DNA from: an uncultured Oscillospiraceae bacterium
GTDB taxonomy: Bacteria; Bacillota; Clostridia; Oscillospirales; Oscillospiraceae
Assembly (NCBI GenBank): GCA_944385365.1
Contig: CALWWW010000012.1
Span: 1 to 62,317 of the forward strand
Direction of reading: 5' to 3'
DNA: 62,317 nt
Translations under genes and position numbers: made by a program
The notes under the pieces: generated by a model
Databases searched by the model: none
Told to the model about the DNA's origin: nothing
The model's input: only the letters and a program-made list of their open reading frames with translations
Shown here: one piece after another, positions 1-62,317 of the stretch
Layout of the letters: every line of letters starts with the position of its first letter
Numbering within the stretch: position 1 is the first letter of the stretch

Positions 1-62
1 TCAAGAGCAGTATGGACGGGCAAAAAAGCCTGTATTCATGCGGGTTTTCGCCGTTTCGAGCG

Positions 63-1604
63 TCATTCCCACTCGATCGTGGCAGGCGGTTTACTCGTAA
101 TGTCATAACAAATCCGGTTGATATTGGGAACCTCGTTGACAATACGCACAGACACGCGATCCAGCACATCATAAGGAATCCGCGCCCAGTCGGCGGTCAT
201 AAAGTCGCTGGTAGTCACCGCGCGGAGAGCCAGGGTATAGTCATACGTCCGGCCGTCGCCCATGACGCCCACGCTGCGGGTATTGGTCAGGACGGCAAAA
301 TACTGGTTGATGCTCTGATCCAGGCCAGCATTGGCGATTTCCTCCCGGTAGATGGCGTCGGCATCGCGCAGAATATCGGCTTTCTCCTTGGTGATATCGC
401 CGATGATGCGGATAGCCAGACCGGGACCGGGGAAAGGCTGACGCATGACCAGATACTCCGGCAGACCCAGCTCGCGGCCCAACTGCCGGACCTCGTCCTT
501 GAACAGCATCCGCAAGGGTTCAATAATCTCCTTGAAGTCCACATAATCGGGCAGGCCGCCCACATTATGGTGACTCTTGATGACGGCGGCATCGCCGGCG
601 CCGGACTCGATGACGTCGGGATAGATGGTACCCTGCACCAGGAAGTCCACGCGGCCGATCTTCTTGGCCTCTTCCTCAAAGACGCGGATAAATTCCTCGC
701 CGATGATTTTACGCTTGCTCTCCGGCTCCACCACACCGGCCAGCTTCTCCAAGAACCGGGCTTCGGCGTCCACACGGACGAAGTTCAAGTCCCACTTGGA
801 GAACGCAGCCTCCACCTCGTCGCCCTCATTCTTCCGCATGAGGCCGTGGTCCACAAAGACACAGGTCAGCTGGCTGCCCACAGCCTCGGCCAGCAGGGCC
901 GCGGCCACGGAGGAATCGACGCCGCCGGACAGGGCCAGCAGCACCTTACCGCTGCCCACCTTCTCCCGAATCTGGGTAATGGCCGTCTTGCAGTAGTCGC
1001 CCATGGTCCACTCGCCCTTGGCGCCGCAGACCTCATAGAGGAAGTTCCGAATCATATCGGTGCCATGCTCCGTATGGTTGACCTCCGGGTGGAACTGGAC
1101 ACCGTAGAAGCCATGCTTCTCGTCACAGATGGCCACATTGGGGCAAGCGTCGGAATGGGCCACCAGGTCAAAGCCCTCGGGCACCTTCTCCATATAGTCG
1201 CCATGGCTCATCCAAGACACGCCCTGCTTGGGCAGGCCCTTGAACAGGCGGCAATCGGTATTATAATAGGTCTCCGTCTTGCCGTACTCTCTGGCGGAGT
1301 CGTCGGTGGCGGCGGTGACGCGTCCGCCCAGATTATGGGCAATCAGCTGGCAGCCGTAGCAGATACCCAGGACCGGAACGCCCAGTTCAAAAATGGCCGG
1401 GTCCACCTGGGGCGATTTTTCGTCATAGACGCTGTTGGGGCCGCCGGTAAAGATAATGCCCATGGGGTCAAAGGCCTTGATCTCCTCCAGGGACATGGTA
1501 TACGGCTTGACCTCGCAATACACGTTGCATTCACGGACACGGCGGGCAATCAGCTGATTGTACTGGCCGCCGAAGTCCAGAACCAGAATCGATTGTTTCG
1601 ACAA
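63..1604 (-). CDS. guaA: GMP synthase (glutamine-hydrolysing)
   Basis: This enzyme converts XMP to GMP in the cytoplasm using glutamine and ATP, the last step of guanine nucleotide synthesis. The class I glutamine amidotransferase domain covers about residues 5-190, with GICYGC (Cys82) and the FHPE His172/Glu174 pair. The ATP pyrophosphatase domain follows, with the P-loop SGGVDSS at 226-232, and the C-terminal GMP synthase dimerisation domain ends in TIEWE. Length (513 aa) is normal. The start is a TTG preceded by AAGGAGA at good spacing. It is the last gene of a leftward run with xpt and a lipoprotein, only 24 bp behind the latter, so the two purine genes are probably co-transcribed. Identification is secure. 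Confidence 0.97.
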
Positions 1605-1628
1605 ACTATACTCTCTCCTTTTGTCAGA

Positions 1629-2255
1629 CTAGGGGACTTTGCAGCCACCCCACTCCACAACTGTAAATTCTTCTCTTTGGAACGGTTCCAATGGTTGCTG
1701 CGGCAGTTCCACCGGGTCCTCCACCGGTTTCCAGGCCAGAAACACCCGCAGAATACTGTCGGGCTCCGGTGTGATGGTCAGCCGGGCATGGTCCGTGTAT
1801 GCCTCCGTCTGGAATGCCATCAAATTATAGGCGTTGCCTTCCATCTGCGGCAGCCAATAGATCAGGAACTCATTGGCCTCCCGTTCCGTAAGGCCCAGCT
1901 CCGCCAGAGCTTGCTCCAAAAAGGCCGCCGTATCGCTGCCCGCCACGCAGAAGCCCTCGGAAAAATCGTACTCCGTTTCCGTCAGACCTTCCCAGAACAG
2001 GCAGTAATACGTTCTGCCGGTCTCCGGGTCCGTCAGGGTGCCGTCGGGTGCCGCCAGGACGTTCCATCCATCCTCATAGGCCGGATAGGTGGCGGTCAGC
2101 GGTCCGTCATGGTCCAGCTCCACCGTAGCCTCGGTTTCCTGTTCCGGGTAGAGGTAAATCACCGGTTTGGCCGTAAGTGCCTCCTCTTCCTGCGGTGTAC
2201 AGGCCGTAAACGTCAGCAGCACCAGCAGGGCCAATATACAGCTTTTCCATTTCAT
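1629..2255 (-). CDS. Secreted lipoprotein of unknown function, KPVIYLYP type
   Basis: A 208-aa protein with a lipoprotein signal peptide (hydrophobic core followed by the lipobox FTAC at residues 16-19). The mature part opens with KPVIYLYPE and contains conserved-looking YPAYEDGW, EFLIYWLP and FTVVEWGG segments. I recognise this as a widespread uncharacterised Firmicutes extracytoplasmic family; no enzymatic motif is evident. It has a strong AGGAGG ribosome binding site. It sits between xpt and guaA with short gaps, so it shares their transcript, although a functional link to purines cannot be read from the sequence. Function unknown. Confidence 0.85.
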   Translation of the reverse strand: MKWKSCILALLVLLTFTACTPQEEEALTAKPVIYLYPEQETEATVELDHDGPLTATYPAYEDGWNVLAAPDGTLTDPETGRTYYCLFWEGLTETEYDFSEGFCVAGSDTAAFLEQALAELGLTEREANEFLIYWLPQMEGNAYNLMAFQTEAYTDHARLTITPEPDSILRVFLAWKPVEDPVELPQQPLEPFQREEFTVVEWGGCKVP

Positions 2256-2335
2256 TGTAGAATACCTCCTTTTTTTGGGGTTCTACCAATCAAAACGGAA
2301 AAAGCGGCTGGCGGGTTGCAGATTATGGGATAGTT

Positions 2336-2911
2336 TTACTCCTCGCGGAAAATGATGCCGTTCTCGTCGGCACGCTCGATGATGGCCAGGGACTTCAGAT
2401 TGATGCCGGCGGCACGGAGCCGGTCGCCGCCGCCCTGGAAGCCCTTCTCCACGGCGCAGCCAACGCCCACCAGCGTAGCGCCGGCGTTCTTGACGATGTC
2501 GCACAGGCCGCGGACGGCTTCGCCGTTGGCCATAAAGTCGTCGATGACCAGAACATGGTCCGTGGGCTTGATCCACTCATTGCTGACCAGCAGAGTGACT
2601 TTCTTCTTATATGTATAGGAGAAGATATCACTCTGATACAGACCGCCCTCGATGTTGTCGCTCTTGGCCTTCTTGGCGAACACCATGGGCAGGCCCCAGC
2701 GATGGGCGCAGATGGTGGCCAATGCGATGCCGCTGGCTTCCGCCGTCAGAATCAGCGACACCTGGCGCAGGTCAAAATGATGGGCAAATTCGTCGGCGAT
2801 GTCCTGCATCAGCTTTGTGTCAATGCGATGGTTCAGAAATCCGTCTACCTTGATGATGTTGCCGGGCAGAACCTTACCCTCTTTGAGAATGCGCTCCTTG
2901 AGTTGCTGCAT
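2336..2911 (-). CDS. xpt: Xanthine phosphoribosyltransferase
   Basis: A purine salvage enzyme that makes XMP from xanthine and PRPP; XMP is then the substrate of GuaA encoded two genes downstream. The PRPP-binding loop VLVIDDFMANGEA lies at about residues 119-131, and the N-terminal QQLKERI...LNHRID and C-terminal ERADENGIIF segments fit the Gram-positive Xpt family at 191 aa. The ATG at 2911 is preferred over an upstream in-frame start at 2941 because AGGAAAGGGG precedes it at suitable spacing. Xpt genes in Firmicutes often carry a guanine riboswitch; I looked upstream and found no purine-riboswitch core. Confidence 0.95.
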   Translation of the reverse strand: MQQLKERILKEGKVLPGNIIKVDGFLNHRIDTKLMQDIADEFAHHFDLRQVSLILTAEASGIALATICAHRWGLPMVFAKKAKSDNIEGGLYQSDIFSYTYKKKVTLLVSNEWIKPTDHVLVIDDFMANGEAVRGLCDIVKNAGATLVGVGCAVEKGFQGGGDRLRAAGINLKSLAIIERADENGIIFREE

Positions 2912-3105
2912 AGTGTGATATGCCCCTTTCCTGTTATTCAAACATAAATGGTCCTGGATACCGCCATTGTATACTATCCATTATTCCTTATTTTGCGATT
3001 TTTTCAACTGTAAAGGATGATGAACTTTCCATGTAAAATTTGTCGATATTCGTAGGTTCTACCCACAGGGCAGAAAATTCCCGCAGAATCTGCCCGGAGG
3101 AATGG

Positions 3106-3137
3106 AAAAAGGGGATGCTGCAGGGCGCAGCATCCCT
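3106..3137 (-). terminator. Rho-independent terminator of the DUF368-trxR-trxA operon
   Basis: Reading leftward, directly after the trxA stop, the arms GGGATGCTGC and GCAGCATCCC form a hairpin around GCCCT, followed by a T5 run. Position and U-tract fit an intrinsic terminator. Confidence 0.85.
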
Positions 3138-3144
3138 CTGTATG

Positions 3145-3465
3145 TTATCCCTCCAGCGCCTCGTTCAGCAGGCCGGCATAGACAGACTCCGGCTGTACGC
3201 CCACGGTCTGCTCCAGAATGCGGCCATCCCGGAACACCATCACCGTGGGAATGCTCATAATGTTGAACCGCTGGGCCAATCCAGGGTTTTCATCAATATC
3301 CACCTTGGCAATCTTGGCCTTGCCGTCGTACTTCCCGGCGAGCCCCTCCAGCACCGGGGCCACCATTTTGCAGGGGCCGCACCAGGTAGCCCAAAAGTCC
3401 ACCAGCGTTACGCCATGCTCGATGGTCTCATCGAAGTTCTGTTGATTCAGATGCAGAATTGCCAT
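3145..3465 (-). CDS. trxA: Thioredoxin
   Basis: A small cytoplasmic disulfide reductase of 106 aa. The active site WCGPC is at residues 28-32, the cis-proline lies in the SIPTVMVF segment, and length is typical. The start at 3465 (MAILHL) is chosen because AAGGAGT sits in front of it; the longer open frame to 3501 would run into the end of the reductase gene. The gene lies 5 bp downstream of the thioredoxin reductase gene, so it is its natural electron acceptor, and the operon ends in a strong terminator. Confidence 0.96.
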   Translation of the reverse strand: MAILHLNQQNFDETIEHGVTLVDFWATWCGPCKMVAPVLEGLAGKYDGKAKIAKVDIDENPGLAQRFNIMSIPTVMVFRDGRILEQTVGVQPESVYAGLLNEALEG

Positions 3466-3470
3466 AGTTC

Positions 3471-4334
3471 CTATACTCCTTCCGTCGAAGCCGTCAGCCA
3501 CCGGTCGGCCGACAGCGCCGCAATATTACCCTCACCGGCGGCCTTGGCCACCTGATACGGTTTTCCGACACAATCACCAGCGGCAAAGACGCCGGGCACC
3601 GACGTGGCCATGGCGGCATCGACGCCGATGTGGCCATCGTGCATTTCCAGACCCGGCAGCAGGCTGTCGGCCACCACGCTGTCCCGCAGGAGGAATACCC
3701 CCTCCACCGCGTAGAGGGAGCCGTCGGCTTCCAGCCCGGTGACCCGGCTGCCGTCGCCCTGGATGGTGTAGCGGGCCGCCTGATGGTACTCCATGGCGTC
3801 ATCCCACCGGTCCGGCTTGGGACCCCGGCCAAAATACAGGACCTTGCAGCCGATTCCGGCCAGGAACGCAGCCTCCTCCGGCGCTTCCGCGCCGAAGCCC
3901 AGGACCGCCACGGTCTTCTGCCGGTACAACATGCCGTCGCAGGTGGCGCAGTAGCTGAGGCCCCGGCCCAGGTACGTCTGCTCACCGGGCAGGCCCCGCT
4001 GGGGCATATGACCCATGGCCAGAATCAGTGCCTTGCCCTCGTAGACCTCGGACCCTGCAGCACAGAGGAACCGGTCCCCCAGGGCCATGATCTGCACCAC
4101 TTTGCTCTCCACCCGTTCAATCCCGGCCACATCCAGCTGGGCCGTCATGACCTCCAGCATGGTCTGGCCCGTCACATCGGGCATACCGGGGTAATTGCTG
4201 ACCCGTTCGGCCCGGGCCAGGGGGTTGCTCTCGATGGGATTGCTGAGGACCAGAGGGGTCCTGCCGCGGCTGTGGGCCGTCAGCGCCGCGGAGACGCCGG
4301 CGGGACCGCCGCCAATGATCAGAATATCGTACAT
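3471..4334 (-). CDS. trxB: Thioredoxin reductase-like flavoprotein
   Basis: A 287-aa FAD-dependent oxidoreductase that should pass electrons to the adjacent thioredoxin. The FAD site GGGPAG is at residues 8-13, the redox pair CATC is at 129-132 and the C-terminal FAD motif is FAAGDC. The pyridine-nucleotide domain (about 141-185) keeps GFGAEA but lacks the HRR...R motif that binds the NADPH phosphate in classical TrxB; GRGPKPDRWD occupies that place. This raises the possibility of a ferredoxin-linked type as known in clostridia, or NADH use. GGAGG precedes the ATG at 4334; the longer frame to 4442 overlaps the DUF368 gene and is rejected. Confidence 0.9.
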   Translation of the reverse strand: MYDILIIGGGPAGVSAALTAHSRGRTPLVLSNPIESNPLARAERVSNYPGMPDVTGQTMLEVMTAQLDVAGIERVESKVVQIMALGDRFLCAAGSEVYEGKALILAMGHMPQRGLPGEQTYLGRGLSYCATCDGMLYRQKTVAVLGFGAEAPEEAAFLAGIGCKVLYFGRGPKPDRWDDAMEYHQAARYTIQGDGSRVTGLEADGSLYAVEGVFLLRDSVVADSLLPGLEMHDGHIGVDAAMATSVPGVFAAGDCVGKPYQVAKAAGEGNIAALSADRWLTASTEGV

Positions 4335-4356
4335 AAAGCCTCCAATTTCTGATGGG

Positions 4357-5214
4357 TCAGCCCATCGTTCCTTCCCGGCGGGGCTTGCGCCGTCCCTCCA
4401 GCGTCCAGGCCACGGCAAAGCCCATGATACAGCAAACAGCACAGGCCGCTATGGCGGCGGCGCTGCCGTATTGTGTGGGTATGATGGCCACGGTGGAGGC
4501 CAGGACGAAGCCCACCACCACGTGGAATGCCAGCCGGTAATAGTTGGCAAAGATGTAATTGACCAGACGGCTCAGCAGCACCACCGTGGCAAAGGCGCCG
4601 ACGAAAATCGGCAGAACCACGCCCATATCGAAGGCGGCGATACCGGCGGTCATGGGCTCAAAGAGCCCCAGGAAAATCAGTGTGGACGAGGAACTCATAC
4701 CGGGCACCACCACGCTCAATCCCCACAGGACACCGCAGAAGACGAACCACAGGAGATTGGGCTGGATGTGGAACGTGGTGCCCCGTTCCAGCACATTGAA
4801 AAACAGCAGCATCACCACGGCGCTGACCGCCAGCGATGTCCAGCCGCCCCGGCCATGGCCCCGCTTGCCCGCTTCCCGCCAGAGACTGGGGAACGACCCG
4901 GCAATGAGCCCGATAAACAGCCAGATGGCCACGGCGGCATTGGCCGCAAACAGAACGTTGACCAGTTTGGCAAAGGCAAAGAAGCCGATCATCCAGCCGA
5001 TGCCTGCCGGGAACAGCTGGGGAAACACCCGCATAAAGTTGCCGATGGGATGGGCAAAAAAGGACATCATGGGCTGATAGATGCCGAAGAGCACACACAG
5101 AACGCCGCCGCTGATGCCCGGCAGAATGGCGCCGCTGCCCACCAGGATTCCCTGCACCATGCGCAGGAGCCACCGGCCCGGCGGCATGGCAAAAAACAGT
5201 TTGCGAAATAACAC
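4357..5214 (-). CDS. DUF368 membrane protein, putative undecaprenyl-phosphate translocase
   Basis: A 285-aa polytopic membrane protein with the two inverted DUF368 signatures, GAILPGISGGV near residue 28 and VVPGMSSSS near residue 170, and about eight hydrophobic helices. DUF368 proteins (PopT) have been shown to recycle undecaprenyl phosphate across the membrane for cell-envelope synthesis; that role here is by family. The start is GTG with AAAGG upstream and matches the LFRKLFFAMPPGRW N-terminus. It is first in a leftward operon with thioredoxin reductase (22 bp gap) and thioredoxin. An extended -10 (TGATATACT) lies about 50 bp upstream without a clear -35. Confidence 0.88.
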   Translation of the reverse strand: MLFRKLFFAMPPGRWLLRMVQGILVGSGAILPGISGGVLCVLFGIYQPMMSFFAHPIGNFMRVFPQLFPAGIGWMIGFFAFAKLVNVLFAANAAVAIWLFIGLIAGSFPSLWREAGKRGHGRGGWTSLAVSAVVMLLFFNVLERGTTFHIQPNLLWFVFCGVLWGLSVVVPGMSSSSTLIFLGLFEPMTAGIAAFDMGVVLPIFVGAFATVVLLSRLVNYIFANYYRLAFHVVVGFVLASTVAIIPTQYGSAAAIAACAVCCIMGFAVAWTLEGRRKPRREGTMG

Positions 5215-5344
5215 TTTGATCGTTACCTTTCTCGCTGCAGATCGCGTTATAGTTTCGCTTTGAGTATATCATATTTTACTGCTTTGGAAAAGAGTACGGC
5301 GGGAATTTCTTAAAAAAACAGTGGTCTCGGAACAGAACTGCATC

Positions 5345-5373
5345 TTGCCCGGCGGTGGAAAATCGGGTATACT
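5345..5373 (+). promoter_or_regulatory. Sigma-A promoter of the MATE gene
   Basis: TTGCCC (5345-5350), a 17-bp spacer and TATACT (5368-5373), 40 bp before the start codon of the exporter. Confidence 0.7.
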
Positions 5374-5412
5374 GGTCCATGACACACAGACAAATTTTAA
5401 TGAGGTGATTCC

Positions 5413-6801
5413 TTGTTTTCCTATCTGAACCGCGGCGGCGCGTTTTACCGCAATGTGGCCAAGCTGGCCCTGCCCATCGTGCTGCAAAACCTGTGCACCA
5501 CCCTGCTGGGTCTGGTGGATACCTTTATGGTGGGCGCGTTGGGTGAAGCTCCCCTGGCGGCAGTGCTGGTGGCCAATATCCCGGTGTTCATTATCCAGCT
5601 GGTCATCTTCGGATTGCAGAGCGGCTCGTCGGTGCTCATCAGTCAGTTCTGGGGCAAGGGCGATACGGATTCCATCAACCGGGTCATCGGTCTGGGCGCT
5701 TATGTGGCCGGGGCCATCTCCCTGCTGTTTGCGTCGGTGATGTTTTTCTTCCCGGTGCAGCTTATGAGCCTGCTGGCCGACAACGCCGAACTGGTGCCTC
5801 TGGCGGCCCAGTACGCCCGCATTGTGGGCTTCTCCTATATTTTCAACAGTCTGACGGGTATTTATGTGGGCGCGCACCGGGCCATGGAGAATCCCAAGCT
5901 GGGCACCATCGTTTTTGCCTGCTCCATGGCGGCCAACACCTTCCTCAACTGGGTGTTTATCTTCGGCAACCTGGGCGCACCGGCCATGGGGGTGCAGGGC
6001 GCGGCTTTCGCCACGCTGCTGTCCCGGATTCTGGAGTTCATCATCATGATCAGCTATGCCCTGACCAACCGGCGGTTCCGCATGAAACCGGCGCTGATGG
6101 TGCGGCCCGGCAAGGTGCTGATTCAGAAATTTATCCGTTACTCCGGCCCCGTGGTCCTCAATGAAACCCTGTGGGGCGTCGGCGCATCCATGTACAAGGT
6201 GGTCATGGGCCATATGGAAGGCTCCACGGAAATTCTGGCGGCACGGGCCCTGGCGGGCAATGTGGAGGACCTTTGCACCGTCATTGTCTTCGCCATTGCC
6301 GGTACCACAGCCATCATCATCGGTCGGGAAATCGGCGCGGGACGGCGGGACTCGGTCTATGAGATCGGCGCAACGCTGGATACCCTGGGCTTTTTCTGCG
6401 GCCTTGTCATCGGCCTGCCCATGGTGGCCTGTGCCTGGCTGGTGTTCCCGGACCTGCTGTACCCCTTCTTCCACCTGTCCCCTGCCGCCGGACGCATCAC
6501 CACCATGATGCTGACGTTCATCGGTTCCCTGCTGGCCTTGCGGTCCTTTGAAACAGTGAACATTGTCGGCGTTCTCCGGGGCGGCGGCGATGTTCGGACG
6601 GCCACAGCCATTGACCTGATTCCCATGTGGTTCGTGTCCATTCCCCTGTCGGCCCTCTTCGGTCTGGTGCTAGAATGGGGCATTTTCTGGGTCTATGTGG
6701 GCATGGTCAGTGAATACTTTATTAAATCTACGGTGGGATTGATTCGGCTGCGGTCCGGCCGCTGGATTCAGGATGTGACGCGGCTCTCTTCCGAACCGTA
6801 A
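5413..6801 (+). CDS. MATE family efflux transporter
   Basis: A 462-aa inner-membrane exporter expected to use a Na+ or H+ gradient to expel drugs or metabolites. It has about 12 hydrophobic helices in two related halves; the N-terminal AKLALPIVLQN and GLVDTFMVGALGE segments are typical of the MatE domain, and the equivalent second half begins near YSGPVVLNETLWG. Start is TTG with GAGGTGATT upstream. It is transcribed alone from a well-formed promoter, divergent from the DUF368 operon. The substrate cannot be predicted. Its stop codon is only 3 bp from the repeat element to its right. Confidence 0.93.
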   Translation: MFSYLNRGGAFYRNVAKLALPIVLQNLCTTLLGLVDTFMVGALGEAPLAAVLVANIPVFIIQLVIFGLQSGSSVLISQFWGKGDTDSINRVIGLGAYVAGAISLLFASVMFFFPVQLMSLLADNAELVPLAAQYARIVGFSYIFNSLTGIYVGAHRAMENPKLGTIVFACSMAANTFLNWVFIFGNLGAPAMGVQGAAFATLLSRILEFIIMISYALTNRRFRMKPALMVRPGKVLIQKFIRYSGPVVLNETLWGVGASMYKVVMGHMEGSTEILAARALAGNVEDLCTVIVFAIAGTTAIIIGREIGAGRRDSVYEIGATLDTLGFFCGLVIGLPMVACAWLVFPDLLYPFFHLSPAAGRITTMMLTFIGSLLALRSFETVNIVGVLRGGGDVRTATAIDLIPMWFVSIPLSALFGLVLEWGIFWVYVGMVSEYFIKSTVGLIRLRSGRWIQDVTRLSSEP

Positions 6802-6804
6802 AAT

Positions 6805-6828
6805 ATAAAAGTTTTACTCGATTTTTTT
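6805..6828 (+). repeat. Left terminal inverted repeat
   Basis: Perfect 24-bp inverted partner of 7639-7662. It starts 3 bp after the MATE stop codon and leads into a local hairpin (CGATTTTTT / AAAAAATCG). Confidence 0.8.
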
Positions 6829-6844
6829 CAAAAAATCGCGGAGT

Positions 6845-6972
6845 CCAGAGGCAGAGCCTCTGGTCGCCCGTCGCAACGGGCGAAATACCCGCTGGCCGCA
6901 GCCAGCGAAACACCCGCGCCGCGCACGGCGCGACATGCCCCTGTCGTTCAAAGCGCCATCCGCAGATGGCGC
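6845..6972. repeat. Left array of five hairpins, four with CGCA loops
   Basis: Consecutive perfect hairpins: 6845-6863 (CCAGAGGC-AGA-GCCTCTGG), 6865-6882 (CGCCCGT-CGCA-ACGGGCG), 6890-6907 (CGCTGGC-CGCA-GCCAGCG), 6915-6932 (CGCGCCG-CGCA-CGGCGCG) and 6953-6972 (GCGCCATC-CGCA-GATGGCGC). Stems differ in sequence but are all fully paired, and the loop is constant. Two of the linkers are AAATACC and AAACACC. Confidence 0.85.
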
Positions 6973-7333
6973 AACCCTGGCCAAAGGCCATGTCCCCCGT
7001 TGCCGCCCCCTGCGGGGGTGGACGGCGGGGGACATCCATTTATCCATTTCGCCCAGCGTAGGGGCCGGCATCCCTGACGGCCCCGGACGGAATGCTCCAT
7101 GGACGCGTCAAGGATGCCGCGTCCTACGAAACGGTTGCGCATTCGCCCCAATGCGCCGGGCAACGGTACCCGGTGCGGCGCGGCGGCACACACAGGTGCC
7201 ACCCTACGAACATGGACGGACTGCCCCGCATGGTTTGAGGGCCGGTACATCATCGGACACGGTACGACATAAGGCCGCCGTCCACCACCCGCTGACGGGG
7301 TGGGGACGGCGGCCTTCGGCTTTGCCGGGGGTT

Positions 7334-7460
7334 GCGCCATCTGCGGATGGCGCTTTGGACGATTGGGGATTTCGCCCGCTGCGGCGGGCGGGTGTTTCGC
7401 TGGCTGCGGCCAGCGGGAGTTTCGCCCCGTGCGCGGGGCGACCAAAGGCTCTGCCTTTGG
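7334..7460. repeat. Right array of five hairpins, mirror image of the left array
   Basis: Hairpins at 7334-7353, 7373-7390, 7398-7415, 7423-7440 and 7442-7460 correspond, in reverse order and on the other strand, to the five hairpins of the left array. Two pairs of stems are identical. Three pairs differ at six base pairs in total, and every difference is compensated on the opposite side of the stem. Confidence 0.85.
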
Positions 7461-7638
7461 AAACCGCGATTTGGGCAACGCGCCACCGGCTGGCAAGAGG
7501 TGTCGGCGAGGAATTTTGTGGCAGAGCAAGGCCCAGCTTCGCCGCCATACTGGATGTATGGCAAGAAGCTGGGCCGCAGCTATGGCGCAAAAGGCCCGGC
7601 GACACCCGCAGACACACCGGCGGTAAGTTGCCCCACAG

Positions 7639-7662
7639 AAAAAAATCGAGTAAAACTTTTAT
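7639..7662 (-). repeat. Right terminal inverted repeat
   Basis: Perfect 24-bp inverted partner of 6805-6828, ending 30 bp before the stop codon of the mtlD-like gene. Confidence 0.8.
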
Positions 7663-7692
7663 CTTTTTTACTGCTGCACTACATCATAAGGT

Positions 7693-8907
7693 TCAAACGA
7701 TATTATGCAATGCCGCGCCGCGAACCTCGTCGGCAGCCCGGCGCAGATCGGCCATCGTACAGCCCTCCAGGATTTTACCGTAGAACTGCTCCACCAATGC
7801 CGCAAAAGGATGGTCTGTCGGCAGTTGGGAAACCTCATTCAAAACCTTACGGCAGGCATCCGCCGACTGTTCCCAGCCCGCCTCCTGCACATACCGCCGC
7901 ACACCGGCGGCAGCGCCTACAGCCATATAGGCCGGGACCACATCCATTTCCACGGCCAGCTTGGCCGCACCCACCAGGCGGTCCTCCGGCGACAGCTTCC
8001 GGCCCGGATCGCCGCCCACTCTGGCGCAGGTATCGCCCAGGGCCCGATTGGTAAACCGCCGCAGCAAATCCATTTTATGGAGCATCAGCTGGTCCATGGG
8101 GACTTCATACCGCTTGGACAGGGCCAGCAAACTCTCGTCCATGGCCCCCTCCGTGAGAATGCGGATTTCCGGCTCGTCGATGGCCTGCCAGATATAGGGC
8201 AGCCCCAGCAGATCACCCAAATAGGCACAGGTGGCGTGGCCCATATTATGGAGGTACAGCTTCCGCTTGATGTAGAAGTCAAAGGGCGCAAACGGCACCA
8301 TGCCCGGCAGCTCCGGCGGCTGTCCCTTGAACGCGGCCCCGTCCACCGGCAGATAGCCGTAACGCTCCACGCAGACCCGCAGCGGGTCGCCGTCCTTCAT
8401 TTCCTCCGTCTGCACCGGCACCATGCGGCCAATGGAAGCCTCCACCAGGCCCACCGTTTCGTCGAACTTCCGGCACTCCTCCTCCGTCAGCTGTTCCTTA
8501 AGCATCCGCTCCAGAATCAGATTGGCATCCATGAGGTTTTCACAGATGATGATATTCAACGGCGCGTCGGTACGCTGCCAGCGCTTACGCAAGCCCGCCA
8601 CGATATTGCCCACGATAAACTTGAGGATTCTCGCGCCCACGGCTGTCGCCATAATGTCACAGTTGGCAATGGCTTCGGCGGCGGCCTCCTGGTCGTTGCC
8701 GTTGACCGCCGTCACCGGCGAGACCATCACATCCTCGTGGCCCTGGCTGGACACATAACGGACCGGATACGCGCCCCGCTGCTGCAAGCCCTCCACCACC
8801 GGCTCAGCCACATCGATAAAGGTGACGGCGCAGCCTGCCTGGCTGAACAGCGCACCGATAAACCCGCGGCCAATGTTGCCGCCGCCATACATAACCGCCT
8901 GTTTCAT
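7693..8907 (-). CDS. mtlD: Mannitol-1-phosphate 5-dehydrogenase-like polyol-phosphate dehydrogenase
   Basis: A 404-aa member of the polyol-specific long-chain dehydrogenase family, predicted to interconvert a sugar-alcohol phosphate and a ketose phosphate with NAD(H); mannitol-1-phosphate/fructose-6-phosphate is the classic pair. The N-terminal dinucleotide fold has YGGGNIGRGF at residues 7-16. The catalytic signature K-x4-N-x2-H is present as Lys216, Asn221 and His224. It is translationally coupled to the upstream PfkB kinase gene (4-bp ATGA overlap, with the GGAGGG site inside the kinase gene), so the kinase and the dehydrogenase probably act on the same phosphosugar pool. No PTS mannitol gene is nearby, so mannitol itself may not be the substrate. 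Confidence 0.85.
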   Translation of the reverse strand: MKQAVMYGGGNIGRGFIGALFSQAGCAVTFIDVAEPVVEGLQQRGAYPVRYVSSQGHEDVMVSPVTAVNGNDQEAAAEAIANCDIMATAVGARILKFIVGNIVAGLRKRWQRTDAPLNIIICENLMDANLILERMLKEQLTEEECRKFDETVGLVEASIGRMVPVQTEEMKDGDPLRVCVERYGYLPVDGAAFKGQPPELPGMVPFAPFDFYIKRKLYLHNMGHATCAYLGDLLGLPYIWQAIDEPEIRILTEGAMDESLLALSKRYEVPMDQLMLHKMDLLRRFTNRALGDTCARVGGDPGRKLSPEDRLVGAAKLAVEMDVVPAYMAVGAAAGVRRYVQEAGWEQSADACRKVLNEVSQLPTDHPFAALVEQFYGKILEGCTMADLRRAADEVRGAALHNIV

Positions 8908-9917
8908 TCTGCGTTCCCTCCGTACTGCTCATACAGTTTCATGACCTCTTCCACCGTGCCCACGCCGTCGGACGCGCCGGGACGGCTCAAAGACGCCGCC
9001 GCCGTGCAGGCGGCCAGCTTCAGCGCTGCGTCCAGCTCCATCCCCGTCTCCGCACCGTACAGGATGCCGGAGCAGAAAGCGTCGCCCGCGCCCACGGTGC
9101 CCTGAATATAACCCTTGGGCAGCGTCAGACTGGGAACCCGATGGAACGTTCCCGCCGCGTCCAGGGCGCAGCCCATCTCCGGGCAGTGGATGACAGCCCA
9201 GGTGGACACGCCCAGGTCGAAGAGGGCACGCAGCGCCGTTTCCATATTCTCCGGGTGAAGCGTTCCGGCATCGTCCCGCAGCACCACACCGGTGGTCTGC
9301 TGGGCTTCCAGCTCATTGATGATGCAGTAATCGGTATACCGCAGAGCCGGGGTCACCAGACGGCGGAACCGGTCACCGGCCTCGCTGACCACGTCAATGG
9401 AGGTCTTGAACCCCCGCTGCTGGGCCCCATGGAGCAGCCGCGCCATGGCGGTGCCGTATTCCGGGTCCTCCCGGTCCAGGGCGGGCAGCAGCAGAATATA
9501 GCCGATGTGGAACAGGTCCACGTCCAGCTTATCCCAGTCGATGTACGTCTCGTCATACTGGGCATTGGCCCCGGCGTACTGGAAGAAGGTCCGCTCCTTC
9601 GTCTGGTTGTTGCTCATGACCGCCGTAAAGGAGGTCCGGCCCGTGCGGCGAATCATGGACAGGTCGATGTTCTTGTACTTGCCGAACTCCTCCATGACCA
9701 GCTCCCCCTCAGGGTCATGGCCCACCGCGCCGGACGCCACCAGATGGAGCGTCGGGTCCAGCCGGGCCAGGTCCACCACCGTATTGCAGACCGCGCCGCC
9801 GGTGGTATGACAGATGCCCTCGGTGATATGGGTCAGCTCGCTCTGCCGGGGCCACGTCTCAATGGGATAGGTGATGTCCACCAGAATGTTTCCCGCGCAG
9901 CAGATGCCCTTCTTCAC
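8904..9917 (-). CDS. PfkB-family carbohydrate kinase (cassette A)
   Basis: A 337-aa ribokinase-fold sugar kinase that transfers phosphate from ATP to a hydroxyl of an imported or isomerised sugar. The anion-hole/catalytic motif GAGDAF is at residues 276-281 (Asp279), and the N-terminal region KKGICCAGNILVD fits the family. Start is GTG with AAAGGGTG upstream. It is a close paralogue of the cassette B kinase at 33006-34010, sharing long identical stretches such as the SIDVVSE and RFRRLVTPALRYTDYC segments. With the lyxose isomerase of this cassette, plausible substrates are D-xylulose or D-fructose; that is inference. It is transcribed with the mtlD-like gene from a promoter bracketed by operators. 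Confidence 0.88.
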   Translation of the reverse strand: MKKGICCAGNILVDITYPIETWPRQSELTHITEGICHTTGGAVCNTVVDLARLDPTLHLVASGAVGHDPEGELVMEEFGKYKNIDLSMIRRTGRTSFTAVMSNNQTKERTFFQYAGANAQYDETYIDWDKLDVDLFHIGYILLLPALDREDPEYGTAMARLLHGAQQRGFKTSIDVVSEAGDRFRRLVTPALRYTDYCIINELEAQQTTGVVLRDDAGTLHPENMETALRALFDLGVSTWAVIHCPEMGCALDAAGTFHRVPSLTLPKGYIQGTVGAGDAFCSGILYGAETGMELDAALKLAACTAAASLSRPGASDGVGTVEEVMKLYEQYGGNAE

Positions 9918-9962
9918 ATTGACTCACCCTTTCCGGCGGAATCGCTGGTTCCAGCGCCGCCA

Positions 9963-9982
9963 TTTATAAATTGATTTTAAAA
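9963..9982. promoter_or_regulatory. Downstream operator, probable ROK site O1
   Basis: A 20-bp near-palindrome reading TTTATAAATTGATTTTAAAA, 14 of 20 positions symmetric. It lies just after the -10 of the kinase promoter. It matches 10058-10077 at 18 of 20 positions, and a related copy lies at 20361-20380. Confidence 0.55.
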
Positions 9983-10010
9983 TATCATCGTATTTTATCT
10001 GTATATTTCC

Positions 10011-10039
10011 ATTGTATCACAGGATTTTACAGACTTCAA
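10011..10039 (-). promoter_or_regulatory. Sigma-A promoter of the PfkB-mtlD operon
   Basis: Reading leftward: TTGAAG (10039-10034), a 17-bp spacer and TACAAT (10016-10011), with TGA before the -10. It is flanked on both sides by copies of the same 20-bp operator. Confidence 0.75.
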
Positions 10040-10057
10040 CGGAGCAAATCGCACAGA

Positions 10058-10077
10058 TTTATAAGTTGATTTTAAGA
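10058..10077. promoter_or_regulatory. Upstream operator, probable ROK site O2
   Basis: TTTATAAGTTGATTTTAAGA, nearly identical to 9963-9982. Centre-to-centre distance is 95 bp, close to nine helical turns. It overlaps the stop codon of the ROK gene. Confidence 0.55.
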
Positions 10078-11328
10078 ATTTAGCACAACTGTCCCGTCTC
10101 CGTCGGCGGACAAGCCGCCGCACCGGCACAGGACCGTCTCCTCCAGAAAGGCGTCCATGGCCAGCGTCACGCCGCCCTTGACAAAGGCCCGGTCACCGAA
10201 GGCCGTCAGCTCCACCGCCACCGTGCGGCCGTGAGGCGGATAGGGAGTCCGACGGACCTGCTCCCGGATAGCATCGGCAAAGCCTGCCTGAAAGGCCATG
10301 GGGCCGGACAGAACGATGATTTCCGGGCTGATGGTATTGATGATGTTCCGCAAGGCCATGGCCACATAGGCCGCGGCCTCCTCCACCACCCAGCAGCAGA
10401 CGGGTTCCCCCTGCCGGGCCAGATCGAAGAGCTGTTCCAGCGTCAGGTCCGGCTCCTGGGACGCGGCCCGCGGGTCCAGCGTCATGCGCCACCGCCGCCG
10501 GACCTGTTCCACCAGCACGTCGCCGGAGACCACCGTCTCCAGACAGCCATATCCGCCGCAGGCACAGGGTGCGCCGCCGGTTACAACGGTGGTATGGCCG
10601 ATTTCACCGGCCCCGTCGCAGAAGCCCCGCAGGACCCGGCCGCCATAGACGCAGCCGCCGCCGATACCGCGGGTGAACAGGCCCAGCATATAGGACGTCT
10701 CCCGCCCGGCGGAGACGCCGTAGAGGGATTCCGCCAGCGCCGCCGCGTTGGTCTCCCGGTCGCAGCAGACGGGTATCTGCAGCCGCTGGGAGAGAATGGC
10801 GCAGATGGGCACATTTTTCCACAGGGGCATGTTGGGGGGGCTGCGCAGAACACCGGCTTTGGAATCCAGGGGCCCCGGCAGGGCCATGCCCATGCCCAGG
10901 ACCCGCTCCAGGGGCACCCGCTGGTCCGCCAGCAGCGAGCGGATCACCGTTTCCAGCTCCTGCAAGGTCTCCTCCACGCCCCGCTGGGCGTCGAAGTCCA
11001 TGGTCCGCACCGCCTGGATTTCCCCGCGGAAATCGGCCAGCCCCACCACCAGACTACAGTTGTTCATCTCCACGCCCAGGCTGTAAAAGGCGCTGGGGTT
11101 GACGTCCACCATGACAGCCCGGCGGCCCAGGGCTCCGGTGCTGTCGTGTCCCGCCTGACAGAGAATTCCGGCCTCCACCAGATCATTGGACAGATTGGTG
11201 ACCGTGGCCACGGTCAGGCCCAGCTGCTCGGCCAGGGCCGTCCGGGAGATGGGGCCCCGGCGCTGTACCGTCCGGACCACCTGCATCAGGTTAAAGCGTT
11301 TCATGACGCCGCTGTTGATTTTCCGCAT
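10072..11328 (-). CDS. ROK family transcriptional repressor (cassette A)
   Basis: A 418-aa NagC/XylR-type regulator. An N-terminal winged helix (about residues 10-70, with SRTALAEQLGLTVATVTNLS) binds DNA. A ROK sugar-kinase fold follows, carrying GxGGGCVYGG and the zinc site CACGGYGCLE. Such proteins release DNA when a sugar or sugar phosphate binds. The MRKINSG start at 11328 has AAGGCAGG upstream. It is encoded just before the kinase/dehydrogenase operon, whose promoter is bracketed by two matching 20-bp near-palindromes, so it is the obvious candidate repressor of that operon. Confidence 0.9.
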   Translation of the reverse strand: MRKINSGVMKRFNLMQVVRTVQRRGPISRTALAEQLGLTVATVTNLSNDLVEAGILCQAGHDSTGALGRRAVMVDVNPSAFYSLGVEMNNCSLVVGLADFRGEIQAVRTMDFDAQRGVEETLQELETVIRSLLADQRVPLERVLGMGMALPGPLDSKAGVLRSPPNMPLWKNVPICAILSQRLQIPVCCDRETNAAALAESLYGVSAGRETSYMLGLFTRGIGGGCVYGGRVLRGFCDGAGEIGHTTVVTGGAPCACGGYGCLETVVSGDVLVEQVRRRWRMTLDPRAASQEPDLTLEQLFDLARQGEPVCCWVVEEAAAYVAMALRNIINTISPEIIVLSGPMAFQAGFADAIREQVRRTPYPPHGRTVAVELTAFGDRAFVKGGVTLAMDAFLEETVLCRCGGLSADGDGTVVLNS

Positions 11329-11366
11329 GGGGTGTTACCTGCCTTCCTGCCGTTCCAGTTGCTTCC

Positions 11367-11395
11367 ATGATAGCACGGAATGGGTCCCGTGGCAA
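11367..11395 (-). promoter_or_regulatory. Sigma-A promoter of the ROK gene
   Basis: Leftward TTGCCA (11395-11390), 17-bp spacer, TATCAT (11372-11367). It lies between the end of the binding-protein gene and the ROK gene, giving the repressor its own transcription. Confidence 0.65.
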
Positions 11396-11404
11396 CGGGT
11401 TGTC

Positions 11405-12715
11405 CTATTGCTGCAAGTAGGCGTCCACCTCATGCTGTAGAATCTTCATCTCACTGTCCACCACGTTGTCGGCATCCAGCAATGCGCTGATTTTACTGTT
11501 GGCCAGGGACATGGCCTGTTCGTACTTCTTGAATTGGGGTTCGATGCAGCCCTCTTCAATGACGCGGCTCAGCAATGCGCCGCTGATGACCCGGTCGCCC
11601 TCGTCCATGTCCTCCAGCAAGATGGCCTCCACCTGCCGGGAACCGGTGACGGATTTCAGCACCGAAGCCCCCTGCGACTGGCGGAATATCTCCGTCTGGA
11701 TGGTGGGGTCACAGGTCAGCAGCTTCAAAAACTCCCAGGCCAGCTGTTCCTGCCGGGTGTTGGCGCTGATGCCCATGAGCAGCGTATCCACCTGGGAGAT
11801 GTTGTCGCCCTGGCTGCCAGCGGGCATGGTGATGCAGTCCCACTGGAAATTGCTGTACCGCTTGATTTTATAGGGGTACGTCTTATACGTTCGGTATTCT
11901 GCAAAGGTCAGCGGCATAAAGGCCACTTTACCAGCATTGAAATCCTCCTGGGTCACGGTCTGGCCCTGGTACAGCTCCTGAATCTGGGCGATGAACTTCA
12001 CCGCCTGGACCGTCTTTTCGTCGCCGAAATAGCTCTGGGTGCCGCCCTGGTTGAACAGGTCCGCGCCGTTGCTGTGGGCCGCTTCCAGCCAGCCGTAGTT
12101 ATACGTCCCAAACTGGTCCAGGATGCCGTCGCCGTTGATATCCCGTGTGACCTGGCGGCAGATTTGATAAAATTCCTCCCAGGTCCAGTTCTCGTCGGGT
12201 ACCGTGATGCCCTCCTTGTTCAGCAGCGTCTGATTGACAAACATGAGGGTGGGCACCGTCTCATAGGGCAGGGCGTACTGGGTCCCGCCGTACTGGCCCG
12301 ACACAAAAGCGCTGGTAAAATAGGCGCTTTCGTCAAAACTCTTGTCCCGCTCCATCAGGGGCCCCAGGTCCTTGAGGATGCCCATGGAGGTAAACTGGTG
12401 AAAATCGGAGCCCAGGACCATAAATACGTCGGGGGTCTCGTTGCGCAGGAGCTTCCGGGAGAACCACTCGGAATAATCATCCTTGTCCACGCCGCTGTAA
12501 TAGTGGATGCGGACGCCGGGATGCTCCGCCTCAAAGGTCTCAATGGCCTGGTCGATGATGGTGAAGCTGTTGGCGTTGGCCACGTCCCAATAGCTGCCGG
12601 TGAACATGCCGAATTCCAGCACCACTTCCCGGTCCGCACTGGCGTAGGCCGCGCCGCTGGCCACCACGGCCAGCACCGCCGCCCCCAGGAGCACGCCGAT
12701 CCATTTTCGTTTCAT
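11405..12715 (-). CDS. Family 1 extracellular solute-binding protein linked to a two-component system
   Basis: A 436-aa secreted protein of the maltose-binding-protein type. It has an N-terminal signal sequence (KRKWIGVLLGAAVLAVVASG) but no lipobox cysteine; cleavage near AYA-SA is likely, or it may stay as a membrane anchor. The mature fold shows VVLEFGMFTGSYWD, ETPDVFMVLGSDFHQF and WTWEEFYQICRQ segments typical of sugar binding proteins. No MalF/MalG permeases occur nearby. It is the last gene of an operon directly behind the response regulator, with its GAGGGGG ribosome site overlapping the regulator stop codon. It may therefore be a sensing accessory, or work with permeases encoded elsewhere. 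Confidence 0.88.
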   Translation of the reverse strand: MKRKWIGVLLGAAVLAVVASGAAYASADREVVLEFGMFTGSYWDVANANSFTIIDQAIETFEAEHPGVRIHYYSGVDKDDYSEWFSRKLLRNETPDVFMVLGSDFHQFTSMGILKDLGPLMERDKSFDESAYFTSAFVSGQYGGTQYALPYETVPTLMFVNQTLLNKEGITVPDENWTWEEFYQICRQVTRDINGDGILDQFGTYNYGWLEAAHSNGADLFNQGGTQSYFGDEKTVQAVKFIAQIQELYQGQTVTQEDFNAGKVAFMPLTFAEYRTYKTYPYKIKRYSNFQWDCITMPAGSQGDNISQVDTLLMGISANTRQEQLAWEFLKLLTCDPTIQTEIFRQSQGASVLKSVTGSRQVEAILLEDMDEGDRVISGALLSRVIEEGCIEPQFKKYEQAMSLANSKISALLDADNVVDSEMKILQHEVDAYLQQ

Positions 12716-12726
12716 CCGCTTCCCCC

Positions 12727-13395
12727 TCAGTCCAGATTCCGCTGGGACGCATGGCTCTGGACGGCCCAGATGGCCAGCTGGGTCCGGTCCCGCAGCTCCA
12801 GCTTGTTGAGGATGGAGCTGAGATAGTTGCGCACCGTGCCGTCAGACAGGCGCATAACCTCGGCAATCTCCTTGTTGGTGGCGCCCCGCTCTACCTGGGC
12901 GATGATCTTCCACTCGGTTTTTGTCAGCTCCTCCACGGCACGGGTCCCCACGGGGATGGTGTAGTCGGCCTGGGCCATATGGGAAAAGAATTTCAGCACC
13001 TTGGTGGCAATGTCCGGATTGATCATGGCCCGGCCGCTGTGGACCACCTTGATGGCGTTTTCCAGCTCGTCCATGGATACGCCCTTGAGCAGGTAGCCGC
13101 TGGCGCCATATTTCAAGGCGTTGAACACATACTCGTCGTCGTCAAAGGTGGTCAGAATCACAATTTTGATCTCCGGGTACGTCTCTTTGATGAGCTTGGT
13201 ACACTGGACGCCGTCCATTTTGGGCATCCGAATGTCCATCAAAATCACATCGGGCCGCTGCTGGCGGACGCACTGCATGACCTCCTGGCCGTCGGCAGCC
13301 ACACCGATCACCTGTAAATCCGGCTTGCTGTTGAGGACGATTTCCAGGCTCTGGCGGATCAGTTCCTGGTCGTCGGCGATCAGAATTTTAATCAT
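12727..13395 (-). CDS. NarL/FixJ-type response regulator
   Basis: A 222-aa two-component response regulator. The receiver domain has the acidic pocket ADDQE near the N-terminus and phospho-acceptor Asp54 in LMDIRMP. The C-terminal LuxR-type helix-turn-helix (about residues 155-215) contains ATNKEIAEVMRLSDGTVRNYL. GGAGTG precedes the ATG at 13395, and the gene overlaps the kinase gene by 8 bp. It is probably phosphorylated by the adjacent kinase and likely controls the transporter operon. An inverted repeat at 19511-19524 before that operon is a candidate site. Confidence 0.95.
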   Translation of the reverse strand: MIKILIADDQELIRQSLEIVLNSKPDLQVIGVAADGQEVMQCVRQQRPDVILMDIRMPKMDGVQCTKLIKETYPEIKIVILTTFDDDEYVFNALKYGASGYLLKGVSMDELENAIKVVHSGRAMINPDIATKVLKFFSHMAQADYTIPVGTRAVEELTKTEWKIIAQVERGATNKEIAEVMRLSDGTVRNYLSSILNKLELRDRTQLAIWAVQSHASQRNLD

Positions 13396-14716
13396 ACGTT
13401 TCACTCCATCGGATGGGGATGCGGGCCGTGACGGTGAAACCGTCGGAGCCATCGAAGGTCACAGTCCCCTGCAACATTTCAATCCGTTCTTTCATGTGCC
13501 GTGTGCCGAAACCGTTTTTGATCTCCGCAGCGCCCACGCCGTTGTCGTGGATCACCAGCAGTACCTCCTGTTCCCGGCGGCTGAGGGTGATCCAGATTTC
13601 CTTGGCATGGCCGTGGCGGACGGCGTTGGTGATGCCCTCCTGGATGACGCGGTAAATGGCGTTTTCCTCGTCGGCGTCGAATTGCAGCCGTTCCTGGTCG
13701 GTCTGGAAGTGAATCTGCACATCGGAAATCTGGCTCATGGCCTGGACCATCTCCTGGATGGCCTGCAGCAGATTCAGCCGTTCCAAAGCGTCGGGCCGCA
13801 GCTCGTTGACCGACCGGCGCACATCCTTGATGCCCTCGCGGCTGACCTTGGACAGCAGCTCCAGCTGCTTTTTCGTCTGCTCCGGCGACACCTCCACCAG
13901 GGCCAGACAGGCGTCCAGGCCCGCGGTGATGCCCGTCAACGTGTGGCCCAGGGTATCGTGAATCTCCCGGGCCAGCCGGTTGCGCTCCCGTGTCTGGGCC
14001 ATGCGCTCGGACATGTCGGCATATTGGAGCAGCTGCTGATTGGCCGATTGCAGCTCCTCATAGAGCTGGTTGACCTTCTCAATGGTGCCCCGCTGCCAGT
14101 CGATGACGCAGATACAATAGACGACGAACAGGACAATATTCAGGGAGTTCAGCACATTATAAATCCCAAACAGATACTGCTGGGCGTCGGCTGTATAGTA
14201 TTGGATATAATCCGACACCCGATACAGGGGCAGATAGGTGGACAGCAGATTGTAATCGGCCAGCAGATAGCCGCAGATGGCCAGCGCCGCCACCAGCAGT
14301 TTGGCCTTGCCGTCCCGGACGTTGGCCACCACATTGGCAAAGACCAGCAGCACCAGACCGTTATAGTTGAAATCCAGCCGGTAGATCAACAGGGTGCAGA
14401 CCACCACATCGATTGCCAGCGTCACCGCCGTCCACGGTCCCTGGTGGTGCTCCAGCCACAGAATCCGGGCCACAAAGGTCACCACCAGAATGCCCATGAG
14501 CACCATGCAGAACAGCAAATCCGCCTTGGGGTCCGCCGGGATGGTCACCACCGTGTCCAGGAAGGTCCGGGCGTTGTACTGGGCGCAGATGCGCTGGGTG
14601 GTGCAGTATACGAAAAAGCAGATGGCAAAGACGGCTGCGCAATTGAGGGCCAGCATGGCCCCCTGGAGCGTCCAGATGCGCCGCTTATTGCTCTCATTCC
14701 CATTCGTTGATCTCAT
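13388..14716 (-). CDS. Membrane sensor histidine kinase, HisKA_3 type
   Basis: A 442-aa kinase with about six N-terminal membrane helices (residues 15-230) and only short external loops. A signalling helix leads to the dimerisation box REIHDTLGHTLTG with the phospho-accepting His, and a HATPase domain has NAVRHGHA and DNGVG. The start at 14716 has TTTGGAG in front and overlaps the end of the upstream binding-protein gene by 23 bp, meaning tight coupling. With almost no extracellular sensor domain of its own, it probably senses through the lipoprotein made by the preceding gene, as in clostridial XylFII-LytS-type systems; that is inference. Confidence 0.92.
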   Translation of the reverse strand: MRSTNGNESNKRRIWTLQGAMLALNCAAVFAICFFVYCTTQRICAQYNARTFLDTVVTIPADPKADLLFCMVLMGILVVTFVARILWLEHHQGPWTAVTLAIDVVVCTLLIYRLDFNYNGLVLLVFANVVANVRDGKAKLLVAALAICGYLLADYNLLSTYLPLYRVSDYIQYYTADAQQYLFGIYNVLNSLNIVLFVVYCICVIDWQRGTIEKVNQLYEELQSANQQLLQYADMSERMAQTRERNRLAREIHDTLGHTLTGITAGLDACLALVEVSPEQTKKQLELLSKVSREGIKDVRRSVNELRPDALERLNLLQAIQEMVQAMSQISDVQIHFQTDQERLQFDADEENAIYRVIQEGITNAVRHGHAKEIWITLSRREQEVLLVIHDNGVGAAEIKNGFGTRHMKERIEMLQGTVTFDGSDGFTVTARIPIRWSETYD

Positions 14717-15650
14717 AATACTCCAAATTATCCTCTGTGATGAGATGTGGTTCAATGCTGATATACGGTTCCACGGTCTGGCCGTCCAGATAGGCATAGG
14801 CCGTCTCCGCCGCCACCCGGCCAATGGTGCCGGGGCTCTGGGTACTGGTACCGGAGACGTAGCCCAGCTCCAGCATGGCCTTGAAGTCCGGCGAGCCGTC
14901 GATGCCGTAGATCAGAACGCCCTGGTCCTCCAGGCGGTTCTGCTGCAAGGCGGCCAATGCTCCCAGGGCCGACGGGTCGTTGCCGCCCAGAATCACCTCA
15001 TAGCGGAATTCTCCGCCCTCCTGGTCGATGATCTCATTGACCGCGTCGGCGGAAAGCTCAAACTCACCGGCAGAGGTCTCCACATACCGGACCCGGAAAC
15101 CGGGATTGTCGCCGATGGTGTCGAGAAAGCCCTGAATGCGATTGACAATGGACATCTGGACGGGATTGCCCAAAATCAGAATGTCCCCCTCTGTGATCTG
15201 CGTCATCATTTCCTGGGCGCAGAGGACGCCGGCCTGATAGTTGTCGGTTTCCACCACCGACACCACATATTCCGTATCCTGCACCACCGTGTCCACGTTG
15301 ATGACCACCACGCCCGCCTCCCGGCAGGCCTCCAGGGCCGGTGTCACCTCAATCCAGTCCGCCGGGTTGAGAAACAGCACGGAGATTCCCTCGTCGATCA
15401 TCTCGAGAATCTGTTCATTCTGCTTCTGCTGGTCCTGACAGGGGTCCCGGACGATGAGAATGTCGCCGTTGCTCTCCACAACGCTTTCGATGGCGTTGTG
15501 GAGCACATCAAAATAGGGGTTGTTCCGTGTCATATAGGTTGCCCCGAAAATCCGGGGATCGTTTTGATCGGACAGCTCCGTCGTCAGGCTGCATCCCGTC
15601 AGCTGCAACAGGACCAGGGCCAGGGCGGTCCATTTCCAGAATTGCTTCAT
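14694..15650 (-). CDS. Ribose-type periplasmic binding lipoprotein, probable sensory subunit
   Basis: A 318-aa type I periplasmic binding protein with lipobox LTGC near residue 20. It is a paralogue of the transporter binding protein at 18356-19390; compare NNPYFDVLHNAIESVVESNG here with NPFFVALENSIREVVEANG there, and the shared ending LITEDN/LITADN. It is encoded after the permease and overlaps the sensor kinase gene by 23 bp, which argues that it delivers the sugar signal to the kinase rather than to the permease. GGAG precedes MKQFWKW; the longer frame to 15722 lacks a better start. Confidence 0.9.
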   Translation of the reverse strand: MKQFWKWTALALVLLQLTGCSLTTELSDQNDPRIFGATYMTRNNPYFDVLHNAIESVVESNGDILIVRDPCQDQQKQNEQILEMIDEGISVLFLNPADWIEVTPALEACREAGVVVINVDTVVQDTEYVVSVVETDNYQAGVLCAQEMMTQITEGDILILGNPVQMSIVNRIQGFLDTIGDNPGFRVRYVETSAGEFELSADAVNEIIDQEGGEFRYEVILGGNDPSALGALAALQQNRLEDQGVLIYGIDGSPDFKAMLELGYVSGTSTQSPGTIGRVAAETAYAYLDGQTVEPYISIEPHLITEDNLEYYEINEWE

Positions 15651-15730
15651 GCCGTTTGTCTCCATGTGCGGATATAGGGCAAAAGCCCCTCCCGCACCAG
15701 GCGGGAGAGACTGTTGCTCCATAGAAGTCG

Positions 15731-16729
15731 TTATCTGCCGGCCTTTTTGTTCCGCAGGAAGTCCACATAGACCGCCAGCAGAATGACGAGGCCCTTGACG
15801 ATATATTGCCAGTTGGAATCGACGCCCAACAGATTCAGGCCGTTGTTCAGGACGCCGATGATGAGGACACCGATGAGGGTGCCGCCCAGGCGGCCGGAGC
15901 CGCCGCTCATGGACGTACCGCCGACCACAACGGCGGCGATGGCGTCCATTTCGGCGCCGTCACCAGCGGTGGGCTGGCCGGAGTACAGGCGGGAGGCCAC
16001 CACCATGCCGGCGATACCGGCCATGATACCGGTATAAGTATACACCAGGAATTTGACCTTTTCCACGTTGATGCCGGAGAACTTTGCAGCCTGGGCATTG
16101 CCGCCGACAGCGTAGATGTGACGGCCCAGGTGGGTGCGGTTGACGATGAGCACGGCAATGACGAACACAATCAGCATCAGAATGACGGGGACCGGAATGG
16201 GGCCCACGTAACCGGCACCGGGGAACTTGAAGGCGTCGGTCATGCAGCGGATGGGCGCGCCGTTGGTGTAGACCAGGGCGATGCCCTTGGTGATGTTCAT
16301 GGAGGCCAGGGTCACGATGAAGGGAGGAATCTCGGTCTTACTGATGATCAGACCGTTGAACATACCCACCAGACCGCCGACGACGATGCAGGCGGCAAAG
16401 CCGGCCACAGCGGCGATGGCCTGGGCGCCGGCAGTCTCGCCGCCCATGGCGGTGGTGATACCGGCGGCCACGCAGCCCGACAGGGCGATGACCGTACCGA
16501 CGGACAGATCGATGCCGCCGAGGATGATGACCATGGTCATGCCGGTGGCCAGGAACAGGTTGGAGGCGTTCTGGCGCAGGATGTTGAAGATGTTCTTACC
16601 CGTCATAAAGGTGGTACGGGTGGTGGGGAACGCCACCAGGAAAATGCACATTGCCACCAGGGCAATGATGATACCGATGTTGTCTTTCAGATACTTGACA
16701 ACCGGATTCGTGCTTTTGAGTTTGTTCAT
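15731..16729 (-). CDS. Ribose-type ABC transporter permease (cassette A)
   Basis: A 332-aa RbsC/MglC-family permease with eight to ten hydrophobic helices, the GGIDLSVGTVIALSG segment near residue 75 and the cytoplasmic ATPase-contact region AVGGNAQAAKFSGIN. It forms the membrane channel for the sugar captured by the 18356-19390 lipoprotein. AGGAGG precedes the ATG at 16729; the gene follows the ATPase gene by 18 bp. Substrate is a monosaccharide by family, not determined further. Confidence 0.94.
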   Translation of the reverse strand: MNKLKSTNPVVKYLKDNIGIIIALVAMCIFLVAFPTTRTTFMTGKNIFNILRQNASNLFLATGMTMVIILGGIDLSVGTVIALSGCVAAGITTAMGGETAGAQAIAAVAGFAACIVVGGLVGMFNGLIISKTEIPPFIVTLASMNITKGIALVYTNGAPIRCMTDAFKFPGAGYVGPIPVPVILMLIVFVIAVLIVNRTHLGRHIYAVGGNAQAAKFSGINVEKVKFLVYTYTGIMAGIAGMVVASRLYSGQPTAGDGAEMDAIAAVVVGGTSMSGGSGRLGGTLIGVLIIGVLNNGLNLLGVDSNWQYIVKGLVILLAVYVDFLRNKKAGR

Positions 16730-16747
16730 GAATCCAATCCTCCTCAC

Positions 16748-18232
16748 TTACTTGGCAGCCAGCTGCATGATCCGCTCCTGGGTTGCCTCTTCGTGGCCCA
16801 GGCAGCCGGTAACCTGGCCATCGCACATGACATAGACGCGGTCGCTCATATTGATGATCTCGGGCAGTTCCGAAGAGATCATGATAATGGACATGCCCTG
16901 CTTCACCAGTTCGTTCATAATGGCGTAGATTTCCGCCTTGGCGCCCACGTCCACGCCGCGGGTGGGCTCGTCCAGAATCAGAATCTTGGGATTGGTGGCC
17001 AGCCAGCGGCCAATCATGACCTTCTGCTGGTTGCCGCCGGACAGATTGCCGATGATCTGTTCCTGGGACGGCGTCTTGGTGGCCATCATATCAATATATT
17101 TTTGCGTGATCTGCCGCTCTTTTGCGGAATTCACATGCAAATGCCGGATAAATTCCCCCAGCACCTCAATGGTGGAGTTGAACCGGACGCTCATGACCCG
17201 GTACAATCCCTCCTCCTTGCGGCTTTCCGGCACCAGGGTGATGCCGTACTTCATGGCGTCAATGGGAGACTTGATCTGCACCTTTTTGCCCTCCACATAG
17301 ACGTCGCCGCTCATGTTGGGGGCCAGGCCGAAGATGGCCTTCATGGTCTCGCTGCGTCCGGCGCCCACCAGACCCGCAAAGCCGATGATCTCGCCCTTGC
17401 GCAGTTCAAAGCTGGCGTCCTTGGCCATCTTGCCGTCGGCGATGTGGTCGCATTTGAGAATCACTTCGCCGGGCTCCAGATAGTCGCGGGTGTAGTAGTT
17501 GGTCAGCTCACGGCCAACCATCAGGGCGATGAGCTCGTCCTTGGTGCTCTCCTTGACCACACGGGTGCCGACGGTCTCGCCGTCGCGCATGACCGTGACG
17601 CGGTCGCAGATCTGCTCCAGCTCGCTCATCTTGTGGGAGATATAGATAATGCCGACGCCCTTTTTCGTCAGGGTGCGCATGGTGTCAAAGAGGAAGCCCA
17701 CTTCCTTGTCGGAGATGGACGAGGTGGGCTCATCCATCACCAGGATTTTGGACTGGAAGGAAATGGCCTTCACAATCTCCACCATCTGCTGCTGGGCAAT
17801 GGTCAAATGCTCCACCAGCATATCGGCATCAATATTCATTTCGTAGGTGTCCAGGAGCTTCTGTGCCTCCCGGGACATTTTCCGGCGGTCAATGTTGAAC
17901 TTGCCGCCCATTTCGCGGCCCAGGAAAATATTTTCGGCCACGGTCATATAGGGGACGAGGACCAGTTCCTGATGGACAATGGACACGCCGGCGGCACGGG
18001 CCGCCACAACGCCGTCAATGTCCTTCTTCTGGCCATCGATGTAGATTTCGCCTTCTTCGGCATGGTAAATGCCGCCCAGAACCTTGATCAGCGTCGACTT
18101 GCCGGCGCCGTTTTCGCCGAGAAGCGCATGGACTTCTCCGGCCTTCAGCTGCAAGCTCACGTTTTTCAGCGCCTTGACGCCGGGGAAGGATTTGCTGATC
18201 CCTTTCATTTCCAGTAAATACTGCTCACTCAT
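16748..18232 (-). CDS. Ribose-type ABC transporter ATPase with two nucleotide domains (cassette A)
   Basis: A 494-aa RbsA/MglA-type ATPase. Domain 1 has Walker A GENGAGKST and Walker B ILVMDEPTSS. Domain 2 has the usual degenerate Walker A region LVGAGRSET, signature LSGGNQQK and intact Walker B ILILDEPTRG. Length is typical. The start at 18232 (MSEQYLLEMKG) has AGGTGG upstream. It energises the permease encoded next and shares its operon with the binding protein upstream, from which it is separated by a 14-bp-stem hairpin likely to lower ATPase expression. Confidence 0.95.
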   Translation of the reverse strand: MSEQYLLEMKGISKSFPGVKALKNVSLQLKAGEVHALLGENGAGKSTLIKVLGGIYHAEEGEIYIDGQKKDIDGVVAARAAGVSIVHQELVLVPYMTVAENIFLGREMGGKFNIDRRKMSREAQKLLDTYEMNIDADMLVEHLTIAQQQMVEIVKAISFQSKILVMDEPTSSISDKEVGFLFDTMRTLTKKGVGIIYISHKMSELEQICDRVTVMRDGETVGTRVVKESTKDELIALMVGRELTNYYTRDYLEPGEVILKCDHIADGKMAKDASFELRKGEIIGFAGLVGAGRSETMKAIFGLAPNMSGDVYVEGKKVQIKSPIDAMKYGITLVPESRKEEGLYRVMSVRFNSTIEVLGEFIRHLHVNSAKERQITQKYIDMMATKTPSQEQIIGNLSGGNQQKVMIGRWLATNPKILILDEPTRGVDVGAKAEIYAIMNELVKQGMSIIMISSELPEIINMSDRVYVMCDGQVTGCLGHEEATQERIMQLAAK

Positions 18233-18280
18233 AAATCGCCACCACCTCTCGCGGATTTCGTCGAATGATACGCTTCGGAA

Positions 18281-18314
18281 AAGGGCTTTGCCCCGATGTT
18301 GGGGCAAAGCCCTT
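18281..18314 (-). terminator. Attenuating hairpin between binding protein and ATPase genes
   Basis: A perfect 14-bp stem, AAGGGCTTTGCCCC pairing with GGGGCAAAGCCCTT, loop of 6 nt, followed leftward by TTTTCC. It lies in the 123-bp gap. It is likely a partial terminator or 3' stabiliser that lets the binding protein exceed the membrane subunits. Confidence 0.7.
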
Positions 18315-18355
18315 GCCTATGTACGCTATACGGTCAGATGTACAGCGGCTGTCGA

Positions 18356-19390
18356 TTATTGCCAGCCGTCGGTGCCGTACTCGGCCACGTTGTCAGCGGT
18401 GATCAGGAAGGTCTCGATGGGGATGAACTCCTCCACTTCCTCGCCGTTCAGCCAGCTGTAAGCGGTCTCGGCAATGGTCTTACCGATGGTCATGGGGGAC
18501 TGAGCGCCGGTGCCCTCCATCATGGTGCTGCCCAGCAGGGCCTTCACGTCGGGGGAACCGTCAACGCCGTAGATCATGGGGCTCAGGCCGGCAGCGTCGG
18601 CAGCGGTGTAAGCGCCCAGAGCCGTGGGATCGTTGCCGCCGAAGATGGCAACGACGTCGGGGTTGGCAGTCAGCATATCGGTAGCCTTCTGGTTGGAAAC
18701 CTGCTGGTTGCCCTGGCCGTCCTGCTGGCCAACGATGTTGAACTCCACGCCGGACTCCTCAATGGCAGCCAGGAAGCCGTCCACACGGTCGGTGATGGAC
18801 TGCATGGTGGGGCTGTCGATGACCAGGATATCGCCGCCCTCGGGCACCTTCTCGGCCAGGTCCACGCCGCAGACGTAACCGGCGTTGTAGTTATCGGAAC
18901 CGGCGTAGGACACCAGATAGCTCATGTCGCCCACCTGGGTGTCGAAGCCGAACATGGGGATATCGGCCTCTTTCAGCATATCCAGCGCGGGGATGATGCC
19001 GTCGGCGTCAACGGGGTTGACGAACATGACCTCAACACCGCGGGAGATCATATCCTCGATCTGATCGATCTGGGTGTTGGAATCGTTGGCGGGGTCCATG
19101 GAGATCAGGGTGTCGCCGTTGGCCTCCACAACCTCACGGATGGAGTTCTCCAGCGCCACGAAGAAGGGGTTGGTGCCGTCCATGCAGGTGTAGCCGAAGA
19201 CGCGGCCGCCCTCGGAGCTGGTCTCGCCGCCCTCGGCGTCGGTGCTGGCGGTGTTTTCCGTGTTCTCGGTATTCTCGGTGCTGGCGGTATCCTCCGTCGC
19301 GGTGTCGGCGGGGGCCTTCTCGGTGCTGCAGCCGGCGGCCATGGTGGCGATCAGTGCGGCGGCAGAAACGATGCTGATGATCTTTTTCAT
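18356..19390 (-). CDS. Ribose-type sugar-binding lipoprotein (cassette A transporter)
   Basis: A 344-aa lipoprotein with lipobox MAAGC near residue 17, an acidic Thr/Glu/Asn-rich linker, then a type I periplasmic binding fold (RVFGYTCMDGTNPFFVALEN... and MIYGVDGSPDVK). It captures a monosaccharide outside the membrane for the permease/ATPase encoded downstream. AGGAGG precedes the ATG at 19390. It is the first gene of a seven-gene operon that ends with the two-component system and an extra binding protein. A sensory paralogue is at 14694-15650. Confidence 0.94.
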   Translation of the reverse strand: MKKIISIVSAAALIATMAAGCSTEKAPADTATEDTASTENTENTENTASTDAEGGETSSEGGRVFGYTCMDGTNPFFVALENSIREVVEANGDTLISMDPANDSNTQIDQIEDMISRGVEVMFVNPVDADGIIPALDMLKEADIPMFGFDTQVGDMSYLVSYAGSDNYNAGYVCGVDLAEKVPEGGDILVIDSPTMQSITDRVDGFLAAIEESGVEFNIVGQQDGQGNQQVSNQKATDMLTANPDVVAIFGGNDPTALGAYTAADAAGLSPMIYGVDGSPDVKALLGSTMMEGTGAQSPMTIGKTIAETAYSWLNGEEVEEFIPIETFLITADNVAEYGTDGWQ

Positions 19391-19510
19391 TTTTATTCCT
19401 CCTGACAGTAGTTTGAAACGGCGGTCGGGCCGTTCCTGCAATTTGGAATTGCACCCGCATTATATCCAACACCGGACCGTTGCGCACCTGTATTTTGTAA
19501 TAAACCTCAT

Positions 19511-19524
19511 ATGACATTTGTCAT
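19511..19524. promoter_or_regulatory. Inverted repeat upstream of the cassette A transporter operon
   Basis: ATGACA-TT-TGTCAT, 6-bp perfect arms, about 120 bp before the binding-protein gene. A TATAAT sits nearer the gene but its -35 is poor, fitting an activated promoter. It is a candidate site for the NarL-type regulator of the same operon. Confidence 0.4.
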
Positions 19525-19632
19525 TTTTTGTGCAAATCGTGTAATGTATACAAAATCACTTTTTTAATTTTAGTTAAATTTACAACGAGTATTCCCCCAT
19601 CCGCCGGGCGGCGGACAGGGGATGGCATTGGA

Positions 19633-20319
19633 TTATTTGGCAGCAGGGTACTCGTTGCACAGCAGGCGATAGGGCTTCTCGTCCTCCTCGATGGCCGGGA
19701 AACGGCCAGCGGGGGGATTGAAGCGGTTGTCAGTGTTATCGTCGTTGCACTGGCTCACCTCGCCCAGCAGCACGGGGCCGGTGCCGGGCTCCACGGAAAA
19801 GTCATGGTACATGCGCTGCCGGACATAGATGCTCTCGCCGGGCTTCAGGCGAATCTGGGTACCGGCGGGCACATAGCGGGCATAGCCGTCGGTCTGCACC
19901 AGCACGTCGCTTTCGTAGTCGATCTCCTCGTTGGGCAGGGAGTTGTAAACGCGAATCAGCACATTGCCGCCGCCGCGGTTGATGATGTCCTCGGTCTTGT
20001 ACCAGTGGAAGTGGTTCAGGGCGTACTGGCCCTCCTTGAGGTACAGCAGCTTTTCGGCGTAGACCTTGGGATACTGGTCGGCCATCTTCCGGTTGCCGTT
20101 GCGGATGGTGATAAGGGAAAAGCCCACCTTGTCGAAATCACCCTGGCCGTAATCGGTGATATCCCAGCCCAGCATGCAGTCGCGGACCTCGTCATACTCG
20201 TGGCCCTTGCTCTCCCACTCCTCCGGGGTGAAATGGCAGAACGGCGGCAGATAGCAGTGGTACTTTTCGCACATGGCCTCCAGCTCTTTCAGAGCCTTGT
20301 TGATCTCGGAACGCTTCAT
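19633..20319 (-). CDS. D-lyxose (D-mannose) ketol-isomerase, copy A
   Basis: A 228-aa cupin-fold sugar isomerase of the D-lyxose isomerase family (lyxose to xylulose; mannose to fructose in several members). The metal-site region HFHWYKTEDIINRGGG is near residue 103, and the conserved EVSQCNDDNTDNRF lies near the C-terminus. Its product would feed the PfkB kinase of this cassette. AAGGAG precedes the ATG. It has its own promoter and a downstream operator matching those around the kinase promoter, so the two transcripts probably share the ROK repressor. A paralogue of similar length is at 32289-32969. Confidence 0.9.
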   Translation of the reverse strand: MKRSEINKALKELEAMCEKYHCYLPPFCHFTPEEWESKGHEYDEVRDCMLGWDITDYGQGDFDKVGFSLITIRNGNRKMADQYPKVYAEKLLYLKEGQYALNHFHWYKTEDIINRGGGNVLIRVYNSLPNEEIDYESDVLVQTDGYARYVPAGTQIRLKPGESIYVRQRMYHDFSVEPGTGPVLLGEVSQCNDDNTDNRFNPPAGRFPAIEEDEKPYRLLCNEYPAAK

Positions 20320-20360
20320 AACGCAACAACTCCTTATATGGTTGGGGCGCTCCGCGTTAT

Positions 20361-20380
20361 TCTTAAATCTATTTTAAAAA
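20361..20380. promoter_or_regulatory. Probable ROK operator O3 before the lyxose isomerase gene
   Basis: TCTTAAATCTATTTTAAAAA matches the reverse complement of the 10058-10077 operator at 15 of 20 positions. It lies about 35-50 bp downstream of the predicted transcription start, a roadblock position. Confidence 0.45.
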
Positions 20381-20419
20381 TAGCGCCGTCTGTCCCCAGT
20401 ATTCTTTCATTCCTCCCCT

Positions 20420-20448
20420 AAGATATCACCTTCTTATGAAAAATACAA
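20420..20448 (-). promoter_or_regulatory. Promoter of the lyxose isomerase gene
   Basis: Leftward TTGTAT (20448-20443), 17-bp spacer, TATCTT (20425-20420) with TGA just before the -10. This resembles the kinase promoter in having an extended -10. Confidence 0.5.
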
Positions 20449-20553
20449 ACAGATTTCTTAAATTTCTTTTATGATTTCATCCTTTTGGTTCTTTGCATAA
20501 TTTTGTGTGCTTTCATTTGTTCAACCTGCCGGAATGGAAACAAAATGATTTTA

Positions 20554-21642
20554 TTATGGAAAAAAATCCTCAAAGATGGATCCAGTTAGAACAGCAATTC
20601 CATTTTGAATAATTTCTTTGCTGATCGGACAATTATCCACGTCAAATGTCCGGGTTAAATTGATTGTTTCTATTCTTCCCGCAGCTTCAAGGGACATGGA
20701 GCCGTCAGGATTAAAGGTGGTGTAAAAATAGGTTTCGTCTGTGTCATCCCATTGAAACGTCACCATCATATCAGTACCATCACAAGTAACCGCATAGGAA
20801 AATGTCCGTTTCGTTGCAGGTTGGTCAACCAATGCAGGTATATCTATGGAACCAGTTCCATCCTCATTAAACGTCCATGTTGTAACATCAAAATACCAGT
20901 TTCCGAGAAATTTACGGGAAAGGGCTGCTTCCTGCGCTTCAATATTCTTCGTAATCACAATACTTTCTACATAATCTTTCGGAATATCTGGCATTTCTCT
21001 AACATACATCTTGCTGCCATCACGCACTTCTCCTCCTTCATTGATAATGCGCAGTTGCTGTTCGGACGGCAAAAATGTGTAATCAACAAAGTGTGTATCT
21101 CCATCAAATACCGTATGTAATTGGTCTCCGCTCAAGGTCCACGAAAACTCCTGTGACACTTCATTTAACGGGTCAGATGTTGAATAGTCGGATTCTGTTA
21201 TGTCCGTTGGCAAGTAAAACGATCTTGTGATTGTGCCGGTGCCATCTGCTCTAAACACAAGGCTTTGAATCCAATTATCGATCAGTGAGTTTTGACGAAA
21301 TTCCGGGTAAAACCATTCCCCAATTAACGCCTCTGTCGGCTCCAGCTGTCTCGGTTGGATTTCAACTTCTGTTGTTTCAATTTCTGAAGTATTGCTTAAT
21401 TCTTCTTCCAATTCCTTAATCTTTTGGTCAGCAGACTGTAATTCGTCCGATGCAGCTGAAATCTTGTCGCGAAGTTCTTGATTCTCCTGATTTAGCTGAT
21501 CGATCTTTAGGTTTAATTCTGTTTGTATTTTCTCATTTTCATTCATCAGTTGTTCGATTTTCGCCTGATTTTCCTGACTCGAACATCCTGTCAAAAAAAC
21601 AAACAATGTTGCAGCAAAAATCAGTTTCTTTATGGACTGCAT
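20554..21642 (-). CDS. Coiled-coil lipoprotein of unknown function
   Basis: A 362-aa lipoprotein: lipobox LTGC near residue 20, then a Glu/Gln/Lys-rich coiled coil to about residue 85. Two related beta-rich modules follow (IGEWFYPEFRQ...FRADGTGTI and LGNWYFDVTTWTFNEDGTGSI), reminiscent of lipocalin-like repeats. GGGGAAG precedes the ATG at 21642. Base composition is visibly more AT-rich than the sugar genes on either side, as is the XRE gene next door, suggesting separate ancestry. Function unknown; a surface or envelope role is likely. Confidence 0.8.
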   Translation of the reverse strand: MQSIKKLIFAATLFVFLTGCSSQENQAKIEQLMNENEKIQTELNLKIDQLNQENQELRDKISAASDELQSADQKIKELEEELSNTSEIETTEVEIQPRQLEPTEALIGEWFYPEFRQNSLIDNWIQSLVFRADGTGTITRSFYLPTDITESDYSTSDPLNEVSQEFSWTLSGDQLHTVFDGDTHFVDYTFLPSEQQLRIINEGGEVRDGSKMYVREMPDIPKDYVESIVITKNIEAQEAALSRKFLGNWYFDVTTWTFNEDGTGSIDIPALVDQPATKRTFSYAVTCDGTDMMVTFQWDDTDETYFYTTFNPDGSMSLEAAGRIETINLTRTFDVDNCPISKEIIQNGIAVLTGSIFEDFFP

Positions 21643-21745
21643 AAAACAACTTCCCCTTTTTCCTCTTCGTATATGAGGAATATTCCTCATATTTGTACAG
21701 CCGTATTTTATGGGATAATAGGCAAAAAGTCAAGGGGATGTGTCC

Positions 21746-21982
21746 ATGATTTCCTTCGAGCCTCTGCGGAAAATCCTAGTGGAACGGAAAATAAGCACTT
21801 ATTTTTTACGGAATAAATGTGGTAATTTTAATCTGGACAGCAAGACGATTCAGCGCCTTATGAGCGACCAATCGGTATCAACCTACACCATAAATGCGCT
21901 GTGCAATATTTTAGATTGCGATATCAATGATATTATGGAATTTTCCCCCGATTCAAAAGAAAAAAAAGACCCAGACGCTTGA
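21746..21982 (+). CDS. Small XRE/Cro-type helix-turn-helix regulator
   Basis: A 78-aa single-domain DNA-binding protein: FEPLRKILVERKIS, then LDSKTIQRLMSDQSVSTYTIN and ALCNILDCDINDIMEF, the usual Cro/CI-like five-helix layout. AAGGGG precedes ATG at 21746; a GTG two codons earlier (21740) is the alternative. It is divergent from the lipoprotein, and the short intergenic gap suggests it may regulate that gene and itself. Its stop codon lies inside a terminator hairpin. Confidence 0.85.
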   Translation: MISFEPLRKILVERKISTYFLRNKCGNFNLDSKTIQRLMSDQSVSTYTINALCNILDCDINDIMEFSPDSKEKKDPDA

Positions 21983-22014
21983 TCGACTACTCCGTCAAGT
22001 GTTTGGGCTTTTTC
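21970..22014 (+). terminator. Terminator of the XRE gene
   Basis: CCCAGACGCTTGA pairs with TCAAGTGTTTGGG (two G-U pairs), followed by CTTTTT. It overlaps the stop codon. Confidence 0.8.
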
Positions 22015-22026
22015 ACATATAGATTA

Positions 22027-22038
22027 ACTTTATAAAGT
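22027..22038. promoter_or_regulatory. 12-bp perfect palindrome upstream of the ABC exporter
   Basis: ACTTTATAAAGT, between the XRE terminator and the exporter gene. It is a possible repressor site, with no further support. Confidence 0.3.
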
Positions 22039-22173
22039 GAAAAAAGGGGTCTATTGTAATTCACATTACTCTAAGCAGAAAGATGTACTTTATCTTCGGT
22101 GGATGCAGGCTTGTGAAGCGGCAAACTTTCTGTTACAGTAAATAGCAGAACGACGAACCCGGAGGCGAACTCC

Positions 22174-22536
22174 ATGAAAAAGAATCAACAAGTTTTTGCC
22201 ATTTTCCAAAAAATCTATGGGCTGCTGGAACGGAGACAGAAGCAGGCCTTTGCCCTCATTCTGCTGGTGATGGCCGTCTCTGCGGCCCTGACCCAGTTTA
22301 CTCCCAAGGCCATCGGCTGGCTGACCGATGACATTCTCCAGCAAAATTCCCTGGATTTTTGGAAAATCGTCCCCATTTTATGCGCCATTCTCGTGGTTAC
22401 CGTGGTCAATGAGCTTTTGAAAATCGGCCGGAGACTGCTGGTGGAGGACACAGCCACCAAACTGGAAAAGAAAGCCCGCGGGCTGGTCATCGTCTCATTG
22501 CTGCGCGCACCCCTGGCCTTTTTAAGGAAACCATGA
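22174..22536 (+). CDS. ABC exporter, N-terminal fragment (frameshifted)
   Basis: The first 120 codons encode the start of an ABC transporter membrane domain (MKKNQQVFAIFQKIYGLLERRQKQ, then two hydrophobic helices and KLEKKARGLVIVSLLRAPLAF). The frame stops at a TGA overlapping the ATG of the next frame. The expected continuation (FFKET before MTGNIHGRLN) is present in the other frame. Adding one T to the T5 run at 22519-22523 would restore a single protein of about 589 aa. Either a sequencing or natural one-base loss, or slippage in the T-run, explains this. GGAGG precedes the start. Confidence 0.85.
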   Translation: MKKNQQVFAIFQKIYGLLERRQKQAFALILLVMAVSAALTQFTPKAIGWLTDDILQQNSLDFWKIVPILCAILVVTVVNELLKIGRRLLVEDTATKLEKKARGLVIVSLLRAPLAFLRKP

Positions 22537-23942
22537 CGGGAAACATCCATGGCCGGTTAAACCGCTGTCTGGACGGCACGGTGAAGCTGGAAAAGCTCCT
22601 GTTTATGGACCTGGCCCCGGCCATTTTCAACAGTGTGGCCGCCGTTGTGGTCATCGTCACCACCCTGCCGCCGGTGCTGGCCCTGCCCATGCTGCTGGTG
22701 GTCCCCATCGGCATCGCCATTGTGTTCCGCCAGATCAGCACCCAGCGGGGTATCCGGGTGGAGCTACTGGACACCAAGGCGGCCATGGACGGCTCCATTG
22801 TGGAACTGTTAAACGGCATCGAAGTCATCCGCATTATCGACAGTGTTGCCCTGGAACAGGAGCGGTTTGACCGGAAATCGGAGTTTTTACGAGCCAAGGA
22901 AATGCGCCACCACGTCCAGATGGCCAAATACGACTGTCTCAAATTCCTCAATGAGGCGGTGTTCACTGTGCTGATGATCGGTGTTTCCGCCTATCTGGCC
23001 ACGCAGAACGTCATCAGCACCGGCGCGGTTCTGACCTCCTATCTCTGCTTCAATCAGCTGCTCAAGCCTCTGGAAGAGCTGCACCGGATTTTGGATGAGC
23101 TGTCGGAAAGCATGGTACTGGCCGAGGATTATTTCCGGTTGGCGGAGATTCCCTGTGATTTTTCCTTTCTCCCCCTGGAAGCAGCGCCGTCCGCTTCCAC
23201 AGCGGAGCCGGAAACCGCCGTCGAGCTGCATCATTTGTCCTTTGCCTACCATTCGGATAAGGTGATTCTCCATGATCTGGACCTGTCCATCCCCCATGGA
23301 ATGTTCCTGGGTATCGCCGGTCCCAGCGGCTGCGGCAAATCCTCTCTGATCAAAGCCGTCTGCAAGCTGGAAAACTACACCGGTACCATCCGGATTGGCG
23401 GCAGGGACCTGCGGCAGTTTTCCAGAAAAGAACTGGCCAATACCATTGCCCTGGTGCCGCAGAATCCGTTTCTCATTGCGGGAACCATCTATGAGAACGT
23501 CTGTTATGGACTGGAGCGGCAGCCCCCGGAACAGGAAGTCTACGCGGCCATTGACAAAGCCTGTCTCCGGGAGTTTGTAGACAGTCTCCCGGACACCATC
23601 CACACCGTTTTGGCCGAAGGCGGCGCCAACCTGTCAGGCGGACAAAAGCAGCGCATTGCCATTGCGAGAATCTTTCTGCGGAAGCCGGACATTCTGATTC
23701 TGGATGAAGCCACTTCGGCGCTGGACAACACCTCGGAACGGCTGATTCAAAGCGCCATCGAACAGCTGATGAAAGAAACCGGTATGACGGTACTCTCCAT
23801 CGCCCACCGGCTCACCACGCTGAAAAACGCCGACCGTATCATTGTCATGGACGGCGGCCGCATTGTCCAGAGCGGAACCTATGAAGAATTGATCGAACAG
23901 GACGGCATTTTCAGCGATATGTACCACGGAAAGCTGAAATAA
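22533..23942 (+). CDS. ABC exporter, C-terminal part with ATPase domain (frameshifted)
   Basis: A 469-aa remainder of the exporter: the rest of the ABC membrane domain (to about residue 200), then the ATPase domain with Walker A GPSGCGKSS, signature LSGGQKQR, Walker B ILILDEATSALD and switch His in SIAHRLTT. All catalytic motifs are intact. Its ATG overlaps the stop of the upstream fragment as ATGA, so the two halves could be made as separate coupled chains if the shift is real. The substrate (drug, lipid or peptide) cannot be told. Confidence 0.88.
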   Translation: MTGNIHGRLNRCLDGTVKLEKLLFMDLAPAIFNSVAAVVVIVTTLPPVLALPMLLVVPIGIAIVFRQISTQRGIRVELLDTKAAMDGSIVELLNGIEVIRIIDSVALEQERFDRKSEFLRAKEMRHHVQMAKYDCLKFLNEAVFTVLMIGVSAYLATQNVISTGAVLTSYLCFNQLLKPLEELHRILDELSESMVLAEDYFRLAEIPCDFSFLPLEAAPSASTAEPETAVELHHLSFAYHSDKVILHDLDLSIPHGMFLGIAGPSGCGKSSLIKAVCKLENYTGTIRIGGRDLRQFSRKELANTIALVPQNPFLIAGTIYENVCYGLERQPPEQEVYAAIDKACLREFVDSLPDTIHTVLAEGGANLSGGQKQRIAIARIFLRKPDILILDEATSALDNTSERLIQSAIEQLMKETGMTVLSIAHRLTTLKNADRIIVMDGGRIVQSGTYEELIEQDGIFSDMYHGKLK

Positions 23943-23966
23943 TGTACATATGGACCACCAAAAGAG

Positions 23967-24005
23967 AACGACGGGGGTGCTGCATTGGACAGCACCCCCG
24001 TCGTT
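23967..24005. terminator. Shared hairpin between convergent genes
   Basis: A perfect 16-bp stem, AACGACGGGGGTGCTG with its complement, around a 7-nt loop, located between the ends of the exporter and the leftward membrane-protein gene. U-tracts are weak on both sides. Confidence 0.7.
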
Positions 24006-24020
24006 CGTCATATGGACTTG

Positions 24021-24656
24021 TCAGCGCTGGGCGTTTCTGCGCTGCTTTTCAATGCTCCGCTTGCGGAATACCAAGCACAGCACCACGTACAGCACCAGCA
24101 TCAGAATGAGAGAGCCTTTTTCCAAATAGCGATACAGAGGACGGGAGACGAAGTATTCACCCTCGGTCATCACCTTGGCAAAATCGCCCTTCATCTCCAA
24201 ATAGTAGTCCTCCACATCCAGATAGGGGCAATCCACCTGGGCGATTTGTTCCTCGGTCAGCGGGAGCCACTGGCCCACCGGCGTCCGGCGCATGGGGGAT
24301 TCCAGAAGCTCTGTAGCATCCCAGTTCACGCGAATCAGAACGCTTTCCTCATTTTCCAGCTCCAGTTCATAATAGTTTTTACCGTCGATGACATAGGGCG
24401 TATCGCGCAGGCGGCCGATGGTGTAGAACGTGCCGTCCATGGTTTCAAATTCGGCAATGGAGGTCGCCAACGGGGTATCGGCGGTAGGTTCCGCGCCGAT
24501 GTCTCCCGGTTCCAGTTGCAGACTTTCCATGTAGGCCGGATAGGTGACCCGGTTGGTATACTGCCGGTACAGGGTGGTACTGAGCAGCATCAGACCCACA
24601 GACACCACAACGGCGATAAAAATGGCCGGAAACGCGTATTTTGGTACTTTGATCAT
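24021..24656 (-). CDS. Two-helix membrane protein of unknown function
   Basis: A 211-aa protein with one hydrophobic helix near the N-terminus (about residues 10-28, YAFPAIFIAVVVSVGLMLLS) and one near the C-terminus (about 180-198), followed by a basic tail (RKRSIEKQRR). The roughly 150-residue central part is acidic and probably extracytoplasmic. I recognise no domain. The start at 24656 has GGAGGAG upstream and a good promoter at 24776-24804. It converges on the ABC exporter gene and shares no operon. Confidence 0.75.
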   Translation of the reverse strand: MIKVPKYAFPAIFIAVVVSVGLMLLSTTLYRQYTNRVTYPAYMESLQLEPGDIGAEPTADTPLATSIAEFETMDGTFYTIGRLRDTPYVIDGKNYYELELENEESVLIRVNWDATELLESPMRRTPVGQWLPLTEEQIAQVDCPYLDVEDYYLEMKGDFAKVMTEGEYFVSRPLYRYLEKGSLILMLVLYVVLCLVFRKRSIEKQRRNAQR

Positions 24657-24775
24657 AAAAAACTCCTCCATTCTTTTTTCCCATTGCTGCGGCAGAATGT
24701 TCCCCTTGAAGCACCGGCTGGGATGTGCTTTTAAGCGGCTGCCGGGCCGCACGCAGCATCTGACAGAATGGAATT

Positions 24776-24804
24776 ATCATACAGCAGATTGCATGGTCTG
24801 TCCA
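24776..24804 (-). promoter_or_regulatory. Promoter of the two-helix membrane protein gene
   Basis: Leftward TGGACA (24804-24799), 17-bp spacer, TATGAT (24781-24776). Confidence 0.55.
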
Positions 24805-25038
24805 GTGATTTGAAATATCCATTACGGAACCATGTTCTCGTTTACCAAATGGCTATGTGCAAACCCTTGCGCATTCCTTGCTGCTCATCCATTGCAGCAA
24901 AACTATCATAACGGGGATGCGCTCTGCCATATCCTCGTCAACCCAGCTTTTTTCAGAAGATATAAATATCATTTTATTAAGTTTATGCACCCCCTTATCA
25001 TTACCTCTAATTATCAGGAAATTTTTTCACTTATATTA

Positions 25039-25067
25039 TTGACAAACATCACATTATCCTGTATTCT
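25039..25067 (+). promoter_or_regulatory. Sigma-A promoter of cassette B dehydrogenase
   Basis: Perfect -35 TTGACA (25039-25044), 17-bp spacer, TATTCT (25062-25067), about 90 bp before the start codon. Confidence 0.8.
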
Positions 25068-25069
25068 TG

Positions 25070-25102
25070 CAATAGATAATAAATTAGCTTAATTATCTAT
25101 TG
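25070..25102. promoter_or_regulatory. Palindromic operator over the cassette B transcription start
   Basis: CAATAGATAAT and ATTATCTATTG are perfect 11-bp inverted arms with an 11-bp AT-rich centre, placed immediately after the -10. A bound repressor would block the promoter. The cassette B ROK protein is the natural candidate. Confidence 0.65.
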
Positions 25103-25155
25103 AATTTCTTAGGCACACACATATACAACTATCTTTATTCATTGGAGGTACTGTT

Positions 25156-26181
25156 ATGAAAGCCATCGAATATTCTGCTCCGCGCACATTTGCCATTGTG
25201 GAACGTGAAACGCCGCAGCCTGGTCCGCACCAAGTTTTGATCCGTGTAAAGGCATGCGGTATCTGTAAGACCGATCTGACCATTCATGACGGCAGCTTTT
25301 TGGCGCAATTTCCTCTGATTAACGGCCATGAATTTGCCGGTGTGATTGAAGCAGTCGGCAGCGCCGTAACGGAATGGAAGGTTGGCGATCGGGTAACCGC
25401 TGACAATACAGAGCTGTGCGGCTATTGTGATGCCTGCCGCGATGACAAGCCGCTCTATTGCGAGAACTTCAATTCTCATGGCTGCAATATGCCCGGCGGT
25501 TTTGCAGAATATGTTTTGATCAACCATGATAAGGTGTTTGCAATCAGTGACCGTCTTTCCTTTGAAGAAGCTACATTTACCGAGCCCACTGCCTGTGCAG
25601 TTCATGGCGTAGATCGCATTGATCCCCACTTCGGCGACACTGTGCTGATGTTTGGAGCCGGACCCACTGGCATTATTCTGGCACAGCTTTTGCGCCTTGC
25701 CGGCGCCGGACGTATGGTCATCGCAGACCCCCATCAGGATAAGCTGGATATTCTAGCCAAGTTGGGCTTCCCGGAAGAGGATTTGATCGTCATCGATAAA
25801 GCCGATCCTGCCAAGCACACTGCGGCCATTCAAGCGCTTATGCCCAAGGGATTTGATATCGTCATCGATGCCACCGGCGCCCCCTCCATTACTCAGGCCA
25901 CATTCCAATTTGTCCACAAAGGCAGCAAGATTGTTGTCTACGGTGTCTGCCCCGCAGATGCCACCATTGAAGTCAATCCCTATCAGATCTTCAGCGAAGA
26001 ATACACCATCATCGGCTCCTTTGCCCAAACCCATTGCTTCAGCCGTGCCCTGTATTACCTGGAGAGCGGAAAAGTGCAGGTCAAGGACCTGATTTCCCAC
26101 CGTTTGCCCCTGGAAGAGTACGGTCATGGTCTGGATTTGATCGTGCAGAAAAAAGCAAAAAAAGTGGTTATTCTCCCTTAA
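25156..26181 (+). CDS. Zinc-dependent alcohol (polyol) dehydrogenase, cassette B
   Basis: A 341-aa medium-chain dehydrogenase expected to oxidise a sugar alcohol or reduce a ketose with NAD(P)H. Catalytic zinc ligands are in CGICKTDL (Cys36) and GHEFAG, structural zinc cysteines in CGYCDACRDDKPLYC, and the nucleotide fold carries FGAGPTG. GGAGG precedes the ATG. It starts cassette B behind a strong promoter and palindromic operator. In cassette A the corresponding oxidoreductase is an unrelated MtlD-type enzyme acting on phosphates, so the order of oxidation and phosphorylation may differ. Confidence 0.9.
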   Translation: MKAIEYSAPRTFAIVERETPQPGPHQVLIRVKACGICKTDLTIHDGSFLAQFPLINGHEFAGVIEAVGSAVTEWKVGDRVTADNTELCGYCDACRDDKPLYCENFNSHGCNMPGGFAEYVLINHDKVFAISDRLSFEEATFTEPTACAVHGVDRIDPHFGDTVLMFGAGPTGIILAQLLRLAGAGRMVIADPHQDKLDILAKLGFPEEDLIVIDKADPAKHTAAIQALMPKGFDIVIDATGAPSITQATFQFVHKGSKIVVYGVCPADATIEVNPYQIFSEEYTIIGSFAQTHCFSRALYYLESGKVQVKDLISHRLPLEEYGHGLDLIVQKKAKKVVILP

Positions 26182-26200
26182 TCCGAGGTATTTTTTCCCA

Positions 26201-26236
26201 AAACCGGGCTGTATCTATTCAGATACAGTCCGGTTT
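26201..26236 (+). terminator. Hairpin after the dehydrogenase gene
   Basis: Two 16-nt arms (26201-26216, 26221-26236) pair with a single G-T wobble around ATTC. No strong U-tract follows, so termination may be partial. Confidence 0.6.
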
Positions 26237-26384
26237 CTCCATGCTTATTGTATAGTTGCCCAAATTTAAAATACACTTCTCACATTTTTTATGCTATAAT
26301 GACAGCACTTCTTTTGTACTTATGAAATGGCACATTGCATCCGATGCTTTTGGTTTATGTGCCATGCGGAAAGGAACTACGCTT

Positions 26385-27620
26385 ATGGGATATACTACAT
26401 CCAATGGACGTTACCGGGATGGTCTTTCCGGAAAGGTTAAAGTGATTCAGTGCATTCAGGCAAAGGGGCCCATCAACCGCTCTGCGATTGCCGCAGCTGT
26501 TCAGTTGAGCATCCCGGCAGTGATGAACATTACGGACGAACTGCTGCGCCGCGGCGTTATAATCGCCGTGGGAAAGCATGGTTCCGGCGTTGGAAAACAT
26601 CCGGAAATGTATGCAATGTGCGGCGACCATTTTCGCTGCATCGGTGTGGATATCGGCCGCACCATGGAGCGCATTGTCATCACCGGTCTGGATGGCAGCG
26701 TACTGATTCAGGATGAATTTCCTACGGAATTTGTGACACAGCCGCGCCGGTTTGTTGATCGTCTGTGCGAAATTATCTGCCATACTGTTGAAAGCGCCGC
26801 TGTAGATCCGTCTACCATCGTCGGCGTCTGCGTTGCTATGCCCGGATTGATTGAAGTAGATACCGGACGCGTCGTTTTCTCCCCTAATTTTGGTTGGAAA
26901 GATATCCCCATGCAGCAATGGCTGGAAGAGACACTGCCCTATCAGGTCATTGTAGAGAATGCCAACCGCGCCCAGGCTTTTTGGGAAATTCGTCCCGGTC
27001 GGGGCAACGATCAATTAACCGTTTTCTGCGCCGGTCTTGGTTTTGGCATTGGCGCTGCATTGATCCGCCAAGGTGTAGTCTATTATGGCGCCAGCGGTAC
27101 CAGCGGTGAATTTGGGCATGTTACAGTCTGTCCCGGCGAGGGCGAACGGCAGTGTACCTGTGGTAATACTGGCTGCCTGGAAGCCGTAGCCTCCGGTGCT
27201 GCTCTGGCTGCACAAGGCCGCGAACTGGCAGAAAGCGGTCATGCCGCAATGCTCTATAAACTATGCAATGGAAAGATTGATCAAATAGACGCCCGGCTGG
27301 TATTCGACGCCGCCAAGCGCGGAGATGCGGACTGCGCTCTGTTGGTGGAAAACGCAGCAAAATACATTGGCATTGCTTTGGCGTCTGCCATAAACATGCT
27401 GGACCCGGATGAAATTTATCTGTGCGGTGGTTTGATGAAAAACGGAGACGAATTTTTTGAGCGCATCAAATACCATACAAGAAAGCGGCAGATGCAATTT
27501 GCAGGCCGCCATGTAGTGATTTGTGCTTCCATTCAGGATGACTGGCATGTGGCCAAAGGCGCCACCTTGATGATTCTGGATAAAGGCTATAAGTTCCAGG
27601 CGCTCTCATTTCTGTACTAA
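26385..27620 (+). CDS. ROK family transcriptional repressor (cassette B)
   Basis: A 411-aa NagC/XylR-type regulator with an N-terminal winged helix (RSAIAAAVQLSIPAVMNITDEL) and a ROK domain with GFGIGAALIRQG and zinc site CTCGNTGCLEA. AAAGGA precedes the ATG at 26385; the open frame extends further upstream to 26256, but that would start upstream of the -10 TATAAT at 26295-26300. It lies between the dehydrogenase and the transporter genes, both of which have palindromes in their promoter regions, so it is the likely regulator of the cassette. Confidence 0.9.
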   Translation: MGYTTSNGRYRDGLSGKVKVIQCIQAKGPINRSAIAAAVQLSIPAVMNITDELLRRGVIIAVGKHGSGVGKHPEMYAMCGDHFRCIGVDIGRTMERIVITGLDGSVLIQDEFPTEFVTQPRRFVDRLCEIICHTVESAAVDPSTIVGVCVAMPGLIEVDTGRVVFSPNFGWKDIPMQQWLEETLPYQVIVENANRAQAFWEIRPGRGNDQLTVFCAGLGFGIGAALIRQGVVYYGASGTSGEFGHVTVCPGEGERQCTCGNTGCLEAVASGAALAAQGRELAESGHAAMLYKLCNGKIDQIDARLVFDAAKRGDADCALLVENAAKYIGIALASAINMLDPDEIYLCGGLMKNGDEFFERIKYHTRKRQMQFAGRHVVICASIQDDWHVAKGATLMILDKGYKFQALSFLY

Positions 27621-27675
27621 TATACAAAATCCAGTTTTGTCTTTTTGGTACATTGCCAAATTTTAATTTACTTAA

Positions 27676-27704
27676 TTGACTTTTCTTATAAGATATGCTA
27701 ATTT
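27676..27704 (+). promoter_or_regulatory. Candidate promoter of the cassette B transporter operon
   Basis: TTGACT (27676-27681), 17-bp spacer, TAATTT (27699-27704). A second possible pair, TTGAAT at 27721 and TATGCA at 27744, lies downstream within 9-bp inverted arms (27721-27729 and 27755-27763). Confidence 0.5.
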
Positions 27705-27780
27705 ACTAACTGTAAAGACGTTGAATGAAATTTTATTGGCAGATATGCACATAATTCATTCAATCGTTTTTTACAATCTC

Positions 27781-27808
27781 ATTTATTAACTTAGTTTAGT
27801 TAATAAAT
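27781..27808. promoter_or_regulatory. ROK-type palindromic operator before the cassette B transporter
   Basis: ATTTATTAACT and AGTTAATAAAT are perfect 11-bp inverted arms separated by TAGTTT. The TTAACT...AGTTAA layout resembles XylR/ROK operators. It sits about 60 bp before the permease start codon, in a repressing position. Confidence 0.65.
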
Positions 27809-27869
27809 ATACTTCAAAACACGGAGCCCTTTGCAGTGGAGTCCGCAAATAACAACAGAGAGGTGCGCC

Positions 27870-28877
27870 ATGAGTAAGGTAACGAACGAAGCAAGACAAA
27901 CCAACCGGCCGGCCGGCAAACAGCTTTCCCCGTTGAAGCGATTCTTTATGGAGCCATATTCCAGTGCAGTTGTTGCAATCGTGCTGTTGTTGGCCGTGTT
28001 CTCCATTTCTACGGATTCATTTCTCAGCCAGTATAATCTGTTCAACCTGTCTCGTACTGCTTCCATTTACGCGTTTATCGCGGCTGCACAGCTGATGGTT
28101 GCGGTAATCGGTGGTATGAACTTGGCCGTTGGCGCCGTCGGATCCCTGTCTACTGTACTGATGGGCGAGATGATGCAGAATTATGGTTGGGGTACCGTCC
28201 CCACCGTGATTGTTACCATTCTCGTGGGTGGTATCTGCGGCGTCATCAATGGTTTCCTGATCAACAAGTTGAAGCTCCAGCCTTTTGTCATCACATTGGC
28301 CATGTCCTTCGTTTACAACGGTATTTCCGTCGGCATTTCCCACGGCATGCCCTACGAGCTGAATGAGGGTTTTGACGCCTTGGGCCGTCAGCAGGTAGGT
28401 CCTACCTCCATGCTGTTCATCCTGATGGTCATTATGGTGGTTGTTTTGTTGATCTTCTTCCGGTATCTGCGTGTAGGCCGCGATGTGTTGGCTGTTGGCG
28501 GCAATGCTACCGCCGCCGCACTTTCCGGCATCAAGGTTGACCGTGTGAACATTCTCTGCAATACAGCCTCCTGCATGTTTGCTGCCATTGCCGCGCTGCT
28601 CTGGGCTTCCCGTTCCGGTTCCGCCACATCCACCACCGGTTCCGATTGGATGCTCTATTCGTTTGCAATTTGTGCCATCGGCGGTATCCGCCTCAATGGC
28701 GGCAACTTCACCGCCATTGGCTTCTTCTGCGGCGCATGGATTCTGACCATGATCCGCAATGGTCTGACCATGATGAATGTGGATATTTACTATGAACAAG
28801 CCTTCCTCGGTGTCATCATTTTGTTGGCTGTGTCTCTGGAGAGTCTGCGGCTGAAGATGGCAGAACAGATGAAATAA
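27870..28877 (+). CDS. Ribose-type ABC transporter permease (cassette B)
   Basis: A 335-aa RbsC-family permease with the usual hydrophobic helices, GGMNLAVGAVGSLS in place of the more common GGIDLS, and AVGGNATAAALSGIKVDR as the ATPase-contact loop. AGAGAGGTG precedes the ATG at 27870. It is the first gene of the permease-binding protein-ATPase order, which differs from cassette A and suggests independent assembly. Confidence 0.93.
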   Translation: MSKVTNEARQTNRPAGKQLSPLKRFFMEPYSSAVVAIVLLLAVFSISTDSFLSQYNLFNLSRTASIYAFIAAAQLMVAVIGGMNLAVGAVGSLSTVLMGEMMQNYGWGTVPTVIVTILVGGICGVINGFLINKLKLQPFVITLAMSFVYNGISVGISHGMPYELNEGFDALGRQQVGPTSMLFILMVIMVVVLLIFFRYLRVGRDVLAVGGNATAAALSGIKVDRVNILCNTASCMFAAIAALLWASRSGSATSTTGSDWMLYSFAICAIGGIRLNGGNFTAIGFFCGAWILTMIRNGLTMMNVDIYYEQAFLGVIILLAVSLESLRLKMAEQMK

Positions 28878-28939
28878 TCCTGTGCCCTGGCCGAAACGTC
28901 GGCTGAATTCTATAACTTATGATGATGGAGGTTATTAAA

Positions 28940-30103
28940 ATGAAAAAGAACCACAAGCGTATTCTTGCTCTCGTATGCGCCCTGACTATCGTGCTGGGTT
29001 TGGCAGCTTGCGCCAAGGAGGATGGTACGACTGCCAGCGGTGACACAGCAAATACCGAGAACACAACAAATACCGCCGACACCAGTTCTTCTGACGGCGC
29101 AGCCGAAAACAGCGAGTCCGCCGGCAACACGGTCACTCTGGATGGCGTGACTTGGGAATTCCAGCAAGACGAGTACAAGCTGTGCTGCTATTGGCCTTCC
29201 CCGGACGAGTTCTTTGACAACTATGTTCTCAAGGGCATCGAAGGGTTTGAAGCAGATTTCGGCCAGGAAGTCGAATACGCCGTCGGCACGGAATGGACGC
29301 AGAACGTGGAGAATCAGACTGTCGAAGCTCTGGCCGCCCAGGGATATGACTGCTTCATGATTTTCGGCGCAGACACCGCCGGTGCCAACGGCCTGTACGA
29401 GGAACTGTACAATGCCGGTTGTCAGGTTATCAACTACGGTGGCTTGGTCAACGATCCCCAGGAATCCGCTTTGACCCTGGCCAGCGACGTGTATGTGCAG
29501 GCCTACGAAAGCACCAAGAAGCTCATTGAGTACATGGGCGAAGAGGGCACCATCATTAACGTTCTGGAGAATCTGGGCGATGTCAACACGGTAAAACGTC
29601 AGCAGGGCGTCGAGGATGCCGTCGCGGAATATCCCAATGTCAGCATCTGCCAGACTGTGGCCGATATCAAGACCGTGGATGAAGGCTATACCAAAGTGTC
29701 CGATGCCATTACCGCCAATCCCGACGTAACCGGCATCATTGCCACCGGCGGCACCGCTTCCAAGGGCGTTGCCAACGCTTTGTCCGATTACTATGCCACC
29801 AAGAGCGATGCAACCCACATTTTTGCCGCCACCCAGGACCAGAGCACCGAGGTCATGAACGGTATTGCAGCTGGTTATATTGACCATACCATTGGTCAAA
29901 ACGGCTACGGCATGGGCTACATTTCCAATGTGCTGCTGATGTACCTCAAGGACGGCTGGGTCCCGCAGAACTGGGGCGAGCACATCGACACTGGTATGGT
30001 TGTGATCAACAAGGACAATATGGAGACGTATCAGGAAGAAATCGAAGCCGTGACCAATGAAATCGTCTCCACCATTGAGACCGATATCCTCAAGCAGGGC
30101 TAA
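28940..30103 (+). CDS. Sugar-binding lipoprotein (cassette B transporter)
   Basis: A 387-aa lipoprotein with lipobox LAAC near residue 21, a Thr/Ser/Asn-rich linker and a type I binding fold (YWPSPDEFFDNYVLKGIEGF, then GVANALSDYY and HIFAATQDQSTEVMNG). GGAGG precedes the ATG at 28940. It is more distant from the cassette A binding proteins than those are from each other. The hairpin behind it should raise its level over the ATPase. Confidence 0.92.
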   Translation: MKKNHKRILALVCALTIVLGLAACAKEDGTTASGDTANTENTTNTADTSSSDGAAENSESAGNTVTLDGVTWEFQQDEYKLCCYWPSPDEFFDNYVLKGIEGFEADFGQEVEYAVGTEWTQNVENQTVEALAAQGYDCFMIFGADTAGANGLYEELYNAGCQVINYGGLVNDPQESALTLASDVYVQAYESTKKLIEYMGEEGTIINVLENLGDVNTVKRQQGVEDAVAEYPNVSICQTVADIKTVDEGYTKVSDAITANPDVTGIIATGGTASKGVANALSDYYATKSDATHIFAATQDQSTEVMNGIAAGYIDHTIGQNGYGMGYISNVLLMYLKDGWVPQNWGEHIDTGMVVINKDNMETYQEEIEAVTNEIVSTIETDILKQG

Positions 30104-30161
30104 TCCGTTTGTCCATTCCATGGGCCTGTCATCTGCTGTGGTAGAAGCAAGTTCATGGACT

Positions 30162-30202
30162 GCGGGCCGGGAAGCCGGTATTTCCCGGCCCGCGTTCTTT
30201 TT
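30162..30202 (+). terminator. Attenuator between binding protein and ATPase genes (cassette B)
   Basis: A perfect 12-bp stem, GCGGGCCGGGAA with TTCCCGGCCCGC, 8-nt loop, followed by GTTCTTTTT. This is intrinsic terminator structure in the middle of an operon. Confidence 0.8.
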
Positions 30203-30339
30203 ATGATACGGCGCAGATTCCGGAGCGCCCATCTTTACGTTATCGATTTGTTTGGCAGTAGTGTATACGTTTCTCAGTGTTCCATAGTGAAATTTGAAAA
30301 TGATACGCGGACCTGCCCGCGTTTTACGGAGGCACGGCT

Positions 30340-31854
30340 ATGCTGGAATTAAAACATATTTCTAAATATTTTCCCGGCGTCAAAGCGCTGCAGGATATTT
30401 CCGTTGACTTTCGGGAGGGCGAGATTCACGCGATCCTGGGTGAAAACGGTGCCGGTAAAAGCACGTTGATGAAAATCATCTGCGGCATTTATCAGGCCGA
30501 TGAAGGTACGGTTGTCCTGGATGGCAAGGAACTGCATCTCAAGGGTTATAAGGATGCGATCAACAGCGGTATCAGTATTGTAAACCAGGAAATCAACCTG
30601 ATTCCTGATGCCAGTATCGCAGAGAATATCATCCTGGATAAGATGCATCGCTTCACAAAAGCTGGTTTTGTGGACTGGAAAGGCGTCCACGAAATGGCCT
30701 CCAAATATTTAAAAATGGTCAAATTGGACCTCAACCCCAAAATGCCCGTACGTCATCTCAGCGCCGCCAATAAGCAGCTGATTCAAATTGCCAAGGCGCT
30801 CAGTTCTGAGGCAAAGGTGCTGATGCTCGATGAGCCCACTTCCAGCCTGACACAATATGAGGCTAAAATCCTGTTTGATCTGGTAGCCGATCTCAAAAAA
30901 CAAGGTGTCATCATGATTTTCGTATCCCACAAGCTGGAGGAAGTGCAGGCAATTTCCGACCGTGTCACTGTTTTCCGCGACGGCTGTCTGGTGGGTACCG
31001 ATACCATTGAAAATATGCCCCGGGACCGCATTGTCCAGATGATGATCGGCCGCAGCTCCAGCTATATCTATCGCGGTCGGCTGGATGCGGAAAACAATGA
31101 GATTGCACTGGAAGCTAAAAATATCTGCTCTAAAAAATATGGATTTGAAAATCTCAGTTTTCAGCTGCGGCGCGGTGAACTGCTGGGTTTTTACGGTCTG
31201 GTGGGTTCCGGTCGTACAGAACTGATCCGCACTATCTTGGGCGTGGATAAGATGACCGGCGGCGAAGTGTACGTCAATGGACAGCTGGCAAAAACCACCT
31301 CCCTCTCTGATAGTCTGCATAAATACCACATCGGATATGTCACAGAGAACCGCAAGGAAGAGGGTTTGTTCCTGGATTACAGTATTCGTATGAATATTTG
31401 CATGAATTCCTTGCAGAAAGACTATATCAGTCCCACCTTGCCTTTAATCAGCAGCAAAAAAGAGTCGAAAAATGCTGAGGAATACCGTCAAAAGCTGGAA
31501 ATCCGTGCACCTTCCATCGATACAAAGGTTGGCAGTTTGTCCGGCGGCAATCAGCAAAAGGTCAGCATTGCCAAATGGCTGTCGGCCGACTGCGACATCA
31601 TTATTATCGACGAGCCCACCGTCGGCGTGGACATTGGCGCAAAAGAATACATCCATCGTCTTATCTGGAATATGGCGGAGAAAGAGAAGAAAGCCGTCAT
31701 CCTCATTTCTTCGGATATGAATGAGATGATCTCTCTGGCGCGCCGTATTCTGATTTTCAAAGATCGTAAAATCGTCAATGAGCTAAAGGGCGAGGAATTT
31801 TTTGCCCGACCCGGCGAAGAAATCAGCGCAGAAATCGGTAAATCTTTTATTTGA
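30340..31854 (+). CDS. Ribose-type ABC transporter ATPase (cassette B)
   Basis: A 504-aa two-domain ATPase. Domain 1 has GENGAGKST and LMLDEPTSS. Domain 2 has LVGSGRTEL, LSGGNQQK and the intact IIIDEPTVGVD. The start has ACGGAGG upstream. It lies 236 bp after the binding-protein gene, past a terminator-like hairpin, so it depends on read-through or on its own promoter (a GTATAC-type -10 near 30257 is possible). Confidence 0.94.
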   Translation: MLELKHISKYFPGVKALQDISVDFREGEIHAILGENGAGKSTLMKIICGIYQADEGTVVLDGKELHLKGYKDAINSGISIVNQEINLIPDASIAENIILDKMHRFTKAGFVDWKGVHEMASKYLKMVKLDLNPKMPVRHLSAANKQLIQIAKALSSEAKVLMLDEPTSSLTQYEAKILFDLVADLKKQGVIMIFVSHKLEEVQAISDRVTVFRDGCLVGTDTIENMPRDRIVQMMIGRSSSYIYRGRLDAENNEIALEAKNICSKKYGFENLSFQLRRGELLGFYGLVGSGRTELIRTILGVDKMTGGEVYVNGQLAKTTSLSDSLHKYHIGYVTENRKEEGLFLDYSIRMNICMNSLQKDYISPTLPLISSKKESKNAEEYRQKLEIRAPSIDTKVGSLSGGNQQKVSIAKWLSADCDIIIIDEPTVGVDIGAKEYIHRLIWNMAEKEKKAVILISSDMNEMISLARRILIFKDRKIVNELKGEEFFARPGEEISAEIGKSFI

Positions 31855-31863
31855 TGCTTGTTC

Positions 31864-31888
31864 CCCCGGTCTCTTCCAGAGACCGGGG
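31864..31888 (+). terminator. Intercistronic hairpin
   Basis: CCCCGGTCTCT and AGAGACCGGGG form a perfect 11-bp stem around TCC, 10 bp after the ATPase stop. No U-tract follows; it is more likely an mRNA stabiliser or weak attenuator. Confidence 0.5.
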
Positions 31889-31926
31889 ATTGATAAAGCC
31901 ATTTTTACCAAGGAGGAGTTAACATT

Positions 31927-32256
31927 ATGGAGCAGCCCATTTGCAGACGCGGTCAGATCATCGGCGTCAAAAAAGAAAAGTTGGAAGAATACCTCAGACT
32001 CCATCGGAATATTCCCGAAGATATTCACGCCATGCTTTTGGAAGCTGGTTATCAGAAATTAGAAATTTTCGTGCAGGAATTACCCAATGGCGACTGCTAT
32101 TTATTCCAGTACAATGAGCAGGTTCCCGGCAATGAAGCCGCACTGGACAATGATCGCTACCGTGAGTGGCTGCGCATTACAGGTGAATGCCAGGCCCCTC
32201 TGCCCAATGAAACATTTTGGAAGGATATGGACTGCGCTTTTACCCTGCATCCCTGA
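31927..32256 (+). CDS. rhaM: L-rhamnose mutarotase (RhaM/DUF718) family protein
   Basis: A 109-aa dimeric ferredoxin-fold protein that should speed interconversion of sugar anomers. The segment KLEEYLRLHRNIPEDI (with the family His), a central KLEIFVQELPNGDCYLFQY strand and the WKDMDCAFTL ending align with RhaM/YiiL. AAGGAGG precedes the ATG. In most genomes RhaM accompanies rhamnose genes; here it lies between a ribose-type ATPase and a D-lyxose isomerase, so its substrate may be lyxose or a similar sugar. Family call is good, substrate unsure. Confidence 0.8.
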   Translation: MEQPICRRGQIIGVKKEKLEEYLRLHRNIPEDIHAMLLEAGYQKLEIFVQELPNGDCYLFQYNEQVPGNEAALDNDRYREWLRITGECQAPLPNETFWKDMDCAFTLHP

Positions 32257-32288
32257 GGGACATATAAAAAGAAAAGGAGTGTTTGAAA

Positions 32289-32969
32289 ATGAAACGTTCT
32301 GAAATCAATGCCGCACTGGTCTGGGCCAAGAATCTGTTGGAGAAAAACAACATTCGCCTGCCGGACTTCGCCTATTGGACCATGGAGGATTGGAAGGCCC
32401 ATAAGGGAGAAATTGATCAGATCAAGCAGACCATGCTCGGCTGGGATATTTCAGACTACGGCACCGGGAAGTTCGATGAAATCGGTTGTGTGCTCTTTAC
32501 GGTACGCAACGGATTGCAGAACGATCCCTCTGTCGGTGTTCCCTACTGTGAAAAGTACCTGCTCTTTAAAGAAGGCCAGCGGCTGCCCAAGCATTATCAC
32601 GTCTATAAGACGGAAGATATCATTGTCCATGCCGGCGGCGAGATGGATATTCAGTTGTTTGACACCGATGCCGACGGCCATGAACTGCAAACTCCCGTCC
32701 AGATTTACCGGGACGGCATCGCACACACGTATCAGCCCGGTGAGGTTTTTTCCGTAACTGCCGGCAACAGCGTCACGTTGACACCGCATATGGCCCACAT
32801 TTTCGGCACCAAAGCCGGGACAGGCGATTTGATTTGCGGAGAGGTTTCCCGGGTAAACGATGATAACACGGACAACTACTTCCTGGAATCCACTTCCCGT
32901 TTTGCTACCATCGAAGAAGATGAGGCGCCTCTGCACCCCCTGTGCAATGAATATGATCGGCTGCTCTGA
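32289..32969 (+). CDS. D-lyxose (D-mannose) ketol-isomerase, copy B
   Basis: A 226-aa paralogue of the cassette A isomerase with the same landmarks: MKRSEIN start, CMLGWDIS-like MLGWDISDYG, PKHYHVYKTEDIIVHAGG metal-site region and EVSRVNDDNTDNYF. AAAAGGAG precedes the ATG at 32289; a TTG two codons earlier is less likely. It is encoded between the mutarotase and a PfkB kinase, giving the order anomer conversion, isomerisation, phosphorylation. Confidence 0.9.
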   Translation: MKRSEINAALVWAKNLLEKNNIRLPDFAYWTMEDWKAHKGEIDQIKQTMLGWDISDYGTGKFDEIGCVLFTVRNGLQNDPSVGVPYCEKYLLFKEGQRLPKHYHVYKTEDIIVHAGGEMDIQLFDTDADGHELQTPVQIYRDGIAHTYQPGEVFSVTAGNSVTLTPHMAHIFGTKAGTGDLICGEVSRVNDDNTDNYFLESTSRFATIEEDEAPLHPLCNEYDRLL

Positions 32970-33005
32970 TTCGTAAAATGCACAGCGGTGGAGAGGAGGA
33001 TTGCC

Positions 33006-34010
33006 ATGAAAAAAGGAATCTGTTGTGCGGGCAATATGATTGTGGATATTACCTATCCCATTGAAACCTGGCCCAAGCAGAATGAACTGACACATATTAC
33101 CGATGGTATTGAGAGAACTGTCGGCGGTCTTGTATGCAATGCGCTGATTGACTTGGCACAGCTGGACCCCACACTGCACTTAATGGCCTCCGGGTTTGCC
33201 GGTCACGACGCGGAAGGCGAACTCATATATGGTCGCCTGCAGCAATATCCCAATATCGACCTGTCCATGATCCGCCGAGAAGGTCAAACCTCTTTCAGCG
33301 CCGTTATGAGCAACAATCAGACAAAAGAACGTACTTTTTTCCAATATGCTGGTTCCAATGCGCACTACGGAGAAGATCATATCGACTGGGATCGCCTGGA
33401 TGTGGACCTTTTTCACATCGGCTACATTCTGTTACTCCCCCATCTGGACCAGGAAGACCCGGAATACGGCACACGTATGGCGCGCCTGCTTCACCGCGTA
33501 CAGGAATTGGGCATTCGCACTTCCATTGATGTCGTCAGCGAAAGCGGTGATCGATTCCGTCGGCTTGTTACACCAGCACTGCGGTACACCGACTATTGCG
33601 TCATCAACGAGTTGGAAGCTCAGCAGACCACAGGTATCCTTTTGAGAGACGAACAGGGGCAGCTTTGCCGCGAGAATTTTCCGAAAGCATTGGAAAAGCT
33701 CAAGGCGCTGGGTGTCTCTACCTGGGCTGTCATTCACTGTCCTGAACTCGGCGCGGGCCTGGATAAAACGGGAACCTACTTTGAACAGAGCAGTCTGCGA
33801 TTGCCCGATGGCTATATTCAAGGAGCGGTCGGGGCTGGCGATGCATTTTGTTCCGGTATACTCTACGCAGCAGAGACCGGTATGCCCATGGATCAGGCAC
33901 TCAAGCTGGCCGTCTCCGTGGCTGCCGCTTCCCTGCGCTGCGTAGGTGCAACCGAAGGCGTCGGCACATTGGAGGAAATGTGGGCTCTGTATCAGCAATA
34001 TCACATCTAA
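33006..34010 (+). CDS. PfkB-family carbohydrate kinase (cassette B)
   Basis: A 334-aa ribokinase-fold kinase, very similar along its length to the cassette A kinase, with the same KKGICCAGN start and the GAGDAFCSGILY catalytic motif near residue 275. GGAGGA precedes the ATG at 33006. It ends the cassette B operon ahead of a strong bidirectional terminator. Since both cassettes pair this kinase type with a lyxose-type isomerase, the shared intermediate is probably a ketose (xylulose or fructose); no aldolase is encoded nearby to decide. Confidence 0.88.
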   Translation: MKKGICCAGNMIVDITYPIETWPKQNELTHITDGIERTVGGLVCNALIDLAQLDPTLHLMASGFAGHDAEGELIYGRLQQYPNIDLSMIRREGQTSFSAVMSNNQTKERTFFQYAGSNAHYGEDHIDWDRLDVDLFHIGYILLLPHLDQEDPEYGTRMARLLHRVQELGIRTSIDVVSESGDRFRRLVTPALRYTDYCVINELEAQQTTGILLRDEQGQLCRENFPKALEKLKALGVSTWAVIHCPELGAGLDKTGTYFEQSSLRLPDGYIQGAVGAGDAFCSGILYAAETGMPMDQALKLAVSVAAASLRCVGATEGVGTLEEMWALYQQYHI

Positions 34011-34033
34011 GCATCTTTCATTTCCAAATGGAT

Positions 34034-34071
34034 AACAAACAGCCGGAGGCTATAGCCTCCGGCTGTTTGTT
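34034..34071. terminator. Bidirectional terminator between cassettes B and C
   Basis: A perfect 17-bp stem (34034-34050 with 34055-34071) around TATA. The arms begin AACAAACAGCC, so both strands end in a T-rich tail. It overlaps the stop codon of the leftward ROK gene. Confidence 0.85.
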
Positions 34072-35216
34072 ACTCTCTCAGTCTCAAATAGCGTCTGATA
34101 GCCCGTCTGCAAAAAGCTGTGAACCAGCTGTAACGCTCCCCCCACTGCCGCTGTGTTATGGCGGTGACGGCACAACAACAGTTGATTTTCCTGTATCTCA
34201 AAGGTAGCCCGCTCCTGTACTCTCTGCAAAAGCTCCTGCAAGAGGTTCCGACTCATCTGTGCACCCACAAGTCCCCCAAGAATCACCGGGCAGTCCAGCA
34301 TGGTTACAATGCTGTTGATCGCCATTGCCAAATGCTCTGCATATCGGTGCCAAACGCGCACACAAGCCGGTTCTCCTTCCTCCAGCGCCCCAAAAAAAGC
34401 TGCCAGCGACTCCGCCTGTCCAGCCAGAACCGTGGCATTGCAGTATGCATCCAAGCAGCCATACTGCCCGCAATAGCATCGCCTGCCATCTGGTACCAGC
34501 GTCATATGCCCAAATTCTCCGCCGCGGCAATGTGCTCCCTCATAGATGCGGTTATCTATGACCAATGCGCCGCCCACGCTTTCGCTTAAGGATAAATACG
34601 CTGCGGTTCCCAAATCATTCCATTGCCATAACTCCGCAATCGCCGCCGCTTTGGCGTCATTGCAGATGGCACATGCACCCCACAGATGATCAAAGAATGC
34701 TGCTGTGGGCAGATGTTCCACTTGTAAAACATGCGAACGCACCAACATTCTGCCATCAGCGGACAAAACGCCGGGAATGGAAATGCCTGTGCCCAACAGC
34801 CTTGCTTTCTCAATCCGGTTGGATTGCAGAAACATTTGCGTCTTTTCCGAAAGCTCCGCAAAATACCCATCTGTATTGGAAAACGCAAGGGTGTGCGTAA
34901 AGGAAGCCAACTCGGCCCCCTGCAAATTTACCAGCACACCTCGCACCTGATTGGCTGTGATGTCCAGACCCAACGCCACCCTTGCCTCTGGAACAGGAAC
35001 AACTGTCTGTGCTTTTCTTCCTCCTGTGGACTCTGCCGTTCCATCATAGGCCAGCAACCCATGTTCCATCAAAAGACGCACATTTTGAGATGCAGTGGGA
35101 AGGCTGACACCCAACTGTACCGCAATGTCGGGCTTTGTAATTCTCTGCGTTTGCATAACCAACCGCAATGTGCGCCCCAGACTCTGATTGTTCATGTGTG
35201 CTGTTTGGTTCTTCAT
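34050..35216 (-). CDS. ROK family transcriptional regulator (cassette C, copy 1)
   Basis: A 388-aa ROK regulator: N-terminal winged helix with TKPDIAVQLGVSLPTASQNVRLL and a ROK domain with zinc site CYCGQYGCLDAYCNA. It is a paralogue of the next gene upstream; both have DAYCNA where the cassette A and B regulators have other residues. The start at 35216 follows GAAGAAGTGGGA; the open frame extends to 35246. It is the last gene of the leftward run before the terminator. Confidence 0.88.
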   Translation of the reverse strand: MKNQTAHMNNQSLGRTLRLVMQTQRITKPDIAVQLGVSLPTASQNVRLLMEHGLLAYDGTAESTGGRKAQTVVPVPEARVALGLDITANQVRGVLVNLQGAELASFTHTLAFSNTDGYFAELSEKTQMFLQSNRIEKARLLGTGISIPGVLSADGRMLVRSHVLQVEHLPTAAFFDHLWGACAICNDAKAAAIAELWQWNDLGTAAYLSLSESVGGALVIDNRIYEGAHCRGGEFGHMTLVPDGRRCYCGQYGCLDAYCNATVLAGQAESLAAFFGALEEGEPACVRVWHRYAEHLAMAINSIVTMLDCPVILGGLVGAQMSRNLLQELLQRVQERATFEIQENQLLLCRHRHNTAAVGGALQLVHSFLQTGYQTLFETERVTNSRRL

Positions 35217-35328
35217 TCCCACTTCTTCCCTTCTCCGCAGTCTCATCGGCCTATTTTGTCGATTGCAATCACAGCGATTTGTAAAGGGAGAAGCTTGTTT
35301 TGTGGTTGATTATTTTTCTTCCTCGCAT

Positions 35329-36453
35329 TTATACCTGATCAATAAATGCGCTGATATACATCAACGCCGCTCCCACAGCTGAGGCCTCTGTGTTATAATG
35401 GCACCCCACCAAATAATCCGGTGCCTTGTCAAAGGTGTCCAGGGCTTGCACCTTCTTTTTCAGACGGTCCAGGTATAAAGCGCTGTAGCTTCCCACATAT
35501 CCACCCAAAATAATATCGCAGTCAAACAGCATCCGAACATTGTGTACGGCTATGGAAAGGTTGTCCAAATACGCTTCCATGCGTGTATTGGCCTCGTCGT
35601 CTCCCGCTTGCAGCCGCGCAAAAAAGTCCGCCAAGTTGCCGTTTGTCAGTTCTGCCAGCACATTGGCATTACAATAGGCGTCTACACAGCCATGTTTTCC
35701 GCAATAGCACTGTTTTCCACCCGGCACCAAAATAGTATGGCCAATTTCGCCGCTGTAGTTATACTGTCCGGTATAAATCTGATTTCCCAGCATGGCGGCG
35801 CCGCCTACTGTGCCGCTCAAACTGAAGTAAAACATATCGCGCTCTGTCGGTCTTCTGCGCCACAGCTCTGCAAATCCGCCGCAGTTCGCATCATTATAAA
35901 ACAAATATGGAAACCGAATATACTCTTGAAAATATTGATAGAAATCCGAAGGAAACGGCAATACCAATTCCGTATCCAGCGTCCGATAGTCCGACGCAAC
36001 AATCGCGGGAATGCTTACCGCCACGCCCAGGACAGACTCATCCAAAATCTGATTATTCAAGAGAATGCTGTCTACCAGCTGCTTGACCTTTTGAGGGACT
36101 TTGTTGGGGTCGGAACAGCAAAATGGCTCGCGAATATCGTCAATGATGTTTCCAACCAGATCGACTACCACCGCGCTGATATGGTTACGCGTAATATCAA
36201 TTCCCACCGCAACCCTTGCCTGCGCATTGCAGGAAATCATTTTGGCGCGGCGGCCTCCGGTCGACTCATACTCCCCTGTCTCCAGAATCAGTTCCTGCTC
36301 CATCAAGGTAGCAAGATTCTGGGTAACCGTCGGCAAGCTGATACGAAGTTCATATGCAATTTCCGACTTGGATGTGGTCCGTTGCTGTAAAATAAATCGA
36401 AAAATTCGATTGCGGTTAATCCGCTTGAGTTCCATATTAGGCGACTGATGCAT
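35329..36453 (-). CDS. ROK family transcriptional regulator (cassette C, copy 2)
   Basis: A 374-aa ROK regulator with winged helix SKSEIAYELRISLPTVTQNL and zinc site CYCGKHGCVDAYCNANVL. It has its own promoter (36493-36521). The ATG at 36453 has GAAGTGAG upstream; a GTG at 36465 is the alternative. Two adjacent similar repressors suggest either duplication with divided targets (the dehydrogenase/transporter operon of cassette C and perhaps another) or mixed dimers. Confidence 0.88.
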   Translation of the reverse strand: MHQSPNMELKRINRNRIFRFILQQRTTSKSEIAYELRISLPTVTQNLATLMEQELILETGEYESTGGRRAKMISCNAQARVAVGIDITRNHISAVVVDLVGNIIDDIREPFCCSDPNKVPQKVKQLVDSILLNNQILDESVLGVAVSIPAIVASDYRTLDTELVLPFPSDFYQYFQEYIRFPYLFYNDANCGGFAELWRRRPTERDMFYFSLSGTVGGAAMLGNQIYTGQYNYSGEIGHTILVPGGKQCYCGKHGCVDAYCNANVLAELTNGNLADFFARLQAGDDEANTRMEAYLDNLSIAVHNVRMLFDCDIILGGYVGSYSALYLDRLKKKVQALDTFDKAPDYLVGCHYNTEASAVGAALMYISAFIDQV

Positions 36454-36492
36454 AATGTTTCTCACTTCTGTTCAAAAATACAGTATATTTAT

Positions 36493-36521
36493 AGTATAAC
36501 AAGCCGCACTTATTGCTGCAA
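36493..36521 (-). promoter_or_regulatory. Sigma-A promoter of ROK copy 2
   Basis: Leftward TTGCAG (36521-36516), 17-bp spacer, TATACT (36498-36493), followed by an AT-rich stretch with repeated ATACT/ATATACT that may hold an operator. Confidence 0.7.
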
Positions 36522-36570
36522 CCCATTTCTCTGAATTTCTCTTCTTGTTGGCAAGCCCATCCCTATATAC

Positions 36571-36607
36571 AGTCAGCGGGCAGGGCATCTCGTCCTGTCC
36601 GCTGGCT
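36571..36607 (-). terminator. Hairpin after the sorbitol-type dehydrogenase gene
   Basis: AGTCAGCGGGCAGG pairs with CCTGTCCGCTGGCT apart from wobble positions, 9-nt loop, 20 bp after the dehydrogenase stop. No U-tract; probable terminator. Confidence 0.6.
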
Positions 36608-36626
36608 GTTATGACTGAACTTCATC

Positions 36627-37661
36627 TCAAAGAGCAATGATGCCCTTGACTACATTTTCCGCATCGGCAATCACCGTATCAAAGGCTTGCTTCGCATCCT
36701 CAAATTGGAACTCATGCGTTACAATCTGCTTTACATCAATGCTGCCGTCCGCAATGGCATGAATTGCAGTCGGGTAGAGATTTCTGTAGCGGAAAACCGA
36801 CTTGATGGTCAGCTCCTTATTCATGACCTGCGCCATGTTGTAAGTCAGATCGGCATCCACCGCCAAACCGACCAGAACAACTGTGCCGCCCATTTTGGCA
36901 AAGAACGGCGTCTGGTAAATGGTTTTCGGCGATCCAGCCGTTTCAATGACAACGTCCGCGCCGCGGTCGCCCAGCAATTCCTGAATCCGCTGTTCCACGT
37001 TTTCCGTCCGTGCGTTGATCACATGGTTGGCGCCGAGTTTCTTTGCAAACTCCAGGCGCTTCTCAAAGAGGTCCACCACAATCACATTGGATGCGCCCAT
37101 CGCCTTAGCCGACAGCAGCGTTACCAGACCAATACAGCCCGATCCCAAAATTACCACGCTGTCACCCAGGCCCACGTTGCCCTGCTTGCAGGCATGCAGA
37201 CCAACCGCGAGGGGTTCCACCAGTGCGCCCTCCTTGGTGGAAACATTATCCGGCAGCAGGAAGCACATATCTGCCGGATGCTTTACATAGTTCTGCAAAG
37301 CCCCCTGTACCGGCGGCGTCGCAAAGAAAATAACGTCTTTGCAAAGATTGTATTTTCCTTCCTTGCACTGCTCGCAGTGGCCGCAAGTAATACCCGGCTC
37401 CAGGGCTACACGATCTCCCACATGCAGATGCTTGACAGCAGTGCCCACCTGCGTCACAGTGCCCGCCACTTCGTGTCCAAGGATGAATTCTCCTTCCACC
37501 ACGTAGTCGCCGATGCGGCCTTTGTTATAATAATGTACATCGGAACCGCAAATGCCACAGTACTCGATTTTTACCACTACGTCTTCCGGTCCCGGTTCCG
37601 GCATTGGGACCTCTTTGAAAAACATGGTGTTGACATCAGTCATATAGGCTGCTCGATTCAT
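36627..37661 (-). CDS. Sorbitol/xylitol-type zinc dehydrogenase (cassette C)
   Basis: A 344-aa medium-chain dehydrogenase close to L-iditol/sorbitol and xylitol dehydrogenases, which oxidise polyols to ketoses with NAD. It shows CGICGSDVHYY and GHEVAG for the catalytic zinc, four structural cysteines in CGHCEQCKEGKYNLC and the nucleotide motif LGSGCIGL. AAAGGAGG precedes the ATG. It follows the cassette C transporter, past a hairpin, so the imported compound may be a polyol such as sorbitol or xylitol. Confidence 0.92.
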   Translation of the reverse strand: MNRAAYMTDVNTMFFKEVPMPEPGPEDVVVKIEYCGICGSDVHYYNKGRIGDYVVEGEFILGHEVAGTVTQVGTAVKHLHVGDRVALEPGITCGHCEQCKEGKYNLCKDVIFFATPPVQGALQNYVKHPADMCFLLPDNVSTKEGALVEPLAVGLHACKQGNVGLGDSVVILGSGCIGLVTLLSAKAMGASNVIVVDLFEKRLEFAKKLGANHVINARTENVEQRIQELLGDRGADVVIETAGSPKTIYQTPFFAKMGGTVVLVGLAVDADLTYNMAQVMNKELTIKSVFRYRNLYPTAIHAIADGSIDVKQIVTHEFQFEDAKQAFDTVIADAENVVKGIIAL

Positions 37662-37707
37662 ATTGTATTCCTCCTTTGAGTGCTTTCCTTGTCTGTTTTA
37701 CGCATCT

Positions 37708-37756
37708 GCCCCTCAAAAGCAGCTTTACTGGATCGCATAGACTACTTTTGAGGGGC
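37708..37756 (-). terminator. Hairpin between binding protein and dehydrogenase genes (cassette C)
   Basis: A perfect 12-bp stem, GCCCCTCAAAAG with CTTTTGAGGGGC, with a 25-nt loop. It probably reduces read-through into the dehydrogenase gene; no U-tract. Confidence 0.55.
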
Positions 37757-37813
37757 TTATATTCAGAATGGATTCATCCGCTGATAGACACTGTGCTTAC
37801 AGTGTTTCCGATG

Positions 37814-38890
37814 TTATCCCAGAATCGATTCCACCGTACCGGCTGTATAGCCGTGTGCGGCAGCTTCTTCCTCCGTAATCTGCCCCTGGTCAATGTACAT
37901 CTGAATGAACTGATCCACATTTTCCGATGTGCACAGCAGGGAGTCCACGCTGGTCTGCACCACAGTTTCCTCTCCGGTCAACAGCTTATAGGCAGCTTCC
38001 AAATTGGCAGCGGCCAATGCGGGAGGATTCTGATAAACAGCCGCCGTGTAAACGCCGTCTTTGATCGCCAGAACCGTTTTGGCCAGGCAGTCCACAGAAT
38101 ACACCAGCATGCCGTCATACGTGGGATCATCTTTGACCGCCTCATACGCACCATTGCCGAGCAGGTCCGCTGTGGTCATCATGCAGTCAATGCGGCCAAA
38201 GGAGGTAGCCCAGTCTTCCATCGTGACCATGGCAGCCGCTTCGGTAGCTTCTTCCACCATATAGTCGCCGATAATTTTAATATCGTCACGTTTGCTTACA
38301 AAATAATCCTGAATAGCCTGATAGCGCTGGGTCGTGTGGAAGTTGCCGGGCATGCAGTTCAAAATACCAACCACAGCACCTTCCGGCGCCGCCTCCGCAG
38401 CCAGCTCCGCAATCATCTGGCCCTGTGCGTAGGGATCGCCATCCACCCAGGAACCGCCTTCCAGTTCCCGAATGGCCGCGTTGGTCGTAATGCAGTAGAT
38501 GCCTGCATCGAGAATCTTCTGGCAGTAGGGCATCTGCAAATTGCCGTCATTGGGCTGAATGATAATGCAGTCATATTCCTTTGTAATGCAGTCTTCAATC
38601 AGCGAGTTTTCTTTTTCATTGTCCGTCTGTGCATCAAATACATCCAGTGTAAACGTATCTTTATACTCCTCTGCCTGCGTGATAAACTGGTTGGCCAACT
38701 CGGCGGCAAAGGGGTCCGACTGATTTCTGGCGATATAGGCCACGCGGTAGGTTGCATCTCCACCAGACTCTTCGGTTGTATCAGAGGTCTGTGCATTGCC
38801 CTGGGTATCCTCTGTACTTTCCTTGGACGAACAGGCGAACATCGAACAGGTCATGGCCATTGCAAGCAGAAGCGCGAACAGTTTTTTCAT
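37814..38890 (-). CDS. Sugar/polyol-binding lipoprotein (cassette C transporter)
   Basis: A 358-aa lipoprotein with lipobox MFAC near residue 18 and a type I periplasmic fold (YRVAYIARNQSDPFAAELAN, then IIIQPNDGNLQMPYCQKIL). GGAGG precedes the ATG at 38890; the longer frame to 38953 is rejected. It lies downstream of its permease and ATPase genes, unlike in cassettes A and D. Ligand unknown; the dehydrogenase behind it suggests a polyol. Confidence 0.92.
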   Translation of the reverse strand: MKKLFALLLAMAMTCSMFACSSKESTEDTQGNAQTSDTTEESGGDATYRVAYIARNQSDPFAAELANQFITQAEEYKDTFTLDVFDAQTDNEKENSLIEDCITKEYDCIIIQPNDGNLQMPYCQKILDAGIYCITTNAAIRELEGGSWVDGDPYAQGQMIAELAAEAAPEGAVVGILNCMPGNFHTTQRYQAIQDYFVSKRDDIKIIGDYMVEEATEAAAMVTMEDWATSFGRIDCMMTTADLLGNGAYEAVKDDPTYDGMLVYSVDCLAKTVLAIKDGVYTAAVYQNPPALAAANLEAAYKLLTGEETVVQTSVDSLLCTSENVDQFIQMYIDQGQITEEEAAAHGYTAGTVESILG

Positions 38891-38949
38891 GGTACATACC
38901 TCCAATTTATTATTCAGACCGTTCACCCGGCCTGAGATTACAGAATGTC

Positions 38950-39921
38950 TCATTTCCCTTTGCGATACGTGTTACGGGATTTGGAATAAATGTCCCAGAT
39001 CACGGCCACCGCAATGATAGCGCCGCGAACCATTTGCTGAATATACGAATCAATCGTCATCAAATTCATGATGTTGCTCAAGAATCCGACCACAAATGCG
39101 CCGACCACGGTTCCCCAAGGCGTGCCAATACCGCCTGTGAAGCTGGTACCGCCTACAATGGTTGCAGTCAGTGCGTCCATTTCATATCCATCCGCACCGG
39201 CCGGCAGACCGCCGTTGACGCGGGACATGAATAGGACAGCCGCAATACCAACTAACACGCCATGTAATAAGTATGCCTTCATAATAACCATGTTTGTATT
39301 GATGCCGGATGCGTTGGCAGCTTCCGCATTGCCGCCCACAGCATAGGTGGAACGGCCCCAACGGGTATGATGCATCAGGTAAGCCACAATCAAAAAGATA
39401 ACCAGCATAAAAACAACAGGAATGGGCACCGGTCCCAGAGATCCCTGGCCTACCACCGTATAATCCCCAATCTCATAGACGTTTTGTCCATTGGTGATAT
39501 ACAGAGCAGCGCCTCTTGCAACCATTTGCGTGGCCAGCGTCGCAATAAACGCGGGCGCTTTAAACTTGGTAACCATTATGCCATTGAGGAAGTTGATAAA
39601 CAGTGAGATCAGGATTGCCACAGCAAAGGCCAGCAGCATGCTGCCGGTTGCTTTATAGGACATGACGGACAATACGCCAGAAAATGCAATGACGGAACCT
39701 GCCGACAAATCCAGGGCGCCGCAGATGATCAGCGCCATTTCACCCAAAGCCACAATGATGGTGACCGACTGCTGCCGGCAGACGTTCAACAAATTGTTGA
39801 CGGTCAAGAAGTTACTGTCCGCAATGGTGCACATGACCATAATAATAATCAGAATCAAAATAATGCTGTATTTTGAGATGATTTTGCGGAAATTCACATT
39901 TTTTGTTTCAATCTGATTCAT
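38950..39921 (-). CDS. Ribose-type ABC transporter permease (cassette C)
   Basis: A 323-aa RbsC-family permease with ICGALDLSAGSVIAFSG and AVGGNAEAANASGINTN. Start at 39921 with AGGAGG; the ATPase stop overlaps it as ATGA, so the two subunits are translated in coupling. Eight or more hydrophobic helices. Confidence 0.93.
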   Translation of the reverse strand: MNQIETKNVNFRKIISKYSIILILIIIMVMCTIADSNFLTVNNLLNVCRQQSVTIIVALGEMALIICGALDLSAGSVIAFSGVLSVMSYKATGSMLLAFAVAILISLFINFLNGIMVTKFKAPAFIATLATQMVARGAALYITNGQNVYEIGDYTVVGQGSLGPVPIPVVFMLVIFLIVAYLMHHTRWGRSTYAVGGNAEAANASGINTNMVIMKAYLLHGVLVGIAAVLFMSRVNGGLPAGADGYEMDALTATIVGGTSFTGGIGTPWGTVVGAFVVGFLSNIMNLMTIDSYIQQMVRGAIIAVAVIWDIYSKSRNTYRKGK

Positions 39922-41435
39922 TGTGCCAATTCCTCCTCGTTTCGATGGACCGCAATCGCCAGCTGCATAATTGCCTCCTGTGAAAACTGATCCCGCGTCA
40001 GCATACCGCTGATATGCCCTTCGCACATCACATAAATGCGATCACAAACGCCAATCAGCTCCGGCAGTTCCGAGGAAATCATAATAATTCCCTTACCGTC
40101 CAGTGCAAACTGATTCATTAGATTGTATATCTCACGCTTTGCACCAACGTCGATGCCTCTGGTCGGTTCGTCTGCAATCAGCACGTCGGGGTTACACAGC
40201 AACCACTTGGCAAAAATCACCTTTTGCTGATTTCCGCCGCTCAGTGTCTGGATGGGCGTCTCATAATTGGCCGTTTTCACGTGCATTTTTTCACAGGATT
40301 CTGCAACCAGTTTTTGTTCTTCTCTTGGATGCAGCCTTCCGCCGGTAAAAATCCGTTCCAGAGATGCCAGCGTCGTATTTTCCCGAACACTCAGAATCGG
40401 AATAATACCGCTTCTGCGCCGGTCTTCCGTCAGCATTGCGATGCCGTTTTGAATGCTCTGCCGCACATTTTTAATTGTGACCTGTTTTTGATTGATAAAA
40501 ATGCTTCCGGAATCATACGGGTCCAATCCAAAGATGGCGCGCATGGTCTCCGTTCGTCCTGCACCCATCAGTCCGGCAAAGCCCACAATCTCACCGCCGT
40601 GAAGATGAAAACTCACATCTTGAAACACTCCGTTTCTCGTGAGATGTTCCACACGCAGAAGTTCCTTCCCCACCTTTGTTTCCACTTTGGGATATTGGTT
40701 TTCTATCTTACGATTGACCATGTACTCCACCACCTGATCAACCGTTATGTCTTTCGCATTTGCTGTAATGATGGACCGGCCATCGCGGAAAATTGTAATT
40801 TCATCCGCAATTCTGAAGATTTCGTCCATCTTATGCGAAATATAAATAATGCTGGCACCCCGCGCCTTCAGCTCTTCAATTTTCGCAAATAATTTGTCGA
40901 CCTCTTTATTGGTAATGGCGGAAGTAGGCTCATCCATAATGATGATCTGTGCGTCATTGGACACAGCTTTCAGAATTTCCAGCATCTGAATATCTGAAAC
41001 GCTCAAACTGCGGAGCTTCACGTCTGGTTGATACGGCAGGCCTTCTTTTTTCAGCAGTTCTGTCGTATAGGTGCGGATATATTTCCAGTCAATCCCGGGG
41101 CCTTTGCGCGGCCAGTTTCCAAGCCACAGGTTTTCTTCCAGCGTCATATCCGGGACATAGGAAAGTTCTTGGAAAATCATAGCAATTCCATGCTTTTTGG
41201 CATCCAGTGGGTCCTTAATGGAAACTTTTTGCCCATTGATCAAAATATCGCCTTCGTCCTGCTTGTATACACCGTCGATAATCTTCATCAACGTGGACTT
41301 GCCAGCACCATTCTCACCGCAAAGAACATGCACGGTTCCTTTTTTTAATTTGAAATTTACTTTGTCCAAGGCCTTTACGCCTGGAAATGTTTTTGTAATG
41401 TTAGATAATTCCAAAACATTGTTTTCGGCTCCCAT
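39918..41435 (-). CDS. Ribose-type ABC transporter ATPase (cassette C)
   Basis: A 505-aa two-domain ATPase: GENGAGKST and IIMDEPTSA in domain 1; LMGAGRTET, LSGGNQQK and IADEPTRGID in domain 2. The start at 41435 has AAAGGGG upstream; an ATG at 41471 in the same frame is less well supported. It is the first gene of the cassette C operon, driven by a promoter with a 15-bp-arm palindrome just upstream. Confidence 0.94.
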   Translation of the reverse strand: MGAENNVLELSNITKTFPGVKALDKVNFKLKKGTVHVLCGENGAGKSTLMKIIDGVYKQDEGDILINGQKVSIKDPLDAKKHGIAMIFQELSYVPDMTLEENLWLGNWPRKGPGIDWKYIRTYTTELLKKEGLPYQPDVKLRSLSVSDIQMLEILKAVSNDAQIIIMDEPTSAITNKEVDKLFAKIEELKARGASIIYISHKMDEIFRIADEITIFRDGRSIITANAKDITVDQVVEYMVNRKIENQYPKVETKVGKELLRVEHLTRNGVFQDVSFHLHGGEIVGFAGLMGAGRTETMRAIFGLDPYDSGSIFINQKQVTIKNVRQSIQNGIAMLTEDRRRSGIIPILSVRENTTLASLERIFTGGRLHPREEQKLVAESCEKMHVKTANYETPIQTLSGGNQQKVIFAKWLLCNPDVLIADEPTRGIDVGAKREIYNLMNQFALDGKGIIMISSELPELIGVCDRIYVMCEGHISGMLTRDQFSQEAIMQLAIAVHRNEEELAQ

Positions 41436-41554
41436 GGACAGCACCCCTTTGATGACTGATTCATTTTTCAATACCCGTCTCAGAAATGAAATGACTTTTA
41501 AATATTTATTTATATAATACTTTTATAAAATGTCTTTCATATCTGATATTTGAC

Positions 41555-41582
41555 ATTATAGCACAAGTTCGTTGATAAGCAA
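41555..41582 (-). promoter_or_regulatory. Promoter of the cassette C operon
   Basis: Leftward TTGCTT (41582-41577), 16-bp spacer, TATAAT (41560-41555) with TGC in front (extended -10). Confidence 0.7.
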
Positions 41583-41590
41583 GACAAATT

Positions 41591-41625
41591 TTTATGCACT
41601 TTTACTTTTTGTAAAAGTGCATAAA
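41591..41625. promoter_or_regulatory. 35-bp palindrome upstream of the cassette C promoter
   Basis: TTTATGCACTTTTAC and GTAAAAGTGCATAAA are perfect 15-bp inverted arms around T5. It lies directly behind the -35, a site for a regulator (one of the two ROK proteins is the nearest candidate) or an RNA hairpin if transcribed. Confidence 0.6.
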
Positions 41626-41821
41626 TACTATTTTTTATTTTTTCCACTGTTGTCTCTTGAAATTTTGATGGACTATTCAACTTTTATAAATAACCTATCC
41701 ATACTTTATTCAATATCGCAATAGCCACACAATTTAAAGTTTTTACGATTCAGCGCTGAGCACACCAACCATACAAACCTTGCACGCAATCCCCCATACA
41801 AACGCAGCTGCATCAAGAGCA

Positions 41822-41865
41822 CAAAAAAGCAGGGGAACAAACACAAAAAGGCTTGTCCCCCTGCT
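41822..41865 (-). terminator. Rho-independent terminator of the cassette D operon
   Basis: Leftward, AGCAGGGGGACAA pairs with TTGTTCCCCTGCT (one mismatch) and is followed by T6. It is placed 50 bp after the GATase-like gene. Confidence 0.8.
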
Positions 41866-41915
41866 CTATTATGAAGTCGCGCTTTTCTCGCTTGAAAATC
41901 AATCCATCGGCTTGT

Positions 41916-42659
41916 TTACGCCGTCATCCAATCAACCAGGTTCCCCCACAAGCGGGTAAACCCGTCCCAAGTGCAAAATTCCTTTGGCGCCCAATGGGGT
42001 GCACAGTCCGTGGCGTAGGCACAGACCCTGCCCTTGCCGTACTGACCTAAAACCACCAGCGGATCGTCTCCAATTCTGGCTACCACACTGCTGCCCTCCT
42101 TGGGCAGCAGACGATTATAGCCCAGAACCGCAGGCCATTGATCCGGCATCCCGGCCATAACCGGGTGGGCGCTGTCGGTCACCATCGGTGTCAAGCCCTG
42201 GCTACACTCCACCCGATCGTCGCCTTCCAACAGTGTCACCGGCAGAATGTCTTCAATGGCAGTCCGTTTATAGCAGCCGCGGCCCTGGATGCCCTGGAAG
42301 GTCAGATAGCCGCCTATCATCACAAAGGCGCCGCCGTTACGTACATACTCCCGCACCAATTCCAGTTTATTGACCGTGGGAATCAACCGCTGGAATACAT
42401 TCATGGGCAGATTCATGGTATTGGCGCCCACGTCGCTGAACAGAACCATATCATATTCCGCCAGCCCCTCAACTGTCGTGGGGAACCGCTCCTCTACCAA
42501 ATGCGAGGGAATATGGTGGAATTCCACTCCTGCTGCCTCCAGCGCCGCCTGGATATACTCGGTAGCCTGCTCGTAGTAGTCGAAGGAGAAGGTATCAAAG
42601 CCCTTGGATTCCGTCACATGGACATGCCAGCTCTCGCCGACAAACAGAACTTTTTTCAT
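41916..42659 (-). CDS. GATase1-like protein (glutamine amidotransferase fold) of cassette D
   Basis: A 247-aa protein with a Rossmann-like start (MKKVLFVGESWHVHV), LFSDVGANTMNLP and GGAFVMIGGYLTFQGIQG, and VLGQYGKGRVCAYATDCAPHWAP. This matches the putative glutamine amidotransferase-like family often found with sugar catabolic genes. No nucleophilic elbow of the GxCxG type is visible, so amidotransferase activity is doubtful; related ThuA-like proteins act on sugars. AAGGAG precedes the ATG. It is the last gene of the cassette D operon. Confidence 0.75.
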   Translation of the reverse strand: MKKVLFVGESWHVHVTESKGFDTFSFDYYEQATEYIQAALEAAGVEFHHIPSHLVEERFPTTVEGLAEYDMVLFSDVGANTMNLPMNVFQRLIPTVNKLELVREYVRNGGAFVMIGGYLTFQGIQGRGCYKRTAIEDILPVTLLEGDDRVECSQGLTPMVTDSAHPVMAGMPDQWPAVLGYNRLLPKEGSSVVARIGDDPLVVLGQYGKGRVCAYATDCAPHWAPKEFCTWDGFTRLWGNLVDWMTA

Positions 42660-42692
42660 GATGCGCTCCTTTCTGTACAGTGGGGGCTGCTG

Positions 42693-43685
42693 TCAGGCTC
42701 TGCTGCGCTTGTCGCCGGTCACATAGTCCATGACCATGGCCAAAATCAACACGCCGCCCCAGATGAGGGAGATGTAGTAGGAAGAGATATTCTGGAACCG
42801 ATTGATGCCGGATTCCAGCAGCTTCAGCAGAACGATGGCCAAAATTACGCCGGAAATCTTGCCCTTGCCGCCGTTGGGGCTGACGCCGCCCAGCACCACG
42901 ATCAGGATGGTTTGCAGCGTATACTGGCTGCCGTAGTCCGCACGGGCCGAAGCATAGGTGGACAGCATCATCAGGCCGCCCAGGGCCGAACAGATGCCGG
43001 AGGTCATATAGGTACGAATCAGCATCCGCTCCGTCTTCATGCCGGAGTAACGTGCCACCTTTTCACTGGTGCCCAGCAGCAGCAGTTTGGTGCCATAGGT
43101 AGTTTTACAGAGCATAAACCACACCAGAACCGCCATGGCCACGAATACCAGCAGACGCACCGGCAGCACACCGCCGATATTGGCCGCCAGCATGGTGGTC
43201 ATCTCCTTGGGGAAGGCACTCAGAGCCGCACCGCCGGTCAGCACCATGCAGATACCGGTCAGCAGCTCATTAACACCCAGGGTTGCCAGAATGGGCGGAA
43301 TGCGCACTTTAGCCACCAGCAGTCCGGAAAATGCGCCGCAGAGAGCGCCGATGACCAGCACCACCACAACAATGATGGGGAACGTAGCCGGTGAAAGCAC
43401 ACCACTCTCCCCTGCCAGCTTGGTCATCAGCAGGGCACACAGAATGGAGGTGAGGTTGGCTACACCGACACAGCTCAGGTCGATACCGCCGGTCATCATG
43501 CACAGCATAACACCCAGGGACATGAGGCCAAACTCCGGGAACTGAGCGGCAATGGTCTGGAAGTTTTTAAAGGTGTAAAACTTGTCGAAGCGGGTAACCG
43601 CCATAAATAGCATCCACAGGACGGTGATGGCAAGCAAGCGGTACAGATGGGGATTGGAGCGATAGTGTTTTTTCACTTCAGTCAT
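42693..43685 (-). CDS. ABC transporter permease 2, rhamnose/AI-2 type (cassette D)
   Basis: A 330-aa RbsC-family permease with MMTGGIDLSCVGVANLTS and LLGTSEKVARYSGMKTER. The ATG at 43685 has AAAGGAGGG upstream and overlaps the stop of permease 1 as ATGA. Two different permeases are usual in rhamnose (RhaPQ) and autoinducer-2 (LsrCD) importers, which fits the adjacent rhamnose isomerase. The longer frame to 43988 is a shadow of permease 1. Confidence 0.9.
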   Translation of the reverse strand: MTEVKKHYRSNPHLYRLLAITVLWMLFMAVTRFDKFYTFKNFQTIAAQFPEFGLMSLGVMLCMMTGGIDLSCVGVANLTSILCALLMTKLAGESGVLSPATFPIIVVVVLVIGALCGAFSGLLVAKVRIPPILATLGVNELLTGICMVLTGGAALSAFPKEMTTMLAANIGGVLPVRLLVFVAMAVLVWFMLCKTTYGTKLLLLGTSEKVARYSGMKTERMLIRTYMTSGICSALGGLMMLSTYASARADYGSQYTLQTILIVVLGGVSPNGGKGKISGVILAIVLLKLLESGINRFQNISSYYISLIWGGVLILAMVMDYVTGDKRSRA

Positions 43686-44719
43686 TTGGCACCCTCCTTT
43701 GTCATGGTTCTGGCCCGGGAGGCACTCCGGTTCGCCCGCAGGACCTGCAGGGCGGAAACGCCGGTGCCGATGACGATGAGCGCGCCGACAAAGACGCTCT
43801 TCCAGGTGGTGGGAACGCCCAGCAGAATCATGGAGTTTTCCACCATGACAATCAGCAGCGTACCCAGAATGCAGCCCAGCAGCGTACCGGCGCCGCCGGT
43901 GATGGCCGCACCGCCCAGCACCACGCCGGCGATGATATTCATCTCCATGCCCAGCATATTGGTGGGGTGGCACTGCTGCATCATGCACACACGGATGAAG
44001 CCGGCCACCGCCGAAATCATGCCCACCAGAATGAACATGATGAACTTGGTGCGCTTCACATTGAAGCCTGCCGCCTTTGCGCTGGCCGGATTACCGCCCA
44101 GAGCATAGATGCCGCGGCCAAAATAGGTACGGTTCAGCAGGAACCATGCCAGAATCACCACAGCCACAAAGACCAGGAATGCCATAGGCATCCGGGAGGT
44201 CAGGCCCGACTGGGAATTGGTGGCCGTAAACAGCGCCGACGTGCCAAAAGCGCGCATACCCTCGGGAATCACTGCCAGCTGTTTGGAATTGAGCGCGCCC
44301 TGCATAATACCTTTGAACACGCTGGAAGCGCCCAAGGTAACAATCATGGCATTGAGGTTCAGGTAACCTACAAAGAAACCGTTAAAGGCGCCCAGCAGTG
44401 CGCCAATGGCGATGACCATCAGCAACGGCAGCAGGATTCCGCCGGAGTAGTCAATATTGAGCATGAATTTCGTTGTGGCATAGACAGACAGAGAAGCCAG
44501 CGCCGGGAAGGAGACGTCAAAGCCGCCGGAGACAATGACCATAAAGGTGCCCACAGCAAAAATGCCGGGTACAATGAGGGCGGAGGCGATATCGACCAGG
44601 TTATTGGCCGTATAGAACTGGCCGCCGGACCGGAACTGAATCAACACGCTCAACACTACCAGCAGCGCGAATACATAGAATTCCGTGCGGCCAAAGATCT
44701 TTTTTATGGATTTTTGCAT
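43682..44719 (-). CDS. ABC transporter permease 1, rhamnose/AI-2 type (cassette D)
   Basis: A 345-aa permease with VSGGFDVSFPALASLS and ALGGNPASAKAAGFNVKRTK. AAGGAGGGG precedes the ATG. It forms a heterodimeric channel with permease 2, to which it is translationally coupled. It follows the ATPase gene by 13 bp. Confidence 0.92.
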   Translation of the reverse strand: MQKSIKKIFGRTEFYVFALLVVLSVLIQFRSGGQFYTANNLVDIASALIVPGIFAVGTFMVIVSGGFDVSFPALASLSVYATTKFMLNIDYSGGILLPLLMVIAIGALLGAFNGFFVGYLNLNAMIVTLGASSVFKGIMQGALNSKQLAVIPEGMRAFGTSALFTATNSQSGLTSRMPMAFLVFVAVVILAWFLLNRTYFGRGIYALGGNPASAKAAGFNVKRTKFIMFILVGMISAVAGFIRVCMMQQCHPTNMLGMEMNIIAGVVLGGAAITGGAGTLLGCILGTLLIVMVENSMILLGVPTTWKSVFVGALIVIGTGVSALQVLRANRSASRARTMTKEGAK

Positions 44720-44732
44720 GTCCTACCCCTCC

Positions 44733-46220
44733 TTACATCATATAGGATACGATGGTCTTTTCATCGATCTCCTGGGTGGGCGCCTCATGCACAATGCGTC
44801 CGTCCTTGAGGATCAGCACTCTGGAGCAATTCTCCAGCACCTCGGGCAGATCATCGGAAATGATGATGATGCCCATACCGGTTTTCCGTGCCAGCTGCTG
44901 CAAAATGGCATGGATGTCGTGCTTGGAGCCGATGTCCACGCCCACCGTGGGACCGCTGAGAATCAGCACCTCCGGGTGGCAGGCCAGCCATTTGGCCAGC
45001 ACAATGCGCTGCTGATTACCGCCGGACAGGGTGGAACTGGCATTGTTGGCATCCGGCGTTGCCAGCGCCATCTCTTTCACCCAGTGGTCCACCTCTTCCT
45101 GCCGCTTTTTGCGGTCGAAGATGCCCATAGGCGTTTTGAGCTGTTCGATTTCCGCGATGATGATATTGTCCGCAATGGACTGGGGCAGGAAGAGTCCCTC
45201 CGACAGACGATCCTCCGGTACCAGACCGATTTTCTGCTTCATAGCGTCCTGAGGCGTCTTGATGGAGATCTCTTGGCCGTTGCGCAGGATGGCGCCGCCG
45301 GTGGCGGGCCGGATGCCGAACAGAGACAGGGCCAATTCGGTACGGCCGGAGTCCAGAAGACCGGTGATGCCCAGGATCTCACCGCCGTACAGCTTCAGGC
45401 TGATATCCTGAAAATGCCCGTCCAACGTCAAGTTCCTGGTCTCCAGAATGGGCTGTTCGGTGAGGTTCTCGGCAACAAAGGTCTTGTCGTTGAATTCCCG
45501 TCCCGTCATGTAGAAAGTAAACTTCTTGTCATCCAGGTCCTTCGTGCTGCCGGTAACCACCAGTTCGCCGGAACGGAAGATGGTGAAGCGTTCCGAGATT
45601 TCAAAAACCTCGTCCAGCTTGTGACTGACGAACAGAATGGCGATGCCCTGCTCTTTCAGCTTCAAAATGATGTCGAACAGCGCCTGTACTTCTTTTTTGG
45701 TCAGGGCCGTCGTGGGCTCGTCCATGATGATGAGTTTGGCGTTGAACATCAGCGCACGGCTGATGGCAACCATCTGCTTTTCCGCCACGGACAGCGTACC
45801 CACCAGCGCGTCCAGATCCACCTGGAAGTTGATTTTTGCCACGGCCTCTTCCGCAATCTGGCGCATACGCTTTTTGCTGACAATGCGCCGCTTGGCGGCA
45901 AGTTCCGTGTTAAAGGCCAGGTTTTCCATGACTGTCAAGTTGGGAAACACAGAAAAATCCTGATAGATAACCTGAATGCCGTTGGTAATGGCGTCGATGG
46001 GCGTAAATTTGTCCATGGTTTTGCCGTCAAATTCCAACGTGCCGCCGTCTCGCTGATAGACGCCGGAAATGATCTTGATCAAGGTGGATTTGCCGCAGCC
46101 ATTCTCACCGGCCAGACAGTGTATCTCACCGGGCATGATCTCCAGCGAGACATTTTTCAGCGCCTGTACGCCGGCAAAGGATTTCTGAATATCCGTTGCT
46201 TTCAACAATGCCTGTGCCAT
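44733..46220 (-). CDS. ABC transporter ATPase, rhamnose/AI-2 type, with altered second Walker B (cassette D)
   Basis: A 495-aa two-domain ATPase. Domain 1 is canonical (GENGCGKST, LIIMDEPTTA). In domain 2 the signature LSGGNQQR is present, but the Walker B reads VLILSGPTVGVD: the DE pair found in the other three ATPases of this window is replaced by SG, so the catalytic glutamate is missing. Walker A of domain 2 is the usual degenerate LLDSGRTEL. Only domain 1 site chemistry may therefore be intact. GGAGG precedes the ATG. Confidence 0.93.
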   Translation of the reverse strand: MAQALLKATDIQKSFAGVQALKNVSLEIMPGEIHCLAGENGCGKSTLIKIISGVYQRDGGTLEFDGKTMDKFTPIDAITNGIQVIYQDFSVFPNLTVMENLAFNTELAAKRRIVSKKRMRQIAEEAVAKINFQVDLDALVGTLSVAEKQMVAISRALMFNAKLIIMDEPTTALTKKEVQALFDIILKLKEQGIAILFVSHKLDEVFEISERFTIFRSGELVVTGSTKDLDDKKFTFYMTGREFNDKTFVAENLTEQPILETRNLTLDGHFQDISLKLYGGEILGITGLLDSGRTELALSLFGIRPATGGAILRNGQEISIKTPQDAMKQKIGLVPEDRLSEGLFLPQSIADNIIIAEIEQLKTPMGIFDRKKRQEEVDHWVKEMALATPDANNASSTLSGGNQQRIVLAKWLACHPEVLILSGPTVGVDIGSKHDIHAILQQLARKTGMGIIIISDDLPEVLENCSRVLILKDGRIVHEAPTQEIDEKTIVSYMM

Positions 46221-46262
46221 AAAGCACCTCCAATATTCCGTATGGTATGGTAAAGAAGGAAT

Positions 46263-46295
46263 CTGCCGGACGGACCGGTTCGGTCCGCCCGGCAG
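46263..46295 (-). terminator. Hairpin between binding protein and ATPase genes (cassette D)
   Basis: CTGCCGGACGGACC pairs with GGTCCGCCCGGCAG with one mismatch, 5-nt loop. It is comparable to the hairpins behind the binding-protein genes of the other cassettes. Confidence 0.6.
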
Positions 46296-46337
46296 AACAG
46301 AAACGCTATACGATACGCCTTGCGGTACAACCGGTCA

Positions 46338-47405
46338 TCAGAAACCGAAGCTGTCCACGTTCTCCGCGTCAATGGTGATCCAGCCCTGGCCCTCGAGGAC
46401 GGTGGTGCTGCCCTCGCGGAAGGTCATGGCGTCATAGCCTTCGATGCCCAGATTCAGAGGAGCCGCAACTTCCTCACCGTTGAGAACCTTCAGAGCCAAG
46501 GAAACCATGGCCTTACCGGCTTCCGCGGGGTCCCATAGAGTCAGGGACTTGATGACGCCGTCCTTCAGCAGAGCCGCGTTGTCGGCGGGCATGCCGGTAC
46601 CGGTGGTGAACGCCTTGTCACGCAGGCCCAGCTCCTGAATGGCACGGGCCACGCCGGGAGCGTCAAAGGAAGAGGTGCCCATGATGCCCTTCAGCTCGGG
46701 GTAGGTCTTGAACAGCTCCTTGGCCACGTTGTAAGCGGTATCGCCGTTGTCGTTGGACTCTACGCGGGGCTGAGCCTCCAGCAGGGTCATGTTGGGATAA
46801 GCAGTCTTCTGATATTCCACAGCGGCGTCGGCCCACTCGTTGTGGGAGCCGTTGGTCAGAGAGGCGACCATGGTGGTGTAGACGCCTTCCTCGCCCATGG
46901 CGGCAGCCAGGTTGTCCATGATGAACTGGCCGTAACCGGCGTTGGAGAAAGCCTCGATGTCATAGTCCACGTTCTGCAGATCGGCGCCCTCATGGGTGAT
47001 AACCACAATACCGGCGTCCTTGGCTTCCTTCAGGATGGGGTCCAGGGACTGAATGTCAACGGGAACCACGCAGATGGCGTCCACATCCTGGGCGATCAGG
47101 TCCTGCACCAGCTGGGCCTGCAGCGTGGCGTCGATCTGATCGGTACCCTTCTGGTAGCAGTTGACGCCGGTTTCCTCAGCGTACTCCTCCACGCCCACAT
47201 TCATGCGGACGAACCAGGGGTTGGACGAATCCTTGGGAACCACAACGATCTCCCAATCCTCGCCGCCGGTGGTCTCTCCGGTGCCGGTGGTGTCGCCGGT
47301 ATTGGATGTGTCCTGCGTGTCGTCCTTGGCGGTCTCGCCGGATGAACACGCTGCCATGGAGAAGACCATGGTTGCAGCAAGCAGCAATGCAATCAACTTT
47401 TTCAT
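46338..47405 (-). CDS. Rhamnose/AI-2-type sugar-binding lipoprotein (cassette D)
   Basis: A 355-aa lipoprotein with lipobox MAAC near residue 19, a Thr/Gly-rich linker and a binding fold close to RhaS/LsrB (VVVPKDSSNPWFVRMNVGVEEYA, then AICVVPVDIQSLDPIL and GTSSFDAPGVARA). GGAGGA precedes the ATG. It lies 62 bp behind the L-rhamnose isomerase gene, making L-rhamnose or another substrate of that enzyme the likely ligand. Confidence 0.92.
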   Translation of the reverse strand: MKKLIALLLAATMVFSMAACSSGETAKDDTQDTSNTGDTTGTGETTGGEDWEIVVVPKDSSNPWFVRMNVGVEEYAEETGVNCYQKGTDQIDATLQAQLVQDLIAQDVDAICVVPVDIQSLDPILKEAKDAGIVVITHEGADLQNVDYDIEAFSNAGYGQFIMDNLAAAMGEEGVYTTMVASLTNGSHNEWADAAVEYQKTAYPNMTLLEAQPRVESNDNGDTAYNVAKELFKTYPELKGIMGTSSFDAPGVARAIQELGLRDKAFTTGTGMPADNAALLKDGVIKSLTLWDPAEAGKAMVSLALKVLNGEEVAAPLNLGIEGYDAMTFREGSTTVLEGQGWITIDAENVDSFGF

Positions 47406-47467
47406 ATTTTGTTTCCTCCAGTTTCTTTTTTAAATTTATATCCGCTCCAAGGGAGCAAATACCATGG

Positions 47468-48742
47468 TTATGTCCGCTGGAACTGGACTTCCCGCTCATA
47501 GCGGTCCATCTCTTCCAGCCAGCCGGGTCCCACGCCAGCCTGCCTTTTCCAGCAGAGGTAATCCCACACCGCATTGACCGGCAGATTTTTGCATTCATCC
47601 AGCAGCGCCATGCGCTTGCCCAGGTTTCCAGCTGCCTCCGCCTCCTGCAGCAGATGGGTCGGCTCCAGCAGCGCAGCCAGCAATGCTTTGCCCGCGGCCC
47701 GCAGGCCCACAATCCATGCGGTAACGCGATTGACCTGTGCATCGAAGAAATCCAGGCCGATGGCCACATTGTCGCGGCCCAGCAGATCGGCCCGCTTCAA
47801 TTCCTGGAACACCTGGAACAGTCCGTCCTCCTGAATCAGCGTATGGTCCGAATCCCACCGGACGCCGCGGGACAGGTGGAACATCAGGCCGCCAACAAAG
47901 GGATACACTGCGCTGATCTTGTCGGCGTAATTCTCCGTGGGGTGGAAATGGCCGGTGTCGATGGTGAGACCCAGATTGTGCTTGGCCGCATAGGCGATGT
48001 AGAAATCATGGGAACCGGCGGTAAAACACTCGTTGGCGATGGAGAACACCTTGCCTTCCATGCAGTCGCACAGGTAGCGGCTGTCCAGGGGTTCGGCGTA
48101 GATTTGATCCAGTGAATCCTTCAGGCGGCGGCGGTATCCCATGCGGTCCGCCGTGTTGTCCTTGGTGCCGTCGGGGGTCCAGGTGTTATTGAAAACACGG
48201 CATCCCAGTTCGCGGCCGATGGCCTCGCAAATCCGGCGGCCATTGATTCCGGCCTTGACCCAGTAGGCCCGCACCTCGTCATCCGGAGAAGCCAGGGAGC
48301 AACCATCCTTCATCATAGGATGGGTGAAATAGGAGACGTTATAATCCACCGCCATATGGCGTTCCTTAGCAAACTCGATCCAGTCGCGGAAGTCCTCCAC
48401 ATCATAATCACACCGCTCTTTTGGCGTCTTCGGTTCCGCGTACATGCTCTGCAAGCCCAGCCGGTGGGTGCAGGGAGAGAACCGCATGGCCTGGTCCAAA
48501 TCCTGCCGCAGCTCCGCGCCGTTGCGGGCGGCACCGGGATAGTTGCCCGTTACCGTGTTCTCCGAATGAACATTTTCATGTTTTTCAAAGCCGGTTACAT
48601 CGTCTCCGGCCCAGCTGTGGATGGAAATTCCCACCGTTTCAAACGCTTTCAACGCCTGTTCCGTATCCACGCCCAGCGCGGCATACACGCGGCGCGCTTC
48701 TTCGTAGGCACTTTGAATGGCGCTGACCTCTGGTTGATACAT
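47468..48742 (-). CDS. rhaA: L-rhamnose isomerase
   Basis: A 424-aa TIM-barrel isomerase converting L-rhamnose to L-rhamnulose; family members also act on other aldoses such as D-allose. Characteristic segments are IHSWAGDDVTGFE near the N-terminus, DTGHFHPTE and GLDFFDAQVNR, which hold the metal-binding acidic residues and histidine. The ATG at 48742 has AAAGGAGG upstream; the open frame reaches 48865, but the promoter lies inside that extension, so it cannot be coding. It is the first gene of the cassette D operon. No rhamnulokinase or rhamnulose-phosphate aldolase is in the window. Confidence 0.93.
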   Translation of the reverse strand: MYQPEVSAIQSAYEEARRVYAALGVDTEQALKAFETVGISIHSWAGDDVTGFEKHENVHSENTVTGNYPGAARNGAELRQDLDQAMRFSPCTHRLGLQSMYAEPKTPKERCDYDVEDFRDWIEFAKERHMAVDYNVSYFTHPMMKDGCSLASPDDEVRAYWVKAGINGRRICEAIGRELGCRVFNNTWTPDGTKDNTADRMGYRRRLKDSLDQIYAEPLDSRYLCDCMEGKVFSIANECFTAGSHDFYIAYAAKHNLGLTIDTGHFHPTENYADKISAVYPFVGGLMFHLSRGVRWDSDHTLIQEDGLFQVFQELKRADLLGRDNVAIGLDFFDAQVNRVTAWIVGLRAAGKALLAALLEPTHLLQEAEAAGNLGKRMALLDECKNLPVNAVWDYLCWKRQAGVGPGWLEEMDRYEREVQFQRT

Positions 48743-48796
48743 TGACTGTTCCTCCTTTGTCCATTCCAACAAAAAACTACTTATCAGCTCCCCGTT

Positions 48797-48818
48797 TGTT
48801 GTATACAGTATATAAACA
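48797..48818. promoter_or_regulatory. LacI-type operator overlapping the rhaA -10
   Basis: A 22-bp imperfect palindrome with outer TGTT...AACA and core GTATACAGTATA, covering the -10 element. The neighbouring LacI-family protein is the expected repressor. Confidence 0.6.
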
Positions 48819-48835
48819 CTTTTTTTGTTTTGCAA
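48807..48835 (-). promoter_or_regulatory. Sigma-A promoter of the cassette D operon
   Basis: Leftward TTGCAA (48835-48830), 17-bp spacer, TATACT (48812-48807). It sets the rhaA start downstream at 48742. Confidence 0.75.
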
Positions 48836-48993
48836 CGTCCATTCCCAATACCTCCTAATTTTCATAAATTTTCATTTAATTTCTAGTTTTTTCGAGAAAT
48901 CAAGTCCCAATTTATACAATTTCTGTCTGTTGATTTTGTATACTATACCATGTTTTCACTTTCATCTTCTTTAAATTCCGGTAAAGAACACAA

Positions 48994-49037
48994 CTCGGCC
49001 AGACAAATGTCCTTGTTAAGGCACTTGTCTGGCTGAG
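48994..49037 (-). terminator. Hairpin after the LacI-type gene
   Basis: CTCGGCCAGACAAATG pairs imperfectly with CACTTGTCTGGCTGAG (three wobble or mismatched positions), 12-nt loop, 31 bp after the stop codon. U-tract weak. Confidence 0.6.
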
Positions 49038-49068
49038 TCAGCTGGTATGAAAATTTATGAAAATTACG

Positions 49069-50097
49069 TCAAAGCCGCACCGAATTTCTGACGATCAAAT
49101 CCGAACGGATCACCACTTCCTGATAGGCCCGTTCCGAATGCTCCAGCCGGTTCAGCAGGACCTGAAAGCAGCTGCGTCCCAGCTGGCGTGTGTCCTGAGA
49201 AATGGTTGTCAATGGCGGTTCCAAACACGCCGCCAACGGGATATCATCGAACCCAATAATACCCACATCCTTGGGAATGGCATACCCGGCCTCCCGCAGC
49301 GCCGCCATGGCGCCAACCGCAATCAAATCGCTGGTACACAGGAGAATCTGCGGCAGCTGAACGGACCGTTTTCTGAAAACACTTCGCAAAAACTGTTGGG
49401 TGTTGGAAACCTTGTCCAGCCGCAGCTCCGCCCGCAGAAAAACCCACTGTTCGTCGATGGCCAGACCGCATTCCTCCATCCCCATCCGATAACCCCGATA
49501 GCGGTCGGTGGCATTGGACATAATGAGGTCTTCGGAAATATACCCAATCCGATGATATCCCGCCCGGGCCAACCGGGCAATGACCCGCCGCATAATGTCG
49601 GTGTTGTCGATGCTCACCATGTCGATTGGGTAGTTGGGCAAGCGGCGGTCTCCCACCACCACCGGAACCCGCTTTGCCGCATCGATGATCTGCTGCTCGT
49701 CATCAGTAGCGCCGCCGAAAAAAATCAGTCCCTTTACGCCACTTTGCAGCAAGCAACGGATATAGCTGGTCTCATTCTGTTTCTTGTGCTGTACACTGCA
49801 CACCACCACGGCATAGTTGTGAATCCACGCTTCGTCAATAATGGACTGAATGGCACGAGCGTAAAATTCATTGGTGATCTCCGGAACCAGTACGCCAATC
49901 AGCCGTTGCCCCTTGTTCAGTTCCGCCGTCACCCGTGGCATATATCCCAGCCGCTGAATAGCATTCTGTACCCGCTCTGTGGTATCAACTGAAATATTGG
50001 CTGTCTGATTGATAACGTGGGACACTGTTGTAACCGATACACCGGCCTCCCGCGCCACATCCTCCATGGTAACTGATTTTCTCCGTTCTTTTGCCAC
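49069..50097 (-). CDS. LacI family transcriptional repressor
   Basis: A 342-aa LacI/GalR-type regulator: N-terminal helix-turn-helix and hinge (VTMEDVAREAGVSVTTVSHVIN, residues 10-31), then a periplasmic-binding-like sugar-sensing domain (LIGVLVPEITNEFYARAIQ, GLIFFGGATDD, GIIGFDDIPLA). The start is GTG at 50097 with GGAGGAGGG upstream; the longer frame to 50208 has no better start. It is encoded upstream of, and in the same direction as, the rhamnose isomerase operon, whose promoter carries a palindrome over its -10. Confidence 0.92.
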   Translation of the reverse strand: MAKERRKSVTMEDVAREAGVSVTTVSHVINQTANISVDTTERVQNAIQRLGYMPRVTAELNKGQRLIGVLVPEITNEFYARAIQSIIDEAWIHNYAVVVCSVQHKKQNETSYIRCLLQSGVKGLIFFGGATDDEQQIIDAAKRVPVVVGDRRLPNYPIDMVSIDNTDIMRRVIARLARAGYHRIGYISEDLIMSNATDRYRGYRMGMEECGLAIDEQWVFLRAELRLDKVSNTQQFLRSVFRKRSVQLPQILLCTSDLIAVGAMAALREAGYAIPKDVGIIGFDDIPLAACLEPPLTTISQDTRQLGRSCFQVLLNRLEHSERAYQEVVIRSDLIVRNSVRL

Positions 50098-50531
50098 CGC
50101 CGTTTCCCTCCTCCACCGTTTTGCAGGCCAATTCCATGCATGAGAAATTTTTTCTGAATCTGAAGAAGTTTCATCCTGGGAGAACTGGCCCGGAATGTTC
50201 CGGTACACTTTCTATTCTCCAATTTAGTGCTTTCACCATACCGTATTTCCGAAGAAATTACAAGCCCATTCTCCGCATCTGTCACATCTATGTGCAATAG
50301 TGGGGATGTCGTCATAATTTTGTGCATTTCCACAGTTTTGTTCCATTGCCGTTTACAACTTTTTCGCCTTATTTTATAATGGTACAAAGCTCTCATGATC
50401 TGCAATTTGACACCATTCTATTGCAGCGATGCTACTGTGTACGCCTGATCTGCATACATCTAACATCATAGCTCTTGCTAAAATTTACGGCATTTGTCCC
50501 CGGATGCCCAAACTGTCGGGAGGAATTTTTT
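50098..50531. other. Divergent intergenic region LacI / TerD
   Basis: About 430 bp. A TTGACA at 50407-50412 with a weak -10 (TGCTAC) 17 bp later may serve the terD-like gene. No clear promoter for the lacI-type gene was found, and no coding frame is supported. Confidence 0.5.
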
Positions 50532-51344
50532 ATGATCCCTGTCGTCAATCGCCCTTCCACGCAATGGTCGCGCAGCAATCTGCCATCTATGAATCGGACC
50601 ACCTCCACCGCTGTCACCCGTCAAACAGTTGCAGGGCTGAATCGTGGGCCATCCACGCAGCCGGTTGCGTCCGCTTCCTCGTCTCCACGTCCGGCCCCCG
50701 CTCCGCGTCCGGCTCCCGTTCCGCAGCCTGTCCCGGCTCCACAGCCTGCCCCAACTCCGCAGCCGGTCCTGTCGTTCCCTGTCCCTCCCCTGCTGCATCC
50801 CTTGAAAAAAGGGCAGAAAACCGCCCTTGCGCCGGCCGGTGCACGGCCCAAGCTGACGATTGGCGTCGGTTGGTCCGTCACAAATCCCAGCTGTGATGTG
50901 GATGTATCGGCATTTTTGCTGGCCGGCAACAACCTGGTTCCCGGTGACGACTGGTTTGTATTTTACGGTCAGGACCAAAGTCCCGACCGAAGCGTTTTGT
51001 TTCATAGCGAACCCGCCTGGGGCGACCGTCAGCACATCGACGTGGATTTGTCCCGTCTGGATGCCCGGATCTGTAAAATTGCCCTGGTGTTGACCATCAA
51101 TGAAGCGCTGGAGCATCGGTTGAATTTCAGCATGATACAGGATGCCTATGTCCGGATTTTGTCCTCCGACGATCACAAGGAACTGCTGAGTTATCAAATG
51201 ACCGACTATTACAGCAATGTGACTTCCATGACCATTGGAGAACTTTATCTGCACAATCAACAATGGAAGTTCAATCCCGTGGGCAACGGCGTCAGTCAGG
51301 ATTTAGCCGGTCAATGTGCCATTTATGGTGTCCAAATTTGTTAA
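50532..51344 (+). CDS. TerD-domain protein with proline-rich N-terminal extension
   Basis: A 270-aa protein. Residues 1-45 are Ser/Thr/Asn/Arg-rich, about 50-90 is a Pro-Ala/Pro-Gln low-complexity stretch, and the rest is a TerD domain: LKKGQKTAL, VDVSAFLL, WFVFYGQ..SPDRSVLFHS, VLTINEALEHRLNFSMI and GELYLHNQQWKF..GNG. TerD domains bind calcium and belong to the tellurite/stress-response family. The usual GDDE calcium-site cluster is altered here (GDRQHI). GGGAGG precedes the ATG at 50532. It is co-transcribed with an AIM24-like gene. Confidence 0.9.
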   Translation: MIPVVNRPSTQWSRSNLPSMNRTTSTAVTRQTVAGLNRGPSTQPVASASSSPRPAPAPRPAPVPQPVPAPQPAPTPQPVLSFPVPPLLHPLKKGQKTALAPAGARPKLTIGVGWSVTNPSCDVDVSAFLLAGNNLVPGDDWFVFYGQDQSPDRSVLFHSEPAWGDRQHIDVDLSRLDARICKIALVLTINEALEHRLNFSMIQDAYVRILSSDDHKELLSYQMTDYYSNVTSMTIGELYLHNQQWKFNPVGNGVSQDLAGQCAIYGVQIC

Positions 51345-51357
51345 GGAGGGAACCCCT

Positions 51358-52062
51358 TTGCTGACCTTTGAAACCATCAACGAACTGACTTTAAAAGTTA
51401 CCTGCCGCGGCAGCGATACGTTAATTACCAAAGTCGGTGCATTTATTGCCGGAGAAAGCCCAAACGGGAAAAATTACCGGTTTGAGAAACTTCTGCTGGG
51501 TCCGCAGGGCAGTTTTGCACAGGCGGCGCTGGGGTCCCTGATCCGCCGTGCAACCGGAGAGAATATTCCTCTGGTAAAAGTGATGTTCAGCGGTGATTCC
51601 GTCACCTATTATGCCAGCAACAGCCGTCATGTGGTCATTTACCACCTGGAGCCTGGGGAATCCATTTCCGTGGAATCGGAAAATCTCCTGGCCTTTACCC
51701 AGGACTGTGATTATACGGTCCGCTTTATCGGCGTTGGCATTCTGTCACAAAAGGGCCTGGCCACCACCTTTATCACCGGTCGCGGCCGGGACTCCTACGT
51801 TGCCGTTTTGTCCGACGGCAACCCCATTGTCCTCAGTAATGTTGGAACCCAGAATGCCATTTCCGTGGACCCCGATGCAGTAGTTTGCTGGATTGGAAAC
51901 GGAGCCTGTGATCCTCAGGTCAAGGTGGATGTGAACTGGAAAACCTTCATCGGCCAAACTTCCGGCGAATCCTATGCCTTTGAATGGTCGCCGGGCCAGC
52001 CGGTTACGATTATTATGCAGCCGTCCGAACGTTCGGGCGGTGTACATGTGGGAATCGATTAA
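51358..52062 (+). CDS. AIM24-family protein
   Basis: A 234-aa beta-rich protein of the AIM24 (TIGR00266) family: SFAQAALGSLIRRATGE, then LVKVMFSGDSVTYYAS, YHLEPGESISVESENLLAFT and GLATTFITGRG. Members often neighbour TerD genes; the function is not established. The start is TTG at 51358 (LLTFETINELT) because AAGGAGGG precedes it and the only upstream ATG codons lie inside the terD-like gene. The gap is 13 bp, so the two proteins are made together. A strong terminator follows. Confidence 0.88.
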   Translation: MLTFETINELTLKVTCRGSDTLITKVGAFIAGESPNGKNYRFEKLLLGPQGSFAQAALGSLIRRATGENIPLVKVMFSGDSVTYYASNSRHVVIYHLEPGESISVESENLLAFTQDCDYTVRFIGVGILSQKGLATTFITGRGRDSYVAVLSDGNPIVLSNVGTQNAISVDPDAVVCWIGNGACDPQVKVDVNWKTFIGQTSGESYAFEWSPGQPVTIIMQPSERSGGVHVGID

Positions 52063-52081
52063 CGTTCCCAGGAAACCGTAA

Positions 52082-52126
52082 CCCCCAGCGCCAACCCGAG
52101 AAATGGGCTGGCGCTGGGGGTTTGTT
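52082..52126 (+). terminator. Terminator of the TerD-AIM24 operon
   Basis: CCCCCAGCGCCA with TGGCGCTGGGGG, a perfect 12-bp stem, followed by TTTGTT. Confidence 0.8.
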
Positions 52127-52136
52127 GCTGATTGAA

Positions 52137-52175
52137 ACAGGGCTTGCCATCTGCAGCGCAGACAGCAAGCCCTGT
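52137..52175 (-). terminator. Terminator of the GH31 gene
   Basis: ACAGGGCTTGC and GCAAGCCCTGT, a perfect 11-bp stem with a 17-nt loop, 58 bp after the glycosidase stop; weak U-tract on the leftward strand. Confidence 0.65.
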
Positions 52176-52232
52176 CGTTTTCCTGATTGCCGGTCCGTTT
52201 TCTGTGCAGAACAGAGCCGAACCGTCATGGGA

Positions 52233-54212
52233 TTATTCCGCTCTTACAAATACCGGCATGGTTTCCAGGGGGCAGGCCGCGTCGATCCACTGGCCGCCCT
52301 CATATACCGCGCCGCCTTCCATGGCCGTCCAGCGGCAGCCCTTGGGCAGATAGACCCGCCGTGTGGTCTGTCCGGCCTCCAGCACCGGGGCCACCAGATA
52401 GCGGCTGCCGTACAGGTACTGGTCCTCCACCTGCCAGCAGATTTCGTCCTCCGGGAATTCGTAGAACATGGTCCGCATAACCGGCGCGCCCTTCTCATGG
52501 GCCTCAGCCATCAGGCCGCGGGTATACTCCCGGAGATTTTCCCGCAGTTCCAGGTATTTTTTACAGATTCCATACACTTCCTCGCCGTAGCTCCAGACCT
52601 CATTGGCCGCGCCGGAGCAGCAGCAGGCGCCGCCGGTGATACCCACCTGGGGCTGGCGGGGCTCCCGGTCACCGTGGAGCCGCATAACCGGACAGAAGGC
52701 GCCCCACTGGAACCACCGGACAAACAGTTCCCGGAACGCCGGGTCGTCGGGGTTGCCGCCGTGGAAGCCGCCGATATCCGTGGTCCACCAGGGAATGCCG
52801 GCCATGCCCATGTTCAGGCCCGCCGCCAGCTGGTTGCGCATGGAATCGAAGCTGGAAGCGATATCGCCGGACCAAACCAGCGCGCCATACCGCTGGCTGC
52901 CCGCCCAGGCGCAGCGCAGCAGATTGACAATATTCTTCTGGCCTGCCTGTTCCATACCCTCATAGAAATTCTGGGCGTAGCAGACCGGGTACAGATTGCC
53001 GATTTGCAGGTTGGGACCCAGATAATAGCGGTAATTGTCAAAGTCGTAGGCGCTGTACTCCGGCTCCGCCTCATCCAGCCAGAAAATATGGATGCCCTTG
53101 TCATAGTAGTTTTTCTTGGCCTTTTCCCAGACATACCGCCGGGCGTCCGGGTTGGTGGCATCGTAGTGGATGGTATCGCCCATAAATTGCAGCCCCGTCT
53201 GCACGCCCCGGTCGCAGCGAATCAGATAGCCCTTTTCCCGCATTTCCGGATAGTTCTCCGATTCCCGGTCCACGGTGGGCCAGACGGACACCATCAGCTC
53301 GATGCCCAGTTCTTTCAGTTCCTTTACCATGGCGTCGGGGTCCGGCCAATAGGTGGGGTCGAACTTCCATTCACCCTGTTTTGGCCAGTGGAAGAAATCC
53401 ACCACAATCACATCGATGGGCAGCCCCCGGCGTTTATACTCCCGTGCAATGGAGAGCAGTTCCTCCTGGGTCTGATAGCGCAGCTTGCACTGCCAGAAGC
53501 CCAGGCCGTACTCCGGCATCATGGGAACCGTGCCGGTGACAGACCCATAGGCCTCCACAATCTCCGCCGGTGTGTCACCGGCCACAATCCAATAATCCAG
53601 CGCCTTGGTGGAGTAGGCTTCCAGACTCATAACATTTTTGCCGAACACCGCCCGGCCCACGCCGGGATTGTTCCACATCAAACCGTAGCCCAGGGACGAC
53701 ACCACAAAAGGCACCGACGCCTGAGAATTGCGGTGGGCCAGTTCCAGGTCCGCGCCTTTGAGATCGAGATAGGGCTGCTGATACTGTCCCATGCCGTAGA
53801 GCTTTTCCGACGGGTCCAGCGATTCAAACCGCATGGTCAAATGGTAGTCGCCGCCCAGAATGGGCCGGAATTCCCGGGCCTCCACCTCGATGGCGCTGCA
53901 TTTTGGGTCCAGAATATCCCGCCGGTTGCGGCTGTACTCCTCCAGCAGGACCTTGCTGTTTTGATTGCAGGCCGTCAGCTTGCCGCCGCGGGTCAAATGG
54001 ACGGACAGCTTGCCATTGGTGATGGTCCAGCCGTCCCCCTCCTCCTTGGCCGTAGCCGTGGACTGCACCGGCTGGGTCAACGCCCAGCGCTCCTCGGGGA
54101 AATGGGCCTGTTTGATGGCCCGCACCCGAAAGGCATTGTCCCCCCATGGGGTGATAGTCAGCGTTTCCTGATTGTATGTATAGGTCAATACGGGTTGATT
54201 CCAAGTAATCAT
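52233..54212 (-). CDS. GH31 family glycosidase, alpha-xylosidase-like
   Basis: A 659-aa cytoplasmic (no signal peptide) glycoside hydrolase of family 31: N-terminal beta-sandwich to about residue 225, then a TIM barrel with VIVVDFFHWP, nucleophile Asp380 in IFWLDEAEPEY, acid/base Asp450 in WSGDIASSF and a C-terminal beta domain. The WLDEAEPE version of the nucleophile site resembles alpha-xylosidase-type members rather than maltases (WxDMNE). It probably releases xylose or another sugar from an imported oligosaccharide. GGGAGAG precedes the ATG. It follows the unknown 261-aa gene in the same direction. Confidence 0.88.
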   Translation of the reverse strand: MITWNQPVLTYTYNQETLTITPWGDNAFRVRAIKQAHFPEERWALTQPVQSTATAKEEGDGWTITNGKLSVHLTRGGKLTACNQNSKVLLEEYSRNRRDILDPKCSAIEVEAREFRPILGGDYHLTMRFESLDPSEKLYGMGQYQQPYLDLKGADLELAHRNSQASVPFVVSSLGYGLMWNNPGVGRAVFGKNVMSLEAYSTKALDYWIVAGDTPAEIVEAYGSVTGTVPMMPEYGLGFWQCKLRYQTQEELLSIAREYKRRGLPIDVIVVDFFHWPKQGEWKFDPTYWPDPDAMVKELKELGIELMVSVWPTVDRESENYPEMREKGYLIRCDRGVQTGLQFMGDTIHYDATNPDARRYVWEKAKKNYYDKGIHIFWLDEAEPEYSAYDFDNYRYYLGPNLQIGNLYPVCYAQNFYEGMEQAGQKNIVNLLRCAWAGSQRYGALVWSGDIASSFDSMRNQLAAGLNMGMAGIPWWTTDIGGFHGGNPDDPAFRELFVRWFQWGAFCPVMRLHGDREPRQPQVGITGGACCCSGAANEVWSYGEEVYGICKKYLELRENLREYTRGLMAEAHEKGAPVMRTMFYEFPEDEICWQVEDQYLYGSRYLVAPVLEAGQTTRRVYLPKGCRWTAMEGGAVYEGGQWIDAACPLETMPVFVRAE

Positions 54213-54284
54213 CTGTAGTCTCTCCCAACATTATTTGGAGCACGGTGTCACGCCGGAACCTGTCCTGTCTCAGCGGTTCGGCTC

Positions 54285-55070
54285 TTATCCCAGCGTCATA
54301 AAGCCCAGGCATGTCCCAGACAGTTCACCGCGGTTGATTTTCTCCACCGTCTGCTTGAAGTGTTCCGTCCGTTCGGCTATATCTATGGCCGCCTGCGCCT
54401 CCCGCTCCCGCTGAGATTCTTCGCAGGCGGCCCGGGCGGTCTCTTTTGCATACTCGCGCATGTTCGCAAGGCGCTCCATGCCTTCCTCCCCCAGCGCATA
54501 GGGGTCATTTGTCGCATAGGTCGTGCCTGTAAAATACAGGCTCATCAGTTGGTCATATGCCATATCCGCCGCCTGTTTGGTCATGCCCTCTGGTGGGTCC
54601 GGGAGTTCCGCCATGTCGACAAATACATCCCCCAGCCAGGGCAGCTTATACGTCCGGAACAAATGGTCCATGGCCTCATTGGCATCCATGCCCTCCATTT
54701 TCGCCAGCATGGGAGCATAATAGTCCTGTACCTGATTGTCAAGGACCTTAAATTCACGGCTCATGGTCTTACATATGGTCTTTTCGTAGAGTTTCAGCTC
54801 CGGACCCACCGGCAAAGACTGCACCTGATAGGTCTCCCAATCCGGCTCGATGATTTTGACCGTTCCCGAGGCCAGTTTTTTGGCAGCCTCAGGAGAAATA
54901 CCGGCGGCTTCCATCTGCGCCGCAATGGCAGCCTGTCGGCCCTCTTCTGAGATCGTCACCGTTTCCCCGCCGGCAGTCTGGCTGCTTGCAACAGCATAAT
55001 TCTGTTTCGCCGCTGCCGAAGAAACATGGGTTTCTCGCTGCTGCGGAATCGGATATCGTTCAATTCGCAT
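54285..55070 (-). CDS. Protein of unknown function
   Basis: A 261-aa soluble protein with no signal peptide or membrane segment. The N-terminus is Ser/Ala/Gln-rich with VTISEEGRQAA near residue 38, and the C-terminal third is Glu/Arg/Ala-rich and probably helical (ANMREYAKETARAACEESQ). I recognise no family; the VTISEEGR motif resembles short patterns seen in many clostridial hypothetical proteins. It has a consensus promoter (55226-55254) and is followed by the GH31 gene after 72 bp, perhaps as one transcript. Confidence 0.75.
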   Translation of the reverse strand: MRIERYPIPQQRETHVSSAAAKQNYAVASSQTAGGETVTISEEGRQAAIAAQMEAAGISPEAAKKLASGTVKIIEPDWETYQVQSLPVGPELKLYEKTICKTMSREFKVLDNQVQDYYAPMLAKMEGMDANEAMDHLFRTYKLPWLGDVFVDMAELPDPPEGMTKQAADMAYDQLMSLYFTGTTYATNDPYALGEEGMERLANMREYAKETARAACEESQREREAQAAIDIAERTEHFKQTVEKINRGELSGTCLGFMTLG

Positions 55071-55225
55071 TCTGTCGCTGCCTCCTTTTCAACCGTTCGG
55101 GAGATGCCTTGGGGCATTCTCTTTCTTTGTTGTTTCCACCTGTTTTTGCATGACAAGTGGTATGTTCCAGCCCACCCGCTCCAAAACTTTCCCGGGGGGG
55201 CGTAAGCCTGCTGGGTACCGTATCT

Positions 55226-55254
55226 ATAGTATGACGCGCCATTGTCTTTGTCAA
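55226..55254 (-). promoter_or_regulatory. Sigma-A promoter of the unknown 261-aa gene
   Basis: Leftward TTGACA (55254-55249), 17-bp spacer, TACTAT (55231-55226). Confidence 0.7.
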
Positions 55255-55298
55255 TATGCGGAAATGTGCAAATTCTCTTTCTTCCATCGGTGGCACCT

Positions 55299-55320
55299 AT
55301 CATACCACAAAGCGGCACAT
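55299..55320. repeat. 22-bp intergenic repeat, copy 1
   Basis: Core ATACCACAAAG followed by C-G-GCACAT; it differs from 61878-61899 at a single position. It lies between two divergent promoters. Confidence 0.6.
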
Positions 55321-55412
55321 GGAGTGTCCGGAATGGGCCACATGCAATTCTTCAGTTGGAAGCATACAAGACGTGTTGCAGCAGACTCTGCACTTCCACA
55401 TTTTCCGCCATC

Positions 55413-55441
55413 TTGCAGCATTTACCAGCTTTTGATATAAT
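55413..55441 (+). promoter_or_regulatory. Sigma-A promoter of the SLH/transglutaminase gene
   Basis: TTGCAG (55413-55418), 17-bp spacer, TATAAT (55436-55441), 70 bp before the start codon. Confidence 0.75.
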
Positions 55442-55510
55442 TAGTTTATCAAATAAGGTAAAGCGGCACCCCATTAAAATTGTCATCTGTATAGAAAGGA
55501 GAATTCTATT

Positions 55511-57835
55511 ATGAGAAACTGCATCTGTAAACTTGCAGCGCTGTTTCTGTCTGCGGCGCTGCTGCTGGGAACGCTTCCGACCCGGGCAGCGGGCCATGTG
55601 GACGATTTTGGCCAACAAGGCGATGAGTTGGTCCAGGAAGTGTATGATGCTGCCATCAACTTTGCCAACGTCCGCAATGACAAGGTCTTTACCTGGCCGT
55701 CAGAAGGGACCGTGCTGGTGTATACCGGCGCCACTGTAACCTCTACACTGAAAAAGAGCGTGGAACGGTTGGACGGTATGGTGATTCCCGCCGGACTGGT
55801 GGTGGATTTTTATTACGATTGCAGTGTGTTGAACAATCCAACATTTCCTCATGGGTACCAGTTCCTTGCCCAGTACGATACCACAGACGGCCAGCCGGAC
55901 ACCGTCCACGCACAGGAACTGCTGTATGAATTGGATCAGATCTTCGGCACCCGTATGGCAGACAGTACCACCACCCACGGCGTTGCGTTCCGGGGCTTTT
56001 ATGATGTCCGGGCCACTGATTATTTTGCCGACGCCGTATCGTGGGCCCTGGAAGAGAACATCACCAATGGTTCCGGTGCCAACACATTTTCACCGGATGG
56101 CACGGTGACGCGCGCCCAGGCCGTGACGTTCCTGTGGCGGGCCGCCGGTTCTCCAGCCCCCTCTACAACTGTCTCCCCCTTTACTGATGTGGCCGACGCT
56201 TCTCAATATTATTACAAAGCTGTACTCTGGGCTGTGGAGCAGGGCATTGCCAACGGCGTTGGCAACAACCGGTTCAGCCCCAACAGCGCCCTGGCCTATG
56301 ATCAGTTCCTTGCCATGCTGTGCCGGGCCGCCGGTGGCAATACCGGCAGTGACTGGTCCACCGGCGCCATAACCTGGGCGTCGCAGAACCATCTCACCGA
56401 TGGAGTGACCATCACCGCCAAAGGCGCCTGTCCCCGGCGGGATGTGGTCTATTTCCTGTGGAAGCAGTCCGGTAAAGTTCCGGAAACCCCGGACCAGGAT
56501 CGTAACATGACCTTGTCCGAAGAGGAGATGCTCACCGCGCTGCTGGTCAACAGTCTGATGGAGCAGAAAAGCGTCATTGATGTATCGGGCTACTATATGA
56601 ACCCCGACACGCTGCTGGCACTGGCCCATGCTGTAGCAGATATCGATGGAGATAATCTGTATTATGTCAACTCCATACAATATACACAAGCGCAGGACGG
56701 GCATGTGCTGACGCTGAACATCGGATACAGCTTGATCTTTGCCGACGGCAACAGCAGCTATTGGATTACTCTCAACCGTGAGACAAAAGAAAAAGTTCGG
56801 GGGATTGTGGCGCAAACCGTCACGCCGGGCATGACGGACTTTGAGATTGCCAAAGCGCTCCATGACTATTTAGTGCTCCACTGTGCATACGACATGCGCC
56901 TTTACAGTGGCGGTATGCCCTCCGAATCCTATACGGCCAGCGGCGCATTGTTGGATGGAACCGCAGTCTGCGCCGGTTATGCCAAGGCATATGAGGCACT
57001 GCTGACAGAAGCAGGTATTCCCTGTGAGTACGTAACCGGCTATGGAAACGGAGGACGTCATGGCTGGAACATTGTGCAAATTGATGGGGAATGGTACCAT
57101 GTGGATACCACCTGGGACGATCCCACTCCCAACCGGGAAGGCTATGTCCGCTACAACTATTTCCTCCTCAGCGACAGTGCCATGGGCCGGGACCACAGCG
57201 GCTGGAATTCCGAGCACCGCTGCACCAGTACCAAATATGATACGTTAGGGCTTCCGCCTGTCACCGATGGGGAAACCTCTGGTGAAAATGGCGCAGGTGG
57301 TGCAGGCGTAGAAATAACAGACGATTTTGACGGACTGCTGTCCCCTACGGATAACCAGGAGTATCGCTCCAAAATGGCGCCGATCTATGAACATCTGATT
57401 GGAGCCGGACAGGGGTTGTCGGGGCAATCTGCGAAAATCGACATCAGTCAATATGAATACAGTTATGTTTTGGAAGCATTGCGCAAGCTCAACGACCATC
57501 CGGACTACGGCAGCCGGTTCCTGTATGGCCGGTATGACTCAGAAACCGTGTTTGTCTACGACCGCGCCTACGCCGAGGCAACAATGCAGTCGTATCTCCA
57601 GGAAGTGGAGCAGGCAGTGGCGCAGCGGGAAGACTCCTTCCACACGTCGGAACGCTGTACGACGGAGCAGTTGACCTTGTGGTTCCAGGTAAGTGACCTG
57701 CTGCGTCAGGACGGTTACCATCTGGGCAACTTTGTCTCCGGTGAGGATTTTACCATTGGCACCGCCTATTACGGCAGCACTGGGGATGACTCAGATGGAT
57801 GGTCCTACACCATCCCATTGCAGTACAATGACTGA
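55511..57835 (+). CDS. Secreted SLH-domain protein with transglutaminase-like protease fold
   Basis: A 774-aa exported protein. The signal peptide ends near TRAAG (residue 27). Three S-layer homology modules cover about residues 165-335 (YFADAVSWALEENITNG, YYKAVLWAVEQGIANG and a weaker third), anchoring it to the cell wall. A transglutaminase/cysteine-protease core follows with Cys487 (TAVCAGYAKAYEAL), His517 (GRHGWN) and Asp532 (YHVDTTWDD), a complete catalytic triad. The C-terminal 200 residues match nothing I recognise. AAAGGAG precedes the ATG. Likely role: surface protein processing or cross-linking; substrate unknown. Confidence 0.9.
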   Translation: MRNCICKLAALFLSAALLLGTLPTRAAGHVDDFGQQGDELVQEVYDAAINFANVRNDKVFTWPSEGTVLVYTGATVTSTLKKSVERLDGMVIPAGLVVDFYYDCSVLNNPTFPHGYQFLAQYDTTDGQPDTVHAQELLYELDQIFGTRMADSTTTHGVAFRGFYDVRATDYFADAVSWALEENITNGSGANTFSPDGTVTRAQAVTFLWRAAGSPAPSTTVSPFTDVADASQYYYKAVLWAVEQGIANGVGNNRFSPNSALAYDQFLAMLCRAAGGNTGSDWSTGAITWASQNHLTDGVTITAKGACPRRDVVYFLWKQSGKVPETPDQDRNMTLSEEEMLTALLVNSLMEQKSVIDVSGYYMNPDTLLALAHAVADIDGDNLYYVNSIQYTQAQDGHVLTLNIGYSLIFADGNSSYWITLNRETKEKVRGIVAQTVTPGMTDFEIAKALHDYLVLHCAYDMRLYSGGMPSESYTASGALLDGTAVCAGYAKAYEALLTEAGIPCEYVTGYGNGGRHGWNIVQIDGEWYHVDTTWDDPTPNREGYVRYNYFLLSDSAMGRDHSGWNSEHRCTSTKYDTLGLPPVTDGETSGENGAGGAGVEITDDFDGLLSPTDNQEYRSKMAPIYEHLIGAGQGLSGQSAKIDISQYEYSYVLEALRKLNDHPDYGSRFLYGRYDSETVFVYDRAYAEATMQSYLQEVEQAVAQREDSFHTSERCTTEQLTLWFQVSDLLRQDGYHLGNFVSGEDFTIGTAYYGSTGDDSDGWSYTIPLQYND

Positions 57836-57941
57836 CTGTCCGATTCCATACTGCAGAGCAGATACCAGCCGCTGCCCAATTTTCTGCGGCAAAACCGCTG
57901 CATAAGGAACTGTAAGATTGCTGTGTGCAGCCTATAGCAAA

Positions 57942-57979
57942 CTGCCCAACTCCGTACATGGAGTTGGGCAGTTTGTGTT
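57942..57979. terminator. Bidirectional terminator between the SLH protein and helicase genes
   Basis: CTGCCCAACTCC and GGAGTTGGGCAG, a perfect 12-bp stem with 6-nt loop, T-rich tail (TTTGTGTT) on the + strand; it lies between convergent genes. Confidence 0.75.
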
Positions 57980-58024
57980 ACTTGAGGCTCCCTATATTGA
58001 CAATACGTCAGACGCCCCGCAGTG

Positions 58025-61000
58025 TCATTCCAGCAAGTCCAGCAGTTCTTCTTTGGACATCTGGAGAATGGCGCCTTCATTACCTTCTCCGATGGTCTCC
58101 ATCAGAGCAGCTTTTTTCGATTGCAGTTCCAGGATGCGCTCCTCAATGGTGTCCTTGGCGATCATCTGATAGACCTGGACATGGCGCTGCTGTCCCATGC
58201 GGTGAGCCCGGTCTGTGGCCTGGTTCTGGGCCGCCAAATTCCACCAGGGGTCATAGTGGATGACCACGTCTGCAGCAGTCAGATTCAACCCCGTTCCGCC
58301 AGCTTTCAGAGAAATCAGAAAGACCGACGCCTCTCCCCGGTTAAACGCCTTGACCAGTTTAGCCCGCTGCTCCTTTGGTGTGGAGCCCTGGAGCGTAAAA
58401 TGGGAGATGGAATGGGCATCCAGCCCCGCCCGAATCCGGTCCAGCATGGAGGTAAACTGGGAAAACAGTAGAATTTGATGGCCGTTTTCCACCATGCCGC
58501 TGCACAATTCCAGCACCGCTTCCAATTTGCTGTGGGGGCCGTCATAGTTTTCAAAGCACAGCTCCGGCGCACAGCAAATCTGCCGCAGCTGGGTCAGCGC
58601 CGCCAGAATGGCCAGCTTTCCCTGCTCCCCGGTTTCCAGGTTCTTCCGCGTCTGCATGGCCGTGGCATGGTACAGCTTCCGTTCCTGCTCCGACAGACGA
58701 ATTCTGCGGACATACTCAATCTTGGGCGGTAGTTCCTTGAGCACGTCTTTTTTCAAGCGCCGCAGCAGGAAGGGCTGCACCAGCCGCCGCAGCTGCTCCA
58801 TGGCCGCCCGGTCACCGCTTTTGACCACCGGTTTTTCCAGCTTTTCCACAAAACTCCTGTGGGTAAACAGATAGCCGGGCATCAGAAAATCAAAGAGGTT
58901 CCAAAGCTCGCTGAGTCGGTTCTCAATGGGCGTACCGGTCAGAATAAACCGCTGTCGGCAGAGAATCCGTTTCACCGCCTTTGAAATCTGGGTGGACTGG
59001 TTTTTGATGTGCTGGGCCTCGTCCAGCACACAGCAATAGAACTCCAGTTCCGCATAGGACTCGATATCCTGCCGCAGCAGTTCATAGGACGTCACCCACA
59101 AATCGGCCTGGTCATGGTCCTTTCTCAGCTGGCGGCGTTCCGCCGCCGTGCCCAGAATGGCAGCAGCCCGCAATTCCGGCGCAAACCGTGCTAACTCGTC
59201 CATCCAGTTGAGAATCAGAGAAGCCGGACAGACCACCAAACTGGCGCGGCCTACAGCTGTCCGGGTCACCGTTGTCAGGTAGGCAATGACTTGCAGCGTT
59301 TTTCCCAGGCCCATCTCGTCGGCCAGAATGCCGCCAAAACCGCAGGATTCCAGGGTTTTGAGCCATTGAAAGCCAGTTTTCTGATAGGGGCGCAGAATGG
59401 GTTCCAGTTTTGGCGGCAGCAGATAGTCGCCGTCTGCCCCTGAACGGAACTGTTGGATCATGGCGCGGAACTGCCGGTCCCGCCGCACCTCCAGATTCTC
59501 TCCGGATTTCAGAAGCTCCTCCACATACGGAGCACGGAACGCCGGCAGTTCCACCGTCCCCGCTGTCAGCTGCCTGGGTGTCAGCTGCAGCATATGGGCC
59601 ATTTCCGCCAAGGTTTCATAGTCGGAACCGTCCAGAGCCAAATACCGGCCATCGGTCAGTTTATGGTAGCGGCGTTTTTTGAGCATGCTCTGATAGAGGG
59701 CCTCCAGCTCCTGGACCGGAAATCCTCCCGTATCCAGCTGCATTGTCAGCATCCCATCGCTGACAGAAACGCCCACAGCGGATGGCATCGGCTCCAGCCG
59801 TTTTCTTTGCAGCCGGTCGCTGAGAAATACCTCGCCCCGCTCTTGAAACGTCTGTAGTCCCTCACTGAGCAGTTGAAACAGTGCATCATCATCGACTGCA
59901 CATTGGTACATGGCGCCCTGAACCCATTGGAACGACTGTTCCACCAGATATTTGGCCTGTTCCTCTGCCAGAACGTCCCGCTTGATTCCCGGCGGGATCG
60001 CTGCTCCCAGGTCAAATGTATCGGCATCATACCGAAACGCCAGACGCAGCAGCAGCGTCCTATTTTCCAGATCCAGATAGAACTGCGGCACACATTCATC
60101 GGGCAAAAACTCCGTCAGTAACCCATCCGGATCGTGTAACTCCACCATATTTTGAATACGCGGAACCACACAGCTGCAAAACAGCGGTAAATCCTCCATG
60201 GACAATCGCATTGTATGGCTGGCATTGCTCAGCAAGGGCTGGATGTTCTTCTGAAATTCCGCATCGCAGCGCAGGAATTGCCTTGTACTCAGTCCATAGA
60301 ATCCATTGGAATCTCCGAAAAATCGCCAATCCTCCTGACTATCCCATTGCAGCTGTGCAGCCCCGGAACGACGGCGAATTGTGACAGAGACTTGGGGTCG
60401 GTCTTCCCTCAAACAAACCGAATTTTGGCTGTCCGCCACATTCACTGTGGTATTTAGGAGCAGAGAAAACCACTGCTTCAGTGCAAATCCGGTCAATACT
60501 ATCTGATTTTTCGGCAAGATTGACCTGGGCAATCCCCAGTGGTCAAATTGCGTTTGCGGCTGCGTAGGTATCTGATCCAATAACAAATTCAACAGTTCTC
60601 TGGAGTGGTTGTCAAATTCTTCCCGTCTGTGCGTCAGCGTTAACGCCTTTCCATAGATTACAGTCTTCTCCAGCCGGAACGCCTGGGCGAATTGTCCCAA
60701 ATCCCGGACCACATAAAACTTATCGATTCCCACTTGAAAGGACCAGGTGGGGTAATCTCCCTCGTGTTCTGTGTGCAGAATGGGGCGCAGCTGCGCCTTT
60801 TTCCCACTGGAGAGCATGGCGTTGGACTGCAAAAAATACAATTGCAGCATTTGGTTGACTGCCCTGTCACTGCGGTTTTTGTGCTTGGCGTCCCGCTGGC
60901 GGAGATAGAAAATCAATGCTGCCGCAACGTGTTTGCAGATGCCTTTATCCGCAAAACGCGGACAAGAACATTGAATCCGCAGTTTTTCCCCCTTCATATG

Positions 61001-61171
61001 GACCATTACGTCATAAGAATAGGTTCCTGTCACCTGACAATGGATTCGGCAATTTTCCTCTGGGCCGTCCGCCGTCAAATTCTGGACACATTCTTTTTGT
61101 ACATATTGCACACCAAGGGCATAGTCCCTTTGGGAAAATATTCTTTTGATGTCATCCTCTTGCCAACTCAT
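58025..61171 (-). CDS. SWIM-domain SNF2-family helicase
   Basis: A 1048-aa DNA-dependent ATPase. The N-terminal SWIM zinc motif CxCx8CxH is Cys68, Cys70, Cys79, His81. A long middle region precedes the SNF2 core: DEMGLGKT (about residue 620), DEAQ box (about 719), and the C-terminal helicase half with GGTGLNLTAADVV and DRAHRMGQ (arginine finger). Such proteins remodel protein-DNA or RNA polymerase-DNA complexes; the exact role in clostridia is not settled. Its ATG overlaps the stop of a 56-codon gene as TAATG, and its AGGAGG site lies inside that gene. Confidence 0.95.
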   Translation of the reverse strand: MSWQEDDIKRIFSQRDYALGVQYVQKECVQNLTADGPEENCRIHCQVTGTYSYDVMVHMKGEKLRIQCSCPRFADKGICKHVAAALIFYLRQRDAKHKNRSDRAVNQMLQLYFLQSNAMLSSGKKAQLRPILHTEHEGDYPTWSFQVGIDKFYVVRDLGQFAQAFRLEKTVIYGKALTLTHRREEFDNHSRELLNLLLDQIPTQPQTQFDHWGLPRSILPKNQIVLTGFALKQWFSLLLNTTVNVADSQNSVCLREDRPQVSVTIRRRSGAAQLQWDSQEDWRFFGDSNGFYGLSTRQFLRCDAEFQKNIQPLLSNASHTMRLSMEDLPLFCSCVVPRIQNMVELHDPDGLLTEFLPDECVPQFYLDLENRTLLLRLAFRYDADTFDLGAAIPPGIKRDVLAEEQAKYLVEQSFQWVQGAMYQCAVDDDALFQLLSEGLQTFQERGEVFLSDRLQRKRLEPMPSAVGVSVSDGMLTMQLDTGGFPVQELEALYQSMLKKRRYHKLTDGRYLALDGSDYETLAEMAHMLQLTPRQLTAGTVELPAFRAPYVEELLKSGENLEVRRDRQFRAMIQQFRSGADGDYLLPPKLEPILRPYQKTGFQWLKTLESCGFGGILADEMGLGKTLQVIAYLTTVTRTAVGRASLVVCPASLILNWMDELARFAPELRAAAILGTAAERRQLRKDHDQADLWVTSYELLRQDIESYAELEFYCCVLDEAQHIKNQSTQISKAVKRILCRQRFILTGTPIENRLSELWNLFDFLMPGYLFTHRSFVEKLEKPVVKSGDRAAMEQLRRLVQPFLLRRLKKDVLKELPPKIEYVRRIRLSEQERKLYHATAMQTRKNLETGEQGKLAILAALTQLRQICCAPELCFENYDGPHSKLEAVLELCSGMVENGHQILLFSQFTSMLDRIRAGLDAHSISHFTLQGSTPKEQRAKLVKAFNRGEASVFLISLKAGGTGLNLTAADVVIHYDPWWNLAAQNQATDRAHRMGQQRHVQVYQMIAKDTIEERILELQSKKAALMETIGEGNEGAILQMSKEELLDLLE

Positions 61172-61341
61172 TAGAGATTCCTCCTGCTGGCGGAGCGGCG
61201 TCGTTGCTTCGGCTGCACGATACCAGCATCGGTTCTTCTTTCAGGTAGGTCAGCAGCTATAGACTCATCCAGCGGATTGATGCCATTGGCCAGCTTGTCC
61301 AGATACCCCTTGGCATGCTTCATAAGTTCCAGTTCCGTCAT
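61171..61341 (-). CDS. Small protein coupled to the SNF2 helicase
   Basis: A 56-codon gene: MTELELMKHAKGYLDKLANG at the N-terminus, then INPLDESI and a basic tail (PKQRRRSASRRNL). AAGGAGGT precedes the ATG at 61341. The stop TAA shares one base with the helicase ATG, so translation is coupled. The KHAKGYLDKLANGINPLD pattern recalls a small protein I have seen preceding such helicases in clostridia; function unknown, possibly a partner or specificity subunit. Here the C-terminal half looks shorter than I would expect. Confidence 0.7.
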   Translation of the reverse strand: MTELELMKHAKGYLDKLANGINPLDESIAADLPERRTDAGIVQPKQRRRSASRRNL

Positions 61342-61385
61342 GGCCTATACCTCCTTTTTCCAACATCCTCAGCCAGAAAATAGCG

Positions 61386-61799
61386 TCACGGGGCGATTCC
61401 CTGTGACCGTCCGCACCATGCTGCAATCTCAGCAATCAGCTCCAGGGGCAGCGGTTTCTCATAGGGAAACTGGATGGCCCCCTTGCTGGTTTTGTATTCT
61501 GTAAGCTGATTCGCAAAAGCACGCACCGCGTCCGGGCCCGGATACAAACCAATGTGCTTTTTGAACGCTGCAAACTGGATAAGGTTCCGCTTTTTCCAGT
61601 AAGTCGGCATACTCCAGGAAATTTTTTGAACGGCATCCGGCAAGGCATTTTTAATGATGTCGTTGATTTGGCGAAGGTATGGCTGGGCATTTTCCGGCTG
61701 CTGTGCAATATATTCCTCAATGGTTTGCGGCGCTGGACCGCAGTAATGATCTTGATTGGTACGTTTAAAGCTCCGCCCACACTTTGGACACTCCCACAT
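61386..61799 (-). CDS. DUF1801 (YdhG-like) protein with zinc-ribbon N-terminus
   Basis: A 137-aa protein. An N-terminal WECPKCGRSF resembles half of a zinc ribbon, with a further HYCG at residues 18-21. The rest is a DUF1801/YdhG-like fold: TIEEYIAQQPENAQPYLRQI, ISWSMPTYWKK and FAAFKKHIGLYPGPDA. Members are sometimes called iron chaperones, on limited evidence. GAGGTGG precedes the ATG. It is upstream of, and in line with, the small protein and helicase genes, with a gap of 44 bp. Confidence 0.85.
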   Translation of the reverse strand: MWECPKCGRSFKRTNQDHYCGPAPQTIEEYIAQQPENAQPYLRQINDIIKNALPDAVQKISWSMPTYWKKRNLIQFAAFKKHIGLYPGPDAVRAFANQLTEYKTSKGAIQFPYEKPLPLELIAEIAAWCGRSQGIAP

Positions 61800-61877
61800 G
61801 GTTTTCCACCTCTGTTATGTTATATTCAGGACTGAGTGCTATTGCAGCTCCACCGCCTTAAAGATAGTATTTTATTT

Positions 61878-61899
61878 ATCATACCACAAAGCAGCACAT
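61878..61899. repeat. 22-bp intergenic repeat, copy 2
   Basis: Matches 55299-55320 at 21 of 22 positions; again in a divergent intergenic region. Confidence 0.6.
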
Positions 61900-61976
61900 T
61901 CTTAAATCCGGGATAAGTAAAATTTGCGCCCATTTATCATAGTCCTCTATTGGGGAATTACACTCTAGTTTTCCGC

Positions 61977-61984
61977 ATACACTC
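61977..61984 (+). promoter_or_regulatory. Possible sigma-E type -10 of spoIIID
   Basis: CATACACT fits the sporulation sigma-E -10 pattern (CATACANT). The -35 region GAATTAC, 14 bp upstream, is only a partial match. spoIIID is sigma-E-dependent in Bacillus subtilis. Confidence 0.3.
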
Positions 61985-62016
61985 CACCAGTGAAAGAATT
62001 AGAGGAGTGTTGCAGC

Positions 62017-62145
62017 TTGAAGGAGAACATCGAGGAACGGGCCTGCCGTCTGGCTGTGTACATGATCGAGAACCGCGCCACCGTTCGCGCCGCGGCACAG
62101 AAATTTGGAATCAGTAAAAGTACCGTACATATAGAAGTAACTTAA
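62017..62145 (+). pseudogene. spoIIID: Truncated sporulation regulator SpoIIID
   Basis: Only 42 codons remain of a protein that is normally about 80-90 aa. KENIEERACRLAVYMIENRA and TVRAAAQKFGISKSTVH are the SpoIIID N-terminus and helix-turn-helix. Directly after EVT there are two stops (TAA TAG), where family members continue with TERLPKINP. In a shifted frame the next codons read GAA CGG TTA (ERL), so about five extra bases seem to have entered, and another stop follows soon after. The basic C-terminal DNA-binding helix is lost. TTG start with GGAG upstream. An intact copy elsewhere would be needed for sporulation. Confidence 0.7.
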
Positions 62146-62180
62146 TAGAACGGTTACTCTGGAGCATCCGATAGTAAAGC

Positions 62181-62221
62181 AGCGCCAGCCCGCAGAAAAC
62201 GGGCTGGCGCTGTAGTGTTTT
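62181..62221. terminator. Bidirectional terminator after truncated spoIIID
   Basis: AGCGCCAGCCCG and CGGGCTGGCGCT, a perfect 12-bp stem with 7-nt loop, followed by GTAGTGTTTTT on the + strand. Confidence 0.8.
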
Positions 62222-62317
62222 TATAGTTCCTCTGTCTTAAAGAGACCGCCGAAAATTTTGTGTAAAAGCGAATAGCAGACATCCTTTCCGTCAAGAATGT
62301 GAGCAGAAACCACAGAC
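62221..62317 (-). CDS. C-terminal end of an unidentified protein (cut by window edge)
   Basis: The leftward frame ends ...LDGKDVCYSLLHKIFGGLFKTEEL before TAA, immediately followed by the bidirectional terminator. About 31 residues are visible, too few to identify. The position just before a terminator supports a real gene end. Confidence 0.4.
   Translation of the reverse strand, partial: SVVSAHILDGKDVCYSLLHKIFGGLFKTEEL

Follow-up and report, generated by a model that had tools for sequence, protein, structure and literature searches.

A composite palindromic repeat of probable REP/BIME kind, with arrays of CGCA-loop hairpin cassettes, in an uncultured Oscillospiraceae bacterium

We analyzed a 62,317-nucleotide stretch of DNA from an uncultured Oscillospiraceae bacterium (GenBank assembly GCA_944385365.1, contig CALWWW010000012.1), hereafter called the window. 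The interval at positions 6805 to 7662 of the window consists of two units of one dispersed family that face each other, with GTAG-tagged REP modules between them. The interval is probably a composite noncoding palindromic repeat of the REP/BIME kind, made of two facing units and the GTAG REP modules nested between them. Each unit begins with a conserved head and continues into an array of short hairpin cassettes with a constant loop, and the heads recur throughout the genome and in part of the order. The kind to which the repeat would belong is already known from REP, BIME, and REPIN sequences.

Results

The interval occupies most of the gap between two converging genes. On the left lies a MATE family transporter gene (5413 to 6801, plus strand; TIGR00797, 189.4 bits, cut-off 147.4), and on the right lies a mannitol-1-phosphate 5-dehydrogenase-like gene that converges on the element (7693 to 8907, minus strand; best NCBIfam model, 258 bits, below the cut-off of 356). 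The left head begins 4 nt past the MATE stop codon; on the other side, 31 nt separate the right head from the stop codon of the converging gene. Mechanical open reading frames span the interval; the codon-model caller places no gene there, and no Rfam family reached its gathering score in the window, in agreement with the initial annotation of a gene-free gap without a recognized RNA family. Folded as RNA, positions 6802 to 7692 have a predicted energy of −603.7 kcal/mol, compared with −387.0 ± 7.8 kcal/mol for 20 shuffled sequences (z = −27.8).

The perfect 24-bp inverted ends noted in the initial annotation are present at 6806 to 6829 and 7638 to 7661, and the 25-bp ends (6805 to 6829 and 7638 to 7662) also match at 100%. 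They are, however, the heads of two separate units, which contradicts the earlier view of the interval as a single structured unit. The arms are inverted and imperfect as described but longer than the 160 bp given for them, since one arm pair (6833 to 6940 with 7365 to 7472) has 108 nt at 83% complementarity and a second (6938 to 7031 with 7275 to 7368) has 94 nt at 77%. The two further large hairpins are real, at 7271 to 7316 and 7531 to 7574, and there is a third at 6990 to 7035.

The left unit (6806 to 7035, plus strand) starts with the head motif TAAAAGTTTTACTCGATTTTTTTC (6806 to 6829), which runs into a first A/T hairpin, CGATTTTTTTCAAAAAATCG (6819 to 6838), followed by a hairpin of the GAGGC-AGA-GCCTC type, H1 (6845 to 6863). 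Three CGCA-loop cassettes come next (6864 to 6932), with the stems CCCGT (6864 to 6883), CTGGC (6890 to 6907), and CGCCG (6915 to 6932) in order from the head. The unit ends with a closing CGCA hairpin, GCGCCATC-CGCA-GATGGCGC (6953 to 6972), and the large terminal hairpin at 6990 to 7035. The right unit is read on the minus strand from 7661 to 7271. Its head motif (7638 to 7661) is separated from the array by module B (7473 to 7637), a piece of about 165 nt that contains the hairpin at 7531 to 7574, and its H1 hairpin is of the AAAGGC-AGA-GCCTTT type (7442 to 7460). The right array (7373 to 7441) has the stems CCCCG (7422 to 7441), CTGGC (7398 to 7415), and CCCGC (7373 to 7390) in order from its head and is followed by a closing CGCA hairpin (7334 to 7353) and the large terminal hairpin at 7271 to 7316. 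Between the units, two GTAG-tagged REP-like hairpins with the tag directly before the hairpin form an inverse, REPIN-like pair (7058 to 7084, plus strand; 7101 to 7127, minus strand), and a third GTAG-tagged hairpin (7182 to 7207, minus strand) has a CTGTGT loop and one non-Watson-Crick pair.

As a separate observation, the left head read outward (6831 to 6802, minus strand) resembles a sigma-70 promoter (TTGAAA, 18 nt, TATATT; 10/12) and faces the MATE gene in antisense direction. In all, 6500 to 8000 contains two promoter-like sites, where 0.5 was expected.

The units of the window belong to a large family. We refer to the genome studied (2.58 Mb) as G000 and to three congeners as G001, G004, and G006. 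The head motif occurs at 158 places in G000 (78 forward and 80 reverse, with at most two mismatches; a reversed control gave none), so that the genome contains many dispersed palindromic units, as is typical of REP and BIME sequences. The refuting case named in the initial annotation, an element unique to this place, therefore does not hold: searched in the genome and in relatives, the 24-bp end proved to be a dispersed repeat. A search with the whole element returned 200 matching pieces in G000, many of them partial and some counted more than once because the two arms match each other. Many units elsewhere in G000 are single-headed and stand alone. The G000 stretches fetched for further analysis come from the first 100 of the 158 head places and thus cover only part of the copies.

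Outside this genome, the distribution is patchy. With at most one mismatch, the head was found in three of seven genomes of the genus (149, 98, and 94 places) and at no place in the other four. In the family, 4 of 300 genomes have the head, one of them at a single place. Across the order, a 28-nt core (at most two mismatches) was present in 8 of 396 genomes including G000, representing three families and 7 of 168 genera; among the places listed, it is exact in two families and one or two mismatches off in the third. An exact 21-mer was found in at least 91 stretches of named genomes, and among the matches listed, its carriers are Candidatus Avoscillospira, Faecivivens, Merdivicinus, Gallacutalibacter, Anaerofilum (including sp. 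An201), Anaerotruncus (including sp. G3), and relatives. Carriage by phages was considered and rejected, as viral contigs contained no exact 21-mer.

To describe unit anatomy, we kept 285 units: 123 from G000, 110 from named contigs (which include contigs of G001 and G006), 30 from G006, and 22 from G001. From the head, the order is the A/T hairpin, a hairpin of the GGGGC-AGA-GCCCC type, and the CGCA-loop cassettes; the far end often has the closing CGCA hairpin and a large hairpin, as in the window. A cassette is 25 nt long, with a constant CGCA loop and a variable paired stem, and 167 of 267 spacings are 25 nt; the linkers between cassettes are mostly AAAYWCC. At least one cassette is present in 116 of the 123 G000 units. 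When six of seven stem pairs were required, seven stem types accounted for 369 of 383 hairpins in G000, arranged in 76 different orders over the 116 units; under a looser filter (at least three of the four loop-near pairs), the G000 units contained 381 CGCA hairpins. The looser filter also yielded the 585 hairpins used below, counted after removal of units cut off within 150 nt and of repeats of the same 150 nt. A second unit form has the ~165-nt module between head and array, and its 17-nt signature was found in 26 of the 123 G000 units.

In genomes other than G000, G001, and G006, head and loop are unchanged while many of the stems are different. We compared 36 distinct first hairpins, 14 from G000 and 22 from these other genomes. 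Base pairing was kept in 95.1% of cells, although the set had passed the filter on three of four loop-near pairs, which favors columns 6 to 9 but not columns 2 to 5. In this set, 72 cells had changed on both sides, compared with 19.7 ± 3.5 in shuffled data, and only 2 cells had changed on one side; the stem upkeep score was 0.654 versus 0.167. G-U pairs make up just 3 of the 288 stem cells, a weak hint against selection on RNA. A second test, comparing G-U with A-C mismatches at pairs 1 to 7 of the 585 hairpins (30 G-U, 22 A-C, 52 other), was set aside as powerless, because 50 terminator-like hairpins, taken as a control, gave 12 and 9, respectively. The A/T hairpin changes in pairs too (CAAT..ATTG), in one distant genome and one congener. 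The core with this paired change lies on contigs C1 and C2 of the distant genome (G611, family f24), and the same change is found in G001 contigs.

Ten heads (L058, L084, L094, L095, L096, L110, L111, L116, L122, and L124) share a repeated upstream wing with an ATGC-GAA-GCAT mini-hairpin, and GTAG modules precede several of them. A protein gene ending at the head of these ten units was considered and rejected, as the read-through consists of wings and GTAG modules with no gene in common.

Gene calls for the placement of the units came from a codon-model caller trained on the window genes and are approximate. Gaps with the motif in G000 were convergent in 37 cases, tandem in 37, and divergent in 1, while gaps of at least 20 nt without the motif, in the window and the fetched G006 stretches, were convergent in 26 cases, tandem in 161, and divergent in 41 (convergent excess, P = 4 × 10−11; divergent deficit, P = 7 × 10−5), a background that comes mostly from another genome (G006) and partly from stretches chosen for holding motifs. 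On the whole contig C1 of G006, 7 of the 20 convergent gaps carried the motif, as did 13 of the 72 tandem but none of the 20 divergent gaps, and the convergent excess was weaker (7/20 versus 13/92 for all other gaps; P = 0.048). The units are thus extragenic and avoid divergent promoters, in line with REP and BIME sequences. They often begin within 35 nt of a stop codon, which overlaps the head at 12 sites, and at 12 of 22 sites lying 58 to 110 nt past a stop codon, the unit comes after an exact GC hairpin followed by T. Among the 37 convergent motif gaps, 20 were two-headed and 17 one-headed. In tandem gaps, the unit was co-oriented with the upstream gene in 28 cases and opposed to it in 17 (P = 0.135). 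A strict orientation behind genes had at first seemed clear from the 105 co-directional cases among 123 motif places with a called neighbor (18 were not co-directional, and 3 more places had no neighbor). This claim was dropped, because convergent gaps count every orientation as behind a gene and the tandem gaps are split 28 to 17.

Hairpins with the GTAG tag cluster around the motif. Near motifs, the fetched G000 stretches contain 1.36 of them per kb, versus 0.118 per kb in the remainder; in the 91 stretches listed for named genomes, the densities are 0.226 and 0.044 per kb. This enrichment is partly a matter of placement, because near-motif DNA is mostly intergenic and the remainder mostly coding. 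Near motifs in the G000 stretches, we counted 201 GTAG hairpins, compared with 2 to 41 for five other four-letter tags. A GTAG 26-mer (at most two mismatches) occurs 153 times in G000, 31 times in G001, and 52 times in G006 but in none of four other congeners. RAYT matches follow the same pattern, being found in G000, G001, and G006, with only short pieces in G001. Two RAYT-like genes were located in G000: C11:41098-41583, with a Y1_Tnp match of 25.8 bits (cut-off 23) and 61 bits for NF047646 (below its cut-off of 80), and C32:18391-18876, with 72.9 bits for NF047646 (also below 80). The protein from C11 had no match among solved structures at an E value of 0.01. The GTAG part of the element fits the known REPIN/RAYT kind.

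The head-and-array unit lacks the marks of such a system: its hairpins do not each carry a GTAG- or CGTC-type tag, and it does not generally go together with RAYT genes. Within the genus, head motif and RAYT matches do co-occur. In two other families, however, 4 of the 7 genomes with the motif have RAYT-like genes, as do 6 of the 17 without it, none of the matches being over the cut-off; the distribution does not follow the motif, and no enzyme was linked to the unit. A RAYT transposase as mover of the whole unit was therefore rejected, so that the head-and-array unit calls for a different explanation.

Each of the two RAYT-like frames in G000 contains an inverse GTAG hairpin pair (L229:1396-1589 on C11 and L228:1671-1860 on C32), which begins 108 nt into the frame in both, even though the two proteins share just 36% identity. 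It would be unusual for a REPIN to lie within the gene of its own presumed transposase. An IS200-like transposase frame with one in-frame stop codon was also seen in G000 (contig C54, L227:1501-1866, minus strand; Y1_Tnp, 113.4 bits).

We compared head loci between G000 and G006, which are about 91 to 98% identical over long matches at these loci. Counting both ends of one element as two, we compared 124 head sites of G000. For 33 of them, a flank could be matched in the G006 stretches fetched, with a head there in 17 cases and none in 16. True absences are fewer than 16, because two flanks match at only 72 to 76% identity, another site falls at a stretch edge (with a palindrome at its second flank), and a further one is rearranged. 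Among the 17 head-bearing sites, 11 are one-headed in both genomes, and 4 are two-headed in G000 and a minimal palindrome in G006. The remaining two are one-headed in G000 and either two-headed or minimal in G006. Composite units that are polymorphic between relatives are again what is seen in REP and BIME families.

Individual loci differ in several ways. At the site of the window element, a plain GC hairpin is all that G006 and G001 have, with nothing window-like between the two stop codons, and the whole stop-to-stop gap differs between G000 and these relatives. At one further locus (A), facing units with different interiors are present in G000 and G001 and a palindrome in G006; at another (B), facing units in G000 correspond to a 43-bp palindrome in G006 and G001 and to an ordinary GC hairpin in G004. 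One G006 site retains half a head, which speaks for loss; its counterpart in G000 is a pair of contig ends that both carry units. One G001 palindrome is identical in sequence to a right-hand copy. Sites without the element in relatives, which the initial annotation proposed to look for, therefore exist; a clean insertion does not emerge from them, as comparison by eye of about ten loci with G006 showed neither a target-site duplication nor an exact empty site, though flanks were often replaced. From these alignments, we read the locus differences among the congeners as both gain and loss. In one comparison (L232:3266-3308 and 8310 in G006 versus L080 in G000), the two flanks of a G000 element are separated from each other and inverted in G006, and one of them bears a minimal palindrome. 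This is a rearrangement with its break at the repeat.

Discussion

Known repeats share some properties of the family and lack others. PMC2817692 describes the BIMEs of enterobacteria as composite palindromic units that are extragenic and present in many copies, and according to PMC3733652, REPs lie mostly between unidirectional and convergent open reading frames. The family in the window is likewise a many-copy, extragenic composite of palindromic units, but in place of alternating REPs it has a head motif and an array of 25-nt cassettes with constant CGCA loops and few stems. GTAG-tagged REPs and REPINs are associated with RAYT transposases in PMC2817692, PMC3733652, and PMC3116915; the GTAG hairpin modules of the window element, two of them an inverse pair, and the RAYT-like genes of G000 are similar, while the cassette hairpins have no GTAG tag and the motif does not track RAYT genes in two other families. 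In searches of open-access papers, we found no account of the head motif, the 25-nt CGCA cassette array, or their spread in the Oscillospirales, and two 17-mers of the motif had no match there. CRISPR arrays resemble the cassette array in that constant and variable parts alternate with a short, regular period, but here the variable part is a short stem of few types that pairs within its cassette, and the arrays are dispersed.

A model for the family can be outlined as follows. The units may spread as nonautonomous repeats and survive where they break neither a gene nor a promoter. Recombination at the many near-identical heads and linkers would swap and reorder cassettes. The 20-bp A/T hairpins of facing units are also near-direct repeats of each other, and deletion between them could reduce the pair of units to the 43-bp palindrome; the exact right-hand copy sequence in one G001 palindrome suggests this step. 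The GTAG part was probably moved by a RAYT transposase of G000. Either template switching inside hairpins or selection may keep the stems perfect. Their perfection, with halfway states almost absent, points equally to template switching and to selection that acts on the hairpins of both strands. For the template-switching idea, we draw on general background and on PMC7202029. Transcribed units would give the message a 3′ end with stable hairpins.

This last step raises the question of whether the units are functional 3′-end RNA elements, with hairpins that end transcription or protect the message against exonucleases. The units might act in 3′ RNA stability or termination, given the frequent start of units within 35 nt of a stop codon, the 12 heads that overlap one, and the strong covariation of the stems. 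Two minimal palindromes have predicted folding energies of −26.2 and −25.0 kcal/mol (z = −9.3 and −9.6), and one of them sits where G004 has an ordinary GC hairpin. As the main explanation of the family, we nevertheless hold such a role to be doubtful. Orientation in tandem gaps is not significantly biased toward the upstream gene, more than half of the 22 more distant units already follow a GC hairpin with T, and a scan of positions 6500 to 8000 found no terminator. An RNA family would be expected to show more G-U pairs than 3 in 288 cells, and the unit is missing behind the orthologous gene at several loci. The scarcity of G-U pairs would suit a DNA-architecture site instead, i.e., palindromes that bind a conserved nucleoid or topology protein, by analogy with BIMEs, which bind gyrase or IHF. 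Placement between converging genes, where supercoils collect, would also suit it. Against the view of the units as drifting repeats, the head is exact over genera (as a 21-mer) and the 28-nt core is exact in two families, which could mean a function and would agree with such a binding site. However, four of the seven congeners lack the head (at most one mismatch), so that the head is dispensable in the genus, and we regard an architectural role of this kind as very unlikely.

A classical MITE, in which the 24-bp ends would be the transposase sites of one element and one-headed copies its decayed remnants, is highly improbable. MITEs and the window element have in common inverted ends, the lack of a gene, and dispersal, and the perfect ends, high copy number, and presence or absence between close species speak for such an origin. 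The likeness proposed in the initial annotation thus extends to dispersal but not to anatomy, because the ends belong to the heads of two separate units. One-headed units are common, including nearly half of those in convergent gaps and the 11 sites that are one-headed in both G000 and G006; the two arms of the window element carry different sets of cassettes; the interior is variable and modular; and no target-site duplication was seen at the loci compared. A single MITE was rejected on account of the one-headed units and the differing arms. A more speculative proposal is that the 25-nt cassettes form a combinatorial alphabet that is reordered by a dedicated hairpin-recognizing enzyme, with the head serving as a dock between loci and, horizontally, between families. 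It likens the writing of cassettes to attC sites, folded DNA used by integrases, and we consider it unlikely. A composite palindromic repeat of the REP/BIME kind remains our preferred reading, and it is favored by the number, dispersal, extragenic placement, and polymorphism of the units.

The repeat family described here occurs in gut Clostridia, and its density would be sufficient to shape intergenic DNA. One of the comparisons places the repeat at the break of a rearrangement. Since the stems change in complementary pairs with hardly any halfway state, the family offers a natural test of selection versus template switching. Finally, two palindromic systems are layered in one element, one that goes with RAYT genes and another that is not tied to them.
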